DNA of 64,000 bases from Eubacteriales bacterium (GTDB taxonomy: Bacteria > Bacillota > Clostridia > Oscillospirales > Oscillospiraceae), in NCBI GenBank assembly GCA_030531505.1, contig JAUNNH010000011.1, positions 1 through 64,000 on the forward strand, written 5' to 3'. A model generated the notes under the pieces. It was given only the letters and a program-made list of their open reading frames with translations. It did no database searches and was not told the origin of the DNA. Made by a program: the position numbers and the translations under genes. This document shows, piece by piece, positions 1 through 64,000 of the stretch (the stretch's first letter is position 1; each line of letters begins with the position of its first letter).

Positions 1-601
1 CGAACTTGGACTTGGTGAACCAGAGCACAAAGTCGTTCTTGTTGCGCTTGTTGGTATCCTCCTCAACGCCCTCGCGCACGCCGACATCCAGATCGTCAGC
101 GTTGAAGTCGTTGAAGACATAGTATCGCTCAAGCTTGGAGGTATCGAAATACACATTGCCGCCGGCAAAATAGGCATAGCCGGTGTCCATCAGCTTCGAA
201 ATGATTTTGATATACTCGTCAATGCAGTTGGTGGCGGGCTCGACCACGTCGGGAGTCTTGATGTTGAGCTTGCCGCAGTCGGAGAAGAAAGCGTCGGTAT
301 AGAACTTGGCGATCTCCATGACGCTCTTGTGCTCGCGCCGGGCACCCTTGAGCATTTTGTCCTCGCCCTCGTCGGCGTCGGAGGTCAGGTGCCCGACATC
401 GGTGATGTTCATGACGCGCTTGACGTTATAGCCCGCGAAGCGCAGGTACTTCTCCAGAATGTCCTCCATGATGTAGGAGCGGAGGTTGCCGATGTGGGCG
501 AAGTGGTAGACGGTGGGACCGCAGGTGTACATCTTGACGATGTCGGGATGATTCGGAACGAAGAGCTCCTTTTTGCGGCTGGCGGAATTGTAGAGATACA
601 T
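1..601 (-). CDS. cysS: Cysteinyl-tRNA synthetase, N-terminal part (cut by window edge)
   Basis: Charges tRNA-Cys with cysteine in the cytoplasm. About 200 residues are inside the window, starting MYLYNSASRKKELF. The zinc-binding Cys in MYTCGPTVY is residue 27 and the class I HIGH signature appears as HIGN at 36-39, both where CysRS has them. The start at 601 has a good Shine-Dalgarno (GAAGGAGCG) just upstream. It lies 14 bp after pgsA on the same strand, so it is the last visible gene of the long minus-strand run. The C-terminal half with KMSKS is outside the window. Identification is firm; only the end is unknown. Confidence 0.95.
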   Translation of the reverse strand, partial: MYLYNSASRKKELFVPNHPDIVKMYTCGPTVYHFAHIGNLRSYIMEDILEKYLRFAGYNVKRVMNITDVGHLTSDADEGEDKMLKGARREHKSVMEIAKFYTDAFFSDCGKLNIKTPDVVEPATNCIDEYIKIISKLMDTGYAYFAGGNVYFDTSKLERYYVFNDFNADDLDVGVREGVEEDTNKRNKNDFVLWFTKSKF

Positions 602-615
602 ACGAACGCTCCTTC

Positions 616-1155
616 TCAATCGGCGTGACGGAACACGTCGAGATTTTTAATGAAATACTCCACACCGGAATAGACGGTGGTAAGGAGGATGACGGCGGTG
701 CTGACGAGGGCGACCCAGTCGGGGGCGGAACCGGACGGCTGCGGGGCGGGGAAGAGCAGCATCGCGCAGAGACCGACCATCGTGGCGGCGGTCTTGACCT
801 TCCCGGACCAGCCGGCGGCGATGACACGCCCCTGTTCCACGGCGACAAGACGCATGCCGGACACGGCAAACTCCCGCAGCAGCACGATGGCCAGCGCCCA
901 GCCGGGCATCCGGCCCGCCTCGACGAAATAACACATCGCGGCCATCACGAGCACCTTGTCGGCCAGGGGGTCCATGAACTTGCCGAAGTTGGTAATCTGG
1001 TTGTAGTGCCGCGCAATATAGCCGTCCAGCATATCGGAGAGACTCGCGAGCGCGAATACGGCGAAAGCGGCGTAGCTGTGCCCGGTATAGGCGAGCACAA
1101 GGAAGACCGGGATCAGTATGACCCGGAAAAGCGTGATCTTGTTGGCGGTCGTCAT
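616..1155 (-). CDS. pgsA: CDP-diacylglycerol--glycerol-3-phosphate 3-phosphatidyltransferase
   Basis: Makes phosphatidylglycerol phosphate from CDP-diacylglycerol and glycerol-3-phosphate at the membrane, the committed step to phosphatidylglycerol. The 179-residue protein begins MTTANKITLFR and is largely hydrophobic. The CDP-alcohol phosphatidyltransferase signature is intact: DG..AR........G...D...D within DMLDGYIARHYNQITNFGKF and the following MDPLAD. I chose the ATG at 1155 because it follows GGGGAGGAGG by a normal distance and gives the usual family N-terminus; the longer open frame runs back into rimO. It starts one base after the rimO stop codon, so translation is probably coupled. Confidence 0.95.
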   Translation of the reverse strand: MTTANKITLFRVILIPVFLVLAYTGHSYAAFAVFALASLSDMLDGYIARHYNQITNFGKFMDPLADKVLVMAAMCYFVEAGRMPGWALAIVLLREFAVSGMRLVAVEQGRVIAAGWSGKVKTAATMVGLCAMLLFPAPQPSGSAPDWVALVSTAVILLTTVYSGVEYFIKNLDVFRHAD

Positions 1156-1156
1156 G

Positions 1157-2473
1157 TTATGCCTCCTCCCCGTAGAGAATGCCATCCCCGGTACCGGTGA
1201 TAAGAACATCCGCGAACTCACCCTCGCGGGCCAGCCCCTCAAAATGAACCTCGCCGTCGATGTCGGGGGAATCGGCATAGCTCCGGCCGACCCAGCAGGC
1301 CTCCTCCTCGTCGTAGCGCTCGACCAGAACGCGCAGCGTCCGGCCGACGAAGCTCTGACAGAAGTCGTCCATGATCGACTGCTGCAGTTCCAGGATCAGT
1401 TCGGCGCGGTGCCGGGCCGTCTCCTCGTCCACATGGGGCATCTTTGCTGCGGGCGTACCCTCCTCCGGGGAGAAGGGAAAGACGCCGGCGCGTTCGATCC
1501 GGGCTTCCCGCAGGAAGCGGCAGAGCTCCTCAAACTCCTCTTCACCCTCGCCGGGCAGCCCGGCGATCAGACTTGTGCGCAGGACCAGACCGGGGATGCG
1601 TTCCCGCAGCGTCCGGAACAGAGTCCGGATCTCCTCACCCGTACCCTTGCGGTTCATGCGCTTGAGGATCGTGTCGTTGATGTGCTGGATGGGGATATCC
1701 AGATACTTGACGATCTTGGGATTGTTTGCGATCTCGTCGATCAGCTCGTCGTCGAACTGGTCGGGGTAGAGGTAGTGGAGGCGGATCCATTCCACCCCTT
1801 CGATCTTAGCGAGCTCCCGGCAGAGCTGAGCCAGGCAGCGTCGTCCGTAGAGGTCGGTGCCGTAGCGGGTGATATCCTGCGCGATCACGATGAGTTCCTT
1901 GATCCCGTGGGCGGCGAGATCCCGCGCCTCGGCCAGCACGTTTTCCAGCGAACGCGAGCGATAGCGGCCGCGGATATAGGGGATCGCGCAGAAGGCGCAG
2001 AAGTTGCCGCAGCCCTCGGCGATGCGCAGATATGCCCAGCCCGGACCGGTGGAGACGACACGGGGGATCTCCTCCACGGGGGCGTTGCGGTCGGCAAAGA
2101 GCCGCGGGCGCTCCCCAAGCTCCAATGCCTTTACGGCCCCGACGATGTTCCCGAAGCTGCTGATGCCGAGAACCGCGTCGATCTCCGGCAGTTCGTCGAG
2201 GATCGAATCCTGATAGCGTTCAGAGAGACAGCCAGTCACGATCAGCGCGCCGAGCTTGCCGGCTTTTTTAAGCTCCGCCATCTCCAGAATGGCGTCGATG
2301 GCCTCGCTCTTGGCGGCGTCGATGAAACCGCAGGTATTAATGATGCAGAAGTCCGCGCCCTCCGGATCGGGGACGAGCACATAGCCCGCCTCATCCAGCA
2401 GGTAGAGCATCTGCTCGCTGTTGACCAGATTCTTGGCACAGCCGAGCGAGATGAGCGCAAAGGTCTTATTCAT
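1157..2473 (-). CDS. rimO: Ribosomal protein uS12 methylthiotransferase RimO
   Basis: Radical-SAM enzyme that methylthiolates an aspartate of ribosomal protein S12. The 438 residues show the MTTase order: N-terminal UPF0004 domain with cluster cysteines C12, C48 and C82, a radical-SAM CxxxCxxC at C155, C159 and C162 (GCGNFCAFC), and a C-terminal TRAM region from about residue 370. The start ISLGCAKNLVNSE is typical of RimO rather than MiaB. It lies between recX (2 bp upstream) and pgsA (1 bp downstream). Full length, no anomalies seen. Confidence 0.95.
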   Translation of the reverse strand: MNKTFALISLGCAKNLVNSEQMLYLLDEAGYVLVPDPEGADFCIINTCGFIDAAKSEAIDAILEMAELKKAGKLGALIVTGCLSERYQDSILDELPEIDAVLGISSFGNIVGAVKALELGERPRLFADRNAPVEEIPRVVSTGPGWAYLRIAEGCGNFCAFCAIPYIRGRYRSRSLENVLAEARDLAAHGIKELIVIAQDITRYGTDLYGRRCLAQLCRELAKIEGVEWIRLHYLYPDQFDDELIDEIANNPKIVKYLDIPIQHINDTILKRMNRKGTGEEIRTLFRTLRERIPGLVLRTSLIAGLPGEGEEEFEELCRFLREARIERAGVFPFSPEEGTPAAKMPHVDEETARHRAELILELQQSIMDDFCQSFVGRTLRVLVERYDEEEACWVGRSYADSPDIDGEVHFEGLAREGEFADVLITGTGDGILYGEEA

Positions 2474-2475
2474 GT

Positions 2476-3087
2476 CTATTCCTCATACAGTGTGTCGGTA
2501 TAACGCCGCAGCGCATCCCGGATCTGATCCCAGCCGTAGCCGCGGCGGTAGAGTGCATTCGAAACTTTCTGGATCTGGGTGCGGTCCGTCGGATCCTTCA
2601 GACGGGAGGCAATGAAACGGTCGAGCTTGTCGTCTGTCTCCGGCGCCTCGCCGAGCGCCTCGTCCCACAGCTCGCGCGGAACGCCGCGGCGGGCGAGCTC
2701 CTGCCGAATGCGTCCGTCGCCGTAATTCTTCCCGGCGTAGTGGCGAACGACCTGGGAGGCGTAGCGCGCGTCATTCAGGAAGCCCTGATCGAGCAGCCAC
2801 TGCACACAGTAGTCCGCCACGGCTTCCTCTTCACCTTTTTCCAGCAGCTTGTCCCGCAGTTCTCTGCAGGACATGGGCCGATGGGAGAGATACTCCACCG
2901 CCTTGTCCCGCGCCAGCGAGCGCCGGGAGAGGACGCGCAGCTCACGCAGCTGCTCCTCGTCCAGATCCTTCCCGGCAAAGAGACGCAGGTCGGTGACCAC
3001 AGCAAGAGAGGAGCGGATCTCCGTGCCATCCTCAAAGACGACGGTGATCCGCCCCGGGCTTGTCTGCTTCAAGGCAGAGAGCAGCAT
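2476..3087 (-). CDS. recX: Regulatory protein RecX
   Basis: Modulates RecA filaments. The 203-residue protein consists of three-helix repeats with typical RecX wording (SCRELRDKLLEKG, a tandem repeat at DARYASQVVRHYAGKNYGDGRIRQEL, and RRGYGWDQIRDAL near the end). The frame extends one codon to a TTG at 3090, but the ATG at 3087 overlaps the recA stop (TGATG), which fits translational coupling and is the better start. Direct adjacency to recA supports the call beyond the modest sequence conservation of RecX. Confidence 0.92.
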   Translation of the reverse strand: MLLSALKQTSPGRITVVFEDGTEIRSSLAVVTDLRLFAGKDLDEEQLRELRVLSRRSLARDKAVEYLSHRPMSCRELRDKLLEKGEEEAVADYCVQWLLDQGFLNDARYASQVVRHYAGKNYGDGRIRQELARRGVPRELWDEALGEAPETDDKLDRFIASRLKDPTDRTQIQKVSNALYRRGYGWDQIRDALRRYTDTLYEE

Positions 3088-4211
3088 CAATCCTGATCGA
3101 AGTCCGCAGCGGAGACATCTACCGCCGCGGTCGCAGCAGAGCTGACGCGGCCGGAAGCCTCAGCGGCCTTGCGCGACTGCGGAGACATGAGCTTGTAGGC
3201 GTTCTCGCGGATCTGTGCCTCTACGCGCTCACGCGCCTCCTCATTGTTCTGCAGATACTCCTTCACGCCGTCGCGGCCCTGGATACGCTGCCCATCGACC
3301 GTGAACCAGGCGCCGGCCTTGTCGATGATCTCCAGCTTCACGCCGAGATCCACGATCTCGCCGACACGGGAGATGCCCTCGCCGTACATGATATCGAATT
3401 CCGCCTCGCGGAAGGGAGGCGCGACCTTGTTCTTGACCACCTTGGCGCGGGTGCGGTTGCCGATCATCTCACCGTTGGCCTTCAGTGTCTCGATACGGCG
3501 CACGTCGATGCGCACGGAGGCGTAGTACTTAAGGGCCAGGCCGCCGGGCGTCGTCTCAGGGTTGCCGTACATGACGCCGATCTTCTGGCGGAGCTGGTTG
3601 ATGAAGATGACGGTGCAGTTGTTTTTGGAGATCGCGCCGGCGAGCCGCCGCATGGCCTGGCTCATCAGACGGGCCAGCATGCCGACCACGGTGTCGCCGA
3701 TCTCGCCGTCGAGCTCGGCACGGGGGATCAGAGCGGCCACGGAGTCGACGACCAGCACATCGATCGCACCGGAGCGCACGAGGGACTCGGCGATGTCAAG
3801 TGCCTGCTCGCCGGTGTCCGGCTGGGAGATCAGGAGACTGTCGATATCCACGCCGAGGGCGCGGGCATAGGCGGGCTCCAGCGCGTGTTCCACGTCGATA
3901 TACGCCGCTTCGCCGCCGGCTTTCTGCGCAGAGGCGACTACATGCAGGGCCAGGGTGGTCTTGCCGGAAGCCTCAGGCCCGTAGATCTCCACGATGCGGC
4001 CGCGGGGAACGCCGCCGATTCCAAGCGCGAGGTCCAGAGACAGAGAGCCTGTCGAGAGCGCCTCAACGTTCACGGGGATATCGTCGCCCAGCCGCATGAT
4101 GGTGCCTTTTCCGTAATTCTTTTCGATCTGTGCGATGGCGGTCTCGAGCGCTTTTTTCTTATCGCTGTTCTCGCCGGCGGTCACGGGGACCACTCTTTTC
4201 TTCTCAGCCAT
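3087..4211 (-). CDS. recA: Recombinase RecA
   Basis: ATP-dependent strand-exchange protein and LexA co-protease. At 374 residues it is slightly longer than average because of an Ala/Ser-rich tail ending [10 protein letters not shown]. The Walker A motif GPEASGKT is at 78-85, and the MAW-type segment [10 protein letters not shown] and the L1/L2 region around [21 protein letters not shown] are intact. It sits between prmC (24 bp upstream) and recX (1-bp overlap). I saw no LexA box immediately upstream, and transcription probably enters from the genes upstream, so SOS control of this copy cannot be shown from sequence. Confidence 0.98.
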
Positions 4212-4235
4212 GTCAGTTCTCCTCTATCTTCAGAA

Positions 4236-5123
4236 TTAGAATACGGAATATGCCTCGCTGTCCTGGAAGGACATGCGCCCGAAGACAACGCGCTCGATGC
4301 CAAGCGTATCCCGCCGCGTGTCGGCCGATTCAAAGCCGCCGGCAAGGAGCATCTCCTTCACGTCTTCAGCCTGGCCCTCGCCCACTTCAAAGAGCAGATA
4401 GCCGCCGGGACGAAGGACGCTTTTCCAGAACTTGATGATACTTTTATAGAAGCGCAGCCCGTTTTCTCCGCCGTCGAGCGCCCAGACAGGCTCGTAATCG
4501 CGTACGGAGGGATCCAGCGTCAGAATCTCACCGCTTGCAACATAGGGCGGGTTCGAGATCAGCATATCGAACTTCCCGATCCCAAGCGGGGGAGAGACGG
4601 ACGCGTCGGCCTGCATGGTGATGATGCGGGAATTGAGGCGGTTGAGGGCGATGTTCTTCCGACAGATATCCAGCGCGCTCGCGCTGATATCGACCGCGAC
4701 CAGCTTGGAAGCCGGGAGCTCATGCCCGAGTGCGCAGCTGATGCAGCCGCTGCCGCAGCAGAGATCCAGGATACGGGCGTCCATCTTGCGGCCGATCAAC
4801 AGCTCCTTGGCGGTGTCGACCAGAACCTCGGTGTCCATACGGGGGATCAGCACGTCGGGCGTTACGATCATCGGCAGACCGTAGAATTCCCAGGTCCCGG
4901 TGATATAAGCGACGGGCTCACCCGCCAGGCGGCGGGAGATGGAAGCCTGCACAGCCTCTTCAATGGCGGGTGTGGCATACAGATTCAGGTCCCGCAGAAG
5001 CTCCGCAACGGGCTTCCCGGCGGCTTTGGCCACCAGAATACGAGCCTCCAGGTTATAGCTCTCCACGCCCTTTTGACGCAGCAGATTGCGGGCGTTGAGA
5101 TACAGTTCGTTATATGTCTTCAT
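4236..5123 (-). CDS. prmC: Peptide chain release factor N5-glutamine methyltransferase
   Basis: Methylates the GGQ glutamine of release factors RF1/RF2 using S-adenosylmethionine. The 295 residues contain the N-terminal helical domain, the VLIPRMDTEVLV segment near 91-102, the SAM-binding DLCCGSGCIS at 120-129, and the diagnostic NPPY at 191-194. In many Firmicutes prmC sits with prfA and a DUF1385 gene. Here the DUF1385 partner is directly upstream (12 bp) but prfA is absent. Confidence 0.95.
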   Translation of the reverse strand: MKTYNELYLNARNLLRQKGVESYNLEARILVAKAAGKPVAELLRDLNLYATPAIEEAVQASISRRLAGEPVAYITGTWEFYGLPMIVTPDVLIPRMDTEVLVDTAKELLIGRKMDARILDLCCGSGCISCALGHELPASKLVAVDISASALDICRKNIALNRLNSRIITMQADASVSPPLGIGKFDMLISNPPYVASGEILTLDPSVRDYEPVWALDGGENGLRFYKSIIKFWKSVLRPGGYLLFEVGEGQAEDVKEMLLAGGFESADTRRDTLGIERVVFGRMSFQDSEAYSVF

Positions 5124-5135
5124 AGAGCCCCTTCC

Positions 5136-6086
5136 TCAGCTGCCCCAGAGATCGCTGCCCTTTTCCTCGGGGATAACGAGCTCCATCGCGCGGATGGCGC
5201 ACTCGATCATGCTGTCGTCGGGCTCGTTGGTGGTGAGCCGCTGCAGCCACTTGCCGGGCGCGGAGAGGACGGAAGAGAGCCAGTTGTCATGCGCGCCGCA
5301 CCAGCGGTTGATCTCGTAGCTGATGCCGACCACGACCGGCAGAAGCAGCAGATGGCAGCCGACGCGGCCAAAGGTGTTGGAGACGCGGACGACGGAGTTG
5401 ACAAGAATGCTCACCAGCACCACAACAAGCAGAAAACTCGTGCCGCAGCGGGGGTGAAAGCGGGACTCAGGCCGCACGTTCTCCACGGTGAGGGGCTTGC
5501 CGTGCTCATAGCAGAAGATCGTTTTGTGCTCGGCACCGTGATAGCTGAAGAGCCGCTTGATATCCGGTGTGCGTGCCACCAGTGCCATGTACAGCAGCAG
5601 GATCACGACCTTGGTCAGACCCTCGGCAAGGTTGCGGATCACATAGCTCTGCGTGAGGGGCTTGATAAAGCCGACGATCAGCGCGGGGAGAAAGATGAAC
5701 AGGAAGACCGAGAGTGCGATGCCCAGCACAACGGCGACGCCGATGATGATTTTCTGAGCCTTCTCGAAGGTGAAATGCTCCTCGATCCACTTGTCAAACT
5801 TGTCCGGCTCGCCCTGCTCCTCGATGGGGACGAGGTTGGCCGAGTAGGTCAGGGCCTGCATGCCTTTGACCATGGATTCGATGAAGGTGACGCAGCCGCG
5901 CAGCAGCGGCAGACGCAGAATGGGGAACTTGTCCCGAATGAGACTCACGGGTTCGACCTTCTCGACGAGTCCGTCCTTGGTGCGGCAGACGATAGCCTGC
6001 TGCTTCGGGCCGCGCATCAGGATCCCCTCGATCAGGGCCTGACCGCCGATGGATGTACGGAAACAGGATGAATTGCTCTGCGGCAT
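5136..6086 (-). CDS. DUF1385 family multi-pass membrane protein
   Basis: Function unknown. The 316-residue protein opens with the family hallmark GGQALIEGILMRGP and carries a conserved central segment YHGAEHKTIFCYEHG plus HPRCGTSFLLVV. Hydrophobic stretches near 105-145, 155-170 and 215-260 suggest four or more membrane spans. The conserved His, Glu and Cys in the central motifs look like a metal site, but that is inference. It precedes prmC by 12 bp, a linkage common in Firmicutes, and follows the sensor kinase gene, so it probably shares their transcript. Confidence 0.85.
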   Translation of the reverse strand: MPQSNSSCFRTSIGGQALIEGILMRGPKQQAIVCRTKDGLVEKVEPVSLIRDKFPILRLPLLRGCVTFIESMVKGMQALTYSANLVPIEEQGEPDKFDKWIEEHFTFEKAQKIIIGVAVVLGIALSVFLFIFLPALIVGFIKPLTQSYVIRNLAEGLTKVVILLLYMALVARTPDIKRLFSYHGAEHKTIFCYEHGKPLTVENVRPESRFHPRCGTSFLLVVVLVSILVNSVVRVSNTFGRVGCHLLLLPVVVGISYEINRWCGAHDNWLSSVLSAPGKWLQRLTTNEPDDSMIECAIRAMELVIPEEKGSDLWGS

Positions 6087-6104
6087 GGTTTGGATTCTCC
6101 TAGC

Positions 6105-7091
<987 letters not shown>

Positions 7092-7121
7092 AGACGATAA
7101 CTTCCTGTAACGTTCTTGTGC

Positions 7122-7148
7122 GGCCGCCCGGCGATCTGCCGGGCGGCC
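7122..7148 (-). other. Perfect intercistronic hairpin between response regulator and kinase
   Basis: An 11-bp perfect GC-rich stem (7122-7132 with 7138-7148) and a 5-nt loop lie in the 90-bp gap between the two genes. No U-tract follows on the minus strand, so it is more likely an RNA-stabilising or partial-termination element than a strong terminator. Confidence 0.6.
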
Positions 7149-7181
7149 TGCATGTCAGAAGGGGGAATGCTCAGCCGTCCC

Positions 7182-7871
7182 TCAGTAGCCCCACTTGTAG
7201 CCGTAGCCCCAGACGGTGGTGAGGAATTCTGGCTCGGTGGGATCGGACTCGATCTTGATGCGCAGACGGCGGATGTTTACGTCCACAGTCTTGAGCTCGC
7301 CTTTGAAATCGCTGCCCCAAACGGCGGTCAGGATATCCTCGCGGGACATGGCCTTGCCGGGGTTCTCCATAAACAGCTTCATGAGCTGATACTCGATCTG
7401 CGTGAGCTTGAGGCGCTGCCCGCTCTTTTCAAGGGTGCGGTTGCGCGTGTTGAGCACGAAGGGACCGCTCTGCAGTTCGCTGCCGGCCTTTTCATCCTCG
7501 TCCACACCCAGGCGGCGGATCAGCGCGTCTACGCGGGCGGTGAGTTCGGCGGGTGAGAAGGGCTTGGTGACATAGTCGTCCGCACCGGTCATGAGGCCCG
7601 TGACTTTGTCGATTTCCTGGCTCTTGGCGGTGAGCATGATGATGCCCATTTTGGAGCCGGAGGCACGGATGCGGCGACATACCTCAAAGCCGTCAATGTC
7701 CGGGAGCATCACATCCAGAAGTGCCAGACAGATGTCGGGATTGACCTTCCATTTTTCCAGCGCCTCCATGCCGGTCTCGGCCTCGATGGGCTCATAGCCG
7801 CTGCGCCGCAGATTGATCACTACGAAGCTGCGGATGTTGCTCTCGTCTTCCAATACCAGAATCTTTTTCAT
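7182..7871 (-). CDS. OmpR/PhoB-family response regulator
   Basis: DNA-binding partner of the downstream kinase. The 229 residues comprise a receiver domain with phospho-acceptor D53 (LLDVM), acidic residues at E8-D9 and the conserved K103 (TKPFS), followed by a winged-helix domain ending TTVWGYGYKWGY, typical of the WalR/ResD/VanR group. It is the first gene of the minus-strand run that continues to recA and cysS. Its upstream region carries an extended -10 promoter. The regulon is not predictable from this window. Confidence 0.94.
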   Translation of the reverse strand: MKKILVLEDESNIRSFVVINLRRSGYEPIEAETGMEALEKWKVNPDICLALLDVMLPDIDGFEVCRRIRASGSKMGIIMLTAKSQEIDKVTGLMTGADDYVTKPFSPAELTARVDALIRRLGVDEDEKAGSELQSGPFVLNTRNRTLEKSGQRLKLTQIEYQLMKLFMENPGKAMSREDILTAVWGSDFKGELKTVDVNIRRLRIKIESDPTEPEFLTTVWGYGYKWGY

Positions 7872-7924
7872 ATACGTGCCCCCTCGAAAAGCTGAACAGA
7901 CAACAGTGGGTCTATTATCGATTA

Positions 7925-7934
7925 ATTATAACAT
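7925..7934 (-). promoter_or_regulatory. Extended -10 promoter for the response-regulator operon
   Basis: On the minus strand TATAAT (7930-7925) is preceded by TG at one base, giving an extended -10 element. No good -35 is found at 17 bp (TACCAT). It lies 54 bp upstream of the start codon. Confidence 0.55.
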
Positions 7935-8039
7935 AGCTCAAACAGAAATGGTAGTCAAAGTTTCAAAAAACAGCATAACATTTTGCATAAAAATGACAAG
8001 CCGCAACAGAAATGCGGTGCCCGCGCGGGAAATCGTCCC

Positions 8040-8068
8040 TCGACAGCCGCAGAGGGCTGTGCTATAAT
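8040..8068 (+). promoter_or_regulatory. Sigma-A promoter of the GTPase-NYN gene
   Basis: TCGACA (8040-8045), 17-bp spacer, TATAAT (8063-8068) with TG one base before the -10. The gene starts 33 bp further on, behind an AAAGGAGG ribosome-binding site. Confidence 0.7.
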
Positions 8069-8100
8069 CTACCAGTAATGTCCGGAAAGGAGGAGAGAGA

Positions 8101-10677
8101 ATGGGCAAACGCCGCTGTATCGGGCTGATCGCACATGTGGACGCGGGAAAGACCACGCTGGCCGAGGCCATGCTGTATCTCTCCGGCGCGGTGAAAAAGC
8201 TCGGACGAGTGGACCACCGCGACTGCTTCCTCGACACGCACAGTCTGGAGCGGCAGCGGGGCATCACGATCTTCTCCAAACAGGCCCGCCTGCAGTGGGG
8301 CGACACCGCGTTTACCCTGCTCGACACGCCCGGGCACGCGGATTTTTCAGCCGAGACAGAGCGGACGCTGCGCGTGCTGGATGCGGCGGTGCTGGTCATA
8401 TCCGGGACCGACGGGGTCCAGGCCCATACCGAGACGCTCTGGCGGCTGCTGCGCCGTTATCGGGTCCCGTGCTTCCTCTTCGTGAGCAAGATGGACCTTG
8501 CAGGCGCGGACGAGGGACGGATCATGGACGGCCTGCGAAAGCTGGACGGCGGCTGCGTGGATTTCACGGCGCGCGGCGCGGATTTCGACGAGCAGCTTGC
8601 GCTCTGCGGTGAGGCGGCAATGGAACGCTATCTCGCGGGAGAGACCCTCGAAGACGGGGATCTGCGCGCGATGATCGCGGCGCGGGAGCTCTTCCCCTGC
8701 TTTTTCGGATCCGGGCTGCGGCTTGAGGGCGTGGAAGCGCTGCTCGACGCGCTGGACCGCCTGGCCCCAGCCGCGGAAAGCGGCGGCGCCTTTGGCGCGC
8801 GGGTGTTCAAGATCGCCCGGGACGCGCAGGGCCAGCGGCTGACCTTTATAAAGCTGACAGGCGGAGAACTCGCGGTGCGCTCCGTCCTGCCCTATACCGA
8901 TGAGACCGGAGCGGAGAGAGCGGAAAAACTCACACAGCTGCGCCTCTACTCCGGCGATAAATATGAAGCGGCGGAGACCGTGCGCGCGGGTGAAGTCTGT
9001 GCGGCGCTCGGCCTCTCCGGGACCTGGCCGGGCCAGGGGCTTGGCACGGAGGCGGACGCCGGGGAGCCGGTGCTGGAGCCGGTACTGCGCTACCGTCTGC
9101 TGCTCCCGGAGGGGACGGATCCGGCGCTGTTGCTTCCGAAGCTCCGCATGCTGCAGGAAGAAGATCCGCAGCTGCATGTGCATTGGAACGCTCAAACGCG
9201 GCAGATCGCCGTGAGCCTGATGGGGCGCGTGCAGACCGAAGTGTTTCGGGATCTTGTGCGCGAGCGTTTTGACACAGAGGTCGCACTCGACAAGGGTGAG
9301 GTTCTCTATCGGGAGACGATCGCCGACACCGTCGAGGGCGTCGGGCATTTCGAGCCGCTGCGGCATTATGCCGAGGTGCATCTGCTGCTGGAGCCGCTGC
9401 CTGCCGGGAGCGGGATCGTGCTGGAGAGCGTCTGCAGCGAGGATGTGCTGGACCGCAATTGGCAGCGCCTGATCCTCTCGGAACTCGCAGGAAAGCAGCA
9501 TCTCGGCGTGCTGACCGGTTCGCCTATGACCGATGTGAAGATCAGCCTTGCCGCGGGCCGCGCCCACCTCAAGCACACGGAAGGCGGGGATTTCCGCGAG
9601 GCCGCCTGCCGGGCGGTGCGCCAGGGGCTGATGCAGGCGAAGAGCGTCCTGCTCGAACCATGGTATGCGTTTTCAATCGAGGTCGGTCCGGAGCAGATCG
9701 GCCGCGTCATCAGCGATATCCGCGCGATGAACGGGGAGTTTGGGTCCCCGGAGGACGTGGGGGAACAGCTGCGCCTGCGGGGCAGCGCCCCGGTCGCCGC
9801 GCTCAACGGCTATCAGAATGAGCTGCTGGCCTTTACACACGGCCGCGGACGGCTGCAGCTGCGCCCAGGCGGTTACCGCCCCTGCCGCGGACAGGAGGCG
9901 ATCGTCGCGGCGCTCGGCTATGAACCGGAGGCCGATCTGGAGAACACGCCCGATTCCGTCTTCTGCGCCCACGGCGCAGGCTTCAACGTGAAGTGGAATG
10001 AAGTCAAGAACTATATGCACCTCGAGAGCGTGCTGCGCCCTGCGCGGGAGACGAGTTCCACGCTGTATGCACACCGCAGCCTGGATATCGACGAGCGGGA
10101 GCTCGAGGCGATCATGGAACGGGAGTTCGGCCCGATCCGGCGCCCACAGTATCAGAGCGCCGCGCGCAACGAGGCCCCGGCGCAGACGGTGACGCTCTCC
10201 CGTCAGGGAGATTATATCCTGGTCGACGGCTACAACCTGATCTTCGCCTGGGAGGAGCTGCGCGCGCTCGCTGCCGAGCGGCTCGATCTCGCCCGCGGAC
10301 GGCTGCAGGACATGCTCTCGAGCTACTGCGGCTACACGAAGGCGGAACTGGTGCTTGTCTTTGACGGCTTCCGCACGCCCGGCAATCCCGGCTCCCGCAC
10401 CGTCTACCACAACATTCACGTGGCCTACACGCGCGACGGAGAGACCGGTGACGCCTATATCGAGCGGCTGGTCGATGAGATCGGAAAGAACTATCGCGTG
10501 CGCGTCGTCACAAGCGACAACCTGATCCGCCTTTCGGCGCTGCGTTCGGGTGTGCTGCGCGAGAGCTCGAAGGAGTTTGCTGCCGAGGTGGAGACGGTGC
10601 TGAAGGAAATCGATGCCCTGCTCAGAGAGAGCAATGCATCGGCGCACAAGACGAGGCTGCGGGATGGAAGAGCATGA
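8101..10677 (+). CDS. TetM/EF-G-like translational GTPase fused to a C-terminal NYN (YacP/Rae1-type) nuclease domain
   Basis: An 858-residue two-part protein. Residues 1-650 follow the TetM/TetO layout: G1 AHVDAGKT 11-18, switch I RGIT 53-56, G3 DTPGH 75-79, G4 SKMD 129-132, then domains II-V. Residues about 703-845 are a NYN domain starting YILVDGYNLIFAW, with VLVFDGF and TSDNLIRL, as in YacP/Rae1, which cuts mRNA in the ribosomal A site. At the place where TetM has the drug-displacing YSPVS loop this protein reads LKHTEGGDF, more like EF-G domain IV, so tetracycline resistance is doubtful. A ribosome-binding GTPase delivering a nuclease is my inference. It overlaps the YlmH gene by 14 bp. 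Confidence 0.88.
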   Translation: MGKRRCIGLIAHVDAGKTTLAEAMLYLSGAVKKLGRVDHRDCFLDTHSLERQRGITIFSKQARLQWGDTAFTLLDTPGHADFSAETERTLRVLDAAVLVISGTDGVQAHTETLWRLLRRYRVPCFLFVSKMDLAGADEGRIMDGLRKLDGGCVDFTARGADFDEQLALCGEAAMERYLAGETLEDGDLRAMIAARELFPCFFGSGLRLEGVEALLDALDRLAPAAESGGAFGARVFKIARDAQGQRLTFIKLTGGELAVRSVLPYTDETGAERAEKLTQLRLYSGDKYEAAETVRAGEVCAALGLSGTWPGQGLGTEADAGEPVLEPVLRYRLLLPEGTDPALLLPKLRMLQEEDPQLHVHWNAQTRQIAVSLMGRVQTEVFRDLVRERFDTEVALDKGEVLYRETIADTVEGVGHFEPLRHYAEVHLLLEPLPAGSGIVLESVCSEDVLDRNWQRLILSELAGKQHLGVLTGSPMTDVKISLAAGRAHLKHTEGGDFREAACRAVRQGLMQAKSVLLEPWYAFSIEVGPEQIGRVISDIRAMNGEFGSPEDVGEQLRLRGSAPVAALNGYQNELLAFTHGRGRLQLRPGGYRPCRGQEAIVAALGYEPEADLENTPDSVFCAHGAGFNVKWNEVKNYMHLESVLRPARETSSTLYAHRSLDIDERELEAIMEREFGPIRRPQYQSAARNEAPAQTVTLSRQGDYILVDGYNLIFAWEELRALAAERLDLARGRLQDMLSSYCGYTKAELVLVFDGFRTPGNPGSRTVYHNIHVAYTRDGETGDAYIERLVDEIGKNYRVRVVTSDNLIRLSALRSGVLRESSKEFAAEVETVLKEIDALLRESNASAHKTRLRDGRA

Positions 10678-11410
10678 ACTGCTGCGCCGCGCCGAGGACC
10701 TCTGTGCACGCTGTGAGCGCAGCGGCGTCCTCTGCGCGAGCCATTTTCTGACCCCGGCGGAGCGGCTGCAGATCGAACGCTGGGCGAAAACCCGCCCGAA
10801 CTGCCGCCTCGTCTTCTCCGGCGGGCACCCAGACTGCGAGCGGACGCTTGCTCTTTTTCTGCCGGATTATATGGAGCCGGAGTGGCTCGACCTGAACGAG
10901 CAGATCAAAGCGCTCGAGCTCACGGCCGCCTTCGGCAGCCCCGGTCATCGGGACTACCTCGGCGCCCTGCTCGGTATGGGGATCGGCCGGGAATGGCTGG
11001 GCGACATCTGGGTAAGGGAGAACACAGCCGTGATCTTCTGCCTCCCCGGCGTGGAGCGGCATCTGCTCTCCATCGACAAGGTCGGCCGCTGGACTGTCCG
11101 CACGCGCTCCCTGCCGCTGGAGGAGATCACGGCCCCGGAGCGGCGGGTGAAGGAGAAAAGCTTTTCGGTACAGAGCCTGCGGCTCGATGCCGCGGTGGGC
11201 GGGCTCTTTGACCTGAGCCGGACCGAAGCGGCTCGCCAGATCGCCGCCGGTAATGTCAGTCTAAACTATGAACTGTCCGATAAAGCGGACAGACCGGTCC
11301 GGGAGGGGGACATCCTCTCGCTGCGTGGCCGGGGAAAAGGGAAAATCACCGGTACGGGCGGCACCTCCCGCAAGGGACGGCTGTTCGTATACGGAGAGAT
11401 ATATCTGTAA
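10664..11410 (+). CDS. ylmH: YlmH-family S4-domain RNA-binding protein
   Basis: A 248-residue protein with the YlmH signature DYLGALLGMGIGREWLGDIWV and a C-terminal S4 RNA-binding domain (about 165-235, LRLDAAVGGLFDLSRTEAARQI). YlmH of Bacillus is linked to ribosome-associated quality control on the 50S subunit. I start it at MEEHELLRR (10664), inside the end of the GTPase-NYN gene, because the family begins there; the frame remains open further upstream. The 14-bp overlap makes co-translation with the GTPase-nuclease likely and strengthens a ribosome-rescue reading for the pair. It is not in its usual division-gene neighbourhood here. Confidence 0.88.
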   Translation: MEEHELLRRAEDLCARCERSGVLCASHFLTPAERLQIERWAKTRPNCRLVFSGGHPDCERTLALFLPDYMEPEWLDLNEQIKALELTAAFGSPGHRDYLGALLGMGIGREWLGDIWVRENTAVIFCLPGVERHLLSIDKVGRWTVRTRSLPLEEITAPERRVKEKSFSVQSLRLDAAVGGLFDLSRTEAARQIAAGNVSLNYELSDKADRPVREGDILSLRGRGKGKITGTGGTSRKGRLFVYGEIYL

Positions 11411-11426
11411 TAACAGGAGGATCATC

Positions 11427-12641
11427 ATGAGAGCATATGAACGTCTGATCCGCTATGCCCGGGTGCATACCGCGAGCTCCGAGGATCTGAGCCATACCCC
11501 CACTACCGAGCGGCAGTTCGACCTGAGCCGTCTGCTCGGTGAGGAGATGCGCGCGATGGGCCTGCAGGAGGTGTACGAGGACGAGCACGCCTATGTCTAC
11601 GGTGTGCTGCCTGCGAGTGAGGGCTGTGAGAACCTGCCCTGCATCGGCCTGATCGCCCACATCGACACGATCCCGGATTTCTCCGGCGAGAACGTGAGGC
11701 CTCAGCTCCACCCGGACTTTGACGGGAAGGACCTGCCCCTCGGTGGGAGCGGACGCATCCTCTCCGCCAGGCAGTTCCCGCATCTGCCGGAGTTGAAGGG
11801 TCACACGCTGATCACCACCGACGGGACGACCGTGCTCGGCGCGGATGATAAGGCCGGTGTGGCAGAGGCACTGACGGCTGTGGAGCGCCTCATGGAGGAA
11901 AAGCTCCCGCACGGACGGGTCGCACTCTGCTTTACGCCGGACGAGGAGGTAGGACACGGCGCGGCACTCCTGGATCTGGAGCGCCTGGGCGCCGCCTTCG
12001 CGTATACCGTGGACGGCGGGCGGCTGGAGGAGATCAACTTTGAAACTTTCAACGCCGCCGCGGCGCACTGGGAGGTCCATGGCTTCAATGTGCATCCCGG
12101 CAGCGCAAAGAACACGCTGGTGAACGCAAACCTTGTCGCCATGGAGATAAACGCCATGCTCCCCGCCGGCGACGTGCCGGAGAAGACCGTGGCGTATGAG
12201 GGCTTTTTCCATCTGACGGACATGCAGGGCTGCGTGGAGAAGGCGACGCTCGACTATATCATCCGCGACCATGATGCCGCGCTCTTTGCCCAGCGCGAGC
12301 GGACGATGCGCCATATCGAGGAGCTCATCAACGAGAAATACGGCGAGGGGACAGCGGTGCTCACGATCCGCGAGCAGTACCGGAACATGGCTGAGATCCT
12401 CGAGAAAAACATGGCGATCGTGGAGCGGGCTGAAAAGGCCATCGCGAAAGCAGGCCTCACGCCGAAGCGGGTCCCGATCCGCGGCGGCACCGACGGCTCG
12501 CAGCTTTCCTTCCGCGGCCTGCCTTGCCCGAATCTCGGCACCGGCGGCTATGGCTTCCACGGCCCGTACGAGCACATCACAGCCGAAAACATGGACAAGG
12601 CTGTGGAGATCCTGTTGAATATCCTCGTCCCCGAGACTTGA
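11427..12641 (+). CDS. pepT: Peptidase T (tripeptide aminopeptidase)
   Basis: Zinc metallopeptidase of family M20B that removes N-terminal residues from tripeptides in the cytoplasm. The 404 residues show the metal ligands in order: HIDT in LIAHIDTIPDFSG, GADDKAG, the catalytic/metal pair in TPDEEVGHGA, and a distal His in TGGYGFHGPYEH. The start at 11427 has AGGAGG seven bases upstream; the longer open frame lies within ylmH and is rejected. It follows ylmH by 16 bp and probably shares its transcript. Confidence 0.94.
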   Translation: MRAYERLIRYARVHTASSEDLSHTPTTERQFDLSRLLGEEMRAMGLQEVYEDEHAYVYGVLPASEGCENLPCIGLIAHIDTIPDFSGENVRPQLHPDFDGKDLPLGGSGRILSARQFPHLPELKGHTLITTDGTTVLGADDKAGVAEALTAVERLMEEKLPHGRVALCFTPDEEVGHGAALLDLERLGAAFAYTVDGGRLEEINFETFNAAAAHWEVHGFNVHPGSAKNTLVNANLVAMEINAMLPAGDVPEKTVAYEGFFHLTDMQGCVEKATLDYIIRDHDAALFAQRERTMRHIEELINEKYGEGTAVLTIREQYRNMAEILEKNMAIVERAEKAIAKAGLTPKRVPIRGGTDGSQLSFRGLPCPNLGTGGYGFHGPYEHITAENMDKAVEILLNILVPET

Positions 12642-12666
12642 CATTTTTGACGCGTTCATATACGAT
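12638..12666 (+). promoter_or_regulatory. Promoter of the MFS/sugar-kinase pair
   Basis: TTGACA (12638-12643) overlaps the pepT stop codon; a 17-bp spacer leads to TACGAT (12661-12666). It directs transcription into the MFS transporter gene. Confidence 0.6.
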
Positions 12667-12715
12667 AACGCAGGTTCTCGCCTGCGCGGATCCTACTGAA
12701 AAGCGGTGATCTCCG

Positions 12716-14017
12716 TTGAAATCTGACGACAAACTCGGCCTGCGGCGCTGGGCGACCTTGCTGCTGGTGGGCCTGTTCGGGCAGTTCGCCTGGACGATCG
12801 AGAACATGTATCTGAACGTGTTCCTCTATAACACTATCTCAACCGACCCGCGCTATATCGCGGCGATGGTCGGCTGGTCCGCGGCAGCGGCGACGTTAAC
12901 GACACTGCTGATGGGTGCGCTCTCGGACCGCCTGGGCAGACGCAAGCTCTTTATCTGCGCGGGCTACCTGCTTTGGGGGCTGTCAACAGCCGCCTTCGGC
13001 TATATCCGCCCGGACCTTTTCCCGGCGCGCGCTGCGGCGGGGGCCTTCTCGGGCGCTGCCGCGGCGGCGGTGGCGGTTGTGGCGCTCGACTGCGTGATGA
13101 CCTTCTTCGGCTCCACGGCGAATGACGCCGCTTTCAACGCCTGGGTCACCGACAACACAACCAAGGCGAACCGAGGCCGCGCTGAAAGCGTGCTCGCGAT
13201 TCTGCCGCTTGTGTCCATGCTCCTCATCTTCGGGCTTTTTGACGGCCTGACGCAGCAGGGGCGCTGGCGGACCTTCTTCAACATCTTTGGTCTGGCTGTG
13301 TCGGCGGTAGGTCTGATTGCGATCCTTCTGGTGAAGGATGCGCCGGATCTCAGGCCGCGGCGTGAGAGCGGGGTACGCAGCTTGCTCTACGGCCTTCGTC
13401 CGGCGGTCGTGCGCTCCAACCCCGAGCTATATCTGGCCTTTGCCGCCTTTTGCCTGTTCTCGGTGGCGGTGCAGGTCTTTTTCCCCTTCCTGATCATCTA
13501 TCTGCAAAACTACCTCGGCATCACGGACTACGCGCTCGTGCTCGGTGTGGTGCTGATCGTCGCTTCGGCGGTCAGCGTGCTCTCCGGCCGAGTGATCGAC
13601 CGCGTGGGCAAGCTGCGCTTCGCCTTTCCTGCCGCGGCAGTCATGCTGCTCGGTCTCGTCGGTATGTACTTCGTGCGTCGCCCGGGCGGGGTCATGGTCG
13701 CCGGGATAGTGATGATGAGCGGCTACATGATGCTTTCCGCCGCGCTGAGTGCGACGATCCGCGACTGGACGCCGGCGGATAAGGTCGGGCATTTCCAGGG
13801 CATCCGTATGATTTTTGCCGTGCTGCTGCCGATGATCCTGGGCCCCGCTCTGGGAGCGGCGGTGATCCGCGGCAGCGACAGCACCTATATCGAGCTGGGC
13901 CAGGTCAAGACCGTGCCCACACCCGGGATCTATCTGGCTGCGGCGGCGGTGCTGCTCTTCGCGGCGATCCCGGTACTGCTCCTGAGAAAACGAGAGAAAG
14001 AGTCGAAGTCATTATGA
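12716..14017 (+). CDS. MFS transporter, probable sugar permease
   Basis: A 433-residue major-facilitator protein with about 12 hydrophobic segments and the loop 2-3 motif as GALSDRLGRRKLF. The start is a TTG at 12716 giving MKSDDKLGLRRW; no strong Shine-Dalgarno is present, so it could be off by a few codons. The gene ends in an ATGA overlap with the NahK-like kinase, so the two are translationally coupled, which implies that the transported compound is the kinase substrate, perhaps an N-acetylhexosamine or a disaccharide. Substrate is inference from the neighbour only. Confidence 0.85.
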   Translation: MKSDDKLGLRRWATLLLVGLFGQFAWTIENMYLNVFLYNTISTDPRYIAAMVGWSAAAATLTTLLMGALSDRLGRRKLFICAGYLLWGLSTAAFGYIRPDLFPARAAAGAFSGAAAAAVAVVALDCVMTFFGSTANDAAFNAWVTDNTTKANRGRAESVLAILPLVSMLLIFGLFDGLTQQGRWRTFFNIFGLAVSAVGLIAILLVKDAPDLRPRRESGVRSLLYGLRPAVVRSNPELYLAFAAFCLFSVAVQVFFPFLIIYLQNYLGITDYALVLGVVLIVASAVSVLSGRVIDRVGKLRFAFPAAAVMLLGLVGMYFVRRPGGVMVAGIVMMSGYMMLSAALSATIRDWTPADKVGHFQGIRMIFAVLLPMILGPALGAAVIRGSDSTYIELGQVKTVPTPGIYLAAAAVLLFAAIPVLLLRKREKESKSL

Positions 14018-15078
14018 AAGAAGCGATCTATCATTTCCCGACCGACGGGACACCCGTAGAGTGCGAGCAGATCAAGAGCGGGCACATCAACGAGACCTAC
14101 TACATCACGACCGACACAGGGGCGCGCTATATTCTCCAGTGGATCAACCAGTACGTTTTCCCGAACGTCAACGCCCTGATGGGCAATATGTCCCGGATCA
14201 GTGCCTTCCTCGCCAAAAACGAGAAAGGTAAAACGGCCATGATCCGCTATATCGACACGCTGGACGGGCACAGCTACTACGACGACGGGCACGGCGGCGC
14301 CTGGCGCATCTACCGCTTCGTGGATCACAGCATCTGCCTGCAGCGCCCGGAGACACCGGACGATTTCTACGAGTGCGCCCGCGCGTTTGGGCATTTCCAG
14401 TATGCGCTGAATGATTTTCCCGCCGAGCAGCTGGAGGAGACGATCGTGAACTTCCACAATACGGTGGATCGCTATCGGCAGCTGCGCGAGGCCATGGCCG
14501 CGGACAGCGAGGGCCGTCTCACGGAGGTGGGACCGGAGATCGACTATCTCCTCTCCCGGGAGGAGAAGGCCTGCCGGCTGCATAAAATGCGTATGAGCGG
14601 GGAACTCCCCGTGCGCGCCACGCACAACGACACCAAAATCAACAACGTCCTGCTGCACGAGCAGACGCGCAAGGCCATCTGTGTCATCGATCTCGATACC
14701 GTGATGCCCGGCCTCTCCGCCTTTGACTTCGGTGACGCGATCCGCTTCGGCGCTTCCACGGCGGCCGAGGACGAGCGGGATCTCAAAAAGGTCGCGCTGG
14801 ATGAGGAGCTGTTTCGTGTCTTCACCCGCGGCTTCCTCCGGGCCTGCCCGAGCCTGACGGAGAAAGAACGGGAGGTCTTGCCGCTCGGGGCTTTCACCAT
14901 GACGCTCGAATGCGGCATGCGTTTTCTGACCGACTACCTCAACGGCGACAAGTATTTCTCCATCGACTACCCGACCCACAACCTCGACCGCGCGCGGGCA
15001 CAGCTTGCGCTGGCGCGTGACATGGAGAAGAAGGAACACGAAATGGAGCTCATCGTCTGGGAAGAGTCGAGAGCCTGA
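14014..15078 (+). CDS. NahK-like sugar 1-kinase (APH-fold phosphotransferase)
   Basis: A 354-residue aminoglycoside-phosphotransferase-fold kinase. The catalytic loop THNDTKINNVLL and the metal-binding VIDLDTVMPG match the wording of N-acetylhexosamine 1-kinase (NahK/LnpB) of the bifidobacterial lacto-N-biose pathway, and the length agrees. NahK makes N-acetylhexosamine 1-phosphate. No lacto-N-biose phosphorylase or epimerase gene is nearby, so the exact sugar is uncertain. The ATG overlaps the stop of the MFS transporter by 4 bp. Drug inactivation is unlikely given the context. Confidence 0.75.
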   Translation: MKEAIYHFPTDGTPVECEQIKSGHINETYYITTDTGARYILQWINQYVFPNVNALMGNMSRISAFLAKNEKGKTAMIRYIDTLDGHSYYDDGHGGAWRIYRFVDHSICLQRPETPDDFYECARAFGHFQYALNDFPAEQLEETIVNFHNTVDRYRQLREAMAADSEGRLTEVGPEIDYLLSREEKACRLHKMRMSGELPVRATHNDTKINNVLLHEQTRKAICVIDLDTVMPGLSAFDFGDAIRFGASTAAEDERDLKKVALDEELFRVFTRGFLRACPSLTEKEREVLPLGAFTMTLECGMRFLTDYLNGDKYFSIDYPTHNLDRARAQLALARDMEKKEHEMELIVWEESRA

Positions 15079-15092
15079 ATAAAATGAGCAAG

Positions 15093-15122
15093 AAAAAAGG
15101 AGCCGGAACGGCTCCTTTTTTC
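15093..15122. terminator. Bidirectional Rho-independent terminator
   Basis: GGAGCCG/CGGCTCC stem with A-tract on one side and T-tract on the other, between convergent genes ending at 15078 and 15137. It can serve both strands. Confidence 0.85.
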
Positions 15123-15136
15123 TTGCCTGTGAGGGA

Positions 15137-16213
15137 TTACAGCACATGCACCGAGGCGGGATCGAAGACCAGCGAGCAGGTCTCGTCCACCTGATAGATG
15201 CGCTTGTTCTTGGGGTTGTGCTCCTCGAGCTTGACGAGCGTATCGCCTACCATGACATGGTAGTTCTGGTAGGAGCCCATGAAGCAGGAGAGGACCACCT
15301 TGCAGGGCATGCCGCCCTCGTCGGCCAGGGACGCGGCCTCGGGCCGGAGTACGACGGTGTATTCCCGGCCTTCTTCCATGTCCGGGCGGCCGTCCACCAC
15401 GAGGGGATTGCCATGGATATCCAGCGTGACCTTGTCGCCGCTGCGGCCTGTCATGGTGCCCTTGAGGAAGTTCGCCTCACCGATGAAGTCGGCCACGAAC
15501 TCGTTGACCGGGTGATAATAGATCTCCTGCGGGGTACCCATCTGGGCCACGACGCCCTTGCTCATGACGATGATCTGATCCGAGAGCGCCATGGCCTCGG
15601 ACTGGTCGTGGGTGACATAGATGGCCGTGATGCCGACGCGCTGCTGGATGCGGCGAATCTCCGTGCGCATCGAGACGCGCAGCTTCGCGTCCAAGTTCGA
15701 AAGCGGTTCGTCGAAGAGCAACACGCTCGGCTCGATGACCAGCGCACGGGCGAGCGCCACGCGCTGCTGCTGGCCGCCGGAGAGCTGGTTGGTCATGCGC
15801 GCCTCCATGCCGGTGAGCTCCACCAGATCGAGGATCTTCATGACGCGATCCTTGATCTCCTCCTTCGGCACCTTCCGCAGCTTCAGGCCGTAGGCCACGT
15901 TGTCAAACACGTTGTAGTGGGGGAGCAGCGCATAGCTCTGGAACACCATGGCGGTATCGCGCTTGTTGGGAGTCAGCTCATTGATGGGCTCCTCCCCGAG
16001 GTAGATCTCGCCCTCGTCCGGGCTCTCAAAGCCCGCAATCATACGCAGCGTCGTGGTCTTGCCGCAGCCGGAGGGACCGAGCAGGGTCACAAAGGAGCCG
16101 GGCTTGATCTCAAGAGAGGTGTCCTTGACGGCATAGAATTCCTTGCCGGTCTTGGGGTCCTGATAGATCTTGGAAATATGCTCGAGGCGCACGCCTTTTT
16201 TGATCTTTTCCAT
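15137..16213 (-). CDS. ABC transporter ATP-binding protein, Fbp/Afu/Pot type (system 1)
   Basis: A 358-residue ATPase energising the importer encoded directly upstream. Walker A is GPSGCGKTT, signature LSGGQQQR, Walker B LLFDEP, H-loop TAIYVTHDQ, and about 110 C-terminal residues form a TOBE-type regulatory domain. It follows the permease gene by 3 bp. The family includes FbpC (ferric iron), PotA and AfuC (hexose phosphate); the ATPase alone does not decide the substrate. It is the third gene of the order binding protein, permease, ATPase. Confidence 0.93.
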   Translation of the reverse strand: MEKIKKGVRLEHISKIYQDPKTGKEFYAVKDTSLEIKPGSFVTLLGPSGCGKTTTLRMIAGFESPDEGEIYLGEEPINELTPNKRDTAMVFQSYALLPHYNVFDNVAYGLKLRKVPKEEIKDRVMKILDLVELTGMEARMTNQLSGGQQQRVALARALVIEPSVLLFDEPLSNLDAKLRVSMRTEIRRIQQRVGITAIYVTHDQSEAMALSDQIIVMSKGVVAQMGTPQEIYYHPVNEFVADFIGEANFLKGTMTGRSGDKVTLDIHGNPLVVDGRPDMEEGREYTVVLRPEAASLADEGGMPCKVVLSCFMGSYQNYHVMVGDTLVKLEEHNPKNKRIYQVDETCSLVFDPASVHVL

Positions 16214-16216
16214 AGC

Positions 16217-17926
16217 TTAGTCCTCCTTGATTTTCCGGCTGGTGCCAAAGTACTTGATGAAGAGATTCATCAGCAGCACCGCGCCGTAGGTGATGATGAT
16301 CAGGATGGTCGCGAACGCGCAGGCCAGACTGTAGGAGCCCTTCTCGGCGAACTCGTTGATCTGCACCGTGATGAGCAGGAAGGAGGGCGTCACCAGCAGG
16401 ATGATCGCGGAAATAGCGGTGATGCTGCGCACGAAAGCGGTCACGAGGCCGGAGAGGAAGGAATCCTTGATGAGCGGAAGCGTCACGGTCATAAAGACTT
16501 TGAAGCTGTCTGCGCCCATGTCGTAAGCGGATTCCTCGATGCTCTTGTCGATCTGCCGCAGGGCGGAGATGCCGCTGCGCGTGCCGGTCGGCAGCGAACG
16601 GACGACGAACACGATGATCAGGATCAGCCCGGTCCCGTAGAGGCTCTGGAGCACGCCCGTGTGGAACAGACCGCCTGAGTAGCCGCGGATGTAGCCGACG
16701 CCGAGAACGGTGCCGGGCACGGCCATGGCCAGCATGGAGACCGCCTCGATGAAGCCCTTGGCCTTGAACTTGCGCTTGACCACCAGATAGGAGATGATCA
16801 TGCTCAGCAGCGCCGTGACGGGCGCGGCAATCAGGGAGAGCACAAAGGAGTCCTTAAAGGCCTTGAAGCCGTGATAGCGGGTGAAGACGAGCTTGAACCA
16901 CTTGCCGGTGAGCGGGAAGAACTTGTAGCCCCATGTGGGGAAGAGCGCACCGATGGGGACACAGATGTACATCATGATGACGAAGAGCGCCACGAGTGCG
17001 CAGAAGATCGTCAGCGGTACTTTGACGCTCCGGTCTTCGATCAGCATGCGGCCGCGGCTGGCCTTGCCGGTAAGAGTCGCGGCGGTCTTGGCCTCGAGGT
17101 AGTACTTCTGTACAGCGAACATGAGGAGCGTGATGCACAGCAGCACGACGGCCATTGCAGCGGCACCGGCCTTGTCGTAAGCGCCGGTGATCTGCAGGTA
17201 GATCGTAGTGGCGAGCGTGTCGTACGAGCCGCCGATGATCATGGGGTTGGCGAAGTCCGCGATGGACTCAATGAAGGTGACGAGGAAGGCGTTGCCGAGA
17301 CCGGGGAGCATCAGCGGCAGCGTCACGTCCGCGAAGACCTTCCAGCGACCCGCGCCCATGTCGCGTGCGGCCTCCTCCAGAGAGGGGTCGATGTTCTTGA
17401 GCAGGCCCTTGAGCATCATGTAGCAGACGGGGAAAAAGGTCAGCGTCTGGACGATGACGATACCCCAATAGCCGTACACGCTGTTGTCATAGATATGCAG
17501 TAGGAAACGGGTGATGAGACCTGCCTTGCCGAAGAGCATGATCATCGACAGCGAGAGCACAAAGGGGGGCGAGACGACCGGCAGCATCGAGACGACCTTG
17601 AACAGCCCGCCCACAAAGCGGTTCATGCGTACATAGACCTCCACATACGCAAAGAGCAGGCCGATCAGCGCCGAGAGAATGCCGACGACGAAGCCGATCT
17701 TCAGGGTGTTGGTGATGGCGCGGGTAAAGGACTTCATGGCGAAGATGCGCTTGAAGATCCCAAGCCCGAAGGTCCCGTCACCGACAAAGCTGTCCACCAG
17801 CAGGATAGCCAGCGGATAGAGGATGAACAGGGTCAGGAAGGTGATGAGCAGAACGATGGTGGTGACCAGAATAGGATCGGCCAACAGCTTTTTGCGGTCC
17901 AGCGCGGCACCTTGACCTCTTGCCAT
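16217..17926 (-). CDS. ABC transporter permease, fused two-domain FbpB/AfuB type (system 1)
   Basis: A 569-residue permease made of two homologous halves, each with about six membrane spans and its own EAA loop (EEAARDMGAGRWKVFADVTLPL in the first, EESAYDMGADSFKVFMTVTLPL in the second). A single polypeptide can thus form the channel that usually needs a dimer. This architecture is typical of ferric-iron and AfuB-type hexose-phosphate importers. It is separated from the binding-protein gene by 90 bp containing a strong hairpin and from the ATPase gene by 3 bp. Confidence 0.93.
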   Translation of the reverse strand: MARGQGAALDRKKLLADPILVTTIVLLITFLTLFILYPLAILLVDSFVGDGTFGLGIFKRIFAMKSFTRAITNTLKIGFVVGILSALIGLLFAYVEVYVRMNRFVGGLFKVVSMLPVVSPPFVLSLSMIMLFGKAGLITRFLLHIYDNSVYGYWGIVIVQTLTFFPVCYMMLKGLLKNIDPSLEEAARDMGAGRWKVFADVTLPLMLPGLGNAFLVTFIESIADFANPMIIGGSYDTLATTIYLQITGAYDKAGAAAMAVVLLCITLLMFAVQKYYLEAKTAATLTGKASRGRMLIEDRSVKVPLTIFCALVALFVIMMYICVPIGALFPTWGYKFFPLTGKWFKLVFTRYHGFKAFKDSFVLSLIAAPVTALLSMIISYLVVKRKFKAKGFIEAVSMLAMAVPGTVLGVGYIRGYSGGLFHTGVLQSLYGTGLILIIVFVVRSLPTGTRSGISALRQIDKSIEESAYDMGADSFKVFMTVTLPLIKDSFLSGLVTAFVRSITAISAIILLVTPSFLLITVQINEFAEKGSYSLACAFATILIIITYGAVLLMNLFIKYFGTSRKIKED

Positions 17927-17950
17927 AGTTCCATCTCCTTTCGTATAAAA

Positions 17951-17976
17951 GAGGCGGCGGGTTTACCCGCCGCCTC
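17951..17976 (-). terminator. Hairpin between binding-protein and permease genes (system 1)
   Basis: An 11-bp perfect stem (17951-17961 with 17966-17976), 4-nt loop, followed on the minus strand by TTTTAT. Probably a leaky terminator that gives excess binding protein over membrane components. Confidence 0.75.
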
Positions 17977-18016
17977 TGCGGTATTATGGAGATATGCCGT
18001 TAAGCGGGATCCCAGA

Positions 18017-19111
18017 TCACGAAGTCTGGAAACGACCCTCGCCGACGTCGGCGCCCGCGTTCTCAAGAGCGGTCATGACGTCCTCAACGTTCTGAGCGGT
18101 GTCCTCGACAGCCTTGGCAAAGTCGTAGCCGTCCCACACCAGGCTGGGATCCAGACCGAACTGCACGGCAGCCTCAGGCTGCTCGGCGTTGTCGATGACC
18201 AGGAACTGATAGGAACCGTTGTCATCGGCGAGCTCAACGCAGTCGGGGCTCAGCGCGTACTCGACAAAGAGCTTGGCGGCATTGGGATGCGCGGCGCCCT
18301 TGAAGATGGCCACGGGCCCGATCTCGCAGGTGGTGCCGTCGGCGGGGATGACCAGCGCGATGTTCTCATAGCCGTTATCGATGATCTGGGTGATGCCGTC
18401 ATGCAGGAAGCCAATACCGATCACGCACTCGCCGGTGCCGACATTCTTGGACGGGCCGGAGCCGGACTTGGTGTAGACTTCAACGTTCTTGTCCAGGTCG
18501 ACAAGGTACTGGATGCCTTCGTCATGGCCCTTGAGCTGGATCATGAGGTTGGCGACCAGTTTCGGAGTACCGGCGGTCTTGTAGTTGGAGAGCCAGATCA
18601 GGCCCTGATACTCGGGCTTGAGCAGATCATCCCAGCTCTGGGGAGCCTCGAGGCCCATGCGCTCGAGCTCATCGGTGTTGACCATGAAGCCCAGGATGCC
18701 GGTATAGATGCCGTACCAGTAGTTGTCGGGGTTCTTATAGAGCGGGCTCAGCAGGTGGGAGGCGTTGATCGCCTCATAGGCCTCCAGGAAGCCCTTGCCG
18801 GCGAGCTCGTCATAGGGGTTGTTGGTGCCGCCGAACCAGACGTCCGCGGAGGGGTTGCCGTTCTCCTCTTCGATCTTGGCGGGAACCTCACCGGTGGAGA
18901 GGCGCTGATAGCTGACCTTGATGCCATAGAGCTTCTGGAAGTTCTCGCAGGCGGCGGCGAGGTACTCCTCCTCGCAGGAGCCGTAGACGACCAGTTCGCC
19001 CTCTTCCTTTGCGGCGGCGACCAGATCCTCCATCTCATCGGCAAACGCGGTGGGCGCAGCCAGTGCGATGACCATGATCAGAGCCAGCAGCAGGGCCAAT
19101 GTCTTTTTCAT
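18017..19111 (-). CDS. ABC transporter extracellular substrate-binding protein (system 1)
   Basis: A 364-residue exported binding protein. The signal peptide MKKTLALLLALIMVIALAA ends at AFA before DEMED; there is no lipobox Cys, so anchoring is unclear. After it comes the FbpA/AfuA-like type II binding fold (ELVVYGSCEEEYLAAACENF, then a hinge near PAKIEEENGNPSADVWFGG). I start at 19111, where AGGAGG is well placed, rather than at the 17-codon longer frame. It heads the operon behind a consensus promoter. Ferric iron, hexose phosphate or an aminophosphonate are all possible ligands. Confidence 0.9.
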   Translation of the reverse strand: MKKTLALLLALIMVIALAAPTAFADEMEDLVAAAKEEGELVVYGSCEEEYLAAACENFQKLYGIKVSYQRLSTGEVPAKIEEENGNPSADVWFGGTNNPYDELAGKGFLEAYEAINASHLLSPLYKNPDNYWYGIYTGILGFMVNTDELERMGLEAPQSWDDLLKPEYQGLIWLSNYKTAGTPKLVANLMIQLKGHDEGIQYLVDLDKNVEVYTKSGSGPSKNVGTGECVIGIGFLHDGITQIIDNGYENIALVIPADGTTCEIGPVAIFKGAAHPNAAKLFVEYALSPDCVELADDNGSYQFLVIDNAEQPEAAVQFGLDPSLVWDGYDFAKAVEDTAQNVEDVMTALENAGADVGEGRFQTS

Positions 19112-19187
19112 GTGTGTTTCCTCCTGTAAAAATATTTTCGCGGCTTTCGCCAGGGAATACAAAAAATGGCGGTTCTACACAAAAGAG

Positions 19188-19216
19188 ATTATAGGCGTTC
19201 CGGCTTTGTTTGTCAA
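19188..19216 (-). promoter_or_regulatory. Consensus promoter of ABC system 1
   Basis: On the minus strand TTGACA (19216-19211), exactly 17 bp, TATAAT (19193-19188), about 77 bp upstream of the binding-protein start. No Fur-like palindrome was recognised over it. Confidence 0.85.
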
Positions 19217-19250
19217 CAATGTATAGAAAACAATTCGTTTTTTCAAATAC

Positions 19251-19281
19251 GAAAGCGGCGCCTGCGGGAGGCGCCGCTTTC
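19251..19281 (-). terminator. Terminator hairpin after the HAD gene
   Basis: Stem GAAAGCGGCGCC/GGCGCCGCTTTC with a 7-nt loop, 15 bp beyond the stop of the HAD gene. The T-rich stretch on the minus strand is interrupted, so efficiency is uncertain. Confidence 0.65.
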
Positions 19282-19296
19282 CTTGCAACGGATTCC

Positions 19297-19914
19297 TTAT
19301 TCCCTTACCGGAATGCCGGCGCGGCGAAGTTCACCGCGCAGACGGGCCATGCAGCCGAAGAACACGGCCCCCTGCATGCCCTGACACAGCCCGGCTTCCA
19401 CATTGGCGGGATTGTCGTCGATAAAGAAGCAGGCGGCGGGGTCGAGACCGTATTCCCGGAAAAGCGTCTCGTAGATCTCATGCTCCGGCTTGAGCAGCTT
19501 CCAGTCGGCAGAGACAATCTTGCCCTGAAAACACTCCGAGCCGGGGATGCGGTCAAAGTAGTCGTGCAGACGGCTGGTGGCGTTGGAGAGCAGATAGATC
19601 CCGTAGCCGAGACCTTTCAGCTCCCGCACAAGCTCCGCCATGCCCTCCACGGGCCAGAGCGGCTCCACCCACCAGAAGCGGACGAAGTGCTCCGCCGCCG
19701 CATGAAGATGGGCGGGAAGCCGGGGGAGCATGGTTGCCAGCGCGTCCTCCGGCGTGAGACGGCCTCGGTCGAGTCCCTGCCATTCGGCGCATTGAAAGAC
19801 CTCACGCAGCAAGATGGCGGCGTCCTCTCCCGCATAGCCCTGCCGGGCGATCAGCCGCTCCGGATCCCAGTGGATCAGGACCCGCCCCATATCAAAGATG
19901 ATGTTTCGGATCAT
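19297..19914 (-). CDS. HAD-superfamily hydrolase (subfamily IA) coupled to ABC system 2
   Basis: A 205-residue HAD phosphatase. Motif I is IIFDMGRVLIHWD, in which the second Asp of DxD is replaced by Gly as in the YihX-like IA group; motif II is LLSNATS, motif III K at WKLLKPEHEIY, motif IV FFIDDNPANVEAG. The start codon overlaps the stop of the permease gene by 4 bp, so it belongs to the ABC operon. This coupling suggests a phosphorylated import substrate that is dephosphorylated inside, for example a sugar phosphate. That is inference; alpha-glucose-1-phosphatase-like activity is one possibility. Confidence 0.85.
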   Translation of the reverse strand: MIRNIIFDMGRVLIHWDPERLIARQGYAGEDAAILLREVFQCAEWQGLDRGRLTPEDALATMLPRLPAHLHAAAEHFVRFWWVEPLWPVEGMAELVRELKGLGYGIYLLSNATSRLHDYFDRIPGSECFQGKIVSADWKLLKPEHEIYETLFREYGLDPAACFFIDDNPANVEAGLCQGMQGAVFFGCMARLRGELRRAGIPVRE

Positions 19915-21821
19915 ATGCCGGTTTTGACCGCTCCTTCCTTTTTCCGGCTTCCAAAGAGCCGTTCCATGCGCTTGCGGCGCCGGTCACGGATCTCCAGCCG
20001 CTCGCCGAGGTCGCGCGAGCCCACGCCGTAGACCAGATAGAGAATAAGCCCGGAGACGAGCATGATGAACACCGTCGAGGCGCAGCGCCGTCCGGAGGCG
20101 TTGACGTTGTAGCCGTACAGGCCTTCTTCGCGGCACATAGCCTGGATGACCATGGCGTAGCTGGTGCCGTAAGTGCTGGCAAAGGTGGCGGACATGTCGT
20201 ACTCGGTGAAGAGGGCATTGAAGTTCAGCGCGAACACCGCCAGCACGCTCGGCAGGATGATCGGCAGCTTTACGCGCAGGAAGGTGTAGATCTTGCGTGC
20301 GCCGAGGTTGCGCGCCGCCTCCTCCAGCTCTTCGTCGATCGAATAGAAGGAGGCTTTGATCATGCGCAGGGAGAAGGGCAGCTTCGTCACCGTATAGGCC
20401 ATGACAATCAGCAGCCGCACATTTTGCGCGTAGTAGAGGTTCTGATTGCCGACATACCAGATATCATTGCTGTTGAAGTAGGTGCGGTAGGAATAGCAGA
20501 TCAGAATGGTCGGCAGCAGCCAGGGGAAGAGGAGCGCGTATTCGAGCACAATGCCGCTCTTCTTGTGGTGCTTCTGGAACATATAGTTGCAGGCGACGAC
20601 CACGATCACGCAGGCGAGTGCCGCCGCGAGCGCGGAGAGGATGAAGCTAAGCTTGATACCGCCGAGCGTCGCCTCGTTGGCAAACACGCCCGAGATGGAG
20701 CCGACGCGCGTTTTGTATTTGCCGCGGCTCGTCAGATACTCATAGTCCTGCTGACCGAAGTAGTTGATGAGCGTCCATTTGGTCAGATCCAGCTTCTTGA
20801 GGCGGATCGCGCTGTAAGTCTGGAAGGAGAAGATGATGATCATGACCACAGGCGTCATGTAAATAATGAACAGGATGTAGGCATAGATATGCGCCAACGC
20901 GTTCCAGAGGGGATTGTTGATCTTCTGCTTCTGGAGCTTTGCCTTGGTCTTGCTGACGGAGAGGTAATGTCCCTTGCGCTCATAGGCGGAGAGGACGGTC
21001 AGCAGGACGATCGTGAACATGGCAAGGATGATGGACAGCAGGGCGGCGCGGGCCTGGGGGAAAGCCTCATCCGCGCTGGAGGAGCCGGCCAGACGCACAA
21101 TCTCGGGGTTGATGGAGTCGTAGCCCAGCAGGGTCGGGGCGGACATGGCGCAGAGACCGGTAATGAAGGTCATGACCGTGAGCGAAAAGAGCGTCGGGAT
21201 CAGCGTGGGGAAAACGACCTTCCACAGCACCTTGAACGGCCTCGCGCCCATATTGCGCGCAGCCTCCACGGTGTTGTAGTCGATGCCGCGGATGGCGTTT
21301 CGCAGGAACAGGGCGTGGTTCGAGGTGCAGGCGAAGGTCATGGTGAAGAGCACCGCGTTGAAGCCGGAAAACCAGGTGCCGTTCATATTGGGAAAGGCGT
21401 TTTTCAAAGCGGTGGTCAGGATGCCGTCGTTGGCGTAGAGGAACATGTAGCCCGTGACCAGCGCAACACCGGAGTAGATCATGGTGGTCATGTAGCCCAG
21501 ACGGAGGATCCGGGCGCCTTTGATATCAAAGTACTCGGTCAGCAGGACGATGGAGATACCAACGATGTTGACCGTGATGACCAGCAGGATGGCGAGCTTT
21601 AGAGAGTTCCAGACATATTTGGACATGCTGCCAGCCAGGAAGAAGCGGATGACCGCAAAGGCGTCGCGCTCCCCGGCGGCATTTTTGACATTGAAGATGC
21701 TGGTGAGGGTGTTGAGGCAGGGAAGGAGCATGAAGCCGAAGAAGAGATAGGCGAAGAAGGCCACGCCCACGATCCGCACCAGCAGCTCCGGCCGGAGCCG
21801 ACGGTCGAGGCTCGCGTTCAT
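19911..21821 (-). CDS. ABC transporter permease, fused two-domain type (system 2)
   Basis: A 636-residue permease with two six-span halves and two EAA loops (VEAARNMGARPFKVLWKVVFPTL and EEAARNLGARKIYTFLRVKLPII). It is related to, but clearly divergent from, the permease of system 1, so the two importers are old paralogs, not a recent duplication. It overlaps the ATPase gene upstream and the HAD gene downstream by 4 bp each, giving a tightly coupled unit. The C-terminus is rich in Lys and Arg. Confidence 0.92.
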   Translation of the reverse strand: MNASLDRRLRPELLVRIVGVAFFAYLFFGFMLLPCLNTLTSIFNVKNAAGERDAFAVIRFFLAGSMSKYVWNSLKLAILLVITVNIVGISIVLLTEYFDIKGARILRLGYMTTMIYSGVALVTGYMFLYANDGILTTALKNAFPNMNGTWFSGFNAVLFTMTFACTSNHALFLRNAIRGIDYNTVEAARNMGARPFKVLWKVVFPTLIPTLFSLTVMTFITGLCAMSAPTLLGYDSINPEIVRLAGSSSADEAFPQARAALLSIILAMFTIVLLTVLSAYERKGHYLSVSKTKAKLQKQKINNPLWNALAHIYAYILFIIYMTPVVMIIIFSFQTYSAIRLKKLDLTKWTLINYFGQQDYEYLTSRGKYKTRVGSISGVFANEATLGGIKLSFILSALAAALACVIVVVACNYMFQKHHKKSGIVLEYALLFPWLLPTILICYSYRTYFNSNDIWYVGNQNLYYAQNVRLLIVMAYTVTKLPFSLRMIKASFYSIDEELEEAARNLGARKIYTFLRVKLPIILPSVLAVFALNFNALFTEYDMSATFASTYGTSYAMVIQAMCREEGLYGYNVNASGRRCASTVFIMLVSGLILYLVYGVGSRDLGERLEIRDRRRKRMERLFGSRKKEGAVKTGI

Positions 21822-22855
21822 TCGGCTACCTCCGGCGTCTCGCCCGGCTCATAGGCCATGATATCCCGCGGATCGAGCACGACGGAAACCGTCTGCCCCT
21901 CCTCATAGATCCGCACGCCGTCGTTCTTCTCGATGACCTTGATGGTCTGGCTGCCCAGATCGATGTAATACTTGATGTACAAGCCGTAGTATTCGCGCAT
22001 CGTGACGGTGCCCTCGAGGCTGATCTGCCCGGGCTGCAGGTCGACGTTCACATGCAGGCGCTCCAGGCGCACGTAGTTGTGTTTCGCGGGATCCACCGCG
22101 GCCCCGGCGGCGACGGCCTTCTGTACGACTTCGTCAGAGAGGCGGTTGATGTCGCCGATGAAGTTGCAGACGAACTCCGTCTTGGAGAAGTTGTAGATCT
22201 CATTCGGCGTGCCGATCTGCTCGATATAGCCCTTGTTGAACACGGCGATCCGGTCGGAGAGCGTCAGCGCTTCCTCCTGGTCATGCGTGACGTAGATGGT
22301 CGTGATGCCGAAATCCTTCTGCATCTTTTTGAGCTCGTTGCGCAGCTGGACACGCAGCTTGGCGTCGAGGTTGGAGAGCGGCTCATCCATGCAGATGATG
22401 GCCGGTCCCGTCACGAGCGCGCGGGCGATGGCGACACGCTGCTGCTGACCGCCGGAGAGCTGAGAGACGGCTTTCTGGAGCTGTTCGTCCGACAGGTCCA
22501 CCTTGCGCGCGATATCGCGCACCTTCGCGTCGATCTCCGCCTTTTTGAGCTTCTTGATCTTCAGACCGAAGGCGATGTTGTCGTAAACGGTCATGGTGGG
22601 GAAGAGCGCGTAGCTCTGGAACACGATACCGATATTTCGATCCTCGATGGGGACATGGGTGATGTCCTTGTCCTTCACGACCACGGTGCCGGAAACGGGC
22701 TCAATGAAGCCGGTTATGGTGCGCAGCGTGGTCGTTTTGCCGCAGCCGGAGGGGCCGAGGAAGGTGAAGAATTCGCCCTCCTTCACGTGTACGTTGATGT
22801 TGTGCAGCGCGGTGAAATCCCCGAACTTCACAACGATGTCATTGAGCCGGATCAT
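21818..22855 (-). CDS. ABC transporter ATP-binding protein (system 2)
   Basis: A 345-residue ATPase with Walker A GPSGCGKTT, signature LSGGQQQR, Walker B ICMDEP, H-loop TTIYVTHDQ and a C-terminal TOBE-like domain of about 100 residues. Gene order here is binding protein, ATPase, permease, HAD, different from system 1. The stop overlaps the permease start by 4 bp. Residues of the TOBE domain (RLERLHVNVDLQPGQISLEG) resemble those of iron/sugar-phosphate importers more than polyamine ones, but this is weak evidence. Confidence 0.93.
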   Translation of the reverse strand: MIRLNDIVVKFGDFTALHNINVHVKEGEFFTFLGPSGCGKTTTLRTITGFIEPVSGTVVVKDKDITHVPIEDRNIGIVFQSYALFPTMTVYDNIAFGLKIKKLKKAEIDAKVRDIARKVDLSDEQLQKAVSQLSGGQQQRVAIARALVTGPAIICMDEPLSNLDAKLRVQLRNELKKMQKDFGITTIYVTHDQEEALTLSDRIAVFNKGYIEQIGTPNEIYNFSKTEFVCNFIGDINRLSDEVVQKAVAAGAAVDPAKHNYVRLERLHVNVDLQPGQISLEGTVTMREYYGLYIKYYIDLGSQTIKVIEKNDGVRIYEEGQTVSVVLDPRDIMAYEPGETPEVAE

Positions 22856-22893
22856 ATCGAAAACTCCTTCTGTCGTTTGTCGGATATAAACAG

Positions 22894-22919
22894 GGGGACT
22901 TGGGAAGATCCAAGTCCCC
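22894..22919 (-). other. Intercistronic hairpin after the binding-protein gene (system 2)
   Basis: A 10-bp perfect stem (22894-22903 with 22910-22919) and a 6-nt loop between binding-protein stop and ATPase start. It has no clear U-tract on the minus strand. Same position relative to the binding-protein gene as in system 1. Confidence 0.65.
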
Positions 22920-22942
22920 GCTGAACGGATTGCGGTATGTGC

Positions 22943-24145
22943 TTATTCGGCCTTCTGGGTCAGGGTAGCCCAATCCAGATTGTCCCAATCGGGCTCGGGC
23001 TTGGCGTCGTTGGCGTCGGCCCAGTAGAAGCCGAGGTTGGTCATGATGTTGGTCCACTCGGCGGAGTGGGCGGCGACGTAGGCGGCATAGGTCATGTCGG
23101 TGCCGTCAACGGTGGCGAGAGCAAAGTTCGGGAGCAGATAGATCTCGGGGATGTCATCACCGTAGACCAGATCCACAGCGTCGGCGTTGCAGGGCACGGA
23201 GTCGAACTCCTCAGCCCACTCGGCCTGGACCTCGGCGGAACCGAACCAGTCGGCGAAGGCCTTGACGGTCTCGGTCTGCTCTTCGGTGCGGCCGGCCTTG
23301 TCGAGGATGCCGATGTACTCGGCGATGTAGTAAGTGCCGTCGGCGATGTCGACCAGGGCCCAGTTCTCGGGCTCAAGCGCGCCGATCAGAGGATGCTCGG
23401 AACCTTCCGCCGCGGCGTCGATTTTGCCGTAGAGAGCGGAGGAATAGAACTCGGAGATGGCGACGTCGCCTTTGTTCAGGGGATCAAAGCCGTACTTGTA
23501 ATCGTCGCCGCCGGACTTGCCGTCCGCGCAGAACTTCCACAGGGCCTTCCAGCCGTCGATGGAGATGCCGCCGGCGGGGGAGTCGGGATCGGTGAAGGCA
23601 TAGAGGATGGCGGAGTTGATGTTGGCGTTGGTGGTGCCGCCAATCTTGTTCTGACGATACCAGCTGTAGCCGGAGTTGACGACGTCAGCCCAGTGATCGA
23701 AGTGCAGCTCCTCACCGTTGGTGCCGAACTCATCGTTGCGGTAGAGCATCAGGACGTTCTGGATGACGAGGCCCCAGGCCTGGCCGTCATACTTGTACTC
23801 GCCGACCAGATCGGCCCAGGACGGCGTCCAGTCGATGACGGACAGATTCTCGTAAGCGCCGTCGATCAGCTGGCCCCAGCGGGTCTCGTTCAGACCGAAG
23901 ATCAGGTCGCCGTCTTTGTTCTCGTTGGCGGCCTGGACAGCGGCGGTATCGCCGGAGATGACGGAGTTATCGTCAATGCTGATGTTGAAGCCGGCTTCCT
24001 TGGCAGCCTGGATGAGCCAGGTGGTGCGCTCGGTGGAGTTGGAGTTGGAGTAGATGCGGATGGTATAGCTGTCGTCCGCATGGGCGGTGATGCCCAGCGC
24101 GAGGACCATCGTAAGCGCAAGGATCAGTGCGATGACTTTCTTCAT
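22943..24145 (-). CDS. ABC transporter extracellular substrate-binding protein (system 2)
   Basis: A 400-residue exported protein with signal peptide MKKVIALILALTMVLALG, cleavage likely at AHA before DDSY, no lipobox. The mature part fits the AfuA/FbpA class (YTIRIYSNSNSTERTTWLIQ, later DGDLIFGLNETRWGQLIDG), and it is rich in Trp, Tyr and Asp, as in binders of polar, hydroxylated ligands. It leads the operon from a consensus promoter. The downstream HAD phosphatase favours a phosphorylated ligand over ferric iron. Confidence 0.9.
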   Translation of the reverse strand: MKKVIALILALTMVLALGITAHADDSYTIRIYSNSNSTERTTWLIQAAKEAGFNISIDDNSVISGDTAAVQAANENKDGDLIFGLNETRWGQLIDGAYENLSVIDWTPSWADLVGEYKYDGQAWGLVIQNVLMLYRNDEFGTNGEELHFDHWADVVNSGYSWYRQNKIGGTTNANINSAILYAFTDPDSPAGGISIDGWKALWKFCADGKSGGDDYKYGFDPLNKGDVAISEFYSSALYGKIDAAAEGSEHPLIGALEPENWALVDIADGTYYIAEYIGILDKAGRTEEQTETVKAFADWFGSAEVQAEWAEEFDSVPCNADAVDLVYGDDIPEIYLLPNFALATVDGTDMTYAAYVAAHSAEWTNIMTNLGFYWADANDAKPEPDWDNLDWATLTQKAE

Positions 24146-24190
24146 GTTGGTTCCTCCTTTGAATTGTTTGGGTGGATTTCGCTACCTGTT

Positions 24191-24219
24191 ATTTTAACCA
24201 TTTAGCCCAATATTGTCAA
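24191..24219 (-). promoter_or_regulatory. Consensus promoter of ABC system 2
   Basis: On the minus strand TTGACA (24219-24214), 17 bp, TAAAAT (24196-24191), 46 bp upstream of the binding-protein start codon. Confidence 0.85.
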
Positions 24220-24361
24220 TCCGGATTTGCTTATTTTTGACGAAAACGGCAAAAGCGCCGCCCCGTGCGGTCTGCGGGACGGCGAGGGAGCGGCGGGCAG
24301 GAGAGGGAGACACTTTCATATGAGAAACAAATGCTTTACATGAATAAAAAAATCTGGATAT

Positions 24362-24410
24362 TCACAAGTACTTGTGTTATACTTCAATAGTTCCATACTA
24401 TGTATTGGGG
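24362..24410 (+). promoter_or_regulatory. Tandem NrdR-box-like operators upstream of nrdR
   Basis: Two 16-bp sites fit the NrdR consensus acaCwAtATaTwGtgt at its key positions: TCACAAGTACTTGTGT (24362-24377, inner 14 bp a perfect palindrome) and ATACTATGTATTGGGG (24395-24410). Their centres are 33 bp apart, about three helical turns, as usual for paired NrdR boxes. A TATACT hexamer (24378-24383) lies between them. Autoregulation of nrdR is inferred. Confidence 0.65.
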
Positions 24411-24420
24411 GAAGAGAGAT

Positions 24421-24879
24421 ATGAAATGCCCGTTCTGCGGATTTACCGACAGCAAAGTCATCGATTCCCGCCCCGCCGAAGAAGGCGCGACGATCCGCCG
24501 CCGCCGCGAGTGCCTGGCCTGCCAGAAGCGTTTTACGACCTATGAGGTCATCGAGCGCCTGCCGCTGGTGGTCGTCAAGCGCGACGGGAGCCGCCAGAGC
24601 TTCGACAAGGTCAAGCTCATCAACGGCATGGTCCGCGCCTGTGAAAAACGCCCCGTCGCCCTGCAGACCCTTGAGAAGATCGCCGACGATATCGAGCAGG
24701 AGCTGCAGAGCAATCTGGAGCGTGAGATCAGCACGGTGGAGATCGGCGAGATGGTCATGAACCGCCTCAAGGATGTGGACGAGGTGGCCTATGTGCGCTT
24801 TGCCTCCGTCTACCGCAGCTTCAAGGATATCAACACCTTCATGGAGGAGCTCTCCAAGCTGCTCACAGAGAAGGACTGA
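24421..24879 (+). CDS. nrdR: Transcriptional repressor NrdR
   Basis: ATP/dATP-sensing repressor of ribonucleotide reductase genes. The 152 residues have the zinc ribbon with C3, C6, C31 and C34 (CPFC and CLAC) and the ATP-cone (residues about 49-139, starting [19 protein letters not shown]). I start at 24421; the frame stays open for seven more codons upstream, but those codons cover an operator-like site. No nrd structural gene is in the window, so the visible target is its own promoter. Confidence 0.95.
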
Positions 24880-24881
24880 GC

Positions 24882-25262
24882 TCAGAACAGCGTCCCGGGC
24901 GAGAGGTGCTCCATCCAGTCGAGCGTTTCGAGGTGGTAGCGCAGGCGGGCGTAAGCGGCATCCAGCGCTGACCGGTCCCGCTGCTGCAGCCGCTCCTGCA
25001 GATCATAGAAGGCGTCAGCGACGCCGTCGAGATCCGGGTGGCGCAGGAAGACGGCGGTAAAGCCGCGTGCGCTGCGCCAGAGAGACAGGGCGTTTTCCGC
25101 CGCCTTCTGCGCGAGGGGATAGTCACCCTGTCGTGCTGCGCGCTCGGAGCGATCGAGGTTCAGCCCGATCTGGCCGGTGAGAAAATCTGTACGCCCAATG
25201 CTCCATAGTGCGACGAGGATCAGCAGCAGGAGCAGCCCTGCTGCGCCGATTTCCCGTTTCAT
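24882..25262 (-). CDS. DUF4363 family membrane-anchored protein
   Basis: A 126-residue protein of unknown function: one N-terminal membrane span (about 6-23), then a helical, charged domain probably outside the membrane (LNLDRSERAARQGDYPLAQKAAENALSLW). The pairing of a DUF421 gene with a downstream DUF4363 gene is a recurrent clostridial arrangement, and here the two overlap by 4 bp (ATGA). Its stop lies 2 bp from that of nrdR, so the two genes converge without room for a terminator. Confidence 0.8.
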   Translation of the reverse strand: MKREIGAAGLLLLLILVALWSIGRTDFLTGQIGLNLDRSERAARQGDYPLAQKAAENALSLWRSARGFTAVFLRHPDLDGVADAFYDLQERLQQRDRSALDAAYARLRYHLETLDWMEHLSPGTLF

Positions 25263-25939
25263 GCGCTGGCCTCCTTCCGCGTGAGGTAGCTGTGGCGGCT
25301 CTCATCCACCGTCATCAGATAGATATCCTCTGCCTTTTCAACACCCTGCCTTTTCAGCTCCTCCCGGAGCCATGGGAGGTCGAGACCGAGATGCTCGAGA
25401 TTGGCCTTCAGCACGCGCCCGTCGCTCACCACGATATGCGGATAGCCCCCATCCTGCGTGGGGAGTTGCAGCTGTGCCGAAGTGACAGGCCGCTCTGCCG
25501 GAAAGAGGATCAGGTTGAGCTTCCCGTCTGTCTCAAGGATGGCGTATTCGATGCTCGCAATATCGGTGACGCCCTGGCTGCGCAGCTCCTGCAGGAGCTC
25601 GTCCGGTGTGAAACGGTTGCGCCGCATCTCTGTCTGGTTGATCGTACCTTTCACGATCAGCAGGCTGGGCTTTCCGAAAAAGAAGGAACGAAGGCGGATA
25701 AAGCGCATGCTTAGTCCGGCGATCAGCACCTCGCAGCAGAAGAGCACCGCGATCGGTACGAGCCCGTTGAGCAGCGGGATCCCCATGTCCTGTAGCGGGT
25801 GCGCGGCGAGATCGGCGATCAGCGCCGCCACCACGAATTCGGACAGTTCCATCTCGCCGAGCTGCCGTTTGCCCATCAGACGCATGGTAAGCAGCAGAGC
25901 GAAATAGACCGTAAGGGTCCTCGCGATTACAATAGCCAT
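25259..25939 (-). CDS. DUF421 family membrane protein (YetF-like)
   Basis: A 226-residue protein with three N-terminal membrane spans and the family motif RLMGKRQLGEMELSEFVVAALI, followed by the cytoplasmic DUF421 domain (SLLIVKGTINQTEMRRNRFTPDELLQELR and IEYAILETDGKLNLI). Function is unknown; Bacillus homologues are linked to spores and the envelope. Two ATGs lie two codons apart (25945 and 25939). The Shine-Dalgarno AAGGAG is eight bases from the second, which I prefer. It is translationally coupled to the DUF4363 gene. Confidence 0.85.
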   Translation of the reverse strand: MAIVIARTLTVYFALLLTMRLMGKRQLGEMELSEFVVAALIADLAAHPLQDMGIPLLNGLVPIAVLFCCEVLIAGLSMRFIRLRSFFFGKPSLLIVKGTINQTEMRRNRFTPDELLQELRSQGVTDIASIEYAILETDGKLNLILFPAERPVTSAQLQLPTQDGGYPHIVVSDGRVLKANLEHLGLDLPWLREELKRQGVEKAEDIYLMTVDESRHSYLTRKEASA

Positions 25940-26006
25940 GGGCATCTCTCCTTCACGGAATAGTATGTCCCGTAAAAAGTGCAATATAAGGGAAGGAAGC
26001 TTCGAC

Positions 26007-26705
26007 ATGAAAACGATAATTCTGGAAAAGGAAGTGTGCCTGCAGCAGGCTGCCGATCGAATCACAGCGCTTCTGGCGAAAAAGCCGGACGCTGTCCTGG
26101 CCTTTTCAACCGGGCGCACTATGGGAGACCTGTTCGCTGTGCTTGCCGCGCGCTGCGCGGAGGGCGCTCTCAGCCTGAAAGACGCGCGTATATTTGCCGT
26201 GACGGAGTTTGAGAATGTCGAGGAAGAGCAGAGCGCCCGCGGGCAGCTTTTGCGCGAGCTTGCCGGGAGGACGGATCTGCGGGAGGAAAACTGCCATTTT
26301 CTCTCTGTGGAGACGGCGGAGGATTACGACGCGCAGATCGCCCGTTGCGGCGGACTGGATATGGCCGTGCTCGGCCTCGGTGTGAACGCGCATGTTGGCT
26401 ATAACGAGCCGGCTGTGCCCTTTGATTCGCTGACCCACCGCCAGAAGCTCACGGACAAGACCCGCGCCCAGCTTGCGTCGAGTTTTTCTTCGGCGGAGGC
26501 GGCACCGGCCTATGCCTGGACCATGGGGATCAAGACCCTGGTCGCTGCGCGGCAGATCCTGGTCCTCGCTTTCGGGGAGGAGAAGGCCTGGGCGGTGTTC
26601 CAGATGCTTTACGCGCGCGACGACAGCGTGATCCCTGCGGCCTTCCTTCAGCTGCCGCCGGAGGTCATGGTGTTTGTCGATCCCGCCGCGGCTGCAAAAC
26701 TGTAA
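26007..26705 (+). CDS. Glucosamine-6-phosphate deaminase-like protein with altered active site
   Basis: A 232-residue NagB/6-phosphogluconolactonase-fold protein. The fold markers are visible (phosphate loop AFSTGRTMGDL, then LGLGVNAHVGYNEPA). Compared with E. coli NagB, the catalytic base Asp72 position reads Thr66 (VTEF instead of MDEY) and Asp141 reads Asn127, while His (H129) and Glu (E134) of the triad remain. It may therefore be inactive, regulatory, or act on another substrate. It stands 67 bp upstream of glmM, in an amino-sugar context. Start at 26007 follows GGAAGGAAG; the upstream extension is rejected. Confidence 0.75.
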   Translation: MKTIILEKEVCLQQAADRITALLAKKPDAVLAFSTGRTMGDLFAVLAARCAEGALSLKDARIFAVTEFENVEEEQSARGQLLRELAGRTDLREENCHFLSVETAEDYDAQIARCGGLDMAVLGLGVNAHVGYNEPAVPFDSLTHRQKLTDKTRAQLASSFSSAEAAPAYAWTMGIKTLVAARQILVLAFGEEKAWAVFQMLYARDDSVIPAAFLQLPPEVMVFVDPAAAAKL

Positions 26706-26711
26706 GTCTGT

Positions 26712-26747
26712 AAAAACCGGAGGTAGAAGAATGTACCGCCGGTTTTT
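26712..26747 (+). terminator. Rho-independent terminator after the NagB-like gene
   Basis: AAAAACCGG...CCGGTTTTT stem extended by GGTA/TACC, ending in a T-run. It separates this gene from glmM, whose start is 26 bp further on. Confidence 0.8.
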
Positions 26748-26772
26748 ATCATAGCAAAAGGAGGTATACAGA

Positions 26773-28122
26773 ATGGGAAAGTATTTCGGGACGGACGGCT
26801 TTCGCGGTGAGGCTAACCATGAGCTCACCGTTGACCATGCCTTCAAGATCGGCCGCTTCCTCGGCTGGTACTATGGGCAGGGACACAAAGCCAAGGTCGT
26901 GATCGGCAAGGATACGCGCCGTTCCAGCTACATGTTTGAAAACGCACTCTGCGCAGGCCTGACCGCTTCGGGCGCGGATGCCTATCTGCTGCATGTGACG
27001 AGCACGCCGAGCGTGAGCTTTATCGCCCGGGCGGACGATTTTGACTGCGGCATCATGATTTCCGCCAGCCACAATCCCTATTACGACAACGGGATCAAGC
27101 TCCTCAACGCCGACGGGGAAAAGATGGAGGAGAGCGTGCTGGATGAGATCGAGGCCTATCTTGACAGCGACCGCATCCTGCCCCTGGCCGAGCGGGCCGA
27201 TATCGGCTGCACGGTGGATTACGCAGCCGGACGCAACCGCTATATCGGCTATCTGATCTCCCTGGCCACCCGCTCCTACAAGGGCTTCCGCGTGGGTCTG
27301 GACTGCGCCAACGGTTCGACCTGGATGATGGCCAAGAGCGTCTTTGACGCGCTGGGCGCCGACACGCATGTGATCGCCAATCGCCCGGACGGCCTGAACA
27401 TCAATGTCGACTGCGGCTCCACCCATATCGAGCAGCTGCAGAAGCTGGTCGTGGATGAGCACCTCGACGTGGGCTTTGCCTTTGACGGCGACGCGGACCG
27501 CTGCCTCGCGGTGGACGAGAAGGGAAACGTTGTCAACGGCGACCACATCCTCTATGTCTGCGCCAAGTATATGCAGGACCGCGGCACCTTCGGCAACTCC
27601 AAGGTTGTCACGACCATCATGTCCAACATGGGCCTCTACAAAGCGCTCGACGCGCTGGGTATCGGCTATGAGAAGACCGCCGTGGGCGACAAGTATGTCG
27701 CGGAGAATATGCGCGAGCACGGCCATCTGATCGGCGGTGAGCAGTCCGGCCACATCATTTTCGGACGCCTTGCCAATACTGGCGACGGCATCCTGACTGC
27801 CATCAAGGTCATGGAGGCTATCACCGAGACGAAAATGACCCTGGGTGAGCTGGCCGCTCCGATGGTCATGTACCCCCAGAAGCTCAAGAACGTCGTCGTG
27901 ACCGACAAGGACGAGACCCTCGCCTGCGAGGAGGTCAAGGCCGCAGTCCGCGCCGTGGAGGAAGAGCTCGGCAGCGAGGGGCGCGTCGTGCTCCGCAAGA
28001 GCGGGACCGAGCCGCTGCTGCGCGTGATGGTGGAGGCCACGAGCCAGGAGCTGTGCGAGGAGAAGGTAGATCAGATCATCGACGCCATGCGTGTGGCGGG
28101 AAAGCTTATCAAGGTGAAGTGA
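26773..28122 (+). CDS. glmM: Phosphoglucosamine mutase
   Basis: Converts glucosamine-6-phosphate to glucosamine-1-phosphate for UDP-GlcNAc and peptidoglycan. The 449 residues have the phosphorylated serine in ISASHNP (S99), the magnesium loop FDGDADRC, the sugar-binding GGEQSGH and the phosphate-binding RKSGTEPLLRVM near the C-terminus. The Shine-Dalgarno AAAGGAGG precedes the start by 8 bp. The acyltransferase-like gene follows after 1 bp. Full length and ordinary. Confidence 0.96.
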   Translation: MGKYFGTDGFRGEANHELTVDHAFKIGRFLGWYYGQGHKAKVVIGKDTRRSSYMFENALCAGLTASGADAYLLHVTSTPSVSFIARADDFDCGIMISASHNPYYDNGIKLLNADGEKMEESVLDEIEAYLDSDRILPLAERADIGCTVDYAAGRNRYIGYLISLATRSYKGFRVGLDCANGSTWMMAKSVFDALGADTHVIANRPDGLNINVDCGSTHIEQLQKLVVDEHLDVGFAFDGDADRCLAVDEKGNVVNGDHILYVCAKYMQDRGTFGNSKVVTTIMSNMGLYKALDALGIGYEKTAVGDKYVAENMREHGHLIGGEQSGHIIFGRLANTGDGILTAIKVMEAITETKMTLGELAAPMVMYPQKLKNVVVTDKDETLACEEVKAAVRAVEEELGSEGRVVLRKSGTEPLLRVMVEATSQELCEEKVDQIIDAMRVAGKLIKVK

Positions 28123-28123
28123 T

Positions 28124-28783
28124 ATGGTAGAGATCAAGGAACTGCTGGACCTCAGCAAGACCATCGCGGCGGAGCTCTTCGAGGGCAAGACCTACCCCTG
28201 GGAGGTCCTGGATGAGATCAAACCTTTTATTCTGAAGCTCGGCGAGACGCTCAGCCCGGAGGAGTTCGATCACCCGGAGGAGGGCGTCTGGATCGCAAAG
28301 GACGCGAAGGTCTTCCCCTCGGCCTATATCGGTGCTCCCTGCATCATCGACCACGGAGCCGAGGTGCGGCACTGCGCCTTCATCCGCGGCAGCGCCATCG
28401 TCGGCAAGAACGCCGTCGTCGGCAACTCCTGCGAGCTTAAGAACGTGGTGCTCTTCGACAACGTGCAGACCCCGCACTACAACTATGTGGGCGACTCCGT
28501 GCTTGGTTTCAAGGCGCACATGGGTGCCGGCTCCATCACCTCGAACGTGAAGAGCGACAAGACCCTCGTCGTCGTCAAGGAGCCGGGCGAGCCGCATGAG
28601 ACCGGACGCAAAAAGTTCGGCGCGGTCCTCGGGGATAATGTCGAGGTCGGCTGCAACAGCGTGCTCAATCCCGGTACGGTCGTCGGTCGCCGCTCGAACA
28701 TCTATCCCACTTCCTGCGTGCGCGGCGTCATCCCGCCGGACAGCATCTACAAGGATAAGAACGATATTGTAAAGAAAGCATAA
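28124..28783 (+). CDS. Left-handed beta-helix (hexapeptide) acyltransferase, GlmU C-terminal-like
   Basis: A 219-residue protein with an N-terminal helical part (1-60) and hexapeptide repeats forming a left-handed beta-helix (about 65-200: AKVFPSAYIGAPCIIDHGAEV, AIVGKNAVVGNSCELKN, DNVEVGCNSVLNPGTVVG). It resembles the acetyltransferase half of GlmU without the pyrophosphorylase half. Coupled directly to glmM (1 bp gap), it may acetylate glucosamine-1-phosphate, but UDP-sugar or other acyl acceptors are possible. The segment ITSNVKSDKT where a GlmU would have its catalytic region differs, so the activity is unproven. Confidence 0.8.
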   Translation: MVEIKELLDLSKTIAAELFEGKTYPWEVLDEIKPFILKLGETLSPEEFDHPEEGVWIAKDAKVFPSAYIGAPCIIDHGAEVRHCAFIRGSAIVGKNAVVGNSCELKNVVLFDNVQTPHYNYVGDSVLGFKAHMGAGSITSNVKSDKTLVVVKEPGEPHETGRKKFGAVLGDNVEVGCNSVLNPGTVVGRRSNIYPTSCVRGVIPPDSIYKDKNDIVKKA

Positions 28784-28786
28784 TGA

Positions 28787-28823
28787 AAAGGAGCTGTGAA
28801 GAAAGCTTCACAGCTCCTTTCTT
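28787..28823 (+). terminator. Rho-independent terminator after the glmM pair
   Basis: AAAGGAGCTGTGAA/TTCACAGCTCCTTT stem with a short loop, followed by a T-rich stretch. Confidence 0.85.
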
Positions 28824-28844
28824 TCCCGAAAACGGGCGTCGGAC

Positions 28845-28873
28845 TTGAAAAATGCGCAGTCCGGTGCTATACT
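28845..28873 (+). promoter_or_regulatory. Consensus promoter of the gdx leader
   Basis: TTGAAA (28845-28850), 17 bp, TATACT (28868-28873). Transcription would start near 28880, giving a leader of about 105 nt before the gdx start codon. Confidence 0.8.
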
Positions 28874-28894
28874 GTATCCAGTTTCATAAAGGCG

Positions 28895-28973
28895 CCCGCT
28901 GCCACCGGGTAGCGGGGAGAACGTCGTATCTTTATCGTAAGGTCGTGGCAGATAAAGATATGGCTATTTTTTT
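28895..28973 (+). ncRNA. Candidate guanidine riboswitch (class IV/mepA-like) with kissing loops
   Basis: Hairpin 1: CCCGCT (28895-28900) with AGCGGG (28911-28916). Hairpin 2: ten perfect pairs, 28927-28936 with 28951-28960. TGCCAC at the end of the first 5' arm and loop (28900-28905) is perfectly complementary to GTGGCA in the second loop (28945-28950), so the loops can kiss. A T-run (28967-28973) follows. It sits between a consensus promoter and a guanidinium exporter gene, which is why I call it a guanidine sensor. Class assignment rests on my memory of the mepA motif, not on a model search. Confidence 0.65.
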
Positions 28974-28985
28974 GGTGGTTTCAAT

Positions 28986-29306
28986 ATGAAGTGGATCTTG
29001 TTGGCCCTGGCGGGCCTGCTGGAAGTGACATGGGCCTGCGCCATGAAGTATTCCGAAGGCTTTACCCAGCTCTTCCCGAGCATCATCACTGCTGTCGGCT
29101 ACATCGCGAGTGCAGTGTTCCTGGCGCTTGCGCTCAAGGAGCTCCCCCTGGGAACGGCTTACGCGATGTGGACCGGCTTCGGGATCGTGGGGACTACGCT
29201 CCTGGGGATGCTGCTTTTCCATGAAAATCTGAGCCTGCCGCAGGTGATCTGCGTTCTCCTCATCGTCGGCGGGATCATCGGGCTGAAGCTCCTCTCCGCC
29301 GAATAA
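28986..29306 (+). CDS. gdx: Guanidinium exporter, SMR family (Gdx/SugE)
   Basis: A 106-residue four-span small multidrug resistance protein that functions as an antiparallel dimer and exchanges guanidinium for protons. The essential Glu13 and the following VTWA, the loop KYSEGFT, the GTAYAMWTGFGIVGT segment and the C-terminal LIVGGIIGLKLL all fit the Gdx subtype rather than EmrE-type drug exporters. The candidate guanidine riboswitch upstream supports the subtype. Its stop is 26 bp from the convergent ATPase gene. Confidence 0.9.
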   Translation: MKWILLALAGLLEVTWACAMKYSEGFTQLFPSIITAVGYIASAVFLALALKELPLGTAYAMWTGFGIVGTTLLGMLLFHENLSLPQVICVLLIVGGIIGLKLLSAE

Positions 29307-29332
29307 GCCTTTTTGAGCTGCCCTGACCGGGC

Positions 29333-30217
29333 TTATCCGAACAGTGTGCGCAGCGCCGCCTCCGTGTAGTCCGTGAGCGCGGTAAAATCCATATAGGGGC
29401 GTACGAGCGCCTCCATCTCGTCGTGCAGCGCCTTGGCGGCACGCAGTTTATCGAGCGCCGGCGCCAACCCCTGGTAAGCTACGGCGGCCGCATAGCCGCG
29501 ATCGGCCCAAGGCAGCAGGACCAGCTCCAATTCGCCCGGATCGAGCGGAGACGGACAGCGCAGCGCCGGGAGTCCCCGTCGCGTCAACTCATCGGACAGC
29601 TGCCGCAGTGCAGCGGGAGAGACCGGCTCGATAAGTTTACATAATTTTTTTACTTCGCTCCATAGGAAGATTTCCCCTTCACAGCTGAGCGCATGAAGGA
29701 ACCGCTGCGCGGGGATGACCGGCTGTACGCGGGCTGTGGGTAGTTCCGGAAACGCGTCCGGATGCGGGGCATCGGTCTCCACACGCTGAACCTGGGCGAG
29801 CGCCCGGTAGACGTCCGCATACAGCCGCTTGTAGCGGCCTGTCAGCTCGGACAGCTTCGCGCGGTCGATCTCGCGAAACGGCGTACGGCAAAACACACCT
29901 AAGTTTACATAATCAGAATCGACACCGAATATGTGCGGCTCCGCGGCATGGGGCGCCGTACCGTCCACCCAGGCGAGATGCAGCGCCGGGATATATACAC
30001 CGTCGAGGGAACCCGGATCGCCGGAACAGAGCACATAGTGCACATCCAACCCGCGCTCCTCCGCGGCGAGGCCGATGCGGCGCATGAAGCCGGATTTTCC
30101 GGTGCCCGGTCCTCCCTTGATGATATGCAGGAACGCGGCCTCCACACCCGGGAAGAAGCGGTAGAGCGAGGCAAAGCCCTCCCTGGAGTTTGCCCCAAGA
30201 AAATAGGTCTGGGTCAT
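29333..30217 (-). CDS. PRK06851-like P-loop protein, function unknown
   Basis: A 294-residue P-loop ATPase-like protein. Walker A is KGGPGTGKSGFMRR (about 34-47), followed by the family-typical SGDPGSLDGVYIPAL and AWVDGTAPHAAEP. Related clostridial proteins are longer (about 350-370), so this one may be a short form. Function is unknown. The coding sequence contains two copies of the AT-rich 14-mer TAAGTTTACATAAT (plus-strand 29632 and 29900), unlike the surrounding GC-rich codon use. It converges with gdx and diverges from the HAD gene. Confidence 0.7.
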   Translation of the reverse strand: MTQTYFLGANSREGFASLYRFFPGVEAAFLHIIKGGPGTGKSGFMRRIGLAAEERGLDVHYVLCSGDPGSLDGVYIPALHLAWVDGTAPHAAEPHIFGVDSDYVNLGVFCRTPFREIDRAKLSELTGRYKRLYADVYRALAQVQRVETDAPHPDAFPELPTARVQPVIPAQRFLHALSCEGEIFLWSEVKKLCKLIEPVSPAALRQLSDELTRRGLPALRCPSPLDPGELELVLLPWADRGYAAAVAYQGLAPALDKLRAAKALHDEMEALVRPYMDFTALTDYTEAALRTLFG

Positions 30218-30258
30218 AAGTCACCTCCCGTCAACATGCTATGACCTTTCACGCGGCA

Positions 30259-30287
30259 TTGACAGCGCTTTTCTCCTCCGCTATAAT
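30259..30287 (+). promoter_or_regulatory. Consensus promoter of the HAD phosphatase
   Basis: TTGACA (30259-30264), 17 bp, TATAAT (30282-30287); the start codon follows 23 bp later, so the leader is very short. Confidence 0.85.
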
Positions 30288-30310
30288 CCTTCCCAAAGGA
30301 GAGAGAAGCT

Positions 30311-30955
30311 ATGTATCCGGTTGTTTTATTCGATTTTGACGGCACGGTCTATGACACCGTAGAGGGGATTACAAAGTGCGTGCAGTATGCGCTGCAAAAG
30401 CATGGCGTCGACGCAGAACTCGAGGAGCTGCGCTGCTTTGCCGGTCCGCCGCTCGTCGACATGTTTAGGGAGCGCTACGGCTTTGATCGCGGCGAGGCGG
30501 AGCAGCTGGTCCGTGATTTCCGTGAGCGCTATGTCCCGATCGGCGTGCATGAGAGCCGCCCCTTCCCGGAGATCCGAGGCATGCTGGAAGCGCTTCGCGC
30601 CGCGGGGCGGAGGATCGGTATCGCGACTTCGAAGCCGCAGCAGCTCGCCGAACAGCTCCTTCAGAAGGAGGGGCTGCGCGGGGCCTTTGACGCCGTGTGC
30701 GGCAGTCTCGAAGGTGGGAACAACGACGCCAAGTGGCAGGTCATCGAGCGCTGTTTATCGGAACTGGGCACCCGTCCGGAGGAAGCGGTGCTCATCGGCG
30801 ATACGAAGTATGACGTCCTAGGTGCGCACCGTGTCGGCGTCGCCTGTATCGGCGTGCGCTGGGGGTATGCCGCGCCCGGGGAACTCGAAGAGGCCGGCGC
30901 GGATGCGATCGTTTCCGACTGCCGGGCGCTCCTGACGCTGCTTTTGGAACAATAA
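30311..30955 (+). CDS. HAD-IA phosphatase, phosphoglycolate-phosphatase-like
   Basis: A 214-residue HAD hydrolase with motif I LFDFDGTVYDT (nucleophile Asp9 and acid/base Asp11), motif II IATSKP, motif III with Lys at DAKWQVIE, and motif IV VLIGDTKYDVLGA. This matches the Gph/PpaX group acting on phosphoglycolate or pyrophosphate-like small substrates, but HAD specificity cannot be read from these motifs. It has its own promoter and stands alone between divergent and convergent genes. Confidence 0.88.
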   Translation: MYPVVLFDFDGTVYDTVEGITKCVQYALQKHGVDAELEELRCFAGPPLVDMFRERYGFDRGEAEQLVRDFRERYVPIGVHESRPFPEIRGMLEALRAAGRRIGIATSKPQQLAEQLLQKEGLRGAFDAVCGSLEGGNNDAKWQVIERCLSELGTRPEEAVLIGDTKYDVLGAHRVGVACIGVRWGYAAPGELEEAGADAIVSDCRALLTLLLEQ

Positions 30956-30960
30956 AAAAC

Positions 30961-30992
30961 CTGAGGCTCCCGCTTAACGGCGGGAGCCTCAG
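30961..30992 (-). terminator. Terminator overlapping the stop codon of the SLOG gene
   Basis: A 13-bp perfect stem (30961-30973 with 30980-30992), 6-nt loop, followed on the minus strand by GTTTTTTATT. It covers the stop codon of the SLOG-family gene and may also stop the HAD transcript. Confidence 0.8.
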
Positions 30993-31495
30993 TCGTCGAT
31001 ATCCAGTTGTATCGTCCGGATGCCCTGCTCCATCGCGTAAAGCAGCGTGTTCATGGAGCCTCCGGGACGACCGTTGTGACAGGCCAGAAGCAGGGAGGAA
31101 CGGTCCACCATGTAGCGGTTGCGGCGCTGCATGCAATCCGGCGTATAGGCGATCTGAAGGACCGTTACCCGGTCACAGCGGTCGAGCAGCCGGTTATAGC
31201 GCTGACGTTGCTCAAGACTCCAGCGGTCGGGCTGCGTGCCGCAGGGGATCGCCGCCTCGAGTTGGATGCCCGGGTAGTCATGCTTCAGGTTCAGAACGGC
31301 CTCGGCAAAATACATGTCGCAGCCGACGGCCATACCGCATATAAAATGCCGCCAGCCCTCGTGGATCAAGCCTTCGAGGCTGCAGCGCAGCTCAAATTTC
31401 AGCCGTGTGCAGCGGGGATCCTCTTCATTGGCACCCCAGGGCAGGTGCTGAGGCCGGGGGCCGGTAAAGCAGCAGGTCTGTTCGCGTTCGTCCAT
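30989..31495 (-). CDS. SLOG/DUF1273 family protein (YpsA-like)
   Basis: A 168-residue Rossmann-type protein beginning MDEREQTCCFTGPRPQHLPWG, the typical entry of DUF1273/YpsA proteins, and containing FICGMAVGCDMYFAEAVLNLK and VDRSSLLLACHNGRPGGSMNTLLYA, the nucleotide-binding segments of the SLOG fold. Ligand and role are unknown; Bacillus YpsA is linked to oxidative stress and cell division. Start at 31495 is preceded by AAGGAG; the 19-codon upstream extension is unlikely. Confidence 0.85.
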   Translation of the reverse strand: MDEREQTCCFTGPRPQHLPWGANEEDPRCTRLKFELRCSLEGLIHEGWRHFICGMAVGCDMYFAEAVLNLKHDYPGIQLEAAIPCGTQPDRWSLEQRQRYNRLLDRCDRVTVLQIAYTPDCMQRRNRYMVDRSSLLLACHNGRPGGSMNTLLYAMEQGIRTIQLDIDD

Positions 31496-31545
31496 GCGGT
31501 TCTCCTTGTCAATAGCTGCTCCTATCATAATCTTAAATGGGGGGC

Positions 31546-31574
31546 TTGTCAAAGCCTATCTGTGGTGCTATACT
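31546..31574 (+). promoter_or_regulatory. Consensus promoter of the FMN riboswitch/ribU unit
   Basis: TTGTCA (31546-31551), 17 bp, TATACT (31569-31574), ending just before the riboswitch. Confidence 0.85.
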
Positions 31575-31580
31575 CAAATC

Positions 31581-31713
31581 ATCTTCAGGGCAGGGTGAAA
31601 TTCCCGACCGGCGGTGAGAGTGTAAATGCTCAAGTCCGCGAGCTGCGATCTTCGGATCAAGGCTGACCCGGTGTGATTCCGGGACCGACAGTACAGTCTG
31701 GATGGAAGAAGAT
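31581..31713 (+). ncRNA. FMN riboswitch (RFN element)
   Basis: All classic RFN blocks are present in order: AGGGTGAAATTCCC, GACCGGCGGT, AAGTCCGCGAGC, TGACCCGGTG, ATTCCGGGACCGACAGT, AGTCTGGATG and the closing AGAAGAT pairing back to ATCTTC at the 5' end. It controls ribU directly downstream; with FMN bound, riboflavin uptake should be shut off. Confidence 0.97.
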
Positions 31714-31749
31714 GGGTCAATCGTATAGTACCTGTCCTGTCCTGTTATG

Positions 31750-31786
31750 CCTGAAGATCAACGGATCTTCGGGCAAATTCTTTTTT
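31750..31786 (+). terminator. Likely expression-platform terminator of the FMN riboswitch
   Basis: Stem 31750-31759 with 31764-31773 (core GAAGATC/GATCTTC), then TTCTTTTTT. The T-run begins a few bases after the stem, so termination may be weak. The 5' arm can compete for the ATCTTC strand that also closes the riboswitch. Confidence 0.55.
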
Positions 31787-31798
31787 GGGGGTAAAACC

Positions 31799-32527
31799 AT
31801 GGAAAACCTGAAATTCATCCTCGTCTGCCTCGCGATCTTCGCAGGACTGGTGCTGCTCGCCGTGCTGTTTGAACGGCGGCTGGTCAAGGACCGCAAGCGC
31901 CTTTCCGACACACACTACATTACCTACACCGCGATCTTTGCCACCATGGCCGGTGTGCTCATGCTGGTGGAGATACCCCTCTTCTTTGCGCCGAGCTTTT
32001 ACAAGATCGACCTCAGCGAGCTGCCGATCCTGATCTGCACCTTCTATCTCGGGCCTGTAGCCGGCGTTGTGGCGGAGCTCCTCAAAGTCTGCATCAAGCT
32101 GCTGCTCAAGGGCACCTCCACCGCGTTCGTCGGCGACTTTGCCAACTTCGCCGTGGGATGCTCCTTTGTGCTTCCGGCGAGCATCGTCTATCACGCACGG
32201 CCCAGCCGCCGCAGCGCCTTGATCGGCCTCGGCGTGGGGACACTCTGCATGACCGTGTTCGGCAGCGCCTTCAACGCGATCTATCTGCTGCCCAAATTCG
32301 CGCAGCTCTTCGGTATGCCGCTGGAGGTCATCGTCGGCATGGGTACGAAGATCAACAGCCGCATCACCAGCGTCTCCACGCTCGTGTTCTACGCGGTCGT
32401 GCCTTTCAACCTTCTCAAGGGCGCCGTGGTGTCGTTCCTTACGATGCTCCTTTATAAGCGCATTTCGCCGATCCTCCACAAGGGCGACGATCGCCGGAAG
32501 GCGCGCCATGCGGCAGAACACGCCTGA
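31799..32527 (+). CDS. ribU: Riboflavin ECF transporter S component
   Basis: Membrane riboflavin-binding subunit that uses a shared ECF energising module (not in the window). The 242 residues have about six membrane spans and S-component wording (ITYTAIFATMAGVLMLVEIPLFF, KIDLSELPILICTFYLGPVAG, GTSTAFVGDFANFAVGCSFVLPA). Control by the FMN riboswitch settles the substrate. The 3' end overlaps the convergent flippase gene by 89 bp. The coding start follows GGGGGTAAAACC, a slightly weak ribosome-binding site. Confidence 0.93.
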   Translation: MENLKFILVCLAIFAGLVLLAVLFERRLVKDRKRLSDTHYITYTAIFATMAGVLMLVEIPLFFAPSFYKIDLSELPILICTFYLGPVAGVVAELLKVCIKLLLKGTSTAFVGDFANFAVGCSFVLPASIVYHARPSRRSALIGLGVGTLCMTVFGSAFNAIYLLPKFAQLFGMPLEVIVGMGTKINSRITSVSTLVFYAVVPFNLLKGAVVSFLTMLLYKRISPILHKGDDRRKARHAAEHA

Positions 32528-33809
32528 GCCGGAGGGCGCTGAGCGTAAAATTGAATATCTCACTCAGGTACACGAGCGCGAGATAGCCTGTCAGAGCGTA
32601 GCGGGGAAGCAGCTTCCACAGCAGGAACAGGCCAAACAGAGCATCGAGAACGTTGATCGCCATGCTCCAGAGCTGCTGCCCCAGCCCTTTCAGACAGCCG
32701 TCCACCGCCATATCCGTGTACAGGATCGGGACAAGAGGAGCCAGGATCCGGATGTATCGTCCGGCCTGGCTGCTTTTGTATATGTGGAAAGCCAGCGGAT
32801 CTGCGCAGAAGAAGAGAAGCGCACCGACGATAAGCGAGTAGAGAAAGCTTTTTGTGAGCAGAGAGCGGACCGTACGGACAATGGTGTCCTCCTCGCGCCG
32901 CACCTGCATCTCCGTGAGCTCGGGCACGATCAGCTCTGCGAGCGCCGCGAGCAGGCAGGCGGGGAAGAGGAGCAGAGGGAGCGACATCCCGTGTACGATG
33001 CCGTAGCCTGCCAGCGCCTTGTCAGCGGTATACCCGGCGGCGCGCAGACCGCGGGGGACCAGCAGATGCTGCAATGTACTCAGCGTGCTGCGGGCATAGG
33101 CTGAGAGCGCGAGCGGAAGAGCGATGCGCAGGAGACGCGCGGTAAGCGCCTCGCCGCCCCCTGTGCTGCTGTGGCCGCGCACATCGCGGCCGTATGCGAA
33201 GAACATCAACAGCAGAGAGAGCAAATCGGCCGCTGCACGCCCGAGCGCAACAGCCGCTGCGTTTCGCGCGAGATCCTCCCCTGAAACGAGTCCGAGAAAA
33301 CGCCACACGAGCAGCGCGCCGCACAGCTGCTCGAACAGGTGGATCAGCGTTGGCTTCCCGATGCGACCACAGGCGGTGAAGTAACCGGAGAGCGCGGACG
33401 AGAGCGCGATGCAGGGCAGGGAAGCAGCGGTCAGCCGGAGAGCGGGCACACAGCGCGCATCCCCGATAGCCAGAACGCCGATGGGTTCGGCGAGCAGCAG
33501 AAGGCCCAGCAGCGCGGCTATGCCGAAAAAGCTGCCGTAAGCGAGACAGCGGCGCATGGCAGCCCGGACGTCTCCGGCTTCTTCGCGCCCGAGCTCCTCC
33601 GCGACGAGACGCGTCGCCGCGAAGCGAACGCCGGAGATGGCGAAGGTCGCGGCGAGATTGCCGGTTGAGAGCGTGAGCTGCCACAGACCGAGACCGGCCG
33701 GGCCCAGCCGCCCGGCGAGCCATGCCTGGAAGAGCATGCCGAAGGCGCTCATCAGCAGGGAAGAAGCGGTGAGCAAAGCGGTGTTGCGGACGAGATCTCT
33801 TCGCGGCAT
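32439..33809 (-). CDS. SpoVB/MATE-like polysaccharide flippase family protein
   Basis: A 456-residue protein with 12-14 hydrophobic segments of the MOP superfamily (RNTALLTASSLLMSAFGMLFQAWLAGRLGPAGLGLWQL at the start, typical of SpoVB/MurJ-like flippases). The substrate may be a lipid-linked wall or spore precursor; no sporulation gene is beside it. The last 30 codons overlap the 3' end of ribU on the opposite strand. The C-terminal HGAPSGDRRPCGGSAKC is not membrane-like and may be an extension read through the overlap. Confidence 0.82.
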   Translation of the reverse strand: MPRRDLVRNTALLTASSLLMSAFGMLFQAWLAGRLGPAGLGLWQLTLSTGNLAATFAISGVRFAATRLVAEELGREEAGDVRAAMRRCLAYGSFFGIAALLGLLLLAEPIGVLAIGDARCVPALRLTAASLPCIALSSALSGYFTACGRIGKPTLIHLFEQLCGALLVWRFLGLVSGEDLARNAAAVALGRAAADLLSLLLMFFAYGRDVRGHSSTGGGEALTARLLRIALPLALSAYARSTLSTLQHLLVPRGLRAAGYTADKALAGYGIVHGMSLPLLLFPACLLAALAELIVPELTEMQVRREEDTIVRTVRSLLTKSFLYSLIVGALLFFCADPLAFHIYKSSQAGRYIRILAPLVPILYTDMAVDGCLKGLGQQLWSMAINVLDALFGLFLLWKLLPRYALTGYLALVYLSEIFNFTLSALRLRRVLPHGAPSGDRRPCGGSAKCAYKGAS

Positions 33810-33869
33810 AGAATACTCCTTTCAGGACGGACAAGAGTATTCTATGCACAAGCGCTGCGGCATTTCACC

Positions 33870-33898
33870 TTGAAATTGCGGAGCGGTTGCGTTACAAT
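33870..33898 (+). promoter_or_regulatory. Promoter of the cytidylate-kinase-like gene
   Basis: TTGAAA (33870-33875), 17 bp, TACAAT (33893-33898), 45 bp before the start codon. Confidence 0.75.
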
Positions 33899-33942
33899 AA
33901 AGACAGGGAAAGCGGATAATACCATCGAAAGGGGACTTCAAT

Positions 33943-34530
33943 ATGATCGTAACGATCGGCAGAGAGCATGGCAGCAACGGCCATGATATCGCCCGCGCGC
34001 TGGCGCAGGAGCTGGGCTATGTCTGCTATGACAAAGAGATCGTGGATACCGCCGCGGAAAACTCCAACTTCAGCAAAGAGATCCTGCATTCCTATGACGA
34101 AAAACGTGTTTCACCCTATATCGTGCCTGTGCCGCATTACCTCGGCTTGAACGAGAGCTTTCGCCTGAACATGCAGGTGGCTTCCGCCCAGTTTGACGCG
34201 ATCCGCAGCTTGGCCGAGCGGGGAGACTGCATCTTCGTCGGGCGCTGCGCCGATTATGTGCTGCGCAAGGAGCCGAAGCTGGTGCGGGTGTTTATCATGG
34301 CGGACGAGGACTTTCGTATCCGCACGATGATGGAACGAAAGAAGCTCAGCGAGACGGAGGCACGCAAGCTGATCCGCCAGGTCGACAAGGACCGTGCGAG
34401 CTATTACAAGTATTACACGGACCAGATCTGGGGCGAGAGGGAGAATTTCGATTTGATCCTCAACAGCGCCAAGATCGGGGTGGACGGCTGCGTGAAGCTC
34501 ATCAAGGGTTACATCGAAGCCATGCAGTAA
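33943..34530 (+). CDS. Cytidylate kinase-like family protein
   Basis: A 195-residue P-loop-fold protein of the cytidylate kinase-like (Cytidylate_kin2) family. It begins MIVTIGREHGSNGHDIARALAQELGY, where the P-loop is GREHGSNGHDI instead of GxxxxGKS/T, so the lysine is missing as usual in this family. FVGRCADYVL and the arginine-rich lid (DFRIRTMMERKKLSETEARKLI) follow. Its natural substrate is unknown; it is not a full CMP kinase. Monocistronic with its own promoter and terminator. Confidence 0.85.
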   Translation: MIVTIGREHGSNGHDIARALAQELGYVCYDKEIVDTAAENSNFSKEILHSYDEKRVSPYIVPVPHYLGLNESFRLNMQVASAQFDAIRSLAERGDCIFVGRCADYVLRKEPKLVRVFIMADEDFRIRTMMERKKLSETEARKLIRQVDKDRASYYKYYTDQIWGERENFDLILNSAKIGVDGCVKLIKGYIEAMQ

Positions 34531-34534
34531 AGAG

Positions 34535-34582
34535 AAAACCGCTGCGGCGAACGCTTATGATGTTCGCCGCGGCGGCTTTTTT
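34535..34582. terminator. Strong terminator between convergent genes
   Basis: A 14-bp stem (34539-34552 with 34562-34575, one G-U pair), with a T-run on the plus strand and A/T-rich sequence on the other side. It ends at the recG stop codon. Confidence 0.85.
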
Positions 34583-36636
34583 CAGTTGAAGCTGTCTGTG
34601 TTCTGGCGGAAGATGCGCTCCACGCTCTCCCGCAGCGCCGCATTCTCCGTACGTTCAAGCTGCGGATCTTCCGCGAGCAGGGCGTTGGCTTCACTCTGTG
34701 CGCGCTGCAGGACGGCGACGTCGCCGCCGAGGTCGGCGATATGGGTCGCGGGTAGGCCATGCTGCCGGGAACCGAAAAAGTCGCCGGGGCCGCGCAGCCG
34801 CAGATCCTCTTCCGAGATCTGGAAACCGTCGTTTGTTTTGCACAGAATCGAAAGCCGGGCTTTTACCTCTTCGTTGTCCGCGTCCGAGACGAGGATGCAG
34901 TAGCTCTTGTGCTGCCCGCGCCCGACGCGCCCGCGCAGCTGGTGGAGCTGGCTGAGACCGAAGCGCTCCGCGTTCTCCACGATCATCAACGCGGCGTTCG
35001 GAACATCCACGCCGACCTCGATCACCGTGGTGGAGACGAGGATCTGCGTCTCATTGGCCACAAAGGCGGCCATGACCGCGTCCTTCTCTTTGGCCTTCAT
35101 GCGCCCGTGCACGCAGGAGACACGCAGCTCCGGAAAGGTCTGCTGCAGCTCCTTCGCGTGCTCCTCGGCGGATTTGAGCGGGACAGCGAGCTCCTCGTTC
35201 TCCTCGACCATCGGGCAGACCACGAAGACCTGCCGGCCCTCTCCGGTGAGCTTGCGGATGAAGCCGTTGAGACGAACCCGATAGCTTTCGTCCACGGCGA
35301 AGGTGTCCACCTTCTGTCGCCCGGGCGGCAGCTCGTCGATGATCGAAACGTCCAGATCGCCGTATATGATAAGCGCCAGTGTCCGGGGAATAGGCGTCGC
35401 GGACATGACCAGCACATGCGGGCGCCCCGCTTTACCGATCAGCGCCGCGCGCTGTTCGACGCCGAAGCGGTGCTGTTCGTCGGTGACGACAAGACCGAGG
35501 TTCCGGTATTCGACGTCCGCACTGAAAAGCGCGTGCGTCCCGATGATGAGGTCGAGCTCGCCCTCTTTCAGCGCGGCCTTGACCGCGCGTTTCTCTTTCG
35601 CCGTCATGGCGCCGGTGAGCTTCCCGATGCGCATCCCGAAGGGACCGAGAAGATGCGTTAGTGTCTCGCAGTGCTGCTCGGCGAGGATCTCGGTCGGAGC
35701 CATGAACGCGCTCGACAGCCCGCTTTTCCAGACATACCAGATGAGCGCCGCCGCCACAAGCGTCTTGCCGCTGCCGACATCGCCCTGCACCAGTCGGTTC
35801 ATGACCATGCCGTTGCGCATGTCCGCCACCGCCTGATCGACGGCGCGGCACTGCGCGTTCGTCGGCCGGAAGGGGAGGACGGACCAGAAGGTCTCCAGAT
35901 CCGCATCCCCGATGGGGATGCCGCCTTCGCGGACGCGTTCGCCGCGGATGCGGCCCAACGCGCAAGCGAGGACGAAAAGCTCTTCAAAGATGAGCCGTCT
36001 TCGCGCCAGTTCCAGTGCGCCGAAATTGGCAGGGAAGTGGATGTTCTCATAGGCGTAGCGAGCCTGTACGAGCTGATTGCGCTCCCGTACGCTCTCGGGC
36101 AATACCTCCGGCAAAAGACCGCCGCAGCTGTCGAGACCCTGTCGAACGCTCTGCATCAACAGGCGCTGGTTGAGCCCGGCGCTCAGCCGATAGATCGGCA
36201 CGATCCGCCCGGTCACGCGGTTCTCCATGCCCTCACGCTCATAGACCGGGTTGGCCATGCTCCGCCGCGTTCCTTTGATTTCGATCCGGCCAAAGAAGAC
36301 GACTGCATCGCCTCGGTGCAGATTGTCCTTTACATAAGGCTGATTGAAGTAAGTTATGTTAACTTCACCACTCTCGTCCACCGCTTTGAAGCGGACGAGA
36401 TCCAGACCGCGTCGAATCCGGCTGAGCTGGGGGGTGTCTGCGACCAGGGCGCAGATACATACGCTCTCACCGTCCTGGGTGAGAGCGATAGGTTTATATT
36501 GGCTCCGGTCCTCATAGCGGCGGGGAAAGAAGGAGACAAGATCCTGGAGCGTGAAGATGCCGAGCTTGTTGAGCGCCAGCGCCTTTTTCTCTCCGATCCC
36601 CTTGATGTAGCGGACGTCGGTCTGCAGATCGGCCAT
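34582..36636 (-). CDS. recG: ATP-dependent DNA helicase RecG
   Basis: Branch-migrating helicase that rescues stalled forks. The 684 residues comprise the N-terminal wedge/OB domain (about 1-250) and two helicase domains with Walker A GDVGSGKT, DEQH in VVTDEQHRFGVEQ, MSATPIPRTLAL, and the RecG-specific C-terminal QLHQLRGRVGRGQHKSYC. The start has an AGGAG ribosome-binding site. It lies 3 bp after apbE on the same strand and shares its transcript. Confidence 0.97.
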   Translation of the reverse strand: MADLQTDVRYIKGIGEKKALALNKLGIFTLQDLVSFFPRRYEDRSQYKPIALTQDGESVCICALVADTPQLSRIRRGLDLVRFKAVDESGEVNITYFNQPYVKDNLHRGDAVVFFGRIEIKGTRRSMANPVYEREGMENRVTGRIVPIYRLSAGLNQRLLMQSVRQGLDSCGGLLPEVLPESVRERNQLVQARYAYENIHFPANFGALELARRRLIFEELFVLACALGRIRGERVREGGIPIGDADLETFWSVLPFRPTNAQCRAVDQAVADMRNGMVMNRLVQGDVGSGKTLVAAALIWYVWKSGLSSAFMAPTEILAEQHCETLTHLLGPFGMRIGKLTGAMTAKEKRAVKAALKEGELDLIIGTHALFSADVEYRNLGLVVTDEQHRFGVEQRAALIGKAGRPHVLVMSATPIPRTLALIIYGDLDVSIIDELPPGRQKVDTFAVDESYRVRLNGFIRKLTGEGRQVFVVCPMVEENEELAVPLKSAEEHAKELQQTFPELRVSCVHGRMKAKEKDAVMAAFVANETQILVSTTVIEVGVDVPNAALMIVENAERFGLSQLHQLRGRVGRGQHKSYCILVSDADNEEVKARLSILCKTNDGFQISEEDLRLRGPGDFFGSRQHGLPATHIADLGGDVAVLQRAQSEANALLAEDPQLERTENAALRESVERIFRQNTDSFN

Positions 36637-36639
36637 GGT

Positions 36640-37689
36640 TTACTCCTGGAAGGTCAGCGTATAGCTGTCCACGGTCTGGGTGAAATTATCAATCAGCCCC
36701 TTGGTGCAGACGATGCGGTCATCGTTCGTCACCAGGATCATTTCAAAGCCGCCGTAGTTGCGCCAGTAGTTGAGCGCGCGACTCTCACCCATGACGAAGA
36801 GGGCGGTGGAGAGCGCGTCGGCCATCGTTCCATCCTCGCAGATTACGGTGACAGCCAGCAGATTGTTGTTCACCGAGTAGCCGGTGACGGGGCTGAGGAT
36901 GTGGTGATAGACACGCCCGTTGGAGGCGTTGAAGCGGCATTGATAGGCCGCGCTCGTGACCACGGCGGTCTCCCCGACATTGATGACGCCGAGATAGGTG
37001 GAGAGGTTGTTGGGATCCTGGATGCCGACGGTCCAGAGCGTGCCGTCCGGCTTGGTACCGAGGGTCTGGATATTGCTGCCGAGAGAGACGATCCCGCTTT
37101 TGACCCCGACCTGACGCATCGCGTCCACGGCGTTTTCAGAGGCGCAGCCCTTGGCCACGGAGGCAAAGGTGATCTGCGCGCCGGCGGGGAAGGAGACGGC
37201 ATATCCGCCGGTGCTCGGGAAGCTTGTCAGGACCATCTGGTCATAGCAGAGCAGGGCACGGTCCGCATAGATCTCGTCCTCGCTGGGGAGATAGTACTTA
37301 CCATCCTCGAAGCCCCAGCGCTTTACCAGCGGGTAGATGGTCAGTTCCAGGGCGCCGCCGCTCTGCTTGTATACGGTGTCAGCCGTGGTCAGCATCTTTG
37401 CAACCTGAGCGGAGATGACCACATTTTGTCCATCCGCGTGATTGATGGCGTAGGCGTAGCTTGTGGGCAGATCGGGGTCGCACATGTTCTGCATCGACTG
37501 GATGACGCCCTCTGCCGCGCGCAGACCGTCCTCTGCTTTTTTGCCGTAGGCGGTCAGCGTCATGGAGGTGTTCATGGCGAAGACCTGGCTCTGCACCATG
37601 CGGCTCTCCCCGCAGGCGGATAGCGGCAGCAGCATGGCGAGACACAGGAGGAGACAGAGAATCTTTTTATGGGAAAGGATTTTATTCAT
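36640..37689 (-). CDS. apbE: FAD:protein FMN transferase, lipoprotein
   Basis: Attaches FMN covalently to threonine in proteins such as RnfG/NqrC, outside the membrane. The 349 residues start with a lipoprotein signal (LAMLLPLSAC, lipobox Cys about 26). ApbE hallmarks follow: MNTSMTLTAYG, LELTIYPLVKRWGF, and the metal-binding GTMADALSTALFVMG. The usual GGN-type FAD segment reads SLGSNIQTLG. No Rnf genes are in the window. Its promoter faces the promoter of the tRNA gene (see that finding). Confidence 0.92.
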   Translation of the reverse strand: MNKILSHKKILCLLLCLAMLLPLSACGESRMVQSQVFAMNTSMTLTAYGKKAEDGLRAAEGVIQSMQNMCDPDLPTSYAYAINHADGQNVVISAQVAKMLTTADTVYKQSGGALELTIYPLVKRWGFEDGKYYLPSEDEIYADRALLCYDQMVLTSFPSTGGYAVSFPAGAQITFASVAKGCASENAVDAMRQVGVKSGIVSLGSNIQTLGTKPDGTLWTVGIQDPNNLSTYLGVINVGETAVVTSAAYQCRFNASNGRVYHHILSPVTGYSVNNNLLAVTVICEDGTMADALSTALFVMGESRALNYWRNYGGFEMILVTNDDRIVCTKGLIDNFTQTVDSYTLTFQE

Positions 37690-37756
37690 CGTATTATCAC
37701 CGCAATCTATAATCTGTTTTCATTCTACCATAGAAAAAGAAAAATGAAAACCGCTA

Positions 37757-37785
37757 TTTACAATTCGAAAGAACTTTGCTATAAT
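37757..37785 (+). promoter_or_regulatory. Promoter of tRNA-Arg
   Basis: TTTACA (37757-37762), 17 bp, TATAAT (37780-37785), preceded by TGC. Start of transcription would be near 37792, giving a 48-nt 5' leader to be removed by RNase P. Confidence 0.8.
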
Positions 37786-37807
37786 ACCAAGGCATTTGAA
37801 CGAGAGC

Positions 37808-37836
37808 ATTATAGCAAAAACGCTCCGTTCTGTAAA
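37808..37836 (-). promoter_or_regulatory. Promoter of apbE-recG, facing the tRNA promoter
   Basis: On the minus strand TTTACA (37836-37831), 17 bp, TATAAT (37813-37808). It is nearly a mirror image of the tRNA promoter; the two -10 hexamers lie in an 11-bp inverted repeat (37775-37785 and 37808-37818). Confidence 0.75.
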
Positions 37837-37839
37837 TAT

Positions 37840-37916
37840 GCGGCTGTAGCTCAGCTGGATAGAGTGCCAGACTCCGACTCTGGAGGTCGTGGGTTCGAAT
37901 CCCGTCAGCCGTACCA
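37840..37916 (+). tRNA. tRNA-Arg, anticodon CCG
   Basis: A complete cloverleaf can be drawn: acceptor GCGGCTG/CAGCCGT (first pair G-U), D-arm with AGCTCAGCTGGATAGAG, anticodon stem CCAGA/TCTGG with 7-nt loop CTCCGAC (anticodon CCG, reads CGG), T-arm with GTTCGAA, discriminator A and encoded CCA. No intron. Confidence 0.96.
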
Positions 37917-37924
37917 TTTTGAAA

Positions 37925-37961
37925 ATAGAGTTGATACGAACACGTATCAACTCTATTTTTT
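37925..37961 (+). terminator. Rho-independent terminator of tRNA-Arg
   Basis: ATAGAGTTGATA/TATCAACTCTAT stem followed by TTTTTT, 9 bp after the tRNA CCA. Confidence 0.9.
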
Positions 37962-38015
37962 CGCATTATCTGCTTTTTAATGAGAAAGACAGTTCCCGAT
38001 ACTCTGATTTCTGGC

Positions 38016-38293
38016 TAGCCTGATGGCGCCAATTCGAACACGGTTTTGACGGGCCAATTTCCGCCAATTCCGCGTCAAAGGACTTGACAATACACAAAGT
38101 ATTCTCTGCGCCCTTTTCCTTGTCTTGACGAAAATTGGCTCCGTCAAAACTGCAAGGCACCTCTCAGCGAGAATTTTTCGAGGGATTTTTGTTGCGGACG
38201 ACGAAGCCTTGCTGGCGCAAGGCGAGGAGGACAAGGCAAAAAGCACCGAAAAAGGCCGCTGAGAGGCGTGTTCGGATTGGCGCCATCAGGCTA
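38016..38293. repeat. 278-bp palindromic element with three-way-junction folding potential
   Basis: The ends are 27-bp inverted repeats (38016-38042 and 38267-38293) with one mismatch. Directly inside lie two further self-complementary segments: A from 38043 (GTTTTGACGG with CCGTCAAAAC at 38141-38150) and B from 38160 (CCTCTCAGCG with CGCTGAGAGG at 38257-38266). Together they form a closed three-way junction. No credible ORF is inside. It could be a MITE-like repeat or a structured RNA. It fills the gap between the tRNA gene and sufC. No clear target-site duplication was seen. Confidence 0.75.
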
Positions 38294-38369
38294 TCAAAGG
38301 AAATCGTAAATAGAGGGAAGATCGATCAGTCAAAACAAAGAAAGATAAAGCAATCTTTCGTTTCATACT

Positions 38370-38378
38370 TGCTATAAT
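38370..38378 (+). promoter_or_regulatory. Extended -10 promoter of sufC-sufB
   Basis: TGCTATAAT (TG + N + TATAAT), 53 bp upstream of the sufC start. The -35 region at 38350-38355 is poor, so an activator or the extended -10 alone may drive it. Confidence 0.55.
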
Positions 38379-38431
38379 GTGGTTTGTGGCGTAAAATACA
38401 GCTTGATTATTCTGCTAAAGGAGACAGTATC

Positions 38432-39160
38432 ATGCTGGAAATCCGGGATCTCTGCTTTGCCGTCAGCGAGGACGAGCAAAAAAAAGAGATCATCCACGAT
38501 TTGAGTCTGACCGTTGAAAACGGAAAGTTTGTGGTCATCACAGGCCCGAATGGCAGCGGCAAGTCTACGCTCGCACGCCTTATCATGGGGATCGAAAAGC
38601 CCATTTCCGGGCAGATCCTCTTTGACGGGCAGGACGTTACCGCGCTTGGTATTTCCGAGCGCGCAAAGCTTGGTATCAGCTTTGCATTTCAGCAGCCGGT
38701 CCGCTTCAAGGGGATCCGGGTGCAGGATCTGCTGCGCCTGGCTGCAGGGAAGAATCTTTCGGTCTCCGCGGCATGCGCCTATCTCTCGGAGGTTGGGCTC
38801 TGTGCCCGTGACTATATCGACCGGGAGATCAACGCTTCGCTCTCGGGCGGAGAGCTCAAGCGGATCGAGATCGCAACGCTTCTTGCGCGCCATACAAAGC
38901 TCAGCGTCTTTGATGAACCGGAGGCGGGGATCGACCTGTGGAGCTTCCAGAATCTGATCCGCATTTTTGAGAAAATGCGTGGTGAGATCGAAGACAGCTC
39001 CATTATCATCATATCCCATCAGGAGCGCATCCTGCAGATCGCGGATGAGGTCGTGGTGCTGGCGGACGGACGGATCAAACAGCGTGGAAAACCGGAGGAA
39101 CTCCTGCCTTCGCTGATCGGTGTAACCGCTCCGGCGAGCATCTGCCAAAAGCTGCAGTAA
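38432..39160 (+). CDS. sufC: Fe-S cluster assembly ATPase SufC
   Basis: ABC-type ATPase of the SUF iron-sulfur assembly machinery. The 242 residues have Walker A GPNGSGKST (38-46), Q-loop FAFQQP, SufC-type signature LSGGELKRIEIA, Walker B LSVFDEPEAGID and H-loop IIISHQ. The start at 38432 follows AAAGGAG; the 16-codon longer frame lacks a ribosome-binding site. It is followed after 15 bp by the only other Suf gene here, giving a two-gene system. Confidence 0.93.
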   Translation: MLEIRDLCFAVSEDEQKKEIIHDLSLTVENGKFVVITGPNGSGKSTLARLIMGIEKPISGQILFDGQDVTALGISERAKLGISFAFQQPVRFKGIRVQDLLRLAAGKNLSVSAACAYLSEVGLCARDYIDREINASLSGGELKRIEIATLLARHTKLSVFDEPEAGIDLWSFQNLIRIFEKMRGEIEDSSIIIISHQERILQIADEVVVLADGRIKQRGKPEELLPSLIGVTAPASICQKLQ

Positions 39161-39175
39161 AGGAGGGGGAACGAG

Positions 39176-40102
39176 ATGGTCAAGCTTGACGCTATTCAGA
39201 AGAGACTGATTGAGGAGATCGCGGATCTCCACGCAGTACCTTCCGGTGCCTATAATTTCCGAGCCAACGGCGAACTAGCCGGACGCAACACGACCGCCAA
39301 CATCGACATCGTTTCCAAGTCCGACGGCAGCGGGATCGATATCCGCATCAAGCCCGGGACGAAAAACGAGAGCGTACACATCCCCGTCGTCCTGAGCGCG
39401 AGCGGGCTCAAGGAGACTGTCTACAACGACTTTTATATCGGCGAAGACTGCGATGTGGTGATCGTGGCCGGCTGCGGCATCGACAACTGCGGCAGTCAGG
39501 ATTCCGAACATGACGGCGTCCACCGTTTCTTTGTGGGGAAGAACGCCCGAGTCAAATATGTGGAGAAGCATTACGGCTCCGGCGATGGGATGGGGAAGCG
39601 TATCCTCAATCCCGTGACCGAGGCATACATGGAAGAGGACAGCTCCATGGAGATGGAGATGGAGCAGATCAAGGGCGTCGACTCGACGCAGCGCACCACG
39701 CTGGCTGAGCTCAAAGCGGGCGCGAAGCTCGTCGTCAAGGAACGCCTGATGACCCATGGCAGCCAGCATGCGGAAAGCGAATACCAGATCAATCTGAACG
39801 GGGCCGGGGCGACGGCGGACGTGGTGTCGCGCTCGGTCGCGCGTGACGACTCATCACAGACCTTCAACGCACGTATCACCGGCAACGCCCCTTGCAGCGG
39901 GCATACGGAGTGCGATTCGATCATCATGGATCGGGGCCATATTCTGGCCATCCCCTCTCTGGAGGCCAACGATGTGGACGCCATGCTGGTGCATGAGGCG
40001 GCGATCGGCAAGATCGCGGGGGATCAACTCGTCAAGCTCATGACGCTCGGCCTGAGCGAGCAGGAGGCGGAGGAGCAGATCATCAACGGTTTCCTGCGCT
40101 GA
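39176..40102 (+). CDS. Short SufB/SufD-family scaffold protein
   Basis: A 308-residue beta-helix protein matching the core of SufB/SufD (NDFYIGEDCDVVIVAGCGIDNCG, then HDGVHRFFVGKNARVKYVEKHYG, and the C-terminal HTECDSIIMD...AIPSLEANDVDAMLVHEAAIGKI). It lacks the long N-terminal region of the roughly 470-residue SufB and resembles the minimal SmsB. The Cys residues in the VAGCGIDNCG segment and the Glu-His pair VHEAAIG are candidate cluster ligands. With SufC it could build clusters without SufD, S or U. Confidence 0.88.
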   Translation: MVKLDAIQKRLIEEIADLHAVPSGAYNFRANGELAGRNTTANIDIVSKSDGSGIDIRIKPGTKNESVHIPVVLSASGLKETVYNDFYIGEDCDVVIVAGCGIDNCGSQDSEHDGVHRFFVGKNARVKYVEKHYGSGDGMGKRILNPVTEAYMEEDSSMEMEMEQIKGVDSTQRTTLAELKAGAKLVVKERLMTHGSQHAESEYQINLNGAGATADVVSRSVARDDSSQTFNARITGNAPCSGHTECDSIIMDRGHILAIPSLEANDVDAMLVHEAAIGKIAGDQLVKLMTLGLSEQEAEEQIINGFLR

Positions 40103-40144
40103 GGGAGCTCGAATAAAACGACTTTGAAATAGCCCTTGGGAAAA

Positions 40145-40177
40145 GAACGCCTCCAAGCGAAAGTGCTTGGAGGCGTT
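40145..40177 (+). terminator. Terminator of the suf pair
   Basis: GAACGCCTCCAAGC/GCTTGGAGGCGTTC stem followed after a few bases by TATTTTCC. Confidence 0.8.
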
Positions 40178-40320
40178 CTGTATTTTCCTCACTATTATCA
40201 TTTTGAAATGAACATTGGTTTTCCCGGTATGTGCTGTTCTGTCTGTTGCTCAGAGGAACGCTCAGTACCACAGAGACGAGGCCTCCGACAATCGACGAGT
40301 ACGTCCGGTATCAATCACGG

Positions 40321-40479
40321 GAATATCTATTTGTAACAGGTGGTGCCGGCTTTATCGGCGGAAACCTCATTCATTACTATCTGAAAGCCTATCCGGAAGA
40401 TAGGGTCGCGTGTATCGACAAACTCACATACGCGGGGAATCTGAGTATATTGCAACCAGTCATGGATTATCTTATATAG
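40321..40479 (+). pseudogene. rfbB: Remnant of dTDP-glucose 4,6-dehydratase (N-terminal about 50 codons)
   Basis: The translation EYLFVTGGAGFIGGNLIHYY followed by KAYPEDRVACIDKLTYAGNL and SILQPVMD matches the NAD-binding N-terminus of RfbB. It then ends at TAG (40477) after DYLI, where a full protein would go on for about 280 residues. It has no own ATG in the proper place and no ribosome-binding site. A decayed piece of a polysaccharide locus. Confidence 0.85.
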
Positions 40480-40740
40480 GCCCACTATTCATATATTGCA
40501 GATGAAAATGGAAGTGTTAAGGATGCATTTCTTAATTCCTTTATGCTCGGGACAGTTCAAACACCGGTCGTTCTGAACTCGGATAATGGGTGGGAAATTG
40601 GCTGGGATTATCGTTTCAGTTGTAAAAGCGTTGACACTACATCTTGGCTGGAATATAATAAATTCAATTCCGCAGCAGCGCTGAAACCGCATATGTACGA
40701 CGGATATGGGCCCCCGGAGAATGCCAAACAGAGAGAAGGA
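40480..40740 (+). other. AT-richer remnant between the rfbB fragment and the ligase gene
   Basis: The same frame stays open from the TAG at 40477 into the ligase gene (AHYSYIADENGSVKDAFLNS...) but the translation resembles no family I know and differs in base composition from its surroundings. Most likely decayed coding DNA from an earlier polysaccharide cluster; it might also form an N-terminal extension of the ligase, which I consider unlikely. Confidence 0.5.
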
Positions 40741-40746
40741 ATGTCC

Positions 40747-42180
40747 ATGCTAAATCAACTCCATCGAAACATACAGGAGCACCGTAGGGAACTGTATGCG
40801 CTGACGCTGCTCGGCATATTGCTTCTGTTCATGCTGGAACCGCTCAACAGCTACCTTGCCTGGTCGCTGTTGTATGGCTATGGACTCTATCTCTTCGTGG
40901 TGCTTGCTGCGTTCTATCTGTATTTCCATGGTTTGCGCGACGGCTGGGAGATTCGACTGGCGGTCGCGTTTGTGCTCTGGCACGCGCTGAGCAGGATCCT
41001 TCTCGGAGATGTGGTCCTCCAGAAAGAGGGCTATCTGGTCATGAAGGGACCGCTGATGGTCTGTATGTTATCGGTCGGCTTAGTTTTAAGCCGGAAACAG
41101 CGGCGTCGTTTTCTCCACATCTTCGGCGGTGCGGCGGCCATATTCTTCACGCTGCTCGGCCTGATGGACCTTTACAGCTATGTGACTCGGAAGGCCCTTG
41201 TCTACGCACGCACGGATGTCTTCACCGGTATCGTACACGGCTTCCGGATGCAGATCCTCGGCTATCATCCCAACACTGTCGGGTTCTGGTACCTGCTGAG
41301 CTCCGCACTGCTCGTTTATCTGTTTCTCGACTGCCGCCGCAAGGCCTGGCGGATCCCGCTTGCGGTCATGTTGCTTATTCATTACCTCACCCTGGCCACC
41401 ACATTCAGCCGCAATTCAGAGCTGAACTTCAGCGCCTGCGCCGGCCTGCTGGCCGCACTGCTGCTGGAGAAGAAACTGCGTGTACGCAAGAAGACCGTGC
41501 GAGCCGCGCTGCTTGTGCTGACAGCGCTTTTGGCAGGGTTCCTGTGCTTCAAGGGCTTCGGCTTCGGCACGGGGATGCTCGGGAAAATACATGAGAGTTT
41601 AAAACATCCTACAGTTACAGCAACTGCGGCAGAGCCTACTACTGCGGAGAGGAGACCGGACCATGCGACGCCCGTTATGCTCAGCTTTCCGGTCCGTACG
41701 CTGTCAGCTTCTGATACGGAGATCCCCTTCCAGGATCCCCGCAGCCTGACGAACGACTCGCAGCGTTTCCTGATTTACAAGACTGTCCCTGAGATCTTTC
41801 GGCAAGAGCCAATGCGGCTTCTGCGGGGGTGCTTCTTTGACGAGCGGCTGAGCATCAGCAACCCGCTGCTGCCGGAGAATAAGACCATGCTGCATGATTC
41901 CTGGCTGGAGATCTTGAACTATATGGGCATTCCGGGGCTGCTCCTGTTCTTGGCCTTCACGGTACTTGTCCTGAAAGATTGTTTTAAACTGTATTTCAGT
42001 GCTGTCCCTGAGCATACGACAGCGATCAAATCCCTGGTCCTGCCCGTGCTGGCTGGCTTCAGCTTCAGTATCCTCGAATCCTTCCTCTGGTTCCGTACCG
42101 ATTTTATGACGCTGAGCTGTTATCTCTTCATTGGTTTCGTGAATGCAGAAGTGCGTGAGAGTTGTGCGGCGCGCTGCTGA
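40747..42180 (+). CDS. O-antigen ligase-like polytopic membrane protein
   Basis: A 477-residue protein with 10-12 membrane spans and one large extracytoplasmic region near residues 290-410, the layout of Wzy/WaaL O-antigen ligase-polymerases (around TLATTFSRNSELNFSACAGLLAAL and LLPENKTMLHDSWLEILNYMGIPGLLLFL, where the HDSWLEIL segment matches the usual HNxxLxxL motif). The frame is open 68 codons further upstream, but the ATG at 40747 has AAGGA six bases before it. It probably transfers or polymerises a surface glycan. It stands alone beside the rfbB remnant. Confidence 0.78.
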   Translation: MLNQLHRNIQEHRRELYALTLLGILLLFMLEPLNSYLAWSLLYGYGLYLFVVLAAFYLYFHGLRDGWEIRLAVAFVLWHALSRILLGDVVLQKEGYLVMKGPLMVCMLSVGLVLSRKQRRRFLHIFGGAAAIFFTLLGLMDLYSYVTRKALVYARTDVFTGIVHGFRMQILGYHPNTVGFWYLLSSALLVYLFLDCRRKAWRIPLAVMLLIHYLTLATTFSRNSELNFSACAGLLAALLLEKKLRVRKKTVRAALLVLTALLAGFLCFKGFGFGTGMLGKIHESLKHPTVTATAAEPTTAERRPDHATPVMLSFPVRTLSASDTEIPFQDPRSLTNDSQRFLIYKTVPEIFRQEPMRLLRGCFFDERLSISNPLLPENKTMLHDSWLEILNYMGIPGLLLFLAFTVLVLKDCFKLYFSAVPEHTTAIKSLVLPVLAGFSFSILESFLWFRTDFMTLSCYLFIGFVNAEVRESCAARC

Positions 42181-42215
42181 AAGGATAAGGTTTCACAAGA
42201 ATTTGGATATGCATC

Positions 42216-42246
42216 AAACGAGGCTCGCTGATGGCGAGCCTCGTTT
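42216..42246 (+). terminator. Terminator hairpin of the ligase gene
   Basis: A 13-bp perfect stem (42216-42228 with 42234-42246), 5-nt loop, with TTTGACGTTT after it. Confidence 0.75.
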
Positions 42247-42294
42247 GACGTTTACAAGCTTAATGCAAATATCCGATTTTTTCTGCATTCCAGC

Positions 42295-42335
42295 AAAAAG
42301 GATCGTTGTAAATCTTCACAGTTTTACAACGATCC
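42295..42335 (-). terminator. Terminator of the Dlt-like operon
   Basis: A 13-bp perfect stem (42300-42312 with 42323-42335), 10-nt loop; on the minus strand a TTTTT run (plus 42299-42295) follows directly. It lies 80 bp after the last gene of the operon. Confidence 0.85.
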
Positions 42336-42414
42336 TGGACTTTATTCTTTTATTCGCACCAGTTTTTACTTGGCAGATGCAGACGCTTTGGCGGTTGCCA
42401 TTTTAGTATTCTAA

Positions 42415-42960
42415 TCAATCGTCTTCGGTTACAGCGGTGTACTGGATCGCGGTGATCTCCCCGTTGCTGTCCGCTTTGATCATGAGCAGCACCGGGCCAT
42501 ACTGGAAGCTGTACACGCCGCGGTTCTCCTCGACCGTCAGCTCCTCCTCTTCGATCTCGTCCATGAGCTTCAGCGCATCGTTAATGTCCATGCCGATCGT
42601 CACGCCCTGGGGCGTCTTGATCGTATCGTCCGCGATGACGATGCCGGTGATATAGAAGACACCGTCGATCTCGTTCGTGGTGAGCTCAATCCCGTCGTAG
42701 TAATAGATGTAGTCGTCACCCTGGTAGGCGCAGCTCGCGGAGACGAAGAGGTCATCCGCTTCGCCGAGCTCTTCCATGATGGGCTCGGCCTCGTCGAGGA
42801 TGCCGAAGTCGACATCGTGATACGAGAAACCGAGAGGCCCATAGACGGTCTCTTCCTCTTCTTCGGCCTCGGTCTCGGCTTCGTCTGCCGCGAAAGCCGT
42901 GCCGCAGAAGCAGAGCGTCAGAAGGGTGAAGGCAACAAGCAGTGCAAGGATCTTTTTCAT
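42415..42960 (-). CDS. Secreted acidic protein, last gene of the Dlt-like operon
   Basis: A 181-residue exported protein: signal peptide MKKILALLVAFTLLTLCFCGTAFA, then an acidic linker (DEAETEAEEEEETVYG) and a domain of about 130 residues rich in Asp, Glu and Tyr (DDYIYYYDGIELTTNEIDGVFYITGIVIADD, later GVTIGMDINDALKLMDEIEEEEL). The fold looks like a small alpha/beta repeat of the kind seen in clostridial lipoproteins, but I do not recognise the family. It follows the SGNH gene by 16 bp. A role near the modified polymer is only suggested by position. Confidence 0.75.
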   Translation of the reverse strand: MKKILALLVAFTLLTLCFCGTAFAADEAETEAEEEEETVYGPLGFSYHDVDFGILDEAEPIMEELGEADDLFVSASCAYQGDDYIYYYDGIELTTNEIDGVFYITGIVIADDTIKTPQGVTIGMDINDALKLMDEIEEEELTVEENRGVYSFQYGPVLLMIKADSNGEITAIQYTAVTEDD

Positions 42961-42976
42961 TTTCTTTCTCCTTTCC

Positions 42977-44065
42977 TCAGGTCCGGTCGTTCCCAAGCGT
43001 CCAGCTCTTCAGATATCCGTATTCCTCGAGCTCCTGGAGCTGGGCGGCCAGGAGAGCGTCATACTGCGCGCATTTTGCATCCCAGTCGGCGGAGAGGACG
43101 GCGTCGTCCCGGTGATCCGTCAGACCGTAGCGTTCGCTGAGCAGGCGGGCGAAGTAGGCCGAGGCCTTTTCCGCGCCGTAGATGTTCAGATGGAGTCCCG
43201 CATCGTAGGTGTCGGTCGTGAAGTCGATCCCGATCTCCTCCTGCAGCGGGAGGAAGTTGATGTAATCCAGGCCGTGCTCGGCGGCGTAGGAGCTGATCTG
43301 CTCCTCCCATTCGTCGTACCAGTGAGGCCAGATGCTGGGGGATTTGATCAACACGAGCCGTGCGCCGTGCTGTTCGCACAGCGCCTGGATCTTTCCCAGA
43401 TAGTCCCAGCAGCTCTGACCGATATCGGTGTCGGCCAGGATGGGGACAGAGGGGAGGCGCTTCATGGGCTTGACATCCGCACGCATCAGATAACCGGCGA
43501 CGGTGACCTTGTCGCGTTTGAAGAGGTAGTCCCAGTCCTCCTGCGTCAGCTCCTGCCAGCGGGAGTGGTAGCGGAGAAGCGGGATCAGATAGCTGAGCCA
43601 CTCTTCGTCCTCGGTCATGGAGGCGCGGATGGCGCCGAGCTTGGAGGAGGAGAGACGCATGCCGTCAAGCGCCATGCGGTTGTATGCCTCGCTTTGCGGC
43701 TCGCTGTACTTCATCGCCTGCACATTGTACACGACGATCTTCGGACTCTCGTAGCGGAAGGCGTCCTCCAGCAGGTAGTAAGACTGCCAGATGAGCTGCT
43801 GGGCGGTGCCGCGGATGTAACTGGTGATCCCGGCCTCCCGCCACATGGTCACGGGGGAGAAGTTCTCATAGACCTCGCAGTCGCCGATAAAGATCACGTC
43901 ATGCGGCGTCTTCTCCTCGTAGTATTCCGCCGTCATGGCCCCCTCCAGCACGCCGGACATGTACTTGGGCTGTGTGAGTCGACCCAGGAACCAGACGCAG
44001 GCTGCGAGCACCAGCAGGCAGAGGAGGAGCGGCAGCCAGGCTTTGATTTTCTGCTTTGTCGTCAT
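42977..44065 (-). CDS. SGNH/DltD-like membrane-anchored protein
   Basis: A 362-residue protein with one N-terminal membrane span (about 8-28) and an extracytoplasmic SGNH-hydrolase-like domain. The block I motif reads FIGDCEVYENFSP, so Cys63 stands where GDSL enzymes have Ser; the C-terminal catalytic Asp-His pair appears as YDAGLHLN. It takes the DltD place, after an MBOAT gene 8 bp upstream. In Dlt systems DltD handles the acyl group outside the membrane. A Cys nucleophile could form a thioester intermediate; this is inference. Confidence 0.82.
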   Translation of the reverse strand: MTTKQKIKAWLPLLLCLLVLAACVWFLGRLTQPKYMSGVLEGAMTAEYYEEKTPHDVIFIGDCEVYENFSPVTMWREAGITSYIRGTAQQLIWQSYYLLEDAFRYESPKIVVYNVQAMKYSEPQSEAYNRMALDGMRLSSSKLGAIRASMTEDEEWLSYLIPLLRYHSRWQELTQEDWDYLFKRDKVTVAGYLMRADVKPMKRLPSVPILADTDIGQSCWDYLGKIQALCEQHGARLVLIKSPSIWPHWYDEWEEQISSYAAEHGLDYINFLPLQEEIGIDFTTDTYDAGLHLNIYGAEKASAYFARLLSERYGLTDHRDDAVLSADWDAKCAQYDALLAAQLQELEEYGYLKSWTLGNDRT

Positions 44066-44073
44066 GGCTGTAC

Positions 44074-45654
44074 CTAAAACTGATTATAGATGAATTGAGA
44101 AGCGTCGTAGCCCACACCGTAAGCGCCGAAGCAGAGCACAAGCAGAGCGAGGACAGGGAAAAGCACATAGGGGAGAGCGGGCTTCTTCCAGATGAGCTCA
44201 CGCACGCTCCCATGCTTTTCCTGCAGGACGCTGACCGCGAACATGAGCAGAACGCCGAGACCGGCGATACGGTAATCCCAGATACTGAGACCAAGCTCAA
44301 GCAGCGGTCCGGAGAAAGCTTCCCGCCATTTGCCGGCGGTAAAGACAGACCCGAAGGCCCGGAAAGAGACCGGCACATTCCGATAGCAGTCCAGCATGCG
44401 CAGGGAGCACATGATGAAGAAGGTGCGCAGGATCTCAAACACGCGGTAGCCGAAGCTGTCCGTGAGGCGCGGGAACTTCTCCCGGAAGCGGGTGGAGAGA
44501 GGCTTGAACTCCTCCGCGATCAGGATGATCACGGCGTTCAGCAGACCCCAGACGACGAAGTTCCAGGCGGCGCCGTGCCAGAGACCGGTCAGAAACCAGG
44601 TGACCAGCGTCGAGAGATAGACCGGCATCTTCCGGCCGAAGCCGTCCCAGCGGGTGCGGATCTTCTTGGAGAGCTTCATCAGCTTCGGCGCGGCGGACAT
44701 CGGGAAGAAGATGTAATCCTTGAACCAGGTGCCCATGGAGATATGCCAGCGCCGCCAGTATTCCGCAATATTGCGGGAGAAGTAGGGGCGGATGAAGTTT
44801 TCCTTGACCTCGATCCCGAGGACTTGGGCGACGCCGATGGTGATATCGATGCCGCCGGTAAAGTCGGCGTAAAGCTCGGCCGCATAGAAGAGCGCCCCGA
44901 TCAGGGCAAAGGCGCCGTTATACTGGTCGGGAGCGCCGCAGAGAGCCTTGACCGCCGGAAGCAGCCGGTCCGCAATGACGAGCTTCTTGAAGTAGCCCCA
45001 GAGGATGCGCTGCATACCGAAGCTGAAGCCCTTGAAGTCGAAGGTGTGCTCGGCGTACAGGGTCTCCTTCAGATCGCCGAAGCGGGAGATGGGGCCCTGG
45101 ACAAGCAGAGGGAAGAAGGACGTGAAGAGCGCGACGCGCAGGAGATTGTTCTCCGCCTCGACCTTCTCCCAGTAGACGTCGATCAGATAGCTCACCGTCT
45201 GGAAGGTATAGAAGGAGATGCCCATCGGGAGCACCCAATCTACCCCGGCCAGCTCCGCGGAGAACAGACTGTTGACATTGGAAATAAGGAAGTTCGTATA
45301 CTTCAGCGCTGCCAGGATACCGAGGTCGATCAGCAGGGAGAGCGTCAGCACGAGCTTGCGGTAATTCTCCCGCTTCTTCTTCCATTCCTTACGCTCCTCC
45401 CGCGGAAGAGCTTTGCCCTCCGGACTCTTGAGGAAGCTGCGCTGCTCCGCGAAGGAGCGGCCCATCAGCATGCCGGCAAGCCAGGAGACGAGCACGGTCA
45501 CACCGAGGAAAACGAGCCCCTTCCACCCGGCGCAAGCGTAGAACACCACGTCGGCGGCCAACAGCAGCAGCCATTGAAAGCGCCTCGGTATCAGGTAATA
45601 GACAAGAAACAGCAGCGCCAGAAAGGCGATGAAGCGATAGGATGTAAACAGCAC
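44074..45654 (-). CDS. MBOAT-family O-acyltransferase (DltB-like)
   Basis: A 526-residue polytopic membrane acyltransferase. MBOAT landmarks are visible: LPMGISFYTFQTVSYLIDVYW, the invariant-region RPYFSRNIAEYWRRWHISMGTWFKDYIFFP with its conserved His, and the second catalytic His in FLTGLWHGAAWNFVVWG. It would receive an acyl or aminoacyl group from the carrier protein and pass it across the membrane, as DltB or AlgI do. It lies 3 bp after the carrier-protein gene and 8 bp before the SGNH gene. About 130 residues longer than a minimal DltB. Confidence 0.93.
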   Translation of the reverse strand: MLFTSYRFIAFLALLFLVYYLIPRRFQWLLLLAADVVFYACAGWKGLVFLGVTVLVSWLAGMLMGRSFAEQRSFLKSPEGKALPREERKEWKKKRENYRKLVLTLSLLIDLGILAALKYTNFLISNVNSLFSAELAGVDWVLPMGISFYTFQTVSYLIDVYWEKVEAENNLLRVALFTSFFPLLVQGPISRFGDLKETLYAEHTFDFKGFSFGMQRILWGYFKKLVIADRLLPAVKALCGAPDQYNGAFALIGALFYAAELYADFTGGIDITIGVAQVLGIEVKENFIRPYFSRNIAEYWRRWHISMGTWFKDYIFFPMSAAPKLMKLSKKIRTRWDGFGRKMPVYLSTLVTWFLTGLWHGAAWNFVVWGLLNAVIILIAEEFKPLSTRFREKFPRLTDSFGYRVFEILRTFFIMCSLRMLDCYRNVPVSFRAFGSVFTAGKWREAFSGPLLELGLSIWDYRIAGLGVLLMFAVSVLQEKHGSVRELIWKKPALPYVLFPVLALLVLCFGAYGVGYDASQFIYNQF

Positions 45655-45657
45655 GGC

Positions 45658-45885
45658 TTACTCGTCCAGCAGGCGCTCGACCATCTCATGCATAGCGGCG
45701 GCGGAATTGAAGTTCTCGTTGCGGATCTCGCGGGCGGGGATCGTGATGTCAAAGCGGTCGCTCAGCTCCGCGATGATGGTAACCAGATCCAGGGAAGACA
45801 GGATGCCGTCATCCACCAGCGTCTCGCAGCTGGACACGTCCGCATCCAGATTCAGCTCTTCCAGGATTTCAAGAATTTCGTCCAT
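45658..45885 (-). CDS. Acyl/D-amino-acyl carrier protein (DltC-like)
   Basis: A 75-residue carrier protein with four predicted helices. The phosphopantetheine attachment serine is Ser31 in GILSSLDLV (the usual DSL reads SSL). Its short length and the Ile/Leu-rich helix II suit a DltC-type carrier. The start lies 17 bp inside the end of the ligase gene and the stop is 3 bp before the MBOAT gene, so the three products are made together. Confidence 0.92.
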   Translation of the reverse strand: MDEILEILEELNLDADVSSCETLVDDGILSSLDLVTIIAELSDRFDITIPAREIRNENFNSAAAMHEMVERLLDE

Positions 45886-47398
45886 TTTTTATACTCTCCT
45901 CGTATTTCTTTTTCAGGGCGATGCGGTCAATCTTGGCGTTTGCCAGAAGCGGAATGGTATCGAGACGGAGGATCTTGTTGGGGAGCATATGCCGCGGCAG
46001 CTCGCCGCGCATATAGCTGCGCACCGCTTTTTCCTCCGCAGAACCCATATAGAACAGGATCAGCTTGTGCCGGGCGCTATCCCACAGACAGCAGGAACTC
46101 TCCAGCCCGTCGAGACGGTCGGCGCAGGCCTCAATCTCGCCGAGCTCGATGCGGTGCCCCATGTTCTTGATCTGGTTGTCCTTGCGTGAGACGAACACCA
46201 GTTCGCCGCGCTCGTTCACGAAGCCGAGATCGCCGGTACGATAGATGATCTCCGGCAGGAGTTTGTTGAGCGGGTTCTGTGTAAAGGCGGCGGAGGTGCG
46301 CTCGGGATCGGCATAATAGCCGAGGGTGACGCAGGTGCCGCGGATGCAGATCTCACCCTGTTCGCCGGGAGCGGCTTCGGTATCGTCGTCGGTCAGCAGG
46401 ATATAGTCGGTATTATCGAAGGGATGGCCGACAGGGACGGTTTCGGTATCGTCAAACGCATGGTCAACTTCGTAGTAAAAGGAGATGCCGGTGCATTCCG
46501 TGGGGCCGTAGAAGTTTATAAAGCGCGCTCCGGGACAGGCCTCCTGCCAGAGCCGGAGCTGCTTGACAGGGAAGACCTCGCTGCTGAAGCAGACCGTGCG
46601 GATGCCGGCAGGCTTCACATCCTCAAAGGCGCCGAAGCCGGAGATCATGGTCAGCGCGGAGGCCACCCAGCAGAGGGTGTTTACGTGATGGCGGTTCAAA
46701 TAATCCAGAGCGGCGAGCGGGGACATGAACAGATTCTGTGGCATGAGCCAGACTTCGGAGCCGCAGCGGATGACCGACAGGAGCTCCTTCAGACAGGCGT
46801 CGACAAACAGAGGAACCTGCATGGCAAAGACGCTTGTCTCGTCCGCGCCGATGACCGGGCAGATTGCCTCGGCGTAATCGATCACAGAGCGGTGGCAGGC
46901 GGTGACGCCCTTGGGCATACCGGTCGAACCGGAGGTGAAGACGATGTAAATGGGGTCGATGTCGAGCGCGCGGCGGCGGACATAGCCAAGAAGAGATTCG
47001 TCGATGCTTCCGGCAAAGAGCTCGTCCACGCTCAGCATCTGCTCGCCGTACCCAAGCTCATGCAGCAACTCCTCGCTGCTCTCGTCATAGATGATCACGC
47101 GCGCGTTCAGCTTCTCCAGGATCATCTGGATGCGCTGCTGCGGCATACCGATGTCGACCGGAATATAGTAGCACCCGGCATAGATCACAGAGAAAAAAGC
47201 GCAGATCGTCTTCGGGCACTTTTTCATAAAGACAGCGACCGGCTCGTGGTAAAGCCCGCGGCGAAGCAGCTCGCTGCCGCCGGTACGTGACAGCGCGAGG
47301 AATTCGCCGAAGCTCAGGCAGCCCTCCTCATCGCATAAGGCTGGACGGTCCGGAAAGCGGGGAGCTGTGTTTTCGAGGTATTCAAGAATGTTTTTCAT
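45869..47398 (-). CDS. Amino acid-adenylating ligase (DltA-like)
   Basis: A 509-residue adenylation-domain enzyme that should activate an amino acid with ATP and load it on the neighbouring carrier. Visible motifs: A3 TSGSTGMPKG (155-164), the DltA-like substrate region MQVPLFVDACLKEL with Asp200 where DltA binds the amino group, A5 NFYGPTECTG, A8 RKDNQIKNMGHRIELGEIE, and the catalytic A10 lysine K489 in AKIDR. The pocket residues around PLFVDACLKELL differ from DltA (PFSFDLSVMDLY), so the substrate may not be D-alanine. The upstream racemase makes D-aspartate or another D-amino acid a candidate. Confidence 0.88.
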   Translation of the reverse strand: MKNILEYLENTAPRFPDRPALCDEEGCLSFGEFLALSRTGGSELLRRGLYHEPVAVFMKKCPKTICAFFSVIYAGCYYIPVDIGMPQQRIQMILEKLNARVIIYDESSEELLHELGYGEQMLSVDELFAGSIDESLLGYVRRRALDIDPIYIVFTSGSTGMPKGVTACHRSVIDYAEAICPVIGADETSVFAMQVPLFVDACLKELLSVIRCGSEVWLMPQNLFMSPLAALDYLNRHHVNTLCWVASALTMISGFGAFEDVKPAGIRTVCFSSEVFPVKQLRLWQEACPGARFINFYGPTECTGISFYYEVDHAFDDTETVPVGHPFDNTDYILLTDDDTEAAPGEQGEICIRGTCVTLGYYADPERTSAAFTQNPLNKLLPEIIYRTGDLGFVNERGELVFVSRKDNQIKNMGHRIELGEIEACADRLDGLESSCCLWDSARHKLILFYMGSAEEKAVRSYMRGELPRHMLPNKILRLDTIPLLANAKIDRIALKKKYEESIKNGRNS

Positions 47399-47437
47399 GT
47401 GGTATTCTCCCGGAAAGGCATGATGCAGCGCACAGCA

Positions 47438-49096
47438 TCAGAACATCTTGAAGGATTTCGTTGCAACCTCGGGGAAGAGAGACTGGTCAAACTTCCAATA
47501 CGCTCTTCCCTCACCGTTGTGGAGCTGGCTGTTCGTGCGCATGAAGCAGGTCCCGTAAATATGGTTCGGGCAGGCGTCGTAATGATACCAGCCGGTCCCG
47601 ATGTTGACCAGACACCAGTAGTGGCGCGTTATACCGTCGATGCGCTCCACACTCATGACTTCCACGCCGTCGATTTTGTTGAGCAGAAGGAACGCGGCAG
47701 AGTAGTAAGTAAAGCAGTCGCCCTTGAACTCGGTAAGACCACGATAGGCCTCGCCCTTCCAGTCAGTCTTGTCTGAATCGCCGGTGTAGCGGATCTTATA
47801 GCGGCAGTAATCATAGATGGCACGGATCTTCTTCGCGACCGACATGTCGTCCTTCAGGATATCCTGCAGGATGCTCTCGGCCAGCTCGTCGAGCTGCTCA
47901 TCGGTGACGGAAGGCTCGCGGAACGTGATCTCCACCGTCACGGAAGACGAATTGCCGTCGCGGTCGGTGGCGGTGTAGGTGACGGGATAGGTGCCGACCT
48001 TGCGATATTTGACAGCGGATTTGTCAACGGAGACCTCACAGGCGGGATCCAGATTGTCCGTGACAATAACACCCTTCATATAGGCTACCGCGTCTCCAAC
48101 GTAATGGAAAGCGGCCAGATTCACATTGACCTTGGGAGGAATGTCGTCCTGCTTGAAAGGGCAGGTGACCTTGGCGACCGTGCGATTATACGAGGCGTCG
48201 GTAACGGCGATCTTTACTTCGCGCTCGCCAGGGGTCTCCCAGTCCGGCTCCGAGAGATACTCAATGGTGACGTCCTGCTGGTCGGAGACGGATGTGATGA
48301 ACTCTTCCGGCTCCCGCGGATAGCCGAGATAGCAGATCTGCTCGGCGGCCTTGACCTTGGGACGCGTGGTGTCGCGGATGTGGACACCGATGTAGAGGAG
48401 CGTATCGCCTTTCTTGAGATCAAAGGCGGCGGCGCCCTCTTCCGTGACCTTCAACTGCTGGATGCTGGGCTTGTAGCCGTGCATCGTACCAAGCTTTTCG
48501 CGCAGCTGCAGCCCGGTGTAAGAACGGACTTCATATTCCAGATTGATCACACGGTCGCAGACATAGAGTTTTGTCTTGATGATCCGCTGGTTGCCGTTGG
48601 GATCCTCCGCGATAAGGGTGATGGGGTACTCACCGAGTTTGGAGGTATCCGGCTTCTCCTCAAAACGGAAAGACACGCTGTTTTCATCCTCATAGTGAAT
48701 GACAAAGGTCGAGGGTGTCACCACAGAACCGAGTGTGACGGCTGCCGCAGCGTATTTTACCGAAGGAGGCGTAGTGTCAGTGGACTCTGCAGGGGGCGCC
48801 TCTTCCGGTTTCGCCTCTTCCTCTTCAGCGGCAGCCGGGATGGACGTATCCGCATCCGCTGCCGGATCCTCAACAGGCTCCGCTTCCTCAACAGCTGCGA
48901 CAGTAGCTTCTTCGGCGGAATCTTCCTCAGGCAGAGTCTCTGCTTCGGAGGACTCGGCTGCGAAGGCGGAACTGGTCTTTTCCCTGGGGAAGAACACCAT
49001 GCCGGCCAGCAAAGAGAAAACAAGAACGATCGAAAGAACAGCGAGAGCCGTGCTGCGCAGGGAGAGGGCAGCGCGGGTATGATCAAAATGGGACAT
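47438..49096 (-). CDS. Membrane-anchored transglutaminase-like protein with Ig-like modules
   Basis: A 552-residue protein. A membrane span (about 15-35) is followed by a Glu/Ala/Pro-rich linker (about 45-110), bacterial Ig/DUF5011-like modules (about 115-400, with the GTYPVTYTATDRDGNSS signature) and a C-terminal transglutaminase-like domain with Cys461 (GDCFTYYSA), His492 (ITRHYWCLV) and Asp507 (WYHYDAC), a complete catalytic triad. It faces outward and may be a protease, crosslinking enzyme or amidase. It starts 14 bp inside the racemase gene and precedes the ligase by 39 bp. Confidence 0.85.
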   Translation of the reverse strand: MSHFDHTRAALSLRSTALAVLSIVLVFSLLAGMVFFPREKTSSAFAAESSEAETLPEEDSAEEATVAAVEEAEPVEDPAADADTSIPAAAEEEEAKPEEAPPAESTDTTPPSVKYAAAAVTLGSVVTPSTFVIHYEDENSVSFRFEEKPDTSKLGEYPITLIAEDPNGNQRIIKTKLYVCDRVINLEYEVRSYTGLQLREKLGTMHGYKPSIQQLKVTEEGAAAFDLKKGDTLLYIGVHIRDTTRPKVKAAEQICYLGYPREPEEFITSVSDQQDVTIEYLSEPDWETPGEREVKIAVTDASYNRTVAKVTCPFKQDDIPPKVNVNLAAFHYVGDAVAYMKGVIVTDNLDPACEVSVDKSAVKYRKVGTYPVTYTATDRDGNSSSVTVEITFREPSVTDEQLDELAESILQDILKDDMSVAKKIRAIYDYCRYKIRYTGDSDKTDWKGEAYRGLTEFKGDCFTYYSAAFLLLNKIDGVEVMSVERIDGITRHYWCLVNIGTGWYHYDACPNHIYGTCFMRTNSQLHNGEGRAYWKFDQSLFPEVATKSFKMF

Positions 49097-49823
49097 GGAC
49101 AGCCTCCGTTAACACTGGTTCATTGCTTGTGCTGCGATAGCCGAGAGCGCGGATCGCCTCCCGGGCAAGGATGCTGCTGGGATCAAGAAAAACAAAATCC
49201 TGACAGTCGGAAAAAACAAGAGGGAGCTCGGTACAGCCGAGGACAAAGCATTCCGCACCGCGCTTTGCCATATCGTCCAGCGTGGAGCTGAGCGCTTCGG
49301 GACGCCCCGGCCTGCCCGCTTTGATTTCTTCATAGATCAGATGCATGACCAGTCGCTGGCCTTCCTTGTCGGGATGGATGAGAGTCAGCCCCTCGGCCTG
49401 AAAAGCACGATCATATACACCGGAATGCAGTGTCCCGTCGACTGCCAAAAGACCGGCGCAGCGAAAACCACGCCTTGACGCCTCGCGGGCAGTCAGCTCG
49501 ATCATATTCAGCAAAGGCACGGAGCAGGCCGCTTCCAGCTTGTCAAAAAAATAATGCGCGGCGTTGCAGGCCACGACCAGCAGATCCGCGCCTGCGGCTT
49601 CGAGCCGCCGCGCCGAATCGATCAGATAGGGCAGGGGACGTTCGTCCCCGGCCAGGATCGAGGCGGTCCGATCGGGGATCTGCGTGTTCCCGTCGATAAG
49701 CACGTGGATGTGCTCCTGATCGCAGGACGCATCCGTCTGCTCGACCACCTTCTTGTAGAAGTCCACGGTGGCCATGGGGCCAACGCCGCCAATGACACCG
49801 AGGACCTTTTTCCCGTTTATCAT
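49083..49823 (-). CDS. Aspartate/glutamate racemase family protein
   Basis: A cofactor-independent racemase of 246 residues. The family start GVIGGVGPMATVDFY and the two catalytic cysteines are present: C86 in VVACNAAH and C197 in LGCTELP. This pattern fits the RacX/YgeA/aspartate racemase group rather than MurI. It is the first gene of the minus-strand operon that continues with the transglutaminase and the Dlt-like genes. It would supply a D-amino acid in the cytoplasm, where the ligase works. Substrate is undetermined (Asp, Glu or a broader range as in YgeA). Confidence 0.88.
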   Translation of the reverse strand: MINGKKVLGVIGGVGPMATVDFYKKVVEQTDASCDQEHIHVLIDGNTQIPDRTASILAGDERPLPYLIDSARRLEAAGADLLVVACNAAHYFFDKLEAACSVPLLNMIELTAREASRRGFRCAGLLAVDGTLHSGVYDRAFQAEGLTLIHPDKEGQRLVMHLIYEEIKAGRPGRPEALSSTLDDMAKRGAECFVLGCTELPLVFSDCQDFVFLDPSSILAREAIRALGYRSTSNEPVLTEAVHVPF

Positions 49824-49881
49824 AAAAACACTCCACTCAGGAGTTCCATGCCGCTTGCAGGCTGGATCACTATAATATATT

Positions 49882-49910
49882 TATATATGCACAATATACA
49901 TGCTTTGTAA
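49882..49910 (-). promoter_or_regulatory. Probable promoter of the racemase/Dlt-like operon
   Basis: On the minus strand TTACAA (49910-49905), 17 bp, TATATA (49887-49882), 59 bp before the racemase start. The region is very AT-rich, so alternative -10 hexamers exist. Confidence 0.5.
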
Positions 49911-49995
49911 TAATACCACGGCAAATAGACAAATTCAAGCACAATATGCAAAAAGACAAATGGTTACAAAAGCCTGATGCAACGAGAATTTCGGG

Positions 49996-50024
49996 TTGCT
50001 TTTCGTCCTGTTGGCTGATATGAT
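49996..50024 (+). promoter_or_regulatory. Promoter of the Tat-flavodiiron gene
   Basis: TTGCTT (49996-50001), 17 bp, TATGAT (50019-50024), 43 bp before the start codon. Confidence 0.65.
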
Positions 50025-50066
50025 GAAAGCAGCCCATTGACCGCAAATAATCAAGGAGGGATATCC

Positions 50067-51569
50067 ATGAACAAAGAGATCGGCAGAAGAGATTTCCTGA
50101 AGGCAGCTGTGGCAGGCGCTGCCGGGCTTGCGGCGGCCGGCGCGCTTGGCGGCGCTGCTTTTGCAGACGAGGGGCAGAGCGCGGCGCCCCGCTTCGAGGG
50201 CAAGCCGAAGTTTGCCGGGATCGGGAGCGTGCGGGAAGTGACGGATGACATCTTCTATGTTGGTGTCAGCGACCGGCGCATCCAGCTCTTCGAAAACGTG
50301 TACCCGATCCCGCGCGGTGTCGCATACAATTCCTATGTGATCCTGGATGAAAAGACGGCCCTGGTCGATACCGTCGATCGCTCTGTGACGGGTCAGTTTT
50401 TCGAGAACCTGACGGCTGTGCTGGACGGCCGCGATCTTGACTACCTCATCGTCAACCACATGGAGCCCGACCACAGTTCCGCCATTTCCGAGGTGCTGGT
50501 CCGCTATCCGAATGCCAAGGTCGTCTGCACCATGGCGGCCTCGCTGATCCTCAATCAGTTTTTCGCCTGCGACATCTCGGACCGCGGCATTTTCGTCAGG
50601 GAGGGCGATACCCTGAGCCTTGGCAAGCATACGCTTGCTTTCGTTATGGCGCCTATGGTCCACTGGCCGGAGGTCATGATGAGCTACGACGTTGCCACCG
50701 GTGTGCTGTTTTCCGCTGACGCCTTCGGCAGCTTCGGGGCACTGAACGGCAACCTCTTCGCCGACGAGGTTGATTTTGAGAAGGACTGGCTGCCCGATGC
50801 GCGGCGCTACTACTGCAACATTGTCGGCAAATACGGCGATCAGGTACAGGCGGTTCTGGCCAAGGCGGCGACGGTCGATATCCGTATGCTGTGTCCGACG
50901 CACGGCCCTGTCTGGCGCGAGAACCTCGGCTGGATCCTCGAAAAGTATTCTCTCTGGAGCAGCTACACACCCGAGGAGCAGGCGGTCATGGTGGTGTACG
51001 GTTCCGTTTACGGCGGCACCGAGAGCGCGGCTAACGCAGTCGCGGCGATGATCTCTCAGAAGGGCGTCGCGGACGTGGCGGTGTATGACGTGTCGAAGAC
51101 GCATGTCAGTGAGCTGATCGGCGAGGCCTTCCGCTGCAGCCATATCGTGCTGGCCTCCATCACCTACAACATGGGTATCTTCACCCCGATGAAGAATTTC
51201 CTGCTGGATTTAGAGGCGCATAACCTCCAGAAAAGGACCTTCGCTCTGATCGAGAACGGAAGCTGGTCACCGGCCTCCGGCAAGCTCATGAAGGAGATCC
51301 TGGATCGGCTCGCCTCTGTCTCCTATGCGGGCGATATCGTGACGTTCCTGTCCTCACCGGATGCGGACGACCACGATGCCCTCGCCGCGCTGGCCGACGC
51401 GGTTGCAGCTTCCGTTCTGGGCGGTGAGGCGGTTGAAGAAGCGGAGGAGACCACCGTTGCACGCTGGGTCTGCGACGTCTGCGGCTATGTCTATGAGGGC
51501 GATGCACTGCCCGAGGACTTCAAATGCCCGCTCTGCGGCGCCGGTCCCGACCATTTTGCTCAGGCCTGA
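50067..51569 (+). CDS. Flavodiiron protein with C-terminal rubredoxin and N-terminal Tat signal
   Basis: A 500-residue protein. Residues 1-33 are a twin-arginine signal (GRRDFLKAAVAGAAG, cleavage near AFA). The mature part has the metallo-beta-lactamase diiron domain with H131, E133, D135 and H136 (HMEPDH) plus VHWPEV, SADAF and THGPVW ligands, a flavodoxin domain (about 310-440, VVYGSVYGGTESAANAV), and a rubredoxin with Cys 469, 472, 487 and 490. Such enzymes reduce O2 or NO, normally in the cytoplasm. Export as a folded flavoprotein would need Tat, which fits the signal. Shine-Dalgarno AAGGAGGG supports the start. Confidence 0.9.
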   Translation: MNKEIGRRDFLKAAVAGAAGLAAAGALGGAAFADEGQSAAPRFEGKPKFAGIGSVREVTDDIFYVGVSDRRIQLFENVYPIPRGVAYNSYVILDEKTALVDTVDRSVTGQFFENLTAVLDGRDLDYLIVNHMEPDHSSAISEVLVRYPNAKVVCTMAASLILNQFFACDISDRGIFVREGDTLSLGKHTLAFVMAPMVHWPEVMMSYDVATGVLFSADAFGSFGALNGNLFADEVDFEKDWLPDARRYYCNIVGKYGDQVQAVLAKAATVDIRMLCPTHGPVWRENLGWILEKYSLWSSYTPEEQAVMVVYGSVYGGTESAANAVAAMISQKGVADVAVYDVSKTHVSELIGEAFRCSHIVLASITYNMGIFTPMKNFLLDLEAHNLQKRTFALIENGSWSPASGKLMKEILDRLASVSYAGDIVTFLSSPDADDHDALAALADAVAASVLGGEAVEEAEETTVARWVCDVCGYVYEGDALPEDFKCPLCGAGPDHFAQA

Positions 51570-51588
51570 TACCCCATCGTTAAGTCAA

Positions 51589-51616
51589 AAACGCCGGTCC
51601 GAACGGACCGGCGTTT
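51589..51616. terminator. Bidirectional terminator between flavodiiron gene and lyxose isomerase
   Basis: A 13-bp perfect stem (51589-51601 with 51604-51616), T-rich on the plus strand and A-rich ahead of the stem. The convergent genes end at 51569 and 51621. Confidence 0.85.
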
Positions 51617-51620
51617 CGTT

Positions 51621-52310
51621 TTACTCTTTTGCGGGAGGGTACTCGTTGCAGAGCAGGCGGTAGGGAGGCTCGTCCTCCTCGATAGAGGGGAAGCGGCCGA
51701 CCGGAGGATTGAAACGGTTGTCGGTGTTGTCGTCGTTGCACTGGCTCACTTCACCCAGCAGCACGGGCCCCGTGCCCGGTTCTACGCTGAAATCGTGGTA
51801 GAGGAACTGCTGCACCGTGATGCTCTCGCCGGGAGTCAGACGGATCTGCGTCCCGGCCGGGACGATGCGGCAATGCCCATCGGTATGGACGGTGACTTCA
51901 GATTCGCGGTCGATCTCCTCATTCGGTAGACTGTTGTACACCCGGATCAGCACATTCCCGCCCCCGCGGTTGATAATATCCTCGGTCTTGTACCAGTGAA
52001 AATGGTTCGGCGCGTACTGCCCCTCTTTGAGATAAAGCAGCTTCTCGGCATAGACCTTGGGATACTTCTCCGTCATGGCGCGGTTGCCGTTGCGGATGGT
52101 GATGAGGGAAAAGCCGAAATGGTCGAAGTCCCCCATGCCGTAATCGGTGATGTCCCATCCGAGCATGCAGTCGCGCACTTCGTCGTACTCGTGGCCGAGC
52201 TCCGTCCACTCCTCCGGTGTAAAATGACAGAAGGGCGGCAGATAACAGCAGTGCTTACGGCACATCGCCTCCAGCTCCTTCAGGGCACGGTTTATCTCGG
52301 AACGTTTCAT
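51621..52310 (-). CDS. D-lyxose ketol-isomerase family protein
   Basis: A 229-residue cupin-fold sugar isomerase that converts D-lyxose to D-xylulose (family of YdaE). The metal-binding cluster is visible as APNHFHWYKTEDIINRGGGN with two His and a Glu, and a distal His in FLYHDFSVE. The length fits the family. It has a consensus promoter overlapping the end of cbiO. D-xylulose could be phosphorylated by the XylB-like kinase encoded at 57890, although the genes are 5.6 kb apart and on opposite strands. Confidence 0.85.
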   Translation of the reverse strand: MKRSEINRALKELEAMCRKHCCYLPPFCHFTPEEWTELGHEYDEVRDCMLGWDITDYGMGDFDHFGFSLITIRNGNRAMTEKYPKVYAEKLLYLKEGQYAPNHFHWYKTEDIINRGGGNVLIRVYNSLPNEEIDRESEVTVHTDGHCRIVPAGTQIRLTPGESITVQQFLYHDFSVEPGTGPVLLGEVSQCNDDNTDNRFNPPVGRFPSIEEDEPPYRLLCNEYPPAKE

Positions 52311-52344
52311 TGCGTCGGCTCCCTTCGCGTGGCTTATATCATGG

Positions 52345-52372
52345 ATTATACCCCGGCGCGCCGGGATGTCAA
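52345..52372 (-). promoter_or_regulatory. Promoter of the lyxose isomerase gene with palindromic spacer
   Basis: On the minus strand TTGACA (52372-52367), 16 bp, TATAAT (52350-52345). The spacer is filled by a perfect 14-bp palindrome CCCGGCGCGCCGGG (52352-52365). The promoter lies inside the last codons of cbiO. Confidence 0.7.
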
Positions 52373-53107
52373 GTCTCCGGACGGTCCGGCCAGGCAGAAG
52401 GGAAGCTCCATCCGATGCGCCTCGAGCAGCGCGCGGTCGCGCAGGATCACGTCGGCCGGGCCGTCGGCCGCGATTTGGCCGCCAGAAAGGAGAATCACGC
52501 GTTCACAGGTGTCGAGTATCATGTCCAGATCGTGGGAGGCAATGAGCTTGGTCTGCGGGAGCGAGCGGATCGCGTTGATCACAATGCGGCGGTTATAGGG
52601 GTCGAGCGCCGAGCTCGGCTCGTCCATCAGAATGACCTCCGGCTCCATGGCAAGAATAGTGGCGATCGCGGCCATGCGCTTTTCGCCGCCGGAGATCTTG
52701 TGGTTGTGACGGTGCTTGAGCGCCTGCAGACCGAGCTGCTCCAGCACGGCGTCGACACGCGCTTCCGCCTCCTCACGGCTGAGACCGTAGTTGAGCGGGC
52801 CGAAGATCATGTCCTCATAGACCGTGGGCATAAACATCTGGTTATCCGAGTTCTGGAGCACGAAGCCGACACGGCGGCGGATCGAACCGAGGGTGGCCTT
52901 GCTGACCTTGATCCGGTTCACCAGAATCTGCCCTTCGCCCTGGAGCAGACCGAGCAGCAGCTTCATCACGGTGGACTTTCCGGCGCCGTTGGCCCCGATC
53001 AGCCCGACGGACTCGCCCTCCTCGATATGAAAGTCCAGATCGCTCAAAACGGGGCGCCTCTTGTCATACGCAAACGAGACGTGCCGGAATTCGACCATGT
53101 TCTCCAT
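52346..53107 (-). CDS. cbiO: Cobalt/nickel ECF transporter ATPase CbiO
   Basis: A 253-residue ATPase of the energy-coupling factor type. Walker A GANGAGKST, Q-loop VGFVLQNSDNQMF, signature ISGGEKRMAAIA, Walker B VILMDEPSSALDP and the H-loop LIASHDLD are present. With CbiQ and CbiM it forms a group I ECF importer. It follows cbiQ by 6 bp and ends the operon. The lyxose isomerase promoter is embedded in its last codons. Confidence 0.94.
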   Translation of the reverse strand: MENMVEFRHVSFAYDKRRPVLSDLDFHIEEGESVGLIGANGAGKSTVMKLLLGLLQGEGQILVNRIKVSKATLGSIRRRVGFVLQNSDNQMFMPTVYEDMIFGPLNYGLSREEAEARVDAVLEQLGLQALKHRHNHKISGGEKRMAAIATILAMEPEVILMDEPSSALDPYNRRIVINAIRSLPQTKLIASHDLDMILDTCERVILLSGGQIAADGPADVILRDRALLEAHRMELPFCLAGPSGDLTSRRAGV

Positions 53108-53113
53108 CCGAAC

Positions 53114-53917
53114 TCACCTCACAAACAGACTGCCGATCAGCTCGGCGGCATGGGTAAAACGCAGCAGACAGAGCACCGCAACGCTGAAAAACAGATAGGC
53201 GGCGTCCCTGACGGAAAAGGACTGGATCGGCGCATAATGAAAATGATCGTGGTACCCTCGCAGCTGCATGCTCCCGTAGAGCTCCTGCGCCCGGTCCATG
53301 CTGCGCAGCAGAAGCTGCCCGAGAAAAGAGCCCCAGGCGGAGACGTGGATGCCCTTCTGTCCAGGCGCACGCAGGTGATAGGCGTCCGTCATGACCGCGA
53401 GTTCTTCCGTGAGGACACCCACATAGCGATAGGTGAGCAGCAGGAGCGTCACCAGCAGCCCGGGCATGCGGAGCCTGCGCAGGGAAGCGCATAGACAGTC
53501 GATGGACGTAGTGGCCATCAGCAGAAAGGAGGCCATCAGGCAGAGCAGCCCCTTGAGCATCAGCGTCAGCATCGAGACCACACCGCCCGAGACGGCGAGA
53601 GAGCCGAGGTACAACAGCGGCGCGCGGTCATAGAACGGGTTGAAGAGTCCGACTGCCATGACGAGAGGCAGTACGATCCGCAGCTTGTAGAAGCATACGC
53701 CGAGCGGGATGCCGCTGATCTGAAAGAGCAGTACGGGATAAAGCACCATGACGATCAGCCCGCTGAAGTCGTACTTGTCAAAGGAGACGACGAGCAGGAT
53801 ATAGACGATTGTGGAGAGCAGCTTGGCTGTGGGATGAAGGCGGTGGATCGGGGATCCGCCCGCCGCGAGTTCGTCCATTTCGGACAGTTCCCCCAGCGCT
53901 TTTTCCATCTTGTTCAT
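53114..53917 (-). CDS. cbiQ: Cobalt/nickel ECF transporter transmembrane subunit CbiQ
   Basis: A 267-residue T component with five to six membrane spans. The ATPase-coupling Ala-Arg-Gly-type motifs appear as LRAPGQKGIH and ARGYHDH-like QLRGYHDHFHYAPI near residues 190-235. HRLHPTAKLLSTIVYI near the N-terminus is typical. It lies between cbiM (78-bp gap with a hairpin) and cbiO (6 bp). Confidence 0.92.
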   Translation of the reverse strand: MNKMEKALGELSEMDELAAGGSPIHRLHPTAKLLSTIVYILLVVSFDKYDFSGLIVMVLYPVLLFQISGIPLGVCFYKLRIVLPLVMAVGLFNPFYDRAPLLYLGSLAVSGGVVSMLTLMLKGLLCLMASFLLMATTSIDCLCASLRRLRMPGLLVTLLLLTYRYVGVLTEELAVMTDAYHLRAPGQKGIHVSAWGSFLGQLLLRSMDRAQELYGSMQLRGYHDHFHYAPIQSFSVRDAAYLFFSVAVLCLLRFTHAAELIGSLFVR

Positions 53918-53940
53918 AGAAGACCTCAGGAAATGCCAAG

Positions 53941-53964
53941 AAGGGGCATCCCAGGATGCCCCTT
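53941..53964 (-). other. Intercistronic hairpin between cbiM and cbiQ
   Basis: A 10-bp perfect stem (53941-53950 with 53955-53964), 4-nt loop, no U-tract on the minus strand. It may limit cbiQO expression relative to cbiM. Confidence 0.6.
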
Positions 53965-53995
53965 TTGGTTAAGAATACAAAAGAGTTTGTTTGGC

Positions 53996-55051
53996 TTATT
54001 TGGCTGTTTTCTTTCTCCGGAAGAAGCCGCCGGCCAGACAGATGAGCACCGCCGCACCTGCGACCATCGCGGAGCCGACAATGCCGGAGACGGATGTGCC
54101 GACGGCGCTGTCACTGCCTTTGAAAGCGTAATCGGGCAGGAAGGAGGTCGCCTCCTGAATGCTTCCGGCCGTGTCGGCCGCAGCACTGCTGACACCGAAG
54201 TCCTCCTCGTCGAGCGCCATGTTGGCGGCATAGCCCTCCTCAGCGTTGCCAAAGAGCGCCCATTCCAAACCGTCGGGATTTGAACTCGCGAGCAGACTCA
54301 ATCCACCGCCGACAACGAGTGCGATAACCGCCAGCACCGCGATCGTGGCCTTCAGCGAGCTTTTCGCCGTGACGGAGGTGTCGCTCGTATCGACTTCGCG
54401 CAGCAGCTCCGGCCGCGCCTCATAGACGAAGCAGAGCACAGCCGCGGTGATAAGGCCCTCGACCAGACCGATCGCGAGGTGGATCGGCTGCATCAGCGCG
54501 AGGAACGCGCCAAAGGGCAGCTCCGTGATGCCGGAGAGACTTGTCTCCACCACGACGGAAAAAGCGCCGAGCTGCAGCGTGACGATGCAGCCGAGCAGGG
54601 ACGCGGCGATGATCCGGGCGCGCTGGGCGCTCTTGCCCTCGCCAAACCAGCGGCTGTGAAGGATCGGCCGCCATATCAAATAGTAACCGACGAAGCAGCC
54701 GTAAAAGGCCATGTTCCATATATTGGCTCCGAGAGCCATCAGCCCGCCGTCAGCAAAAAAGAGACACTGGATCGCGAGGATCACGATCATGGAGAGAAAA
54801 CCGGCCTGAGGACCCAGCAGCGCGGAGAGCAGCATGCCGCCGCACATATGCCCGGAGGAGCCTGTGCCGGGAATCGTGTAATTGATCATCTGCCCGGCGA
54901 AAACGAGCGCGGCGGTCACCGCCATGGTGGGCAGCTTCTGCGCGTCGTCATCTTTTTTGAGCTTGTGGATCGAGACCCCGGCCGCCGTTCCGGAGGCCAC
55001 ATACATAGTCGCTGCCACAGCCGGAGCCAGCAGCGCATCTGCCATATGCAT
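53996..55051 (-). CDS. cbiM: Cobalt/nickel ECF substrate-specific protein, CbiM fused to a PDGLE (CbiN-like) domain
   Basis: A 351-residue protein: CbiM/NikM core (1-225, eight or so spans) and a C-terminal CbiN-like part with the PDGLE motif (SSNPDGLEWAL), a large extracytoplasmic loop and a final span. I start at 55051 because it gives the N-terminal Met-His needed for metal capture and has GAGGTG at the right distance; the GTG start three codons upstream would bury that His. The fusion replaces separate cbiN. Nickel or cobalt cannot be distinguished here. Confidence 0.92.
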   Translation of the reverse strand: MHMADALLAPAVAATMYVASGTAAGVSIHKLKKDDDAQKLPTMAVTAALVFAGQMINYTIPGTGSSGHMCGGMLLSALLGPQAGFLSMIVILAIQCLFFADGGLMALGANIWNMAFYGCFVGYYLIWRPILHSRWFGEGKSAQRARIIAASLLGCIVTLQLGAFSVVVETSLSGITELPFGAFLALMQPIHLAIGLVEGLITAAVLCFVYEARPELLREVDTSDTSVTAKSSLKATIAVLAVIALVVGGGLSLLASSNPDGLEWALFGNAEEGYAANMALDEEDFGVSSAAADTAGSIQEATSFLPDYAFKGSDSAVGTSVSGIVGSAMVAGAAVLICLAGGFFRRKKTAK

Positions 55052-55095
55052 GGAATACACCTCGTTAGTTCATTTTTCTGATGCATCTGTTCCCG

Positions 55096-55123
55096 AGTAT
55101 AGCAGCTTTTTTTCGCTCCGCAA
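55096..55123 (-). promoter_or_regulatory. Promoter of cbiMQO
   Basis: On the minus strand TTGCGG (55123-55118), 16 bp, TATACT (55101-55096). A 12-bp palindrome CCCCCCGGGGGG (55125-55136) touches the upstream edge of the -35. No cobalamin riboswitch is present in the short leader. Confidence 0.7.
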
Positions 55124-55181
55124 GCCCCCCGGGGGGATACAAACGCGAAAAAAGTGAGGGCTTTTATGACCGGGAAAATCG

Positions 55182-55210
55182 TTGACAGGTTCTTGACAAT
55201 AAGGTATTCT
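55182..55210 (+). promoter_or_regulatory. Promoter of the mgtE leader
   Basis: TTGACA (55182-55187), 17 bp, TATTCT (55205-55210). The transcript would start near 55217 and have a leader of nearly 200 nt before mgtE. Confidence 0.8.
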
Positions 55211-55256
55211 GAACACAGGCGAAAGCCGAGTTTTTAAGGATAAAGGAGGAGACGTC

Positions 55257-55340
55257 ATGGACGGTGGAAGTAGTACCGGCAGCTCAGCAGGCCGAAGTCT
55301 TGACCGGGAAGCCGCGTGCGTGGCGCTCCCGGAACGATAA
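55257..55340 (+). CDS. Upstream ORF (27 codons) in the mgtE leader, possible leader peptide
   Basis: MDGGSSTGSSAGRSLDREAA followed by CVALPER and TAA. It has an excellent ribosome-binding site (AAAGGAGG, 7 bp spacing), as strong as that of mgtE itself. Its second half overlaps a base-paired segment of the leader, so ribosome position on it could decide the fold. Known Mg leader peptides (mgtL type) act this way, but the sequence is not similar to any I recall. Confidence 0.55.
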   Translation: MDGGSSTGSSAGRSLDREAACVALPER

Positions 55341-55377
55341 TCGCTATTCTTGTGCTTCGGTCTGCCTGTCGGACTTC
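55288..55377 (+). promoter_or_regulatory. mgtE leader with mutually exclusive stems
   Basis: Fold 1: CAGGCCGAAG (55288-55297) with CTTCGGTCTG (55355-55364), enclosing CCGGG (55304-55308) with CCCGG (55328-55332). Fold 2: GAAGTC (55294-55299) with GACTTC (55372-55377). They share 55294-55297. It does not show the M-box core. Presumed magnesium- or translation-dependent control of mgtE. Confidence 0.45.
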
Positions 55378-55410
55378 CGAATCTGGACGCGATCCGAAAG
55401 GAGGTACCCG

Positions 55411-56787
55411 ATGGCAGTACACAATGTGACGGTCGAGAAGACGATCCGAAGCCTTCTTGACAGCAAGAAGTATCAGACACTGAAAGACATCCTGGTGACC
55501 ATGGAGCCGGCGGATATCGCCGCGGTCTTCGAGGAATTGGACGAGGTGCGCAATCCGCTCCTCTTCCGGCTCCTTCCCAAGGAGACGGCGGCCGAGACCT
55601 TCGCTGAGCTCGATCCGGAATGGCAGGAGCTGCTGATCCGGGGCTTTTCCGATACCGAGCTGCGCGAAGTCGTCAACGAGCTCTACGTGGACGATGCGGC
55701 AGATCTGGTGGAGGAGATGCCGGCAAATGTGGTCAAGCGCATCCTGGCCCAGGCCGACCCGCAGATGCGCAAGGAGATCAACGAGATCCTGCGCTACCCC
55801 GAAAACTCCGCCGGGTCGATCATGACCACGGAGTATGTTTCCCTGCGCCCGTCCATGACGGTGCGGGAAGCGATCACCCGCATCCGTACGACCGGCGTCG
55901 ATAAGGAGACGATCTATACCTGCTACGTCACCGAGGGCCGGAAGCTTCTCGGCACGGTCTCGGTGAAGGACCTGCTCTTGGCGGCGGACGACGAGACCCT
56001 CGTCTCGCAGATCATGGACGAGCACGTGATCTCCGTGACGACGCTGACAGACCAGGAAGAGGTCGCGCAGATGCTCTCCAAGTATAACTTCCTCGCGCTG
56101 CCGGTCGTGGATACCGACGCGCGCATGGTCGGTATCATCACCTTTGACGATGCGATGGACGTCCTTGTGGAAGAGACCACGGAGGATATCGAGAAGATGG
56201 CCGGTATGCTCCCCTCGGAGAAGACCTATCTCCACTCGAGCGCCTGGGACGTGTTCCGGCACCGTATCCCCTGGCTTGCGCTGCTGATGATCTCGGCCAC
56301 CTTTACGGGTATGATCATCACGGGTTTTGAGAGCGCCCTGGCCGCGCAGGTGGTGCTGACGGCCTTTATCCCCATGCTGATGGACACGGGCGGCAACTCG
56401 GGCTCTCAGGCTTCGGTGACGGTGATCCGCGCGTTGAGCCTGGGAGAGCTGGAGTTTTCCGATCTGCCGAGGGTCGTGTGGAAGGAGGTCCAGACGGCGG
56501 TGCTCTGCGGCGTCGCCCTCGCAATGCTCTGCTTTGCCAAGATCATGCTGATTGACCGGATGCTGCTCGGCAACAGCGATATCACGACGCTCACGGCGTT
56601 TGTCGTCTGCTTTACGATGGCTGTCACCGTTTTGATTGCCAAGCTTGTCGGCTGCACACTTCCCATGGCGGCGAAAAAGGTCGGCTTCGATCCGGCGGTC
56701 ATGGCGAGCCCCTTTATCACGACGATTGTTGACGCCCTTTCGCTGCTCGTCTATTTCGGCATCGCGAGCGCGCTGCTTTTCGGATAA
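55411..56787 (+). CDS. mgtE: Magnesium transporter MgtE
   Basis: A Mg2+ channel/transporter of 458 residues. Order: N domain (about 20-125, EPADIAAVFEELDEVRNPLLFRLLPKE), tandem CBS domains (about 135-255), a connecting plug helix, and a C-terminal five-span domain with the selectivity region MDTGGNSGSQASVTVIRALSLGE. The start MAVHNVTV at 55411 follows AAAGGAGG; earlier frames are leader sequence. It is divergent from cbiMQO and behind a structured leader. Confidence 0.95.
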   Translation: MAVHNVTVEKTIRSLLDSKKYQTLKDILVTMEPADIAAVFEELDEVRNPLLFRLLPKETAAETFAELDPEWQELLIRGFSDTELREVVNELYVDDAADLVEEMPANVVKRILAQADPQMRKEINEILRYPENSAGSIMTTEYVSLRPSMTVREAITRIRTTGVDKETIYTCYVTEGRKLLGTVSVKDLLLAADDETLVSQIMDEHVISVTTLTDQEEVAQMLSKYNFLALPVVDTDARMVGIITFDDAMDVLVEETTEDIEKMAGMLPSEKTYLHSSAWDVFRHRIPWLALLMISATFTGMIITGFESALAAQVVLTAFIPMLMDTGGNSGSQASVTVIRALSLGELEFSDLPRVVWKEVQTAVLCGVALAMLCFAKIMLIDRMLLGNSDITTLTAFVVCFTMAVTVLIAKLVGCTLPMAAKKVGFDPAVMASPFITTIVDALSLLVYFGIASALLFG

Positions 56788-56800
56788 GAGAGGATGGAGC

Positions 56801-57709
56801 ATGAATGAACTGGAGATCATCCGGCATAAGCGGATCGACGGGCTGAGCCTGTTCTTCGACACAGTCGATTACCGAACACCGCATTTTCATCCGGAATGGG
56901 AGATCCTGTGGATCGTGGACGGCCCGCTCTCGCTCACCTGCGATCAGCAACATTACCGGGTGGAGACGGGGGAGCTTGTGCTCTTCAGTCCCAACCGTCC
57001 CCATGAATTCCATAAGATCGACAAAAGCTGCACCTTCCTGTGCCTGCAAGCCTCACCCGCGCTTTTCCGGCTCGATCGCAGCCTCGCGGCCGACAGCCTG
57101 TTTCCCGCGCGCTTCCTCCCCGATACACGGCCGGTCAAGCAGCGCCTGCTCGCGCTCTGCGAAGCGTATTTTGCGCGCCGTGAGCTGTATGAATTTGCCT
57201 GCGTCGGCGAGACATGTCTGCTCTTTGGTGAGCTTCTCTCTGCGATGCCGACGCATGTGGTGAGCCGCGACGAGCAGGAACGGCTTGAGCGGCGCAACCG
57301 GCGCCTGCTTGCGCTGATCCGTTTTGTGGATGAAAACTACATGCATAAGATCCGCCTCTCGGATTTTGCCGAGGCGGAGTCTTGCTCCATGCACTACCTG
57401 TCCCACTTCGTCAAAGACGCACTGAACCAGAGCTTTCAGGAGTATGTCTGTTCCGTGCGCGTCAACTGCGCCTGCAAGTTGATGGCGGACAGCGAGAAGA
57501 AGCTTCTGGATATCTGTGAGGAGTCCGGCTTCTCCGACTACCGTTATTTCTCACAGGCTTTCAAGCGGCAGTTCGGCCTGACGCCTGAGCAGTACCGCGG
57601 CCTGCTCGTAAAGCCCGAAAACGCCGTGATCCATCATAGCCTTCATTCACTCGAACGCTTTTACGATGATGAACAGAGCAAAGTGATCTTATCAAAGCTA
57701 TCGGTTTAA
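56801..57709 (+). CDS. AraC-family transcriptional regulator
   Basis: A 302-residue regulator. The N-terminal cupin domain (TPHFHPEWEILWIVDGPLSL, and LFSPNRPHEFHKI) should bind a sugar; the C-terminal AraC domain (about 190-290) has two helix-turn-helix motifs (KIRLSDFAEAESCSMHYLSHFVKD and LLDICEESGFSDYRYFSQAFKRQFGLTPEQYR). It starts 13 bp after mgtE but its likely targets are the sugar genes downstream. The start at 56801 follows AGGATGGAG, which is close but usable. Confidence 0.9.
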   Translation: MNELEIIRHKRIDGLSLFFDTVDYRTPHFHPEWEILWIVDGPLSLTCDQQHYRVETGELVLFSPNRPHEFHKIDKSCTFLCLQASPALFRLDRSLAADSLFPARFLPDTRPVKQRLLALCEAYFARRELYEFACVGETCLLFGELLSAMPTHVVSRDEQERLERRNRRLLALIRFVDENYMHKIRLSDFAEAESCSMHYLSHFVKDALNQSFQEYVCSVRVNCACKLMADSEKKLLDICEESGFSDYRYFSQAFKRQFGLTPEQYRGLLVKPENAVIHHSLHSLERFYDDEQSKVILSKLSV

Positions 57710-57722
57710 CCGATAGCTTTTG
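57694..57722 (+). terminator. Terminator overlapping the stop codon of the AraC gene
   Basis: A 13-bp stem (57694-57706 with 57708-57720) that contains the TAA stop; the T-run is short (TTTTGC). The 180-bp gap to the kinase gene otherwise holds only the kinase promoter. Confidence 0.55.
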
Positions 57723-57815
57723 CTATTTCCACCAAAAGATGCGGACGAAAAATGTGCAGGCTGACGAAAATGGGAGAAGCCGCAAGTTTGTCTAATAAAA
57801 ATCTCGCAATTGTCC

Positions 57816-57844
57816 TTGAAAAAAGACAGCGTGGAGATTACACT
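57816..57844 (+). promoter_or_regulatory. Promoter of the sugar-catabolic operon
   Basis: TTGAAA (57816-57821), 17 bp, TACACT (57839-57844), 46 bp before the kinase start. No clear AraC-site repeat was recognised. Confidence 0.65.
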
Positions 57845-57889
57845 GATTTTACAAAACGAAATACTGCGAATATGGAAGGAAGGCTGCGT

Positions 57890-59368
57890 ATGGGCTATTA
57901 TATCGGTGTCGATCTCGGCACCTCCTCGGTCAAGCTGCTGCTGGTCGACGAAGCGGGCCGGATCCTGAACAGTGCTTCACGCGAATATCCGCTGCTGTTC
58001 CCGCATCCCGGCTGGTCAGAGCAGGAGCCCGCCTGCTGGTGGGAAGCGGTGACGGAGGGGATCCGTGATCTGACGAAGGACGTGGACTGCGCGCAGGTGC
58101 GCGGTATCGGCTGCGGCGGACAGATGCACGGGCTCGTGGCGCTGGATGCGCAGGATGCGGTCATTCGCCCGGCTATTCTGTGGAACGATGGACGCACGGC
58201 GGAGGAGACCGCGTGGCTCAACACGGTTGTGGGCAAGGAAAAGCTCTCGGCGCTCACGGCCAACATCGCCTTTGCCGGCTTTACCGCGCCGAAGATCCTG
58301 TGGATGCGCAACAAGGAGCCGGAGAACTTTAAGCGCATCGCGAAGATCATGCTTCCCAAGGACTATATCAATTATAAGCTCACCGGTGTGCACAGCTGCG
58401 ATTACTCCGATGCCTCCGGCATGCTGCTGTTGGACGTCGAGCACAAGAGCTGGTCGAAAGAAATGCTGGGGATCTGCGGCGTGGATGAGAAGCAGATGCC
58501 GCGGCTCTTTGAGAGCTTTGAGGTCATCGGCACGCTGAAGCCGGAGATCGCAGAAGAGCTTGGCCTTCCGGCCGATGTGAAGGTCGTGGCCGGCGCGGGC
58601 GACAATGCGGCCGCCGCGGTTGGGACCGGTACGGTGGGCGACGGCGCCTGCAACATTTCGCTCGGCACCTCGGGCACGATCTTTATCTCCTCAAGCAAAT
58701 TCGGCGTGGACCCGCATAACGCGCTGCACGCTTTCGCCCACGCTGACGGGCGCTGGCATCTCATGGGCTGCATGCTCTCGGCTGCGAGCTGCAACAAGTG
58801 GCTCTGCGACGAGATCCTCAGGACGACGGATTACGCTGCCGAGCAGCGCGATATCACGGATGAGCGCCTCGGCCGGAACCGCGTGTTCTTCCTGCCGTAT
58901 CTGATGGGCGAGCGCAGTCCCATCAACGACACCGACGCCCGCGGAACCTTTGTCGGCGTGTCGATGGACACGAGCCGCGCCGATCTGGTGCAGGCGGTGC
59001 TCGAGGGTGTGGCCTTTGCCATCCGGGATTCCTTTGAGGTCGCGAGAAGCCTCGGCGTTCCGGTCGACCGCTCCAAGCTCTGCGGCGGCGGTGCCAAGTC
59101 CCCGCTCTGGCGGAAGATTATGGCCAATGTCCTGAACATCCCGCTCGACATCCCGCAGACGGAGGAAGGTCCCGGTTACGGCGGCGCGATGCTCGCCATG
59201 GTTGGCTGCGGGGCTTTTGAGAGCGTTCAGGCCTGTGCGGACGCGCTGGTGCATGTGACCAAAACCGTGGAGCCGGATCCGGCGATCGCGGAGCGCTATG
59301 AGGCGCAGTACCGCAAGTTCGGCCTGATCTATCCGGCTTTGAAGGAAGTCTTTCCCAAACTGCAATAA
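57890..59368 (+). CDS. xylB: Xylulokinase (FGGY family)
   Basis: A 492-residue sugar kinase that phosphorylates D-xylulose or a related ketose. Markers: N-terminal phosphate loop YIGVDLGTSSVKLLLVDE, the XylB-typical CGGQMHGLVALD, RPAILWNDGRT, the adenosine-binding SLGTSGTIF and LCGGGAKSPLWRKI. The start at 57890 has GAAGGAAGG nearby; a start six codons upstream is also possible. It heads a four-gene run, 11 bp before the DUF4867 gene. Confidence 0.92.
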   Translation: MGYYIGVDLGTSSVKLLLVDEAGRILNSASREYPLLFPHPGWSEQEPACWWEAVTEGIRDLTKDVDCAQVRGIGCGGQMHGLVALDAQDAVIRPAILWNDGRTAEETAWLNTVVGKEKLSALTANIAFAGFTAPKILWMRNKEPENFKRIAKIMLPKDYINYKLTGVHSCDYSDASGMLLLDVEHKSWSKEMLGICGVDEKQMPRLFESFEVIGTLKPEIAEELGLPADVKVVAGAGDNAAAAVGTGTVGDGACNISLGTSGTIFISSSKFGVDPHNALHAFAHADGRWHLMGCMLSAASCNKWLCDEILRTTDYAAEQRDITDERLGRNRVFFLPYLMGERSPINDTDARGTFVGVSMDTSRADLVQAVLEGVAFAIRDSFEVARSLGVPVDRSKLCGGGAKSPLWRKIMANVLNIPLDIPQTEEGPGYGGAMLAMVGCGAFESVQACADALVHVTKTVEPDPAIAERYEAQYRKFGLIYPALKEVFPKLQ

Positions 59369-59379
59369 GGAGGCACAAT

Positions 59380-60015
59380 ATGCACATCTATTCCGTTACC
59401 GATCCGGAATTCAAGCCCTACGGCAAGGTGCTGGAGGGTTATGACACAACGGAACTCGTCGCGGCCATGGCGGCGATCGAGCAGCCGGAGGAGGGGACAG
59501 CCTACGAGCCGGGCATTGCGAGCCTGGAGAGCTGCGCGATCTTCTCCGAACTGCGCGACCGGGCTTACGGCGGCATGCCTGTCCAGCTCGGTATGTGCTG
59601 GGGGCATAATACGAAGCTCAACTGCCTGGAGTATCACCGTGACAGCGAGGTGAACATCGGCTGGAAGGATTTTATCCTGCTTCTCGCAAAACAGGATGAG
59701 ATCGTCGACGGCGTTCTGGACACCGGGAAGGTCAAGGCCTTCCGCGTGCCGAAGGGACTGCCGGTGGAGGTCTATGCCACGACGCTCCACTACGCTCCCT
59801 GCCATACCTGCCCGCACTGCGGCTTCCGCGTGGCGGTCGTTCTGCCGAAGGGCACGAACACCGATAAGCCTGTCTTCGAAGCAAAGTGCGAAGAGGATGG
59901 ATGGATGACCGCCCGCAACAAATGGCTGCTGGCACATCCGGATTCCAATGAAGCGAAAAACGGCGCTCACATCGGCTTGAGCGGCCTCAATATCGATATC
60001 AAGGAGGACATTTAA
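59380..60015 (+). CDS. DUF4867 family protein in sugar operon
   Basis: A 211-residue protein of unknown function. The start MHIYSVTDPEFKPYGKVLEGYD, the segment CWGHNTKLNCLEYHRDSEVNIG and a Cys pair in PCHTCPHCGFRVAVVLPKGTNT are visible. The His/Glu cluster (GHNTKLNCLEYHRDSE) together with the Cys motif and its beta-rich look suggest a cupin-like metal enzyme, perhaps an isomerase, mutarotase or lactonase-type activity on the pathway sugar. It is tightly placed between xylB (11 bp) and the isomerase gene (1 bp). Confidence 0.78.
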   Translation: MHIYSVTDPEFKPYGKVLEGYDTTELVAAMAAIEQPEEGTAYEPGIASLESCAIFSELRDRAYGGMPVQLGMCWGHNTKLNCLEYHRDSEVNIGWKDFILLLAKQDEIVDGVLDTGKVKAFRVPKGLPVEVYATTLHYAPCHTCPHCGFRVAVVLPKGTNTDKPVFEAKCEEDGWMTARNKWLLAHPDSNEAKNGAHIGLSGLNIDIKEDI

Positions 60016-60016
60016 C

Positions 60017-61495
60017 ATGATGACCAACATCCCAGAAGTCAAGCTCGGCATCGTTGCCGTATCCCGCGACTGTTTCCCCATCGGCCTCTCCATCGCCCGG
60101 CGCGAGGCAATCGTCCAGACCTGCGGCGGCAATATCTACGAGTGCCCGGTGACCGTCGAGAACGAGAAGGACATGCTCAAAGCGGTGGAAGACGTGAAGG
60201 CTGCCGGCTGCAACGCGCTGGTCGTGTTCCTCGGCAACTTCGGCCCCGAGACGCCCGAGACCCTGATCGCCAAGTATTTTGACGGCCCCTGCATGTTCGT
60301 TGCGGCCGCCGAGGGCGACGGTGACCTCATCAACGGCCGCGGCGACGCATACTGCGGCATGCTCAACTGCTCCTATAACCTCGGCATGCGCCATCTCAAG
60401 GGATATATCCCCGAGTACCCCGTGGGCACCGCGGCGGATATCGGTAAGATGATCAAGGATTTCTATCCTGTCGCCCGCGCCGTCATCGGCGTACAGAACC
60501 TGAAGATCATTACCTTCGGCCCGCGTCCGCAGGACTTCTTTGCCTGCAACGCTCCCATCAAGGGACTGTATGAGCTGGGCGTGGAGATCGAGGAGAACTC
60601 TGAGCTCGATCTGCTCGTGAGCTATAAGGCCCATGCCGGCGACAAGCGCATCCCCGAGGTCTGCGCGGATATGGCCGCCGAGATGGGGGAGGGCAAGTAC
60701 TTCCCGGATATGCTCGAGCGCATGGCGCAGTTTGAGCTGACGCTGCTCGACTGGGCGGAGGAGCACAAGGGCGCACGCAAGTACGTCGCGTTTGCTGACA
60801 AGTGCTGGCCCGCCTTCCCGGAGCAGTTTGGCTTTGAGCCCTGCTATGTCAACTCCCGCCTGGCCTCCCGCGGCATCCCCGTGAGCTGCGAGGTCGATAT
60901 CTACGGCGCGCTTTCCGAGTATATCGGCGCCTGCGTCTCCGGCGATGCGGTCACGCTGCTCGATATCAACAACTCCGTCCCCGCCCAGATGTGGGAGAGC
61001 CAGATCAAGGGCAAGTTCGACTACAGCCTGACCGACACCTTCATGGGCTTCCACTGCGGCAACACCCCGAGCTGCAAGATGTGCGCCGACCGCGCCGTCA
61101 AGTATCAGCTTATTCAGCACCGCCTGCTTGAGCCGGAAGGAAGCGAGCCCGACTTTACCCGCGGCACCCTTGAGGGCGACATCGCGCCGGGTGAGATCAC
61201 CTTCTACCGTCTCCAGTGCGATTCGGAGGGCAATCTCCGCTCCTACATCGCCGAGGGCGAGGTCCTGCCCGTGGCGACCACGAGCTTCGGCGGCATCGGC
61301 ATTTTTGCGATCCATGAGATGGGCCGCTTCTATCGCCATGTGCTGATCCAGAAGCGCTTCCCGCACCACGGCGCCGTGGCCTTCGGTCATCACGGCAAGG
61401 CGCTCTTTGAGGTCTTCAAGTTCCTCGGCGTGCAGGATATCGGCTACAACCAGCCGAAATGCCTGCCCTATCCCACCGAGAATCCCTGGGGCTGA
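60017..61495 (+). CDS. L-fucose/L-arabinose isomerase family protein
   Basis: A 492-residue aldose-ketose isomerase-like protein. The Rossmann-like N-terminal part begins KLGIVAVSRDCFPIGLS; typical family segments are LVVFLGNFGPETPE, RPQDFFACNAPIKGLYELGVEI, the metal-binding EVDIYGALSEYIGAC and GFHCGNTPSCKM, and a C-terminal HGAVAFGHHGKALFEVFKFLG. It is distant from classical FucI, so the sugar (fucose, arabinose, tagatose or another) is open. With two FGGY kinases it can make a ketose for phosphorylation. Confidence 0.83.
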   Translation: MMTNIPEVKLGIVAVSRDCFPIGLSIARREAIVQTCGGNIYECPVTVENEKDMLKAVEDVKAAGCNALVVFLGNFGPETPETLIAKYFDGPCMFVAAAEGDGDLINGRGDAYCGMLNCSYNLGMRHLKGYIPEYPVGTAADIGKMIKDFYPVARAVIGVQNLKIITFGPRPQDFFACNAPIKGLYELGVEIEENSELDLLVSYKAHAGDKRIPEVCADMAAEMGEGKYFPDMLERMAQFELTLLDWAEEHKGARKYVAFADKCWPAFPEQFGFEPCYVNSRLASRGIPVSCEVDIYGALSEYIGACVSGDAVTLLDINNSVPAQMWESQIKGKFDYSLTDTFMGFHCGNTPSCKMCADRAVKYQLIQHRLLEPEGSEPDFTRGTLEGDIAPGEITFYRLQCDSEGNLRSYIAEGEVLPVATTSFGGIGIFAIHEMGRFYRHVLIQKRFPHHGAVAFGHHGKALFEVFKFLGVQDIGYNQPKCLPYPTENPWG

Positions 61496-61508
61496 ACGTG
61501 ATACGGAT

Positions 61509-61532
61509 ACGGGAGGGGCTCGCCCCTCCCGT
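61509..61532 (+). other. Intercistronic hairpin before the second FGGY kinase
   Basis: An 11-bp perfect stem ACGGGAGGGGC/GCCCCTCCCGT (61509-61519 with 61522-61532), then TCTTTAAAGGAG, which includes the ribosome-binding site of the next gene. It may be a leaky terminator. Confidence 0.6.
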
Positions 61533-61554
61533 TCTTTAAAGGAGTTGTGATTAA

Positions 61555-63108
61555 ATGGAACTGACCAAAACCGCGCTCGGTATCGAGCTTGGCTCTACAC
61601 GCATCAAGGCGGTGCTGATCGACGAGAGGCATCTTCCCGTCGCCTCCGGCGATTATGAATGGGAAAACCAGCTCGTTGACGGCATCTGGACCTATTCGAT
61701 GGAGGCCGTCCATACCGGCCTTCAAACCTGTTTTGCCAACCTGAAAGCCGACGTCAAGGAAAAGTACGGCGTGGAGCTGACCACGGTCGGCGCCATCGGC
61801 GTATCAGCCATGATGCACGGCTACCTGCCTTTTGACAAGGAAGGGCGGCAGCTGGCGGAATTTCGCACCTGGCGCAACACCATCACGGGCGAGGCGGCCG
61901 CGAAACTGACTGAGCTTTTCGGTTTCAATATCCCACAGCGCTGGAGCATTGCGCATCTGTATCAGGCGATGCTCAACGGTGAGGAGCATGTGAAGGACAT
62001 CGCCTATCTCACGACGCTCGCCGGATATATTCATTGGAAACTGACAGGTGAAAAACTCATGGGCGTCGGCGAGGCAAGCGGCATGTTCCCGATCGACAGC
62101 GCGAAACTCGATTACGATGGAGACATGCTCTGTAAATTCAAGGATCTGACAGGTCTGGATCTGCGCCGTATCCTGCCCCGTGTCGCCGTGGCCGGGGAGA
62201 GCGGCGGCCGGCTGACCGCGGACGGGGCAAAGTTCCTCGATCCGGCGGGAACACTTCAGCCCGGTATCCCGGTAGCCCCCTGTGAGGGTGACGCCGGTAC
62301 CGGCATGGCGGCCACAAATTCTGTGCGGGTGCGAACGGGCAACGTCTCCGCCGGTACCTCGGATTTCGCGATGATTGTGACCGATAAACCGCTGGGCGTG
62401 CACCGGGAGATCGATATGGTGACGACGCCGGCCGGCCTGCCCGTCGCGATGGTCCACTGCAACAACTGCACTTCGGACATCAACGCCTGGGTCAGGCTTT
62501 TTGCGGAGTTCGCCGAGGCGATCGGCGCGCCGCAGGACCGCGGCCAGCTCTTTACACTGCTCTTCAACAAGGCACTCGAGGGCGATGCGGATTGCGGAGG
62601 ACTGCTGAACTACAATTACTTCTCCGGTGAGGGCGTCACGGATCTGGACGAAGGCCGTCCCGTTTTTGCGCGCACGCCCGACGCGGCCTTTACGCTGGCG
62701 AATTTCATGCGTGCCCAGCTTCTTTCGGCGCTTGCCACGCTGAAGATCGGCCTGGACATCCTGACCGAGACCGAAGCGGTGCGGATCGATAAGCTATACG
62801 GTCACGGCGGCTTCTTTAAGACGCCCGGCGTTGGACAGCGGATGCTCTCGGCGGCCGTCGGCGCGCCGGTCTCCGTGATGGAGACGGCCGGCGAGGGTGG
62901 ACCCTACGGCATGGCGCTTCTTGCGGGGTACATGCTCTGGAAGGAAGCGGATGAGACCCTGGAGGATTACCTTGACAAAAAGGTCTTTGCCAATGCCTCT
63001 TCCAGCACGCTGCTGGCCGATGAGCGCGATATCGCGGGCTTCAAGTCCTTCTTGGCGCGATACTGCCGCGCTTTCCCGGTGGAACGCGCCGCAGCCGCGC
63101 ATATCTGA
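61555..63108 (+). CDS. FGGY-family carbohydrate kinase
   Basis: A 517-residue sugar kinase distinct from the xylulokinase. It starts [18 protein letters not shown] and has [12 protein letters not shown] in place of [19 protein letters not shown], the adenosine loop [14 protein letters not shown] and [19 protein letters not shown]. This pattern is nearer to ribulokinase/L-xylulokinase-like members of the family. The sugar is unknown. Two kinases in one operon suggest either two substrates or that one works on a derived compound. Confidence 0.87.
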
Positions 63109-63120
63109 TCCGCTTAGCAC

Positions 63121-63163
63121 ACGACCCGAAGCTTCCCTTTGGTGAGCTTCGGGTCGTTTTTTA
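63121..63163 (+). terminator. Terminator of the sugar operon
   Basis: A 13-bp perfect stem (63121-63133 with 63145-63157), followed by TTTTTT. Confidence 0.9.
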
Positions 63164-63193
63164 CGACTTCTTTCGATGGACATCGACAGATTT

Positions 63194-63263
63194 GTGGGCG
63201 TAAAGTGGGGGCAAATGAGTCAAAAAATCTGAATTTTTCTTAACTCGTGGGGAGAAAATGAGT
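63194..63263 (+). repeat. GTGGG direct repeats upstream of the lipoprotein gene
   Basis: GTGGG occurs at 63194 and 63205 (11 bp apart, followed by similar CGTAAA and GGCAAA) and again at 63247. The longer units GTGGGGGCAAATGAGT (63205-63220) and GTGGGGAGAAAATGAGT (63247-63263) are near identical. They lie upstream of the -35. They resemble MraZ-box repeats, but no division genes are here. Confidence 0.55.
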
Positions 63264-63281
63264 TTTTTCGACGGTTTTCAC

Positions 63282-63310
63282 TTGCATTTTATTGGCTTTT
63301 ACAGTAAAAT
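63282..63310 (+). promoter_or_regulatory. Promoter of the terminal lipoprotein gene
   Basis: TTGCAT (63282-63287), 17 bp, TAAAAT (63305-63310), with a leader of about 70 nt. Confidence 0.7.
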
Positions 63311-63384
63311 ATGGTCCCGTGAACTGTTCAAGTTGATTCCCAGCCTGACGGCTGCAGCAATGCTATTGAAAGGAGAGTGAGTCT

Positions 63385-64000
63385 ATGAAGCGTATACTTC
63401 ATACCTGTTTGTGCCTTAGCCTGGCGCTCCTGATGGTCTTCAGCCTCGCCGCATGCGGCAAAAAGGCGCCGGCACCTGAAGCGACTGCCGAGCCGACGCC
63501 TGCCGCTACGCCGGAGCCGACTCCGGAACCTACGCCGGAGCCCACTCCCATGCCGACCGTGCAGTCGATCGATATCCACTATGCCGGCAAGAAGCTGGAG
63601 GATTTCACCATGCACATCGGTGAGATCGTTCCGCTGAGCGTCTCTGTCCTCCCGGCGGATATCCCGATCGAGGTCGTCTGGTCGACCGATCCGGACGGTG
63701 AGGGCGCCCTGGCCTTCCATCCCTCCGATACGGATCCTTCGCAGTGCGATGTCGAGTGCGTCGGACCGCTGCCGGAGAACAGCGGCGGGGTCCAGATTTA
63801 CGCGCAGGTGTACGGCGGTAAGGCCAGCTGCATGGTGCATGTGGTCGGAACCGGCGTGGCCCGTGAGGAGCAGAAGGTGGAGATCTATTATCCTTTGGAG
63901 GATCGGGTCCTCACCAACTTCTCGATGCGCGTCGGCGAATCGATTGCGCTGGAGGCCAGACCTCTGAACGGCGCCGCCAAAGAGGGGACTGTCGTCTGGA
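63385..64000 (+). CDS. Lipoprotein with TPEP repeats and Ig-like domain (cut by window edge)
   Basis: The visible 205 codons begin with a lipoprotein signal (MKRILHTCLCLSLALLMVFS, lipobox SLAAC), then a Pro/Thr/Glu linker with TPEP repeats (PAATPEPTPEPTPEPTPMP), then a beta-rich module resembling bacterial Ig-like BIG2 domains (VQSIDIHYAGKKLEDFTMHI, IEVVWSTDPDG) and the start of a second one near residue 170. It is a surface protein; the effector part lies outside the window. Shine-Dalgarno AAAGGAG precedes the start. Confidence 0.88.
   Translation, partial: MKRILHTCLCLSLALLMVFSLAACGKKAPAPEATAEPTPAATPEPTPEPTPEPTPMPTVQSIDIHYAGKKLEDFTMHIGEIVPLSVSVLPADIPIEVVWSTDPDGEGALAFHPSDTDPSQCDVECVGPLPENSGGVQIYAQVYGGKASCMVHVVGTGVAREEQKVEIYYPLEDRVLTNFSMRVGESIALEARPLNGAAKEGTVVW

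Follow-up and report, generated by a model that had tools for sequence, protein, structure and literature searches.

A carrier-fed MBOAT-SGNH cassette with a linked aspartate/glutamate-type racemase and a candidate cysteine nucleophile, a predicted variant of envelope aminoacylation

Introduction

Of the MBOAT-SGNH systems described for acylation of the cell envelope, two designs come closest to the locus presented here. In the DltABCD/X pathway for D-alanine, an adenylating ligase, a carrier, an MBOAT protein and an SGNH protein follow the same logic as the parts encountered here, with a shuttle Tyr in an FXYXXF motif, while the non-Dlt MBOAT-SGNH pairs, such as PatA-PatB, rely on an acyl-CoA donor and no carrier. 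According to PMC12148441, both DltX and PatA operate through the FXYXXF acyl-shuttle mechanism. Respective to DltABCD/X, the present cassette differs in its parts, i.e., a shuttle fused to the MBOAT protein, a Cys for Ser in the SGNH protein and a Lys pocket in the ligase, as well as by three additional components, namely a racemase, a transglutaminase-like protein and a Cys lipoprotein. It differs from PatA-PatB and other such pairs in possessing carrier and ligase genes besides the SGNH Cys. No description of this cassette was found in the retrieved portion of the open-licence PMC literature, where it appears to constitute a previously undescribed variant of MBOAT-SGNH envelope acylation.

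Organisation of the cassette

In the window, i.e., the whole stretch of 64,000 nucleotides that was analysed in this Clostridia-type bacterium, seven consecutive ORFs of the minus strand encode a racemase, a transglutaminase-like protein, a ligase, a carrier, an MBOAT protein, an SGNH protein and a secreted lipoprotein, with intergenic gaps of at most 39 bases (Table 1). All seven ORFs of the run proposed in the initial annotation were recovered, along with the residues it had listed (C461/H492/D507, K489, Ser31, C86 and C197), and the terminator it had placed at the end of the run coincides with a strong computed hairpin (-21.9 kcal/mol, z -5.5; equally stable shuffles 0/200). The site upstream of the racemase gene is weak, and promoter-like sites are near chance in the region (9 found vs 5.0 expected, sd 2.3). 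The start codon of the secreted gene is most probably the ATG at position 42960, preceded by GGAG, which corrects an earlier start. No polymer-building gene is present among the ORFs of the cassette, a point against the envelope model proposed below. Across relatives, the order transglutaminase-like gene, (racemase), ligase, carrier, MBOAT, SGNH and lipoprotein is kept, and the recurrence of the gene set in other genera and families indicates that the cassette exceeds chance.

Table 1. Features of the cassette and its borders, with positions in the window.
Feature	Position	Strand	Basis or remark
Promoter-like site (weak), upstream of racemase	49910..49938	-	9/12 match, TG-extended
Racemase	49083..49823	-	First gene of run
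Transglutaminase-like protein, secreted, membrane-anchored, Ig-like repeats	47438..49096	-	14-base overlap with racemase gene; PF01841 and PF16403 above cut-off
Adenylating ligase (amino acid activation)	45869..47398	-	39-base gap after transglutaminase-like gene; PF00501; catalytic K489
Codon of pocket Lys204	46787..46789	-	Alignment
Carrier protein, phosphopantetheine site Ser31	45658..45885	-	17-base overlap with ligase gene; PF00550 above cut-off
MBOAT acyltransferase	44074..45654	-	3-base gap after carrier gene; PF03062 53 bits vs cut-off 27; His360 in LWHGAAW
C-terminal acyl-shuttle hexapeptide FIYNQF, Tyr523	44077..44094	-	FXYXXF motif
Predicted membrane-anchored SGNH-fold acyltransferase	42977..44065	-	8-base gap after MBOAT gene; AlphaFold model m52b0dec4b447; Cys63, N114, D288, H292
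Codon of Cys63	43877..43879	-	G-D-C-E where G-x-S expected
Small secreted lipoprotein-like protein	42415..42960	-	Begins 16 bases past SGNH gene; ATG with GGAG; invariant Cys77
Codon of Cys77	42730..42732	-	Alignments
Intrinsic terminator	42295..42336, stem 42299-42336	-	Folding energy vs shuffles

On the MBOAT side, the features of an MBOAT-SGNH pair are present, namely a conserved His360 and the C-terminal FIYNQF, with C-termini reading FIY[NT][QI]F in 27/27 aligned clade members. No separate DltX gene lies within the cassette, where gaps so short leave no room for one; the motif is instead fused to the MBOAT C-terminus. On the partner side, an SGNH fold is supported by the predicted model and the Ser nucleophile of block I is replaced by Cys63. 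As for the acyl-CoA donor without carrier, ligase and carrier are both encoded in the cassette, and sister loci deprived of both exist.

From the gene set and its linkage, the motifs, Cys63, Cys77, the pocket Lys and the racemase residues, all of them present in the sequences, we infer the substrate, every transfer step, the acceptor and the roles of the transglutaminase-like protein and lipoprotein. The racemase would make an acidic D-amino acid, D-aspartate being the likeliest, which the ligase would adenylate and load on the Ser31-phosphopantetheine of the carrier. The MBOAT protein would then pass it across the membrane to Tyr523 of its own FIYNQF tail, from which Cys63 of the SGNH protein would receive it in thioester linkage before its delivery to an acceptor on the surface. 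Outside the cell, the transglutaminase-like protein and the Cys77 lipoprotein would be constant partners of the system. Taken as a whole, this model of a carrier-fed MBOAT-SGNH envelope aminoacylation system using an acidic D-amino acid is, in our estimate, evenly poised. If true, envelope aminoacylation would no longer be confined to D-alanine but would extend to a charged, locally produced D-amino acid. The carrier-fed design of Dlt and the fused-tail design of Pat would then seem interchangeable, and the SGNH step would seem able to use cysteine.

The extracellular module

The transglutaminase-like protein matches PF01841 (29.3 bits vs cut-off 23) and its triad C461-H492-D507 is kept in the aligned cassette copies. 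The extracellular genes are also found without ligase, carrier and racemase; at loci that have lost ligase and carrier, the transglutaminase-like gene is still accompanied by those of the SGNH protein and the lipoprotein. Many bacterial proteins of transglutaminase fold are hydrolases and esterases linked to D-alanylation exist (FmtA, DltE), both of which count for a protein that removes or trims the modification, like the dlt-linked esterases, and is no cross-linker. Tandem transglutaminase-like copies at three loci (L048, L132 and L342) point the same way. Nothing argues directly against trimming, the retention with the SGNH and lipoprotein genes suiting it and cross-linking alike, and we consider it a serious possibility, albeit not the favoured one.

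In the lipoprotein, Cys77 is kept in 24/24 sequences (window included) and in 18/18 relatives of a second set, with a profile built from short copies, the long upstream genes labelled ‘ACID’ being left out. The upstream ‘ACID’ gene of L040 turned out to be a periplasmic-binding lipoprotein (Peripla_BP_2) and was rejected as a homologue of the secreted protein. Both the SGNH and secreted proteins were devoid of any Pfam or NCBIfam match at E 0.01, and the structure predictions used 9 and 6 sequences; the predicted lipoprotein (mean pLDDT 75.7) resembles part of the CAP/SCP-type secreted proteins 4ifa/4h0a. One could envisage an extracellular thioester relay of the activated D-amino acid from Tyr523 to Cys63 and on to Cys77 of the lipoprotein acting as extracellular carrier, before the Cys461 enzyme converts the thioester into an amide on a surface amine. 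Such a relay, which we deem rather improbable, would form amides at the surface with cytoplasmic supply and no Gln donor, in anaerobes whose free thiols might persist on the cell surface. On this view, the extracellular module could also operate in the absence of ligase and carrier, presumably on acyl-CoA. Of note, the fused shuttle motif, Cys63, Cys77 and the extracellular sets without ligase and carrier were all absent from the initial annotation.

Substrate of the ligase and linkage of the racemase

Against TIGR01733, the ligase scores 300.5 bits, slightly under the cut-off (317.4). Its pocket, read from the alignment as DAKSCSFGIK, includes K204, which we take to be position 239 in GrsA numbering. 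Lys204 is invariant in a 16-row alignment of the clade and present in 15/16 class-level ligases; the Arg of the remaining one keeps the charge. This conservation makes a substrate side chain other than that of alanine likely. The D-A-K of the pocket is as in surfactin domain A1, the code of which, DAKDLGVV, corresponds to Glu/Asp according to PMC10548584. Ligases linked to acetyltransferases or PLP decarboxylases have a pocket Lys too, so that Lys alone does not indicate Asp, and the enzymes neighbouring sister cassettes, considered as a substrate guide, leave the substrate of this clade unsettled. As for the carrier, the Ser31 position is Ser in 27/27 aligned clade members; no carrier was detected at L051, and the sequence of L054 stops at the ligase.

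The racemase largely exceeds the cut-off of TIGR00035 (224 vs 93 bits) and has both catalytic Cys (C86 and C197), which it shares with the aspartate racemase of P. horikoshii (1jfl; 189.6 bits), together with R52 and K168 aligning with R48 and K164; it differs from the latter by its location in an envelope cassette and its activity is predicted. These four residues are all kept in 12/12 aligned family racemases (window included) and 14/14 class-level linked racemases. The retention of R52 and K168 is no more than suggestive of aspartate as the racemase substrate. The protein also passes the CuyB cysteate-racemase model NF052483 (233 bits, cut-off 190), but because a racemase beside a MurE-like gene passes as well (218.5 bits), the racemase type leaves the substrate unfixed, and a cysteate-racemase label was dropped as the model does not discriminate here.

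A 2-Cys racemase of Asp/Glu type lies nearby in 29/47 relatives having ligase or carrier, i.e., 12/23 family genomes, 3/6 named loci and 14/18 class loci, vs 0/69 loci of other ligase clades, the units of this comparison being genomes for the 12/23 and loci for the 0/69. As such, the racemase does belong with the cassette, as initially proposed, and co-occurs with the ligase-carrier-MBOAT set rather than being consistently missing from homologous cassettes. None was found nearby in the other 18/47, which counts against the model, although ‘not nearby’ includes contig ends of fragmented assemblies (e.g., L042, L043, L045, L050 and L104). Its absence from the five carrier-less loci readable with flanks (L289, L290, L291, L342 and L350) speaks for the model. 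At genome level, a racemase over the TIGR00035 cut-off is present in 21/23 ligase-bearing genomes vs 113/277 others, the two family genomes without one being G276 (94% complete) and G299 (78%). Fisher tests gave 2e-6 for co-occurrence and 4e-9 for linkage, with related genomes treated as independent and hence only as a guide. The racemase-like gene near L037 was rejected as a weak match (32 bits to TIGR00035), which we read as a glutamate racemase, the racemase of that genome being on another contig. In the racemase tree, which contains flagged long branches, linked racemases fall in several branches, with 4 label changes, at least 3 of them forced by starred branches; the ligase tree was built by a quick method. 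Such scatter may reflect either several gains or an early linkage followed by losses.

It might be argued that the substrate of the ligase is an acidic L-amino acid, or else glutamate or cysteate in either configuration, and that the racemase works for a different pathway or keeps the pool in balance. This would agree with the 18 relatives lacking a nearby racemase, with the passing of the CuyB cut-off, and with the surroundings of 40 non-cassette racemase loci, where a text motif revealed an ATP-grasp-like gene beside 17 and a MurE-like gene beside 8, perhaps for peptidoglycan synthesis. The ATP-grasp-like gene presumably resembles D-aspartate ligase; as proof of D-Asp it was discarded, with nothing in the PDB at E 0.001 and NCBIfam/Pfam matches below cut-off. 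Against an L-substrate stand the class-level loci, selected for their SGNH protein and for coverage of families, independently of the racemase, of which 14/20 have the racemase with the cassette, at several positions and from several racemase branches, as well as L340 and L341, which keep racemase and carrier with no ligase found in the stretch read. All in all, the L-substrate explanation seems unlikely, though it retains some weight. Regarding the favoured D-amino acid, an acidic side chain is somewhat probable, and D-Asp in particular a plausible candidate falling just short of even.

The SGNH protein and Cys63

Modelled with AlphaFold (mean pLDDT 85.7), the SGNH protein matches SGNH-fold structures including DltD and PatB, although the Foldseek matches are modest, the best at E 4e-5 for designed scaffolds and DltD at 1.8e-4. 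At the nucleophile position, Cys is found in 28/28 clade members vs Ser in 36/36 outgroup members, and again in 26/26 high-scoring family genomes and 20/20 class loci read. One may object that Cys63 is no nucleophile and that the protein is catalytically dead or hydrolytic, considering that the SGNH transferases described in the literature consulted use Ser, and that the block V spacing D288-x-x-x-H292 is one residue off several outgroup members. With Cys63 so constant, and with alignment A5 showing no variation at N114 and H292 and hardly any at D288, a dead site is not expected, making this objection very unlikely to hold for what is best viewed as a candidate Cys-dependent acyltransferase.

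Relation to Dlt and distribution in the class

Five Pfam domains of the locus exceed their cut-offs, namely Asp_Glu_race, Transglut_core, AMP-binding, PP-binding and MBOAT. Membership of the Dlt pathway was ruled out on family scores, i.e., 210.4 bits vs 559.85 for the ligase (DltA, TIGR01734), which together with Lys204 bears out its suspected divergence from DltA, 23.4 vs 52.35 for the carrier (DltC, TIGR01688) and 145.1 vs 375 for the MBOAT protein (DltB, TIGR04091), with no DltD Pfam match for the SGNH protein. An ordinary dlt operon for D-alanine next to an unrelated racemase is scarcely credible: despite the part logic of DltA-C-B-D and a best NCBIfam match of the carrier to a DltC model (PRK05087, 38.7 bits, cut-off 68), these scores, the fused shuttle in place of DltX, Cys63 and the conserved pocket Lys all speak against it. 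Among known systems, the exosortase-A-associated ligase/decarboxylase also shows some resemblance, the ligase matching TIGR03098 (168 bits) and the PLP decarboxylase of sister cassette L066 matching TIGR03099 (169 bits), yet both stay far under the respective cut-offs (592 and 478 bits).

By profile (E up to 1e-60), the Cys-SGNH protein is common in the class, matching 49/391 genomes in 24 genera, the genome of the window included; among the 48 others, 20 were read and all 20 have the Cys.

The cassette is real and widely conserved. It represents a new form of MBOAT-SGNH envelope acylation whose substrate and acceptor are predicted from sequence.

Gene content and genomic setting

Pfam families were matched by the racemase, the transglutaminase-like protein (with Ig-like repeats), the AMP-binding ligase, the carrier and the MBOAT, while the last two products of the cassette, i.e., the SGNH protein and the secreted lipoprotein, had no sequence-family match. 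The assembly holding the window is partial (2.24 Mb, 42 contigs, 74% complete), and a search of this genome found no second close relative of the ligase, the next match having an E-value of 9e-9. Two further MBOATs were found there, each beside a secreted protein with, by eye, a DHHW-like stretch, and their C-terminal ends read NPFIYFRF and NPFIYFNF.

Cassette and neighbouring features in the window
Feature	Position	Strand	Remarks
Seven-gene run	49823 to 42415	minus	inter-gene gaps of at most 39 bases; terminator at end
Short ORF	40231-40479	plus	upstream of the O-antigen-ligase-like gene; by eye resembles the start of a nucleotide-sugar dehydratase; possibly a broken gene
O-antigen-ligase-like gene	40543-42180		
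Flavorubredoxin-like gene	50037-51569	plus	divergent from the racemase gene; fused rubredoxin-like domain; N-terminal signal-like stretch

Conservation of the cassette

With the ligase as query (E up to 1e-40), this enzyme or more distant adenylating proteins were found in 95 of 300 family genomes. Around ligase matches with E up to about 1e-80, plus one weaker, 92 loci were taken and mapped using profiles built from the window's proteins. In a tree of 108 ligase rows, fragments excluded, the window's ligase falls inside a single well-supported clade of 28 rows, whose ligases are 44 to 66% identical to it; 23 of the 92 loci belong to this clade, drawn from 22 genomes other than the window's (in one of them the locus is split over two contigs), and 69 to others. 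Across the clade, the gene order is transglutaminase-(racemase)-ligase-carrier-MBOAT-SGNH-lipoprotein, with local changes. A class-level search with the Cys-SGNH profile, meant as a check less dependent on this first, ligase-based sample, matched 49 of 391 genomes, window included; among 20 of the 48 others, hand-picked for family spread and read, the carrier was present in 18 and the ligase in 16.

One relative (locus L129) has a complete cassette on a contig labelled Candidatus Gastranaerophilales, its ligase grouping with those of Clostridia; the contig may be misbinned.

SGNH cysteine and MBOAT tail

The nucleophile position of the SGNH protein reads G-D-C-E. In one alignment, it is cysteine in all 28 clade members and serine in all 36 others, a striking swap. 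Against the 300 family genomes, the SGNH profile scored at least 243 bits in 26, including all 23 ligase-clade genomes, and at most 189 bits in the remaining matches; read at a single locus each, all 26 have cysteine, four lower-scoring genomes (G278, G046, G158, G087) have serine, and the 20/20 class loci read again have cysteine. A serine nucleophile is described for the family in PMC9487903, and a search of open-licence PMC papers returned none on an SGNH acyltransferase with a cysteine nucleophile.

The window's MBOAT ends in FIYNQF, corresponding to the FXYXXF acyl-shuttle motif, present in all 27 aligned clade MBOATs (25 FIYNQF, one FIYNIF and one FIYTQF). In PatA and DltX, according to PMC12148441, it is the tyrosine of this motif to which the acyl group is attached; the same paper states that the other MBOAT/SGNH pathways have no carrier, evidently because acyl-CoA is used. 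The window's cassette holds carrier, ligase and fused motif together. Since the same combination occurs in sister ligase clades, the arrangement is wider than the window's cassette type.

By analogy with comparable systems already published, the amino acid would pass from the carrier to Tyr523 of the MBOAT tail and then to the SGNH protein. We infer a thioester at Cys63, a putative acidic D-amino acid as substrate, a surface acceptor, and whatever parts the transglutaminase-like protein and the lipoprotein's Cys77 would play.

Racemase linkage

Strong linkage evidence argues that the amino acid is supplied by the racemase. This gene lies near the cassette in 12 of 23 clade genomes, window included, and near none of the ligases in the 69 loci of other clades; 9 more clade genomes have a racemase over the TIGR00035 cut-off on a separate contig (at the contig start in G121), and two have none over it. 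Among named relatives, it is present in three of six (L129, L131, L134), and at class level together with the cassette in 14 of 20 loci; both carrier-less class loci also lack it, and L340 and L341 have racemase and carrier, with no ligase in the stretch read. Its position varies: the gene can precede or follow that of the transglutaminase-like protein, lie upstream in divergent orientation, lie downstream, or stand several genes off (L038). A racemase tree of 55 rows requires four changes of the label "linked". Both cysteines and the equivalents of R48 and K164, which we take to bind the aspartate side chain (P. horikoshii numbering), are kept in all aligned linked racemases (12/12 in the family, 14/14 at class level).

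Of 40 racemase loci read away from the cassette, 17 have a neighbour bearing an ATP-grasp-like text motif, and in 8 a neighbour has a MurE-like motif (e.g., L210, L213, L215, L216 and others among L225-L247; one MurE checked), perhaps reflecting D-Asp for peptidoglycan.

Extracellular components

Three loci (G109 and G264, of the window's genus, and a second locus of G241) hold a transglutaminase-MBOAT-Cys-SGNH-lipoprotein set devoid of ligase, carrier and racemase. L350 is similar, and G026 has MBOAT, Cys-SGNH and lipoprotein genes within the short stretch read. In L342, a family 2 glycosyltransferase gene precedes the Cys-SGNH gene, and six transglutaminase-like genes lie around the latter and two Cys lipoproteins, with no MBOAT match in the stretch read. 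The extracellular part can therefore stand alone, and in these loci carrier and racemase are missing together.

The lipoprotein has an invariant cysteine in an S-C-A-like motif in 24/24 copies, the window's among them; all of these except the window's also show a lipobox-like pattern. Lipobox aside, it is the sole cysteine in five copies (L044, L054, L055, L056, L134). At class level, the cysteine is kept in 18/18 copies from 17 of 20 loci, no copy being found in L336, L343 and L351. The predicted model resembles a portion of secreted proteins of the CAP/SCP type (E 1.2e-4), a likeness that gives no function.

Ligase pocket and sister clades

By alignment, the ten pocket positions (GrsA numbering) are DAKSCSFGIK for the window's ligase and mostly DAKSAGLGMK for the clade, with D, A and K invariant over 16 rows. 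Class-level ligases have the pocket lysine in 15 of 16 cases and arginine in L339, a locus with no racemase nearby. The code DAKDLGVV of surfactin domain A1 is given as Glu/Asp in PMC10548584. The lysine also occurs in sister ligase clades linked to other enzymes, counting against over-reading of this residue.

The cassettes of other ligases are varied, the neighbour genes being typed from a single scanned protein each. Nine sister loci (L066, L075, L081, L082, L108, L109, L122, L123, L128) share one cluster of a ~390-aa gene, in L066 a PLP decarboxylase (Orn/DAP/Arg family), which may decarboxylate the carrier-bound amino acid. Ten others (L073; e.g., L067, L068, L080, L092), forming another sister clade, have directly after the ligase a ~262-aa gene, in L073 a GNAT acetyltransferase, and the L073 ligase reads DLKSAGLVDK at its pocket, near to the Glu code DAKDLGVV... 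Immediately 3' of the ligase, L059, L060 and L061 have a ~185-aa gene (in L061, an aminoacyl-tRNA editing domain of YbaK type), and in L077, L083, L094, L099 and L105 two tandem ligases with unlike pockets stand behind a ~1000-aa gene (in L094, FG-GAP repeats). Finally, L098 has two ligase-carrier pairs amid a run of related genes bearing stretches like LILYGMGDTGRRIA, along with genes resembling radical SAM enzymes by eye.
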